5,053 nucleotides of DNA, taken from positions 1 to 5,053 of the forward strand of contig JAISAX010000515.1 in the NCBI GenBank assembly GCA_031266495.1, read 5' to 3'. Both the position numbers and the translations under genes were made by a program. The notes beneath the pieces are model-generated. The model was not told the DNA's origin. It saw nothing but the letters and a program-made list of their open reading frames with translations, and searched no databases. The stretch comes from Opitutaceae bacterium (GTDB taxonomy: Bacteria > Verrucomicrobiota > Verrucomicrobiae > Opitutales > Opitutaceae). Numbering within the stretch: the first letter of the stretch is position 1; each line of letters opens with the position of its first letter. Of this stretch, positions 1 to 5,053 are shown piece by piece.

Positions 1-1
1 A

Positions 2-16
2 GGGGGAGGGGGGGGG
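2..16. repeat. G-rich homopolymer tract (G5-A-G9)
   Basis: Five G, one A, then nine G occupy the left edge of the window. A similar G3-A-G11 tract follows the helicase stop codon at 2995-3009, so this may mark the end of an unseen gene to the left. Shortly after it, GGTTTC (25-30) can pair with GAAACC (36-41) around a five-base loop, but no T-run follows on either strand, so I do not call a terminator. Confidence 0.6.
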
Positions 17-82
17 CCGAGACCGGTTTCGTCGGGAAACCCGGGGGAGGCGGTGGCGGTACCGGTGGTGTGTGGCGAGCCT

Positions 83-111
83 GACATCTGGCAAGGGTTT
101 GGAGACATCTG
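83..111. repeat. Paired GACATCTG direct repeats, 21 bp apart
   Basis: The octamer GACATCTG occurs at 83-90 and again at 104-111, start-to-start spacing 21 bp (two turns of B-DNA). The pair lies about 100 bp upstream of the chosen helicase start. It could be a two-site operator, but nothing in the window identifies a regulator. A chance duplication is possible. Confidence 0.3.
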
Positions 112-208
112 CCGCGCCAAGGTCAAGAAAACCGCATGGATAAATATCGTCCACAAAATAGGGGTTGCCGGAGCAAACCGGCTTTCTACGGTCTCTTCTT
201 TTCGCCGG

Positions 209-2977
209 ATGCAATCCCACGGACCGAAGCGCGTTTACACCCCACAGTCCCTTGAGTTCTGGTTTTCCAGGCTGGAGCATGATTGGGACAAATTCTTCAC
301 CCGTGAACAACTTGAGGATGGGCACCGCATTTACCGCGAGGGCGAGATTCGCGAGGTGGAACTCACGGAAATGGATGCGATTATCCACCGCCGCATCGAC
401 AAGCATGACGAGTATGCCGTGATCGAATGGCGCTCCGCCGACACCTTCCGGGTGCGTTCCTCGACCGAAAACGGGGAGTCTTCCCGCGCCCGCGCCCTCG
501 CCGTCGCCGGCCTGCACGAGATCGAGGAACTCGTCGCCGACGAAATCTCGCCGCTGCCGGAAACCGTCCCGCCTTTTTCTCCCGCGCCCTCTGCGGCTGA
601 CCCTGCCGTTGAGGGTGCCGTTTCCACCCCCACCCCCACCCCTGCACCCGGCCCCGCACCTTCGCCCGGCCGCGCCGCGCCGCCCGCCGCCTCCGTCGCG
701 GCCAACGGTTCGACAGTCGCGCCTCCCGCCTCTCCCGCCTCTCCCGCGCCTCCGTCGGTGCCGGCGTCATCCCCGGTCTCCGGCGTGGCCGCGTCGGCGT
801 CGGCACCCGCGCCCGGGGGCGCGCGGACGTTGCTCCTGTCTTTCACCACGCGTGCGGAGGGCCTGGGGTTCGAGGCATTCTGGGTGGATGATGACGGTTC
901 GCGCGTGCCCGCTCTCGGCGCGGCTGCGCAGGGCCGCGCCCGGCCGCCCGGCTCCGTGGAGCGCGCCAGGCTCATCGGCCTCGCGGCCTACGCGCGCCGG
1001 GCCCACTTCGCCTACTCGCAGGAGCTCGGCGCCTATGTGCTGGCCTCGGTCGCGGAGGTGACGAATTTTCTCAAGACCACGTTGCCGGCCTGGAAAAAAC
1101 TTTTCGCAATCGAACTCTGCCCCACCTCCGCCAACCTGCTGGCCGGCGCGCGCGAAATCACCATCGAGGCCGTGGCCGCGCCGCGCCGCAATGGCCGCAA
1201 CGGCCCGGCTGGCGCGGCCGGAGCGGGCGGCGTGGCCGGGGGGCTCGACCTGCGCTGGATTTTCCGCGCAGGCGAACACCTCCTCTCGGATGCCGAGGTG
1301 GCGCTCGTCACCCGCAACGGTGGCAGCGCGCCGTCGTTGTTGCCTGGTGTCGGCATCGTTACGTTGCCCGTCGGGAAGCTCGCTTCGGTCGCGGCCTGGC
1401 AGCGCGGCGTCAGGGAGACTCGCACCGGCGGAGGCGAGGTTCCGCCTTACCTGATTTTTTCCCTTTTCAACGACTCGCGCCTCAAGCTCACGCTTTCGCC
1501 CGAGCTCGAAGCCTGGCGGCAGGCCGTGCTCGAACTCCCGGCGCCGGCGGCCGACCTGCCCGCCGTGTTGCGTCCCTACCAGCGGCGCGGCGTCGAGTGG
1601 CTCCATCACCTTTGCGGCAAGGGTTGCCATTGCCTCCTGGCCGACGAGATGGGTCTGGGCAAGACGCTCCAGGTGATCGCGCTCCTCATGACGCGCCCGG
1701 CGGCGAACAACCGGCCCGCGCTGGTCGTGTGCCCGGCGAGCGTCGTGCCCGTCTGGTGCGAGGAGATCGAGCGTTTCTGGCCCGGCACGCGCGTCGAGGT
1801 GCTGAGAAATGGCAACGATTTTTCCATGCTCCACCTCGGGTCGCCTCGCGTGTGGGTGGCCAGTTTCACGCAGTTGCGCAAGCACCGGGCGTTGCTCGAC
1901 GAGTACGGGTTCGGCTACGCCGTCCTTGACGAGGGCCAGTTCATCAAAAACCCGGACGCCAAGGTCACGCAGACCTGTTTCGCCATCCGCGCCACGCACC
2001 GCATCGTGCTCACCGGCACGCCGCTGGAAAACCGCCAGCTCGATCTCTGGTCGATCTTCCGTTACCTGCTGCCCGGCTTGCTCGGCACGCGCATGGCGTT
2101 CGAGGCGGCGCTGCTCGCCGACCACGCGGGCACGATGAAACGTCTGCGCGCGCAGCTCGCGCCCTTCATCCTGCGGCGCACCAAGACCGAGGTCGCCAGG
2201 GAGCTCCCGCCCAAGGTCGAGATGGAGCTGATCTGTCCGCTCACCGACGTGCAGCGTGGCGAGTACGCGAAGATCTGCGCCGAGGGCCTGCAACGCCTCG
2301 GCGATGATGTGGGCGTGGCCATGCGCGAAAAATCCTTCGGCCTGCTCGCGCTTCTCACGCGCCTGCGCCAGATTTGCTGCGATCCGGACATGCTGCCCTG
2401 GATCAAGGATGCGCCGCTGGCCGATTCGGGGAAAATCATGCTGCTCGTGGAGCGCCTGGCCGAGGTGATCGCCAACGGCCACAAGGTCGTCATTTTTTCG
2501 CAATTCGTGATGCTGCTCGACCGCGTGAAGAGTGCGCTCGCCCAGGCGTTCCCCGACCTGCCGCGCTACGAACTCACCGGCATGACGCTCGACCGGCTGA
2601 AACCCGTGCAAGGTTTCCAGGGAGCGGAGGGAGCGGCGGCGATGCTGGTGTCGCTCAAGGCGGCGGGCACGGGCATCACGCTGCACTCGGCCGACTACGT
2701 TTTCCTGCTCGACCCGTGGTGGAACCCGGCGGTGGAGGCGCAGGCGGTGGACCGCGTGCATCGTATCGGACAAAAAAGTACGGTGTTCGTTTACCGCATG
2801 GTGACGGCGGGCACGATCGAGGAACGCATCGAGGCGCTGAAAGCCACGAAGCGCGAGTTGTTCGACAAGCTGGTCGGCGGTCTCGGCGGCGACTTCGACC
2901 TGACGCAGCATTTTTGTTCGTTGCAGGAGCTCGTGCAGCTCACCACCGGGCAGGTCGAGACGGAGTTGGCGGGCTGA
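209..2977 (+). CDS. SNF2-family DEAD/DEAH-box helicase-like ATPase
   Basis: A cytoplasmic double-stranded-DNA translocase of the SNF2 (Swi2/Snf2) family, 922 aa from the ATG at 209. Residues 1-113 form an N-terminal module that recalls the region around SWIM zinc fingers in bacterial SNF2 proteins, but it has no Cys/His metal set. Residues about 114-204 are a Pro/Ala/Ser linker. Residues about 205-450 form a second accessory domain. The ATPase core follows: LRPYQRRGVEWL (454-465), Walker A DEMGLGKT (479-486, Lys485), motif Ia LVVCPAS (from 505), Walker B DEGQ (574-577), motif III LTGTPLEN (601-608). The second lobe has VVIFSQF (760-766), motif V SLKAAGTGIT (815-824) and motif VI DRVHRIGQ (848-855). 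All catalytic motifs are intact, so it should be active. The frame stays open upstream to a GTG at 53, but residues before 209 look non-coding; no clear Shine-Dalgarno sequence precedes either start. Its specific role (transcription recycling, repair or other) cannot be read from sequence. It converges on the thioesterase gene. Confidence 0.95.
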   Translation: MQSHGPKRVYTPQSLEFWFSRLEHDWDKFFTREQLEDGHRIYREGEIREVELTEMDAIIHRRIDKHDEYAVIEWRSADTFRVRSSTENGESSRARALAVAGLHEIEELVADEISPLPETVPPFSPAPSAADPAVEGAVSTPTPTPAPGPAPSPGRAAPPAASVAANGSTVAPPASPASPAPPSVPASSPVSGVAASASAPAPGGARTLLLSFTTRAEGLGFEAFWVDDDGSRVPALGAAAQGRARPPGSVERARLIGLAAYARRAHFAYSQELGAYVLASVAEVTNFLKTTLPAWKKLFAIELCPTSANLLAGAREITIEAVAAPRRNGRNGPAGAAGAGGVAGGLDLRWIFRAGEHLLSDAEVALVTRNGGSAPSLLPGVGIVTLPVGKLASVAAWQRGVRETRTGGGEVPPYLIFSLFNDSRLKLTLSPELEAWRQAVLELPAPAADLPAVLRPYQRRGVEWLHHLCGKGCHCLLADEMGLGKTLQVIALLMTRPAANNRPALVVCPASVVPVWCEEIERFWPGTRVEVLRNGNDFSMLHLGSPRVWVASFTQLRKHRALLDEYGFGYAVLDEGQFIKNPDAKVTQTCFAIRATHRIVLTGTPLENRQLDLWSIFRYLLPGLLGTRMAFEAALLADHAGTMKRLRAQLAPFILRRTKTEVARELPPKVEMELICPLTDVQRGEYAKICAEGLQRLGDDVGVAMREKSFGLLALLTRLRQICCDPDMLPWIKDAPLADSGKIMLLVERLAEVIANGHKVVIFSQFVMLLDRVKSALAQAFPDLPRYELTGMTLDRLKPVQGFQGAEGAAAMLVSLKAAGTGITLHSADYVFLLDPWWNPAVEAQAVDRVHRIGQKSTVFVYRMVTAGTIEERIEALKATKRELFDKLVGGLGGDFDLTQHFCSLQELVQLTTGQVETELAG

Positions 2978-2998
2978 TCGGCCGGCGTTCCGGCGGGA

Positions 2999-3009
2999 GG
3001 GGGGGGGGG
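2999..3009. repeat. G11 homopolymer tract after the helicase gene
   Basis: Eleven consecutive G begin 22 bases after the stop codon, preceded by GGGA. A short GC hairpin (GCCGG 2981-2985 with CCGGC 2990-2994) lies between the stop and the tract. Without a T-run this is not a convincing intrinsic terminator. Tract length may vary between cells or be misread by sequencing. Confidence 0.7.
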
Positions 3010-3034
3010 AAACTCCGAAGCACCGAGGGAATGG

Positions 3035-3054
3035 AACCGCTAAATGGCGCTAAG
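3035..3054. repeat. CGCTAAA decamer repeats, left cluster
   Basis: Two 10-bp units, AACCGCTAAA and TGGCGCTAAG, run in tandem. They face the three inverted copies at 3431-3460 and so bracket the mobile-element region between the convergent genes. GGAACCG also occurs twice at 21-bp spacing (3033-3039 and 3054-3060), the second copy being the tip of the outer element's terminal repeat. Confidence 0.6.
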
Positions 3055-3199
3055 GAACCGTAATGAAATAAACAGAGCAAATCTGCCTGGTCTTGAAGAG
3101 GGAGCCAGCGTCGCTGACCCGGTCATTTATTCCCAATCCGGTAAACTCCCTCGTCAGCTCCTTGGCCCGCTCTTCAATCCCGGCGCATCTTTGCTCTGT
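3050..3199 (-). other. Start-less coding-like fragment inside the outer element
   Basis: On the minus strand an open stretch of 49 codons runs from after a TAA at 3200-3202 to a TAG at 3050-3052. The middle part reads as a plausible charged helix (IEERAKELTREFTGLG), with mostly G or C in third positions over its first 30 or so codons. There is no ATG in frame and no ribosome binding site. The last residues (SVYFITVP) come from the terminal inverted repeat. It may be a leftover of a gene captured by the element, or chance in GC-rich DNA. I do not recognise a family with confidence. Confidence 0.2.
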
Positions 3200-3207
3200 T
3201 TATTTCA
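3200..3207. repeat. Target-site duplication TTATTTCA, left copy
   Basis: This octamer directly abuts the left end of the inner element and is identical to 3346-3353 at its right end. The flanking bases differ (T then C here; G then T on the right), so the duplication is exactly 8 bp. Confidence 0.7.
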
Positions 3208-3227
3208 CTGACGTTACGCGGGCGAAG

Positions 3228-3251
3228 GTAGGGGCTTCGCTTGCGAAGCCC
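3228..3251 (+). repeat. REP-like hairpin with GTAG head, forward copy
   Basis: GTAG (3228-3231) is followed by the arms GGGCTTCGC (3232-3240) and GCGAAGCCC (3243-3251) around two bases. A GTAG or GGAG tetranucleotide 5' of an imperfect or perfect hairpin is the known signature of REP sequences processed by REP-associated tyrosine transposases (RAYT/TnpA-REP). No such transposase is in the window. Confidence 0.65.
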
Positions 3252-3300
3252 GCGAGGACCTGTCGCAACGGGAGATACGCCAATTTTCTCCGCCTGGCGC

Positions 3301-3324
3301 GGGCGTCGCAAGCGACGCCCCTAC
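3301..3324 (-). repeat. REP-like hairpin with GTAG head, inverted copy
   Basis: Read on the minus strand this is GTAG (3324-3321), then GGGCGTCGC and GCGACGCCC around two bases. It opposes the copy at 3228-3251 across a 49-bp spacer, giving a REPIN/BIME-like pair. Arm sequences differ from the forward copy by one base per arm, and each copy remains perfectly self-complementary, which is a compensatory pattern. Confidence 0.65.
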
Positions 3325-3345
3325 CTTCGATCCGCGTAACATCAG

Positions 3346-3353
3346 TTATTTCA
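3346..3353. repeat. Target-site duplication TTATTTCA, right copy
   Basis: Identical to 3200-3207 and directly adjoining the right end of the inner element. The bases after it (TTACGGTTCCT) complete the right arm of the outer element. Confidence 0.7.
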
Positions 3354-3370
3354 TTACGGTTCCTGACAGA

Positions 3371-3437
3371 CGCTAAAACCAAACCCCTGCCATGCAGGGA
3401 TGAAGGTGTTCCGTCCGCGCCTGGTTCGGATTTAGCG
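3371..3437. repeat. Further inverted repeat beside the thioesterase end
   Basis: CGCTAAAACCAAACC (3371-3385) and GGTTCGGATTTAGCG (3423-3437) are reverse complements at 13 of 15 positions. The loop contains the smaller CCCTGC/GCAGGG hairpin. Its right arm runs into the CGCTAAA decamers. It may be a third short palindromic element or part of the thioesterase transcript's 3' structure. Confidence 0.5.
3385..3399 (-). terminator. Possible intrinsic terminator of the thioesterase gene
   Basis: On the minus strand CCCTGC and GCAGGG form a 6-bp stem with a three-base loop, followed by GTTTGGTTTTAG, a T-rich but interrupted tail. It lies about 43 bp past the thioesterase stop. The broken T-run keeps this moderate. 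Confidence 0.4.
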
Positions 3438-3460
3438 TTTTTTAGCGTCCTTTAGCGGTT
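3431..3460. repeat. CGCTAAA decamer repeats, right cluster, overlapping the thioesterase 3' end
   Basis: TTTAGCG starts at 3431, 3441 and 3451, an exact 10-bp period. On the minus strand this is three tandem units of the form NNNCGCTAAA. The last codons and the stop of the thioesterase lie within it. The left cluster at 3035-3054 is in the opposite orientation. Confidence 0.7.
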
Positions 3461-3903
3461 AACAACGGATTGGTTGTCAGGCCGGCGAACAGTTCGTTCA
3501 TGCGCGCGACGAAACGCGCGGGCGGGCGCACGGGTTTGCCGGAGCGGTCGATGAAGGCGTGGGTTGTCCAGCCGGTGGCGAGCCGTTCGCCGTCGGTGCC
3601 GCTGGTGCCGTCGGCGCGGCGCACCTCGTAAGCGAGGCGCATCCGTAGGGACGGTTTTTCCGCAAGCGTGGCGACGATGGCGAGCGTGTCGTCATAGCGC
3701 GCCGGTTTCAGGTAACGGACGTTGGCTTCCAGCACGGGCAGCAAAAACCCTTCCGCCTCCAGATCGCGGTAGGGCAGACCGTGGCGCCGGAACAGATCGG
3801 TGCGGGCGATTTCGAACCAGGGCAGATAATTGGCGTGGTAAACGATGCCCATCATGTCGGTTTCGGCGTAGCGGACCTGGACGGTGGAACGGTGCGTGAG
3901 CAT
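3442..3903 (-). CDS. Acyl-CoA thioesterase, YbgC/4HBT hotdog-fold family
   Basis: A 153-aa protein expected to be a cytoplasmic homo-oligomeric thioesterase hydrolysing acyl-CoA esters. The family signature is clear: VRYAETDMMGIVYHANYLPW (residues 10-29), with the expected catalytic Asp16, then Gly19, His23 and Tyr26, followed by the hotdog helix and strands (NVRYLKPARYDDTLAIVA, about residues 82-99). Length is slightly above the usual 130-150 aa. I chose the ATG at 3903 because the conserved fold begins a few residues later. A start at 3969 would add 22 Arg/Pro-rich residues that look untranslated. AGGA lies 14 bases before the chosen start, a poor Shine-Dalgarno spacing. The C-terminal LTAKGR and the TAA stop are encoded by CGCTAAA repeat DNA, so the original tail may have been replaced. 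Its substrate is unknown. E. coli YbgC works beside the Tol-Pal genes, but no tol gene is visible here. Confidence 0.93.
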   Translation of the reverse strand: MLTHRSTVQVRYAETDMMGIVYHANYLPWFEIARTDLFRRHGLPYRDLEAEGFLLPVLEANVRYLKPARYDDTLAIVATLAEKPSLRMRLAYEVRRADGTSGTDGERLATGWTTHAFIDRSGKPVRPPARFVARMNELFAGLTTNPLLTAKGR

Positions 3904-3989
3904 GGCGAAACGACGATTCCTGACGCGCGGGCGGCGGGAAGGCAAACCGGGAGAAAGGTGCGGCGGCATTCCGGAAAAAAGGGCAAAAT

Positions 3990-4005
3990 TCAGGGTTTTA
4001 CCTGA
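3990..4005. promoter_or_regulatory. Short palindrome upstream of the thioesterase, possible operator
   Basis: TCAGG (3990-3994) and CCTGA (4001-4005) are inverted around six bases. On the minus strand the loop and its edge read TAAAAC, which could be part of a -10 box for the thioesterase about 90 bp upstream of its start. No good -35 match is seen, so this is speculative. Confidence 0.2.
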
Positions 4006-4054
4006 CTACCGCGCTTGACAGAAAACGGGCAACCTACGTGTTTCCACTCAAGCA

Positions 4055-4096
4055 CCACGAGACACCGCCGAGACACCACGAGACAACGCCGAGACA
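4055..4096. repeat. Two 21-bp tandem units with GAGACA cores
   Basis: The units 4055-4075 and 4076-4096 match at 20 of 21 positions. Each contains GAGACA twice, so the hexamer occurs at 4059, 4070, 4080 and 4091, i.e. every 10-11 bp on one face of the helix. The period equals that of the unrelated array at 4390-4604. Confidence 0.65.
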
Positions 4097-4105
4097 ACGC
4101 ACCCC

Positions 4106-4228
4106 ATGACGACCCGCCGCCGCACCCATTCCGCTCTCCGTAATGCGGCGGAACCGTGCGCGAAAAAAGTTGCGCACGTGCCTAAAAAATCGTTATTTAC
4201 CCCCCCCCCCCCCCCCCCCCCGCATTAG
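4106..4228 (+). CDS. Weak small ORF ending in the poly-C tract, possible contingency reading frame
   Basis: An ATG at 4106 opens 40 codons (starting MTTRRRTHSALRNAAEPCAK) that run through the C22 tract as polyproline and stop at TAG 4226-4228. If the tract had 23 or 20 C, the frame would join one that is open without a stop to 4699-4701, passing through the 21-bp array as MDARTPG/MDARTFR repeats, for about 198 aa. That is the layout of a phase-variable gene. Against it: the downstream sequence is Arg-rich without a recognisable domain, there is no clear ribosome binding site, and GC-rich repeats stay open by chance. I lean towards non-coding. Confidence 0.2.
   Translation: MTTRRRTHSALRNAAEPCAKKVAHVPKKSLFTPPPPPPPH
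4200..4221. repeat. Poly-C tract, 22 consecutive C
   Basis: This mononucleotide run is far longer than chance allows. Runs of this length are highly prone to slipped-strand mispairing, the basis of phase variation by poly-G/poly-C tracts in other bacteria. It lies 473 bp upstream of the exported-protein start. The exact count in this assembly may be unreliable, since long homopolymers are poorly read. Confidence 0.85.
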
Positions 4229-4361
4229 TTTCATTCACGCCGACGGGTAGAGGATTATCCCGGCGGAGAGCGACAGGCGGACGGGAACGCGGACGGGTAT
4301 TTTTTCAAAGCGGCGGGGCCAGGGCGATTGCCGCCGACACGACGCCGGTCCACGCGCTCTT

Positions 4362-4381
4362 TTTCCCGAAGAATCGGGAAA
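4362..4381. repeat. 8-bp-stem hairpin with AGAA tetraloop
   Basis: TTTCCCGA (4362-4369) pairs perfectly with TCGGGAAA (4374-4381) around AGAA. It lies eight bases before the 21-bp array. It has no T-run on its 3' side, so an intrinsic terminator is unlikely. Its role is unknown. Confidence 0.45.
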
Positions 4382-4389
4382 CATCCCCG

Positions 4390-4604
4390 GTCCACGCCAG
4401 GAGTTTCCGGATGGACGCCAGAACTCCTGGCATGGACGCCAGAACCTTCCGGATGGACGCCAGGACTCCTGGCGTGGACGCCAGAACCTTCCGGATGGAC
4501 GCCAGAACTCCTGGCGTGGACGCCAGGACCTTCCGGATGGACGCCAGGACTCCTGGCATGGACGCCAGAACCTTCCGGATGGACGCCAGAACTCCTGGCG
4601 TCCA
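4390..4604. repeat. 21-bp-period tandem array of alternating palindromic units
   Basis: Ten contiguous 21-bp units run from 4390 to 4599. They alternate between type B (ending CCTTCCGG; the first copy at 4390-4410 is diverged) and type A (ending ACTCCTGGC), i.e. five 42-bp dimers. All units except the first share TGGACGCCAG. Type A units contain the palindrome CGCCAG-N5-CTGGCG or GCCAGGACTCCTGGC. Some A/B junctions form CTGGCG-TGGA-CGCCAG, so each arm can pair left or right. The final unit and its flank make a 10-bp perfect hairpin (TGGACGCCAG 4580-4589 with CTGGCGTCCA 4595-4604). GTCCACGCCA occurs at both edges (4390 and 4600). Variation between copies is limited to a few A/G or G/A changes, which suggests recent expansion. 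There are no unique spacers, so it is not a CRISPR array. Confidence 0.9.
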
Positions 4605-4693
4605 CGCCAACCGCGACCCGGGATACCGGGAAACAGACCCCGAAGCCCGCTTTATTTTTGTCTGCTACCTGCTAACCAACAAAAAAATACACA

Positions 4694-5053
4694 ATGCGTA
4701 ATTCAGATTATATCCCGTCTTCCGACGGGGATTTCAGCCAATGGGGCATGAAATTACAAATGAAACTGAAAATGCCAAAAACCGGCCACGGCCATGTAAA
4801 AACCGGCCACGCGCCCTCGTTCCGGCGGCGGACGCTGTTCGTCCTTGGCGCCCTCGGAGCGTTCGCCGCATCGGCTCTTTCCGGCAGCGCCGCCAGTTCG
4901 ATCCAGGACCTCGGCGGCACCGGTGCAACAATCGGCATCGACAATCTTTTCGGCCACTCAGGCAGCAGCTTCAAACGCCTCGACAATGACAGCGGACAAC
5001 AGATCTACCACCGGCCCTACATCGGCCCGTACGAAGAGAATTATACTGAAGTC
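4694..5053 (+). CDS. Probable exported protein of unknown function, N-terminal part
   Basis: An ATG at 4694 opens 120 codons with no stop before the window ends, so the protein is truncated at its C-terminus. Residues 5-17 read DYIPSSDGDFSQW, resembling the DYIP..D..F..W start seen in uncharacterised proteins of several phyla. After Lys-rich residues 19-29, a 7-residue duplication (KTGHGHV, KTGHAPS) leads to a signal-peptide-like segment: RRR at 44-46, hydrophobic TLFVLGALGAFAASAL (47-62) and a small-residue cleavage zone near SGSAA (63-67). The RR followed by T-L-F loosely resembles a Tat motif; Sec export is equally possible. The mature start is Gly/Ser/Asp-rich with several Tyr. Later starts at 4748, 4760 or 4772 would give a more ordinary signal peptide, and 4772 is a real alternative. 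No clear Shine-Dalgarno sequence is seen. I do not recognise the family. Confidence 0.65.
   Translation, partial: MRNSDYIPSSDGDFSQWGMKLQMKLKMPKTGHGHVKTGHAPSFRRRTLFVLGALGAFAASALSGSAASSIQDLGGTGATIGIDNLFGHSGSSFKRLDNDSGQQIYHRPYIGPYEENYTEV
4714..4729 (+). other. Hairpin just inside the start of the exported-protein gene
   Basis: CCCGTC (4714-4719) pairs with GACGGG (4724-4729) around TTCC. With one bulged G the stem can extend to ATC/GAT. It lies about 20 bases after the ATG, where an mRNA hairpin can affect initiation, and it encodes part of the DYIPSSDGD segment. Confidence 0.35.
4777..4811 (+). repeat. 14-bp direct repeat within the exported-protein gene, 21-bp period
   Basis: AAAAACCGGCCACG occurs at 4777-4790 and 4798-4811, giving the 7-residue duplication KTGHGHV/KTGHAPS. 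The in-frame period keeps the reading frame. It lies just before the signal-peptide-like segment. Confidence 0.55.

Follow-up and report, generated by a model that had tools for sequence, protein, structure and literature searches.

A probable nest of three small palindromic elements, inserted in turn, in an intergenic region of an Opitutaceae bacterium

In an Opitutaceae bacterium, the intergenic region that separates the gene of a SNF2-type helicase from a convergent gene of a thioesterase very probably holds several small, nested, non-autonomous mobile elements, which were inserted in turn: a CGCTAAA-type palindrome, a 164-bp hairpin element and a 138-bp element. The nest was found in a stretch of 5,053 nucleotides (contig JAISAX010000515.1 of assembly GCA_031266495.1), the whole of which was analysed and is called the window here. 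Since the symmetry of the next layer returns with each deletion, the order of the insertions and their boundaries can be read; each of the families has an independent existence. The locus is a readable stratigraphy, in which the insertion order, the boundaries and the target duplications of three palindromic layers come from a single sequence, and a close relative that lacks all three layers provides a comparison for it.

Restored symmetry and the order of insertion

The layers and their parts are listed here by position in the window, with the strand where one applies.

3035 to 3053: first piece of the left arm of the outermost layer, a CGCTAAA-type palindrome (AACCGCTAAATGGCGCTAA); it joins 3367-3385 on removal of 313 bp
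3051 to 3053: left copy (TAA) of the putative 3-bp target duplication of the outer element, judged from the 313-bp deletion and the flanks of the family
3053 to 3081: left 29-bp arm of the outer element, in the boundaries of the sequence-only reading
3054 to 3363, minus strand: outer element of a hairpin family, 310 bp as found and 164 bp without the insert; matched by covariance model R1, with the more stable fold on the minus strand
3190 to 3199: right arm of the outer element, inner portion; the arm resumes at 3346-3364
3200 to 3207: left copy of the 8-bp target duplication of the inner element (TTATTTCA)
3208 to 3345: inner element, 138 bp, with two 14-bp terminal inverted repeats
3208 to 3221, plus strand: left terminal inverted repeat of the pair (CTGACGTTACGCGG)
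3228 to 3254, plus strand: first hairpin of an inverted doublet of GTAG-type REPs (GTAGGGGCTTCGCTTGCGAAGCCCGCG); its core recurs in G111 and TAV5
3298 to 3324, minus strand: second hairpin of the doublet; its core recurs in G111 and TAV5
3332 to 3345, minus strand: right terminal inverted repeat of the pair (CTGATGTTACGCGG)
3346 to 3353: right copy of the 8-bp target duplication of the inner element (TTATTTCA)
3346 to 3364: right arm of the outer element, outer portion, separated from the rest by the insertion
3364 to 3366: right copy (TGA, one mismatch) of the putative 3-bp target duplication of the outer element, judged from the 313-bp deletion and the flanks of the family
3367 to 3385: second piece of the outermost left arm (CAGACGCTAAAACCAAACC), displaced by the outer element
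3423 to 3460: outermost right arm (reverse complement AACCGCTAAAGGACGCTAAAAAACGCTAAATCCGAACC), multicopy at 3431-3460, with a 32/38 match

A reading of the sequence alone had held that deletion of 3200-3345 regenerates a perfect 29-bp inverted repeat, and that a 138-bp module with an 8-bp target duplication had been inserted into the arm of an older outer element. Removal of these 146 bp (or of 3208-3353) indeed leaves a perfect inverted repeat of 29/29, and when deletions of 138 to 154 bp are scanned with varied starts and ends, only a length of 146 bp exceeds 24/29. TTATTTCA stands without any difference at both 3200-3207 and 3346-3353, and the 14-bp ends of the inner element (CTGAYGTTACGCGG) are complementary in the window at 13 of their 14 positions. 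Both the restored symmetry and the occurrence of each part alone bear out this insertion.

In the predicted fold of the 312-bp segment of the sequence-only reading (3053-3364), both hairpins rise from one basal stem and form the three-way junction which that reading had described; the prediction is the same for either strand (-179.0 and -191.4 kcal/mol for the two strands). Such good folding of the whole segment, together with the resemblance of the outer family to a structured RNA on the minus strand, would suit a single branched RNA or DNA element that evolved as a unit, the symmetry being a by-product of its three-way junction. We regard this origin as improbable in the extreme, because outer relatives at 39 places match the model along its whole length without the inner part, and inner relatives occur elsewhere with a duplication of their own. 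As far as the relatives go, the single unit is refuted: both parts occur alone. The sequence-only reading had considered the nesting wrong if neither part were ever met alone, and had proposed to look for the outer element without the insertion and for the inner module at other sites; the former is found uninterrupted in other genomes, the latter with its own duplication.

Three features were absent from that account: a third palindrome that encloses the outer element, the doublet of REPs that the inner element contains, and a shift of both outer boundaries by one base. Of the two arms around the outer element, one comprises AACCGCTAAATGGCGCTAA and GACGCTAAAACC, and the other comprises TTTAGCGTTTTTTAGCGTCCTTTAGCGGTT. 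TTTAGCGTTTTTTAGCGTCCTTTAGCGGTT belongs to an Opitutaceae palindrome that exists in many copies (positions 3431-3460 of the window recur in multiple copies in TAV5 and other Opitutaceae), and the loci L091 and L128 hold relatives of the outermost right arm. Deletion of 313 bp restores the 38-nt arm of the CGCTAAA palindrome best, with 32/38 matches; all other deletion lengths between 292 and 340 reach at most 28/38, and 500 shuffles of the right flank at most 30. Several placements of the 313 bp tie at 32/38, and the length is therefore better fixed than the exact start. Because 313 bp and not 312 bp best restores the palindrome, we prefer to assign the outermost bases, A at 3053 and T at 3364, to a target duplication; as 313 bp corresponds to an outer element of 310 bp plus 3 bp, the duplication would be TAA/TGA and the boundaries would lie at 3054 and 3363. 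The nesting seen by the sequence-only reading stands, and its outer element of 166 bp (3053-3364) gives way to one of 164 bp.

The orthologous site in strain TAV5

The SNF2-type gene of the window (Pfam PF00176 and PF00271), which neighbours the gene of a 4HBT thioesterase, has its best counterpart among the matches listed from 252 family genomes in genome G112 (94% DNA identity), which we infer to be Opitutaceae strain TAV5. At the orthologous site of TAV5 the aligned flanks are 88-89% identical to the window, and the spacing between the aligned flank blocks is 219 bp, compared to 486 bp in the window. The TAV5 stretch possesses none of the three layers (0 of 8 short layer motifs are present) and is occupied instead by a cluster of GTGGC-type palindromes. 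With this different REP cluster in place, the absence of the layers is visible, the exact pre-insertion sequence is not. It follows that the nest dates from after the divergence of the two lineages, or that it has been replaced in TAV5 since then. The cluster in TAV5 (L382:3187-3405) is of the GTGGCACGGGC type, so the site seems to gather palindromic repeats repeatedly.

Other repetitive features of the window are a tandem array at 4394-4609 (42-bp unit, 5.1 copies, 91% matches, with alternating GGACGCCAG... motifs) and homopolymers of 22 C at 4200-4221 and 11 G at 2999-3009. Long G/C runs are also present in loci of genome G111.

The outer family and its possible RNA role

The outer element ends in GGAAC...GTTCC in the window, and ends of the GGGAC...GTCCC type are found in its family. 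Covariance model R1, built from ten aligned uninterrupted outer relatives (from G220, G216, G121 and G125), matches the window copy with 102.7 bits (E 2.5e-23) despite the insert. A survey of the 252 genomes with this model, under strict filters and with 11 candidates scored per genome, detects the family, uninterrupted, in at least 13 of them; with 150 candidates scored per genome, R1 has no match in any of five genomes that hold inner ends (TAV5, G111, G226, G227 and G228). Four of the five outer copies listed from G019 retain an unbroken arm motif, CCGTAACAAAATAA ... TTATTTCGTTACGG, the fifth reading TTATTTCGTGACGG; TTATTTCGTTACGG differs from the arm motif of the window, TTATTTCATTACGG, by one base.

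An exact 3-bp duplication flanks 8 of 37 outer copies (the 39 minus two at contig ends), compared to a mean of 3.0 and a maximum of 10 in permutations, and the statistical support for a 3-bp duplication in the outer family is modest. The clearest apparent case is a reverse nesting at L219 (G096), CTGATG-TTA-[GGACC...ATCCC]-TTA-CGCG, in which an outer-type element lies inside an inner-type end with TTA duplicated; the uninterrupted sequence of this end is known from hundreds of copies.

Alternatively, the outer element might be a structured RNA or a terminator hairpin that is copied or maintained in another way, and only the inner element would be truly mobile. We consider this unlikely, although the family does have traits of an RNA. 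Its arms differ between copies yet pair within each copy: they sum to 820 matched bases in 40 copies (the rejoined window copy included), whereas 10,000 permutations reach 713 at most. In 34 of the 40 copies the fold of the minus strand is the more stable one, and the consensus energy favours this strand among the ten copies (-75.7 vs -49.8 kcal/mol for the plus strand) as well as among 21 of 27 outer representatives (-24.5 vs -11.2 kcal/mol). The raw arms, read on the plus strand, contain 107 A.C and 40 G.T oppositions, equivalent to an apparent G.U bias of the minus strand. If each strand is given its own consensus, the minus strand has 79 G.U vs 27 A.C in the 21 representatives that were left after we had removed six divergent ones of the 27 beforehand. 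A column test on the plus-strand structure, on the other hand, reveals no strand bias (24 vs 18, p 0.44). A minus-strand bias in raw arms and energies that is absent from this column test makes an RNA role of the outer family possible, and leaves it unproven. Besides the column test, the copy that lies in an inner-type end between two TTA, the patchy distribution among the 252 genomes and the 313-bp restoration speak against an outer element that is not itself mobile. Mobility and an RNA nature are in any case compatible; a mobile element may also be transcribed.

At gathering scores, no Rfam family matches the window, and none matches within the outer copies of ten relatives up to E 0.5. Phage records queried with window 3000-3480 and plasmid records queried with 3053-3364 gave no result. 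Viral contigs contain the core motif of the outer element in 48 stretches, and the model matches none of them at E 0.01.

The inner family and its ends

The most unusual feature is that the inner-type family has only its ends in common. The exact 14-mer CTGAYGTTACGCGG is present in 7 of the 252 family genomes, with 192+189 copies in G228 (381), 140+128 in G096 (268), 28+25 in G227 (53), 5+16 in G111 (21), 7+7 in G112 (14) and 7+4 in G226 (11), plus one in G236; its reversed control pattern has 1-2 matches per genome in 15 genomes, none of which is one of the six rich ones. We compared 37 inner-type elements from loci L081-L278 (window excluded), with at most 2 mismatches in each end. They range in length from 70 to 459 bp, and their interiors fall into nine clusters without detectable similarity (single linkage, E 1e-4), the largest with 11 members. 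Their predicted folds pair 78% of the bases on average and 54% at minimum. An exact duplication of 7-8 bp accompanies 12 of the 37, the remaining 25 being without any exact duplication of 6 bp or more; the number of duplications of at least 6 bp expected by permutation has a mean of 0.66 and a maximum of 5 (2000 permutations).

The 138-bp element of the window has near full-length relatives in TAV5, with 77-80% identity. A lone inner element at L161:2337-2466 of that genome (77% identical) bears a perfect 8-bp TAAAATCA on both sides, a more partial copy at L130 has a 7-bp duplication (TGAAACA), and the third copy that was read closely, at L082, has none. In viral contigs, a search for paired inner ends 90-120 bases apart returned 0 matches.

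In a few loci inner-type elements adjoin each other. At L152:2694-2836 the same 7-bp spacer is found on both sides (CATCAG-TTATAAA-CTGATG), at L364:412-556 both spacers are TTATTGA, and at L146:2754-2907 they are similar (TTATGCA and TTATGAG). It looks as if one target sequence had been reused.

The interior of the window's inner element is an inverted pair of GTAG-led palindromes, whose dispersed core recurs at many sites in G111 and TAV5, there without the 14-bp ends. In both its GTAG-led inverted pairs and its dispersal, this core agrees with REPs and BIMEs.

Search for a transposase of the inner ends

Full-length IS copies sharing the inner ends, which the sequence-only reading had suggested to look for, were not found. 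The search covered the surroundings of a set of ends in TAV5 and G226, 54 loci (30 of the 33 PF01609 matches in G228, G096 and G227, plus 24 Y1 loci) and two end pairs of G228, and revealed no transposase gene convincingly flanked by inner ends. In 4 of the 54 loci, a minus end lies 500-3500 bp beyond a plus end, with up to 3 mismatches tolerated. As candidates for a full-length IS, L237, L239 and L250 were rejected because other ends lie in between, and are read as separate small elements; L238 (1906 bp) shows no duplication (1/7 bases equal). The longest plus-minus pairs among the first 100 of the 381 sites in G228, L356 and L357, enclose open reading frames that were judged ordinary by translation alone.

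Y1 transposase genes occur in all four genomes tested, with 42 matches in G096. Taken together with the GTAG-type REP doublet in the core of the inner element, this could mean that a RAYT (Y1/HUH) transposase moves the inner element as a REP or BIME, and that its 14-bp ends are incidental. We find this explanation highly unlikely: none of the 24 Y1 loci, six of the 42 from G096 among them, lies between paired 14-bp ends, and a few have a single end nearby. Moreover, the same ends enclose unrelated interiors, and GTAGGG is present in only 16 of the 37 inner-type elements. Y1 transposition is, finally, not expected to produce duplications of 7-8 bp.

The six-base motif GTAGGG is scattered near some of the 24 Y1 loci. 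In G096, a genome of 3.9 Mb that also contains the 268 14-bp ends, 25 of the 42 Y1 matches lie in open frames of 340-380 aa; the one that was read (L260) has a RAYT-like look.

Proposed insertion history and its significance

The nest of mobile elements was very probably built in three steps. A CGCTAAA-type palindrome occupied the site at first. The 164-bp hairpin element (GGAAC...GTTCC) then entered the left arm of this palindrome, with a putative duplication of 3 bp (TAA/TGA). Finally the 138-bp element, with its 14-bp ends and its inverted doublet of GTAG-type REP hairpins, entered the hairpin in its right arm, where it gave rise to the 8-bp duplication (TTATTTCA). Inner and outer elements are presumably moved by transposases that act in trans and recognise the terminal repeats, with a probable stagger of the cut of 8 bp for the inner element (7-8 bp in its family) and of 3 bp for the outer one. 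At its termini the 310-bp composite retains 18 intact inverted bases; in principle, then, it might be mobile as a whole.

A more far-reaching possibility, which we put forward tentatively and rather doubt, is a cassette-like system. A transposase acting in trans would move almost any short palindrome between two 14-bp ends of the CTGATGTTACGCGG family. It would thereby pick up and disseminate REPs and further palindromes whose origins are unrelated, in some cases placing them next to each other by using one 7-bp target again. To this system the outer family would add a mobile, transcribed, covarying hairpin RNA, and the two families would insert into each other.

For the inner family, our data raise the question of how, at hundreds of sites, a 14-bp end could set in motion interiors that are mostly palindromic and unrelated to each other, and whether REPs can spread as passengers of an element with such ends. 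As for the outer family, it may represent a mobile element in which selection acts on the fold of the RNA.

Comparison with known systems

MITEs are short, non-autonomous elements with terminal inverted repeats and target duplications, and the members of a MITE family normally have their interior in common. The outer element agrees with them in its terminal inverted repeats, its multicopy occurrence and the absence of a transposase gene. The inner element has terminal inverted repeats and a target site duplication and differs in its interior: its family comprises nine dissimilar interior clusters, with only the 14-bp ends in common. In general, the likeness to prokaryotic MITEs consists in short size, terminal inverted repeats, duplications and non-autonomy; these elements are the subject of a review (PMC10969869).

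GTAG-led palindromes in an inverted pair are the form of RAYT-associated REPs, and Opitutus terrae is highly enriched in GTAG repeats, according to the accessible part of PMC3733652. The core of the inner element contains the same inverted doublet. It differs from GTAG REPs and BIMEs in that the doublet is flanked by 14-bp ends and an 8-bp duplication, of which the accessible part of that source holds no description for REPs. Likewise, the literature searched, as far as its texts were accessible, contains no description of an inner family with only its ends in common or of a mobile, RNA-like outer family, and nothing on nested elements in Opitutaceae.

Nesting of bacterial repeats has a known precedent in other bacteria (PMC3049150, accessible part). 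As described there, the pneumococcal BOX and RUP are small repeats with terminal inverted repeats that cause target duplications, and BOX, RUP and SPRITE are likewise small repeats to which the elements of our window are comparable. They differ in belonging to another phylum and in having other sequences, whereas the Opitutaceae locus combines three layers, two symmetry-restoring deletions and an inner family that shares its ends only. It is in this inner family, and in an outer family that is apparently both mobile and RNA-like, that the nest departs from the usual picture.
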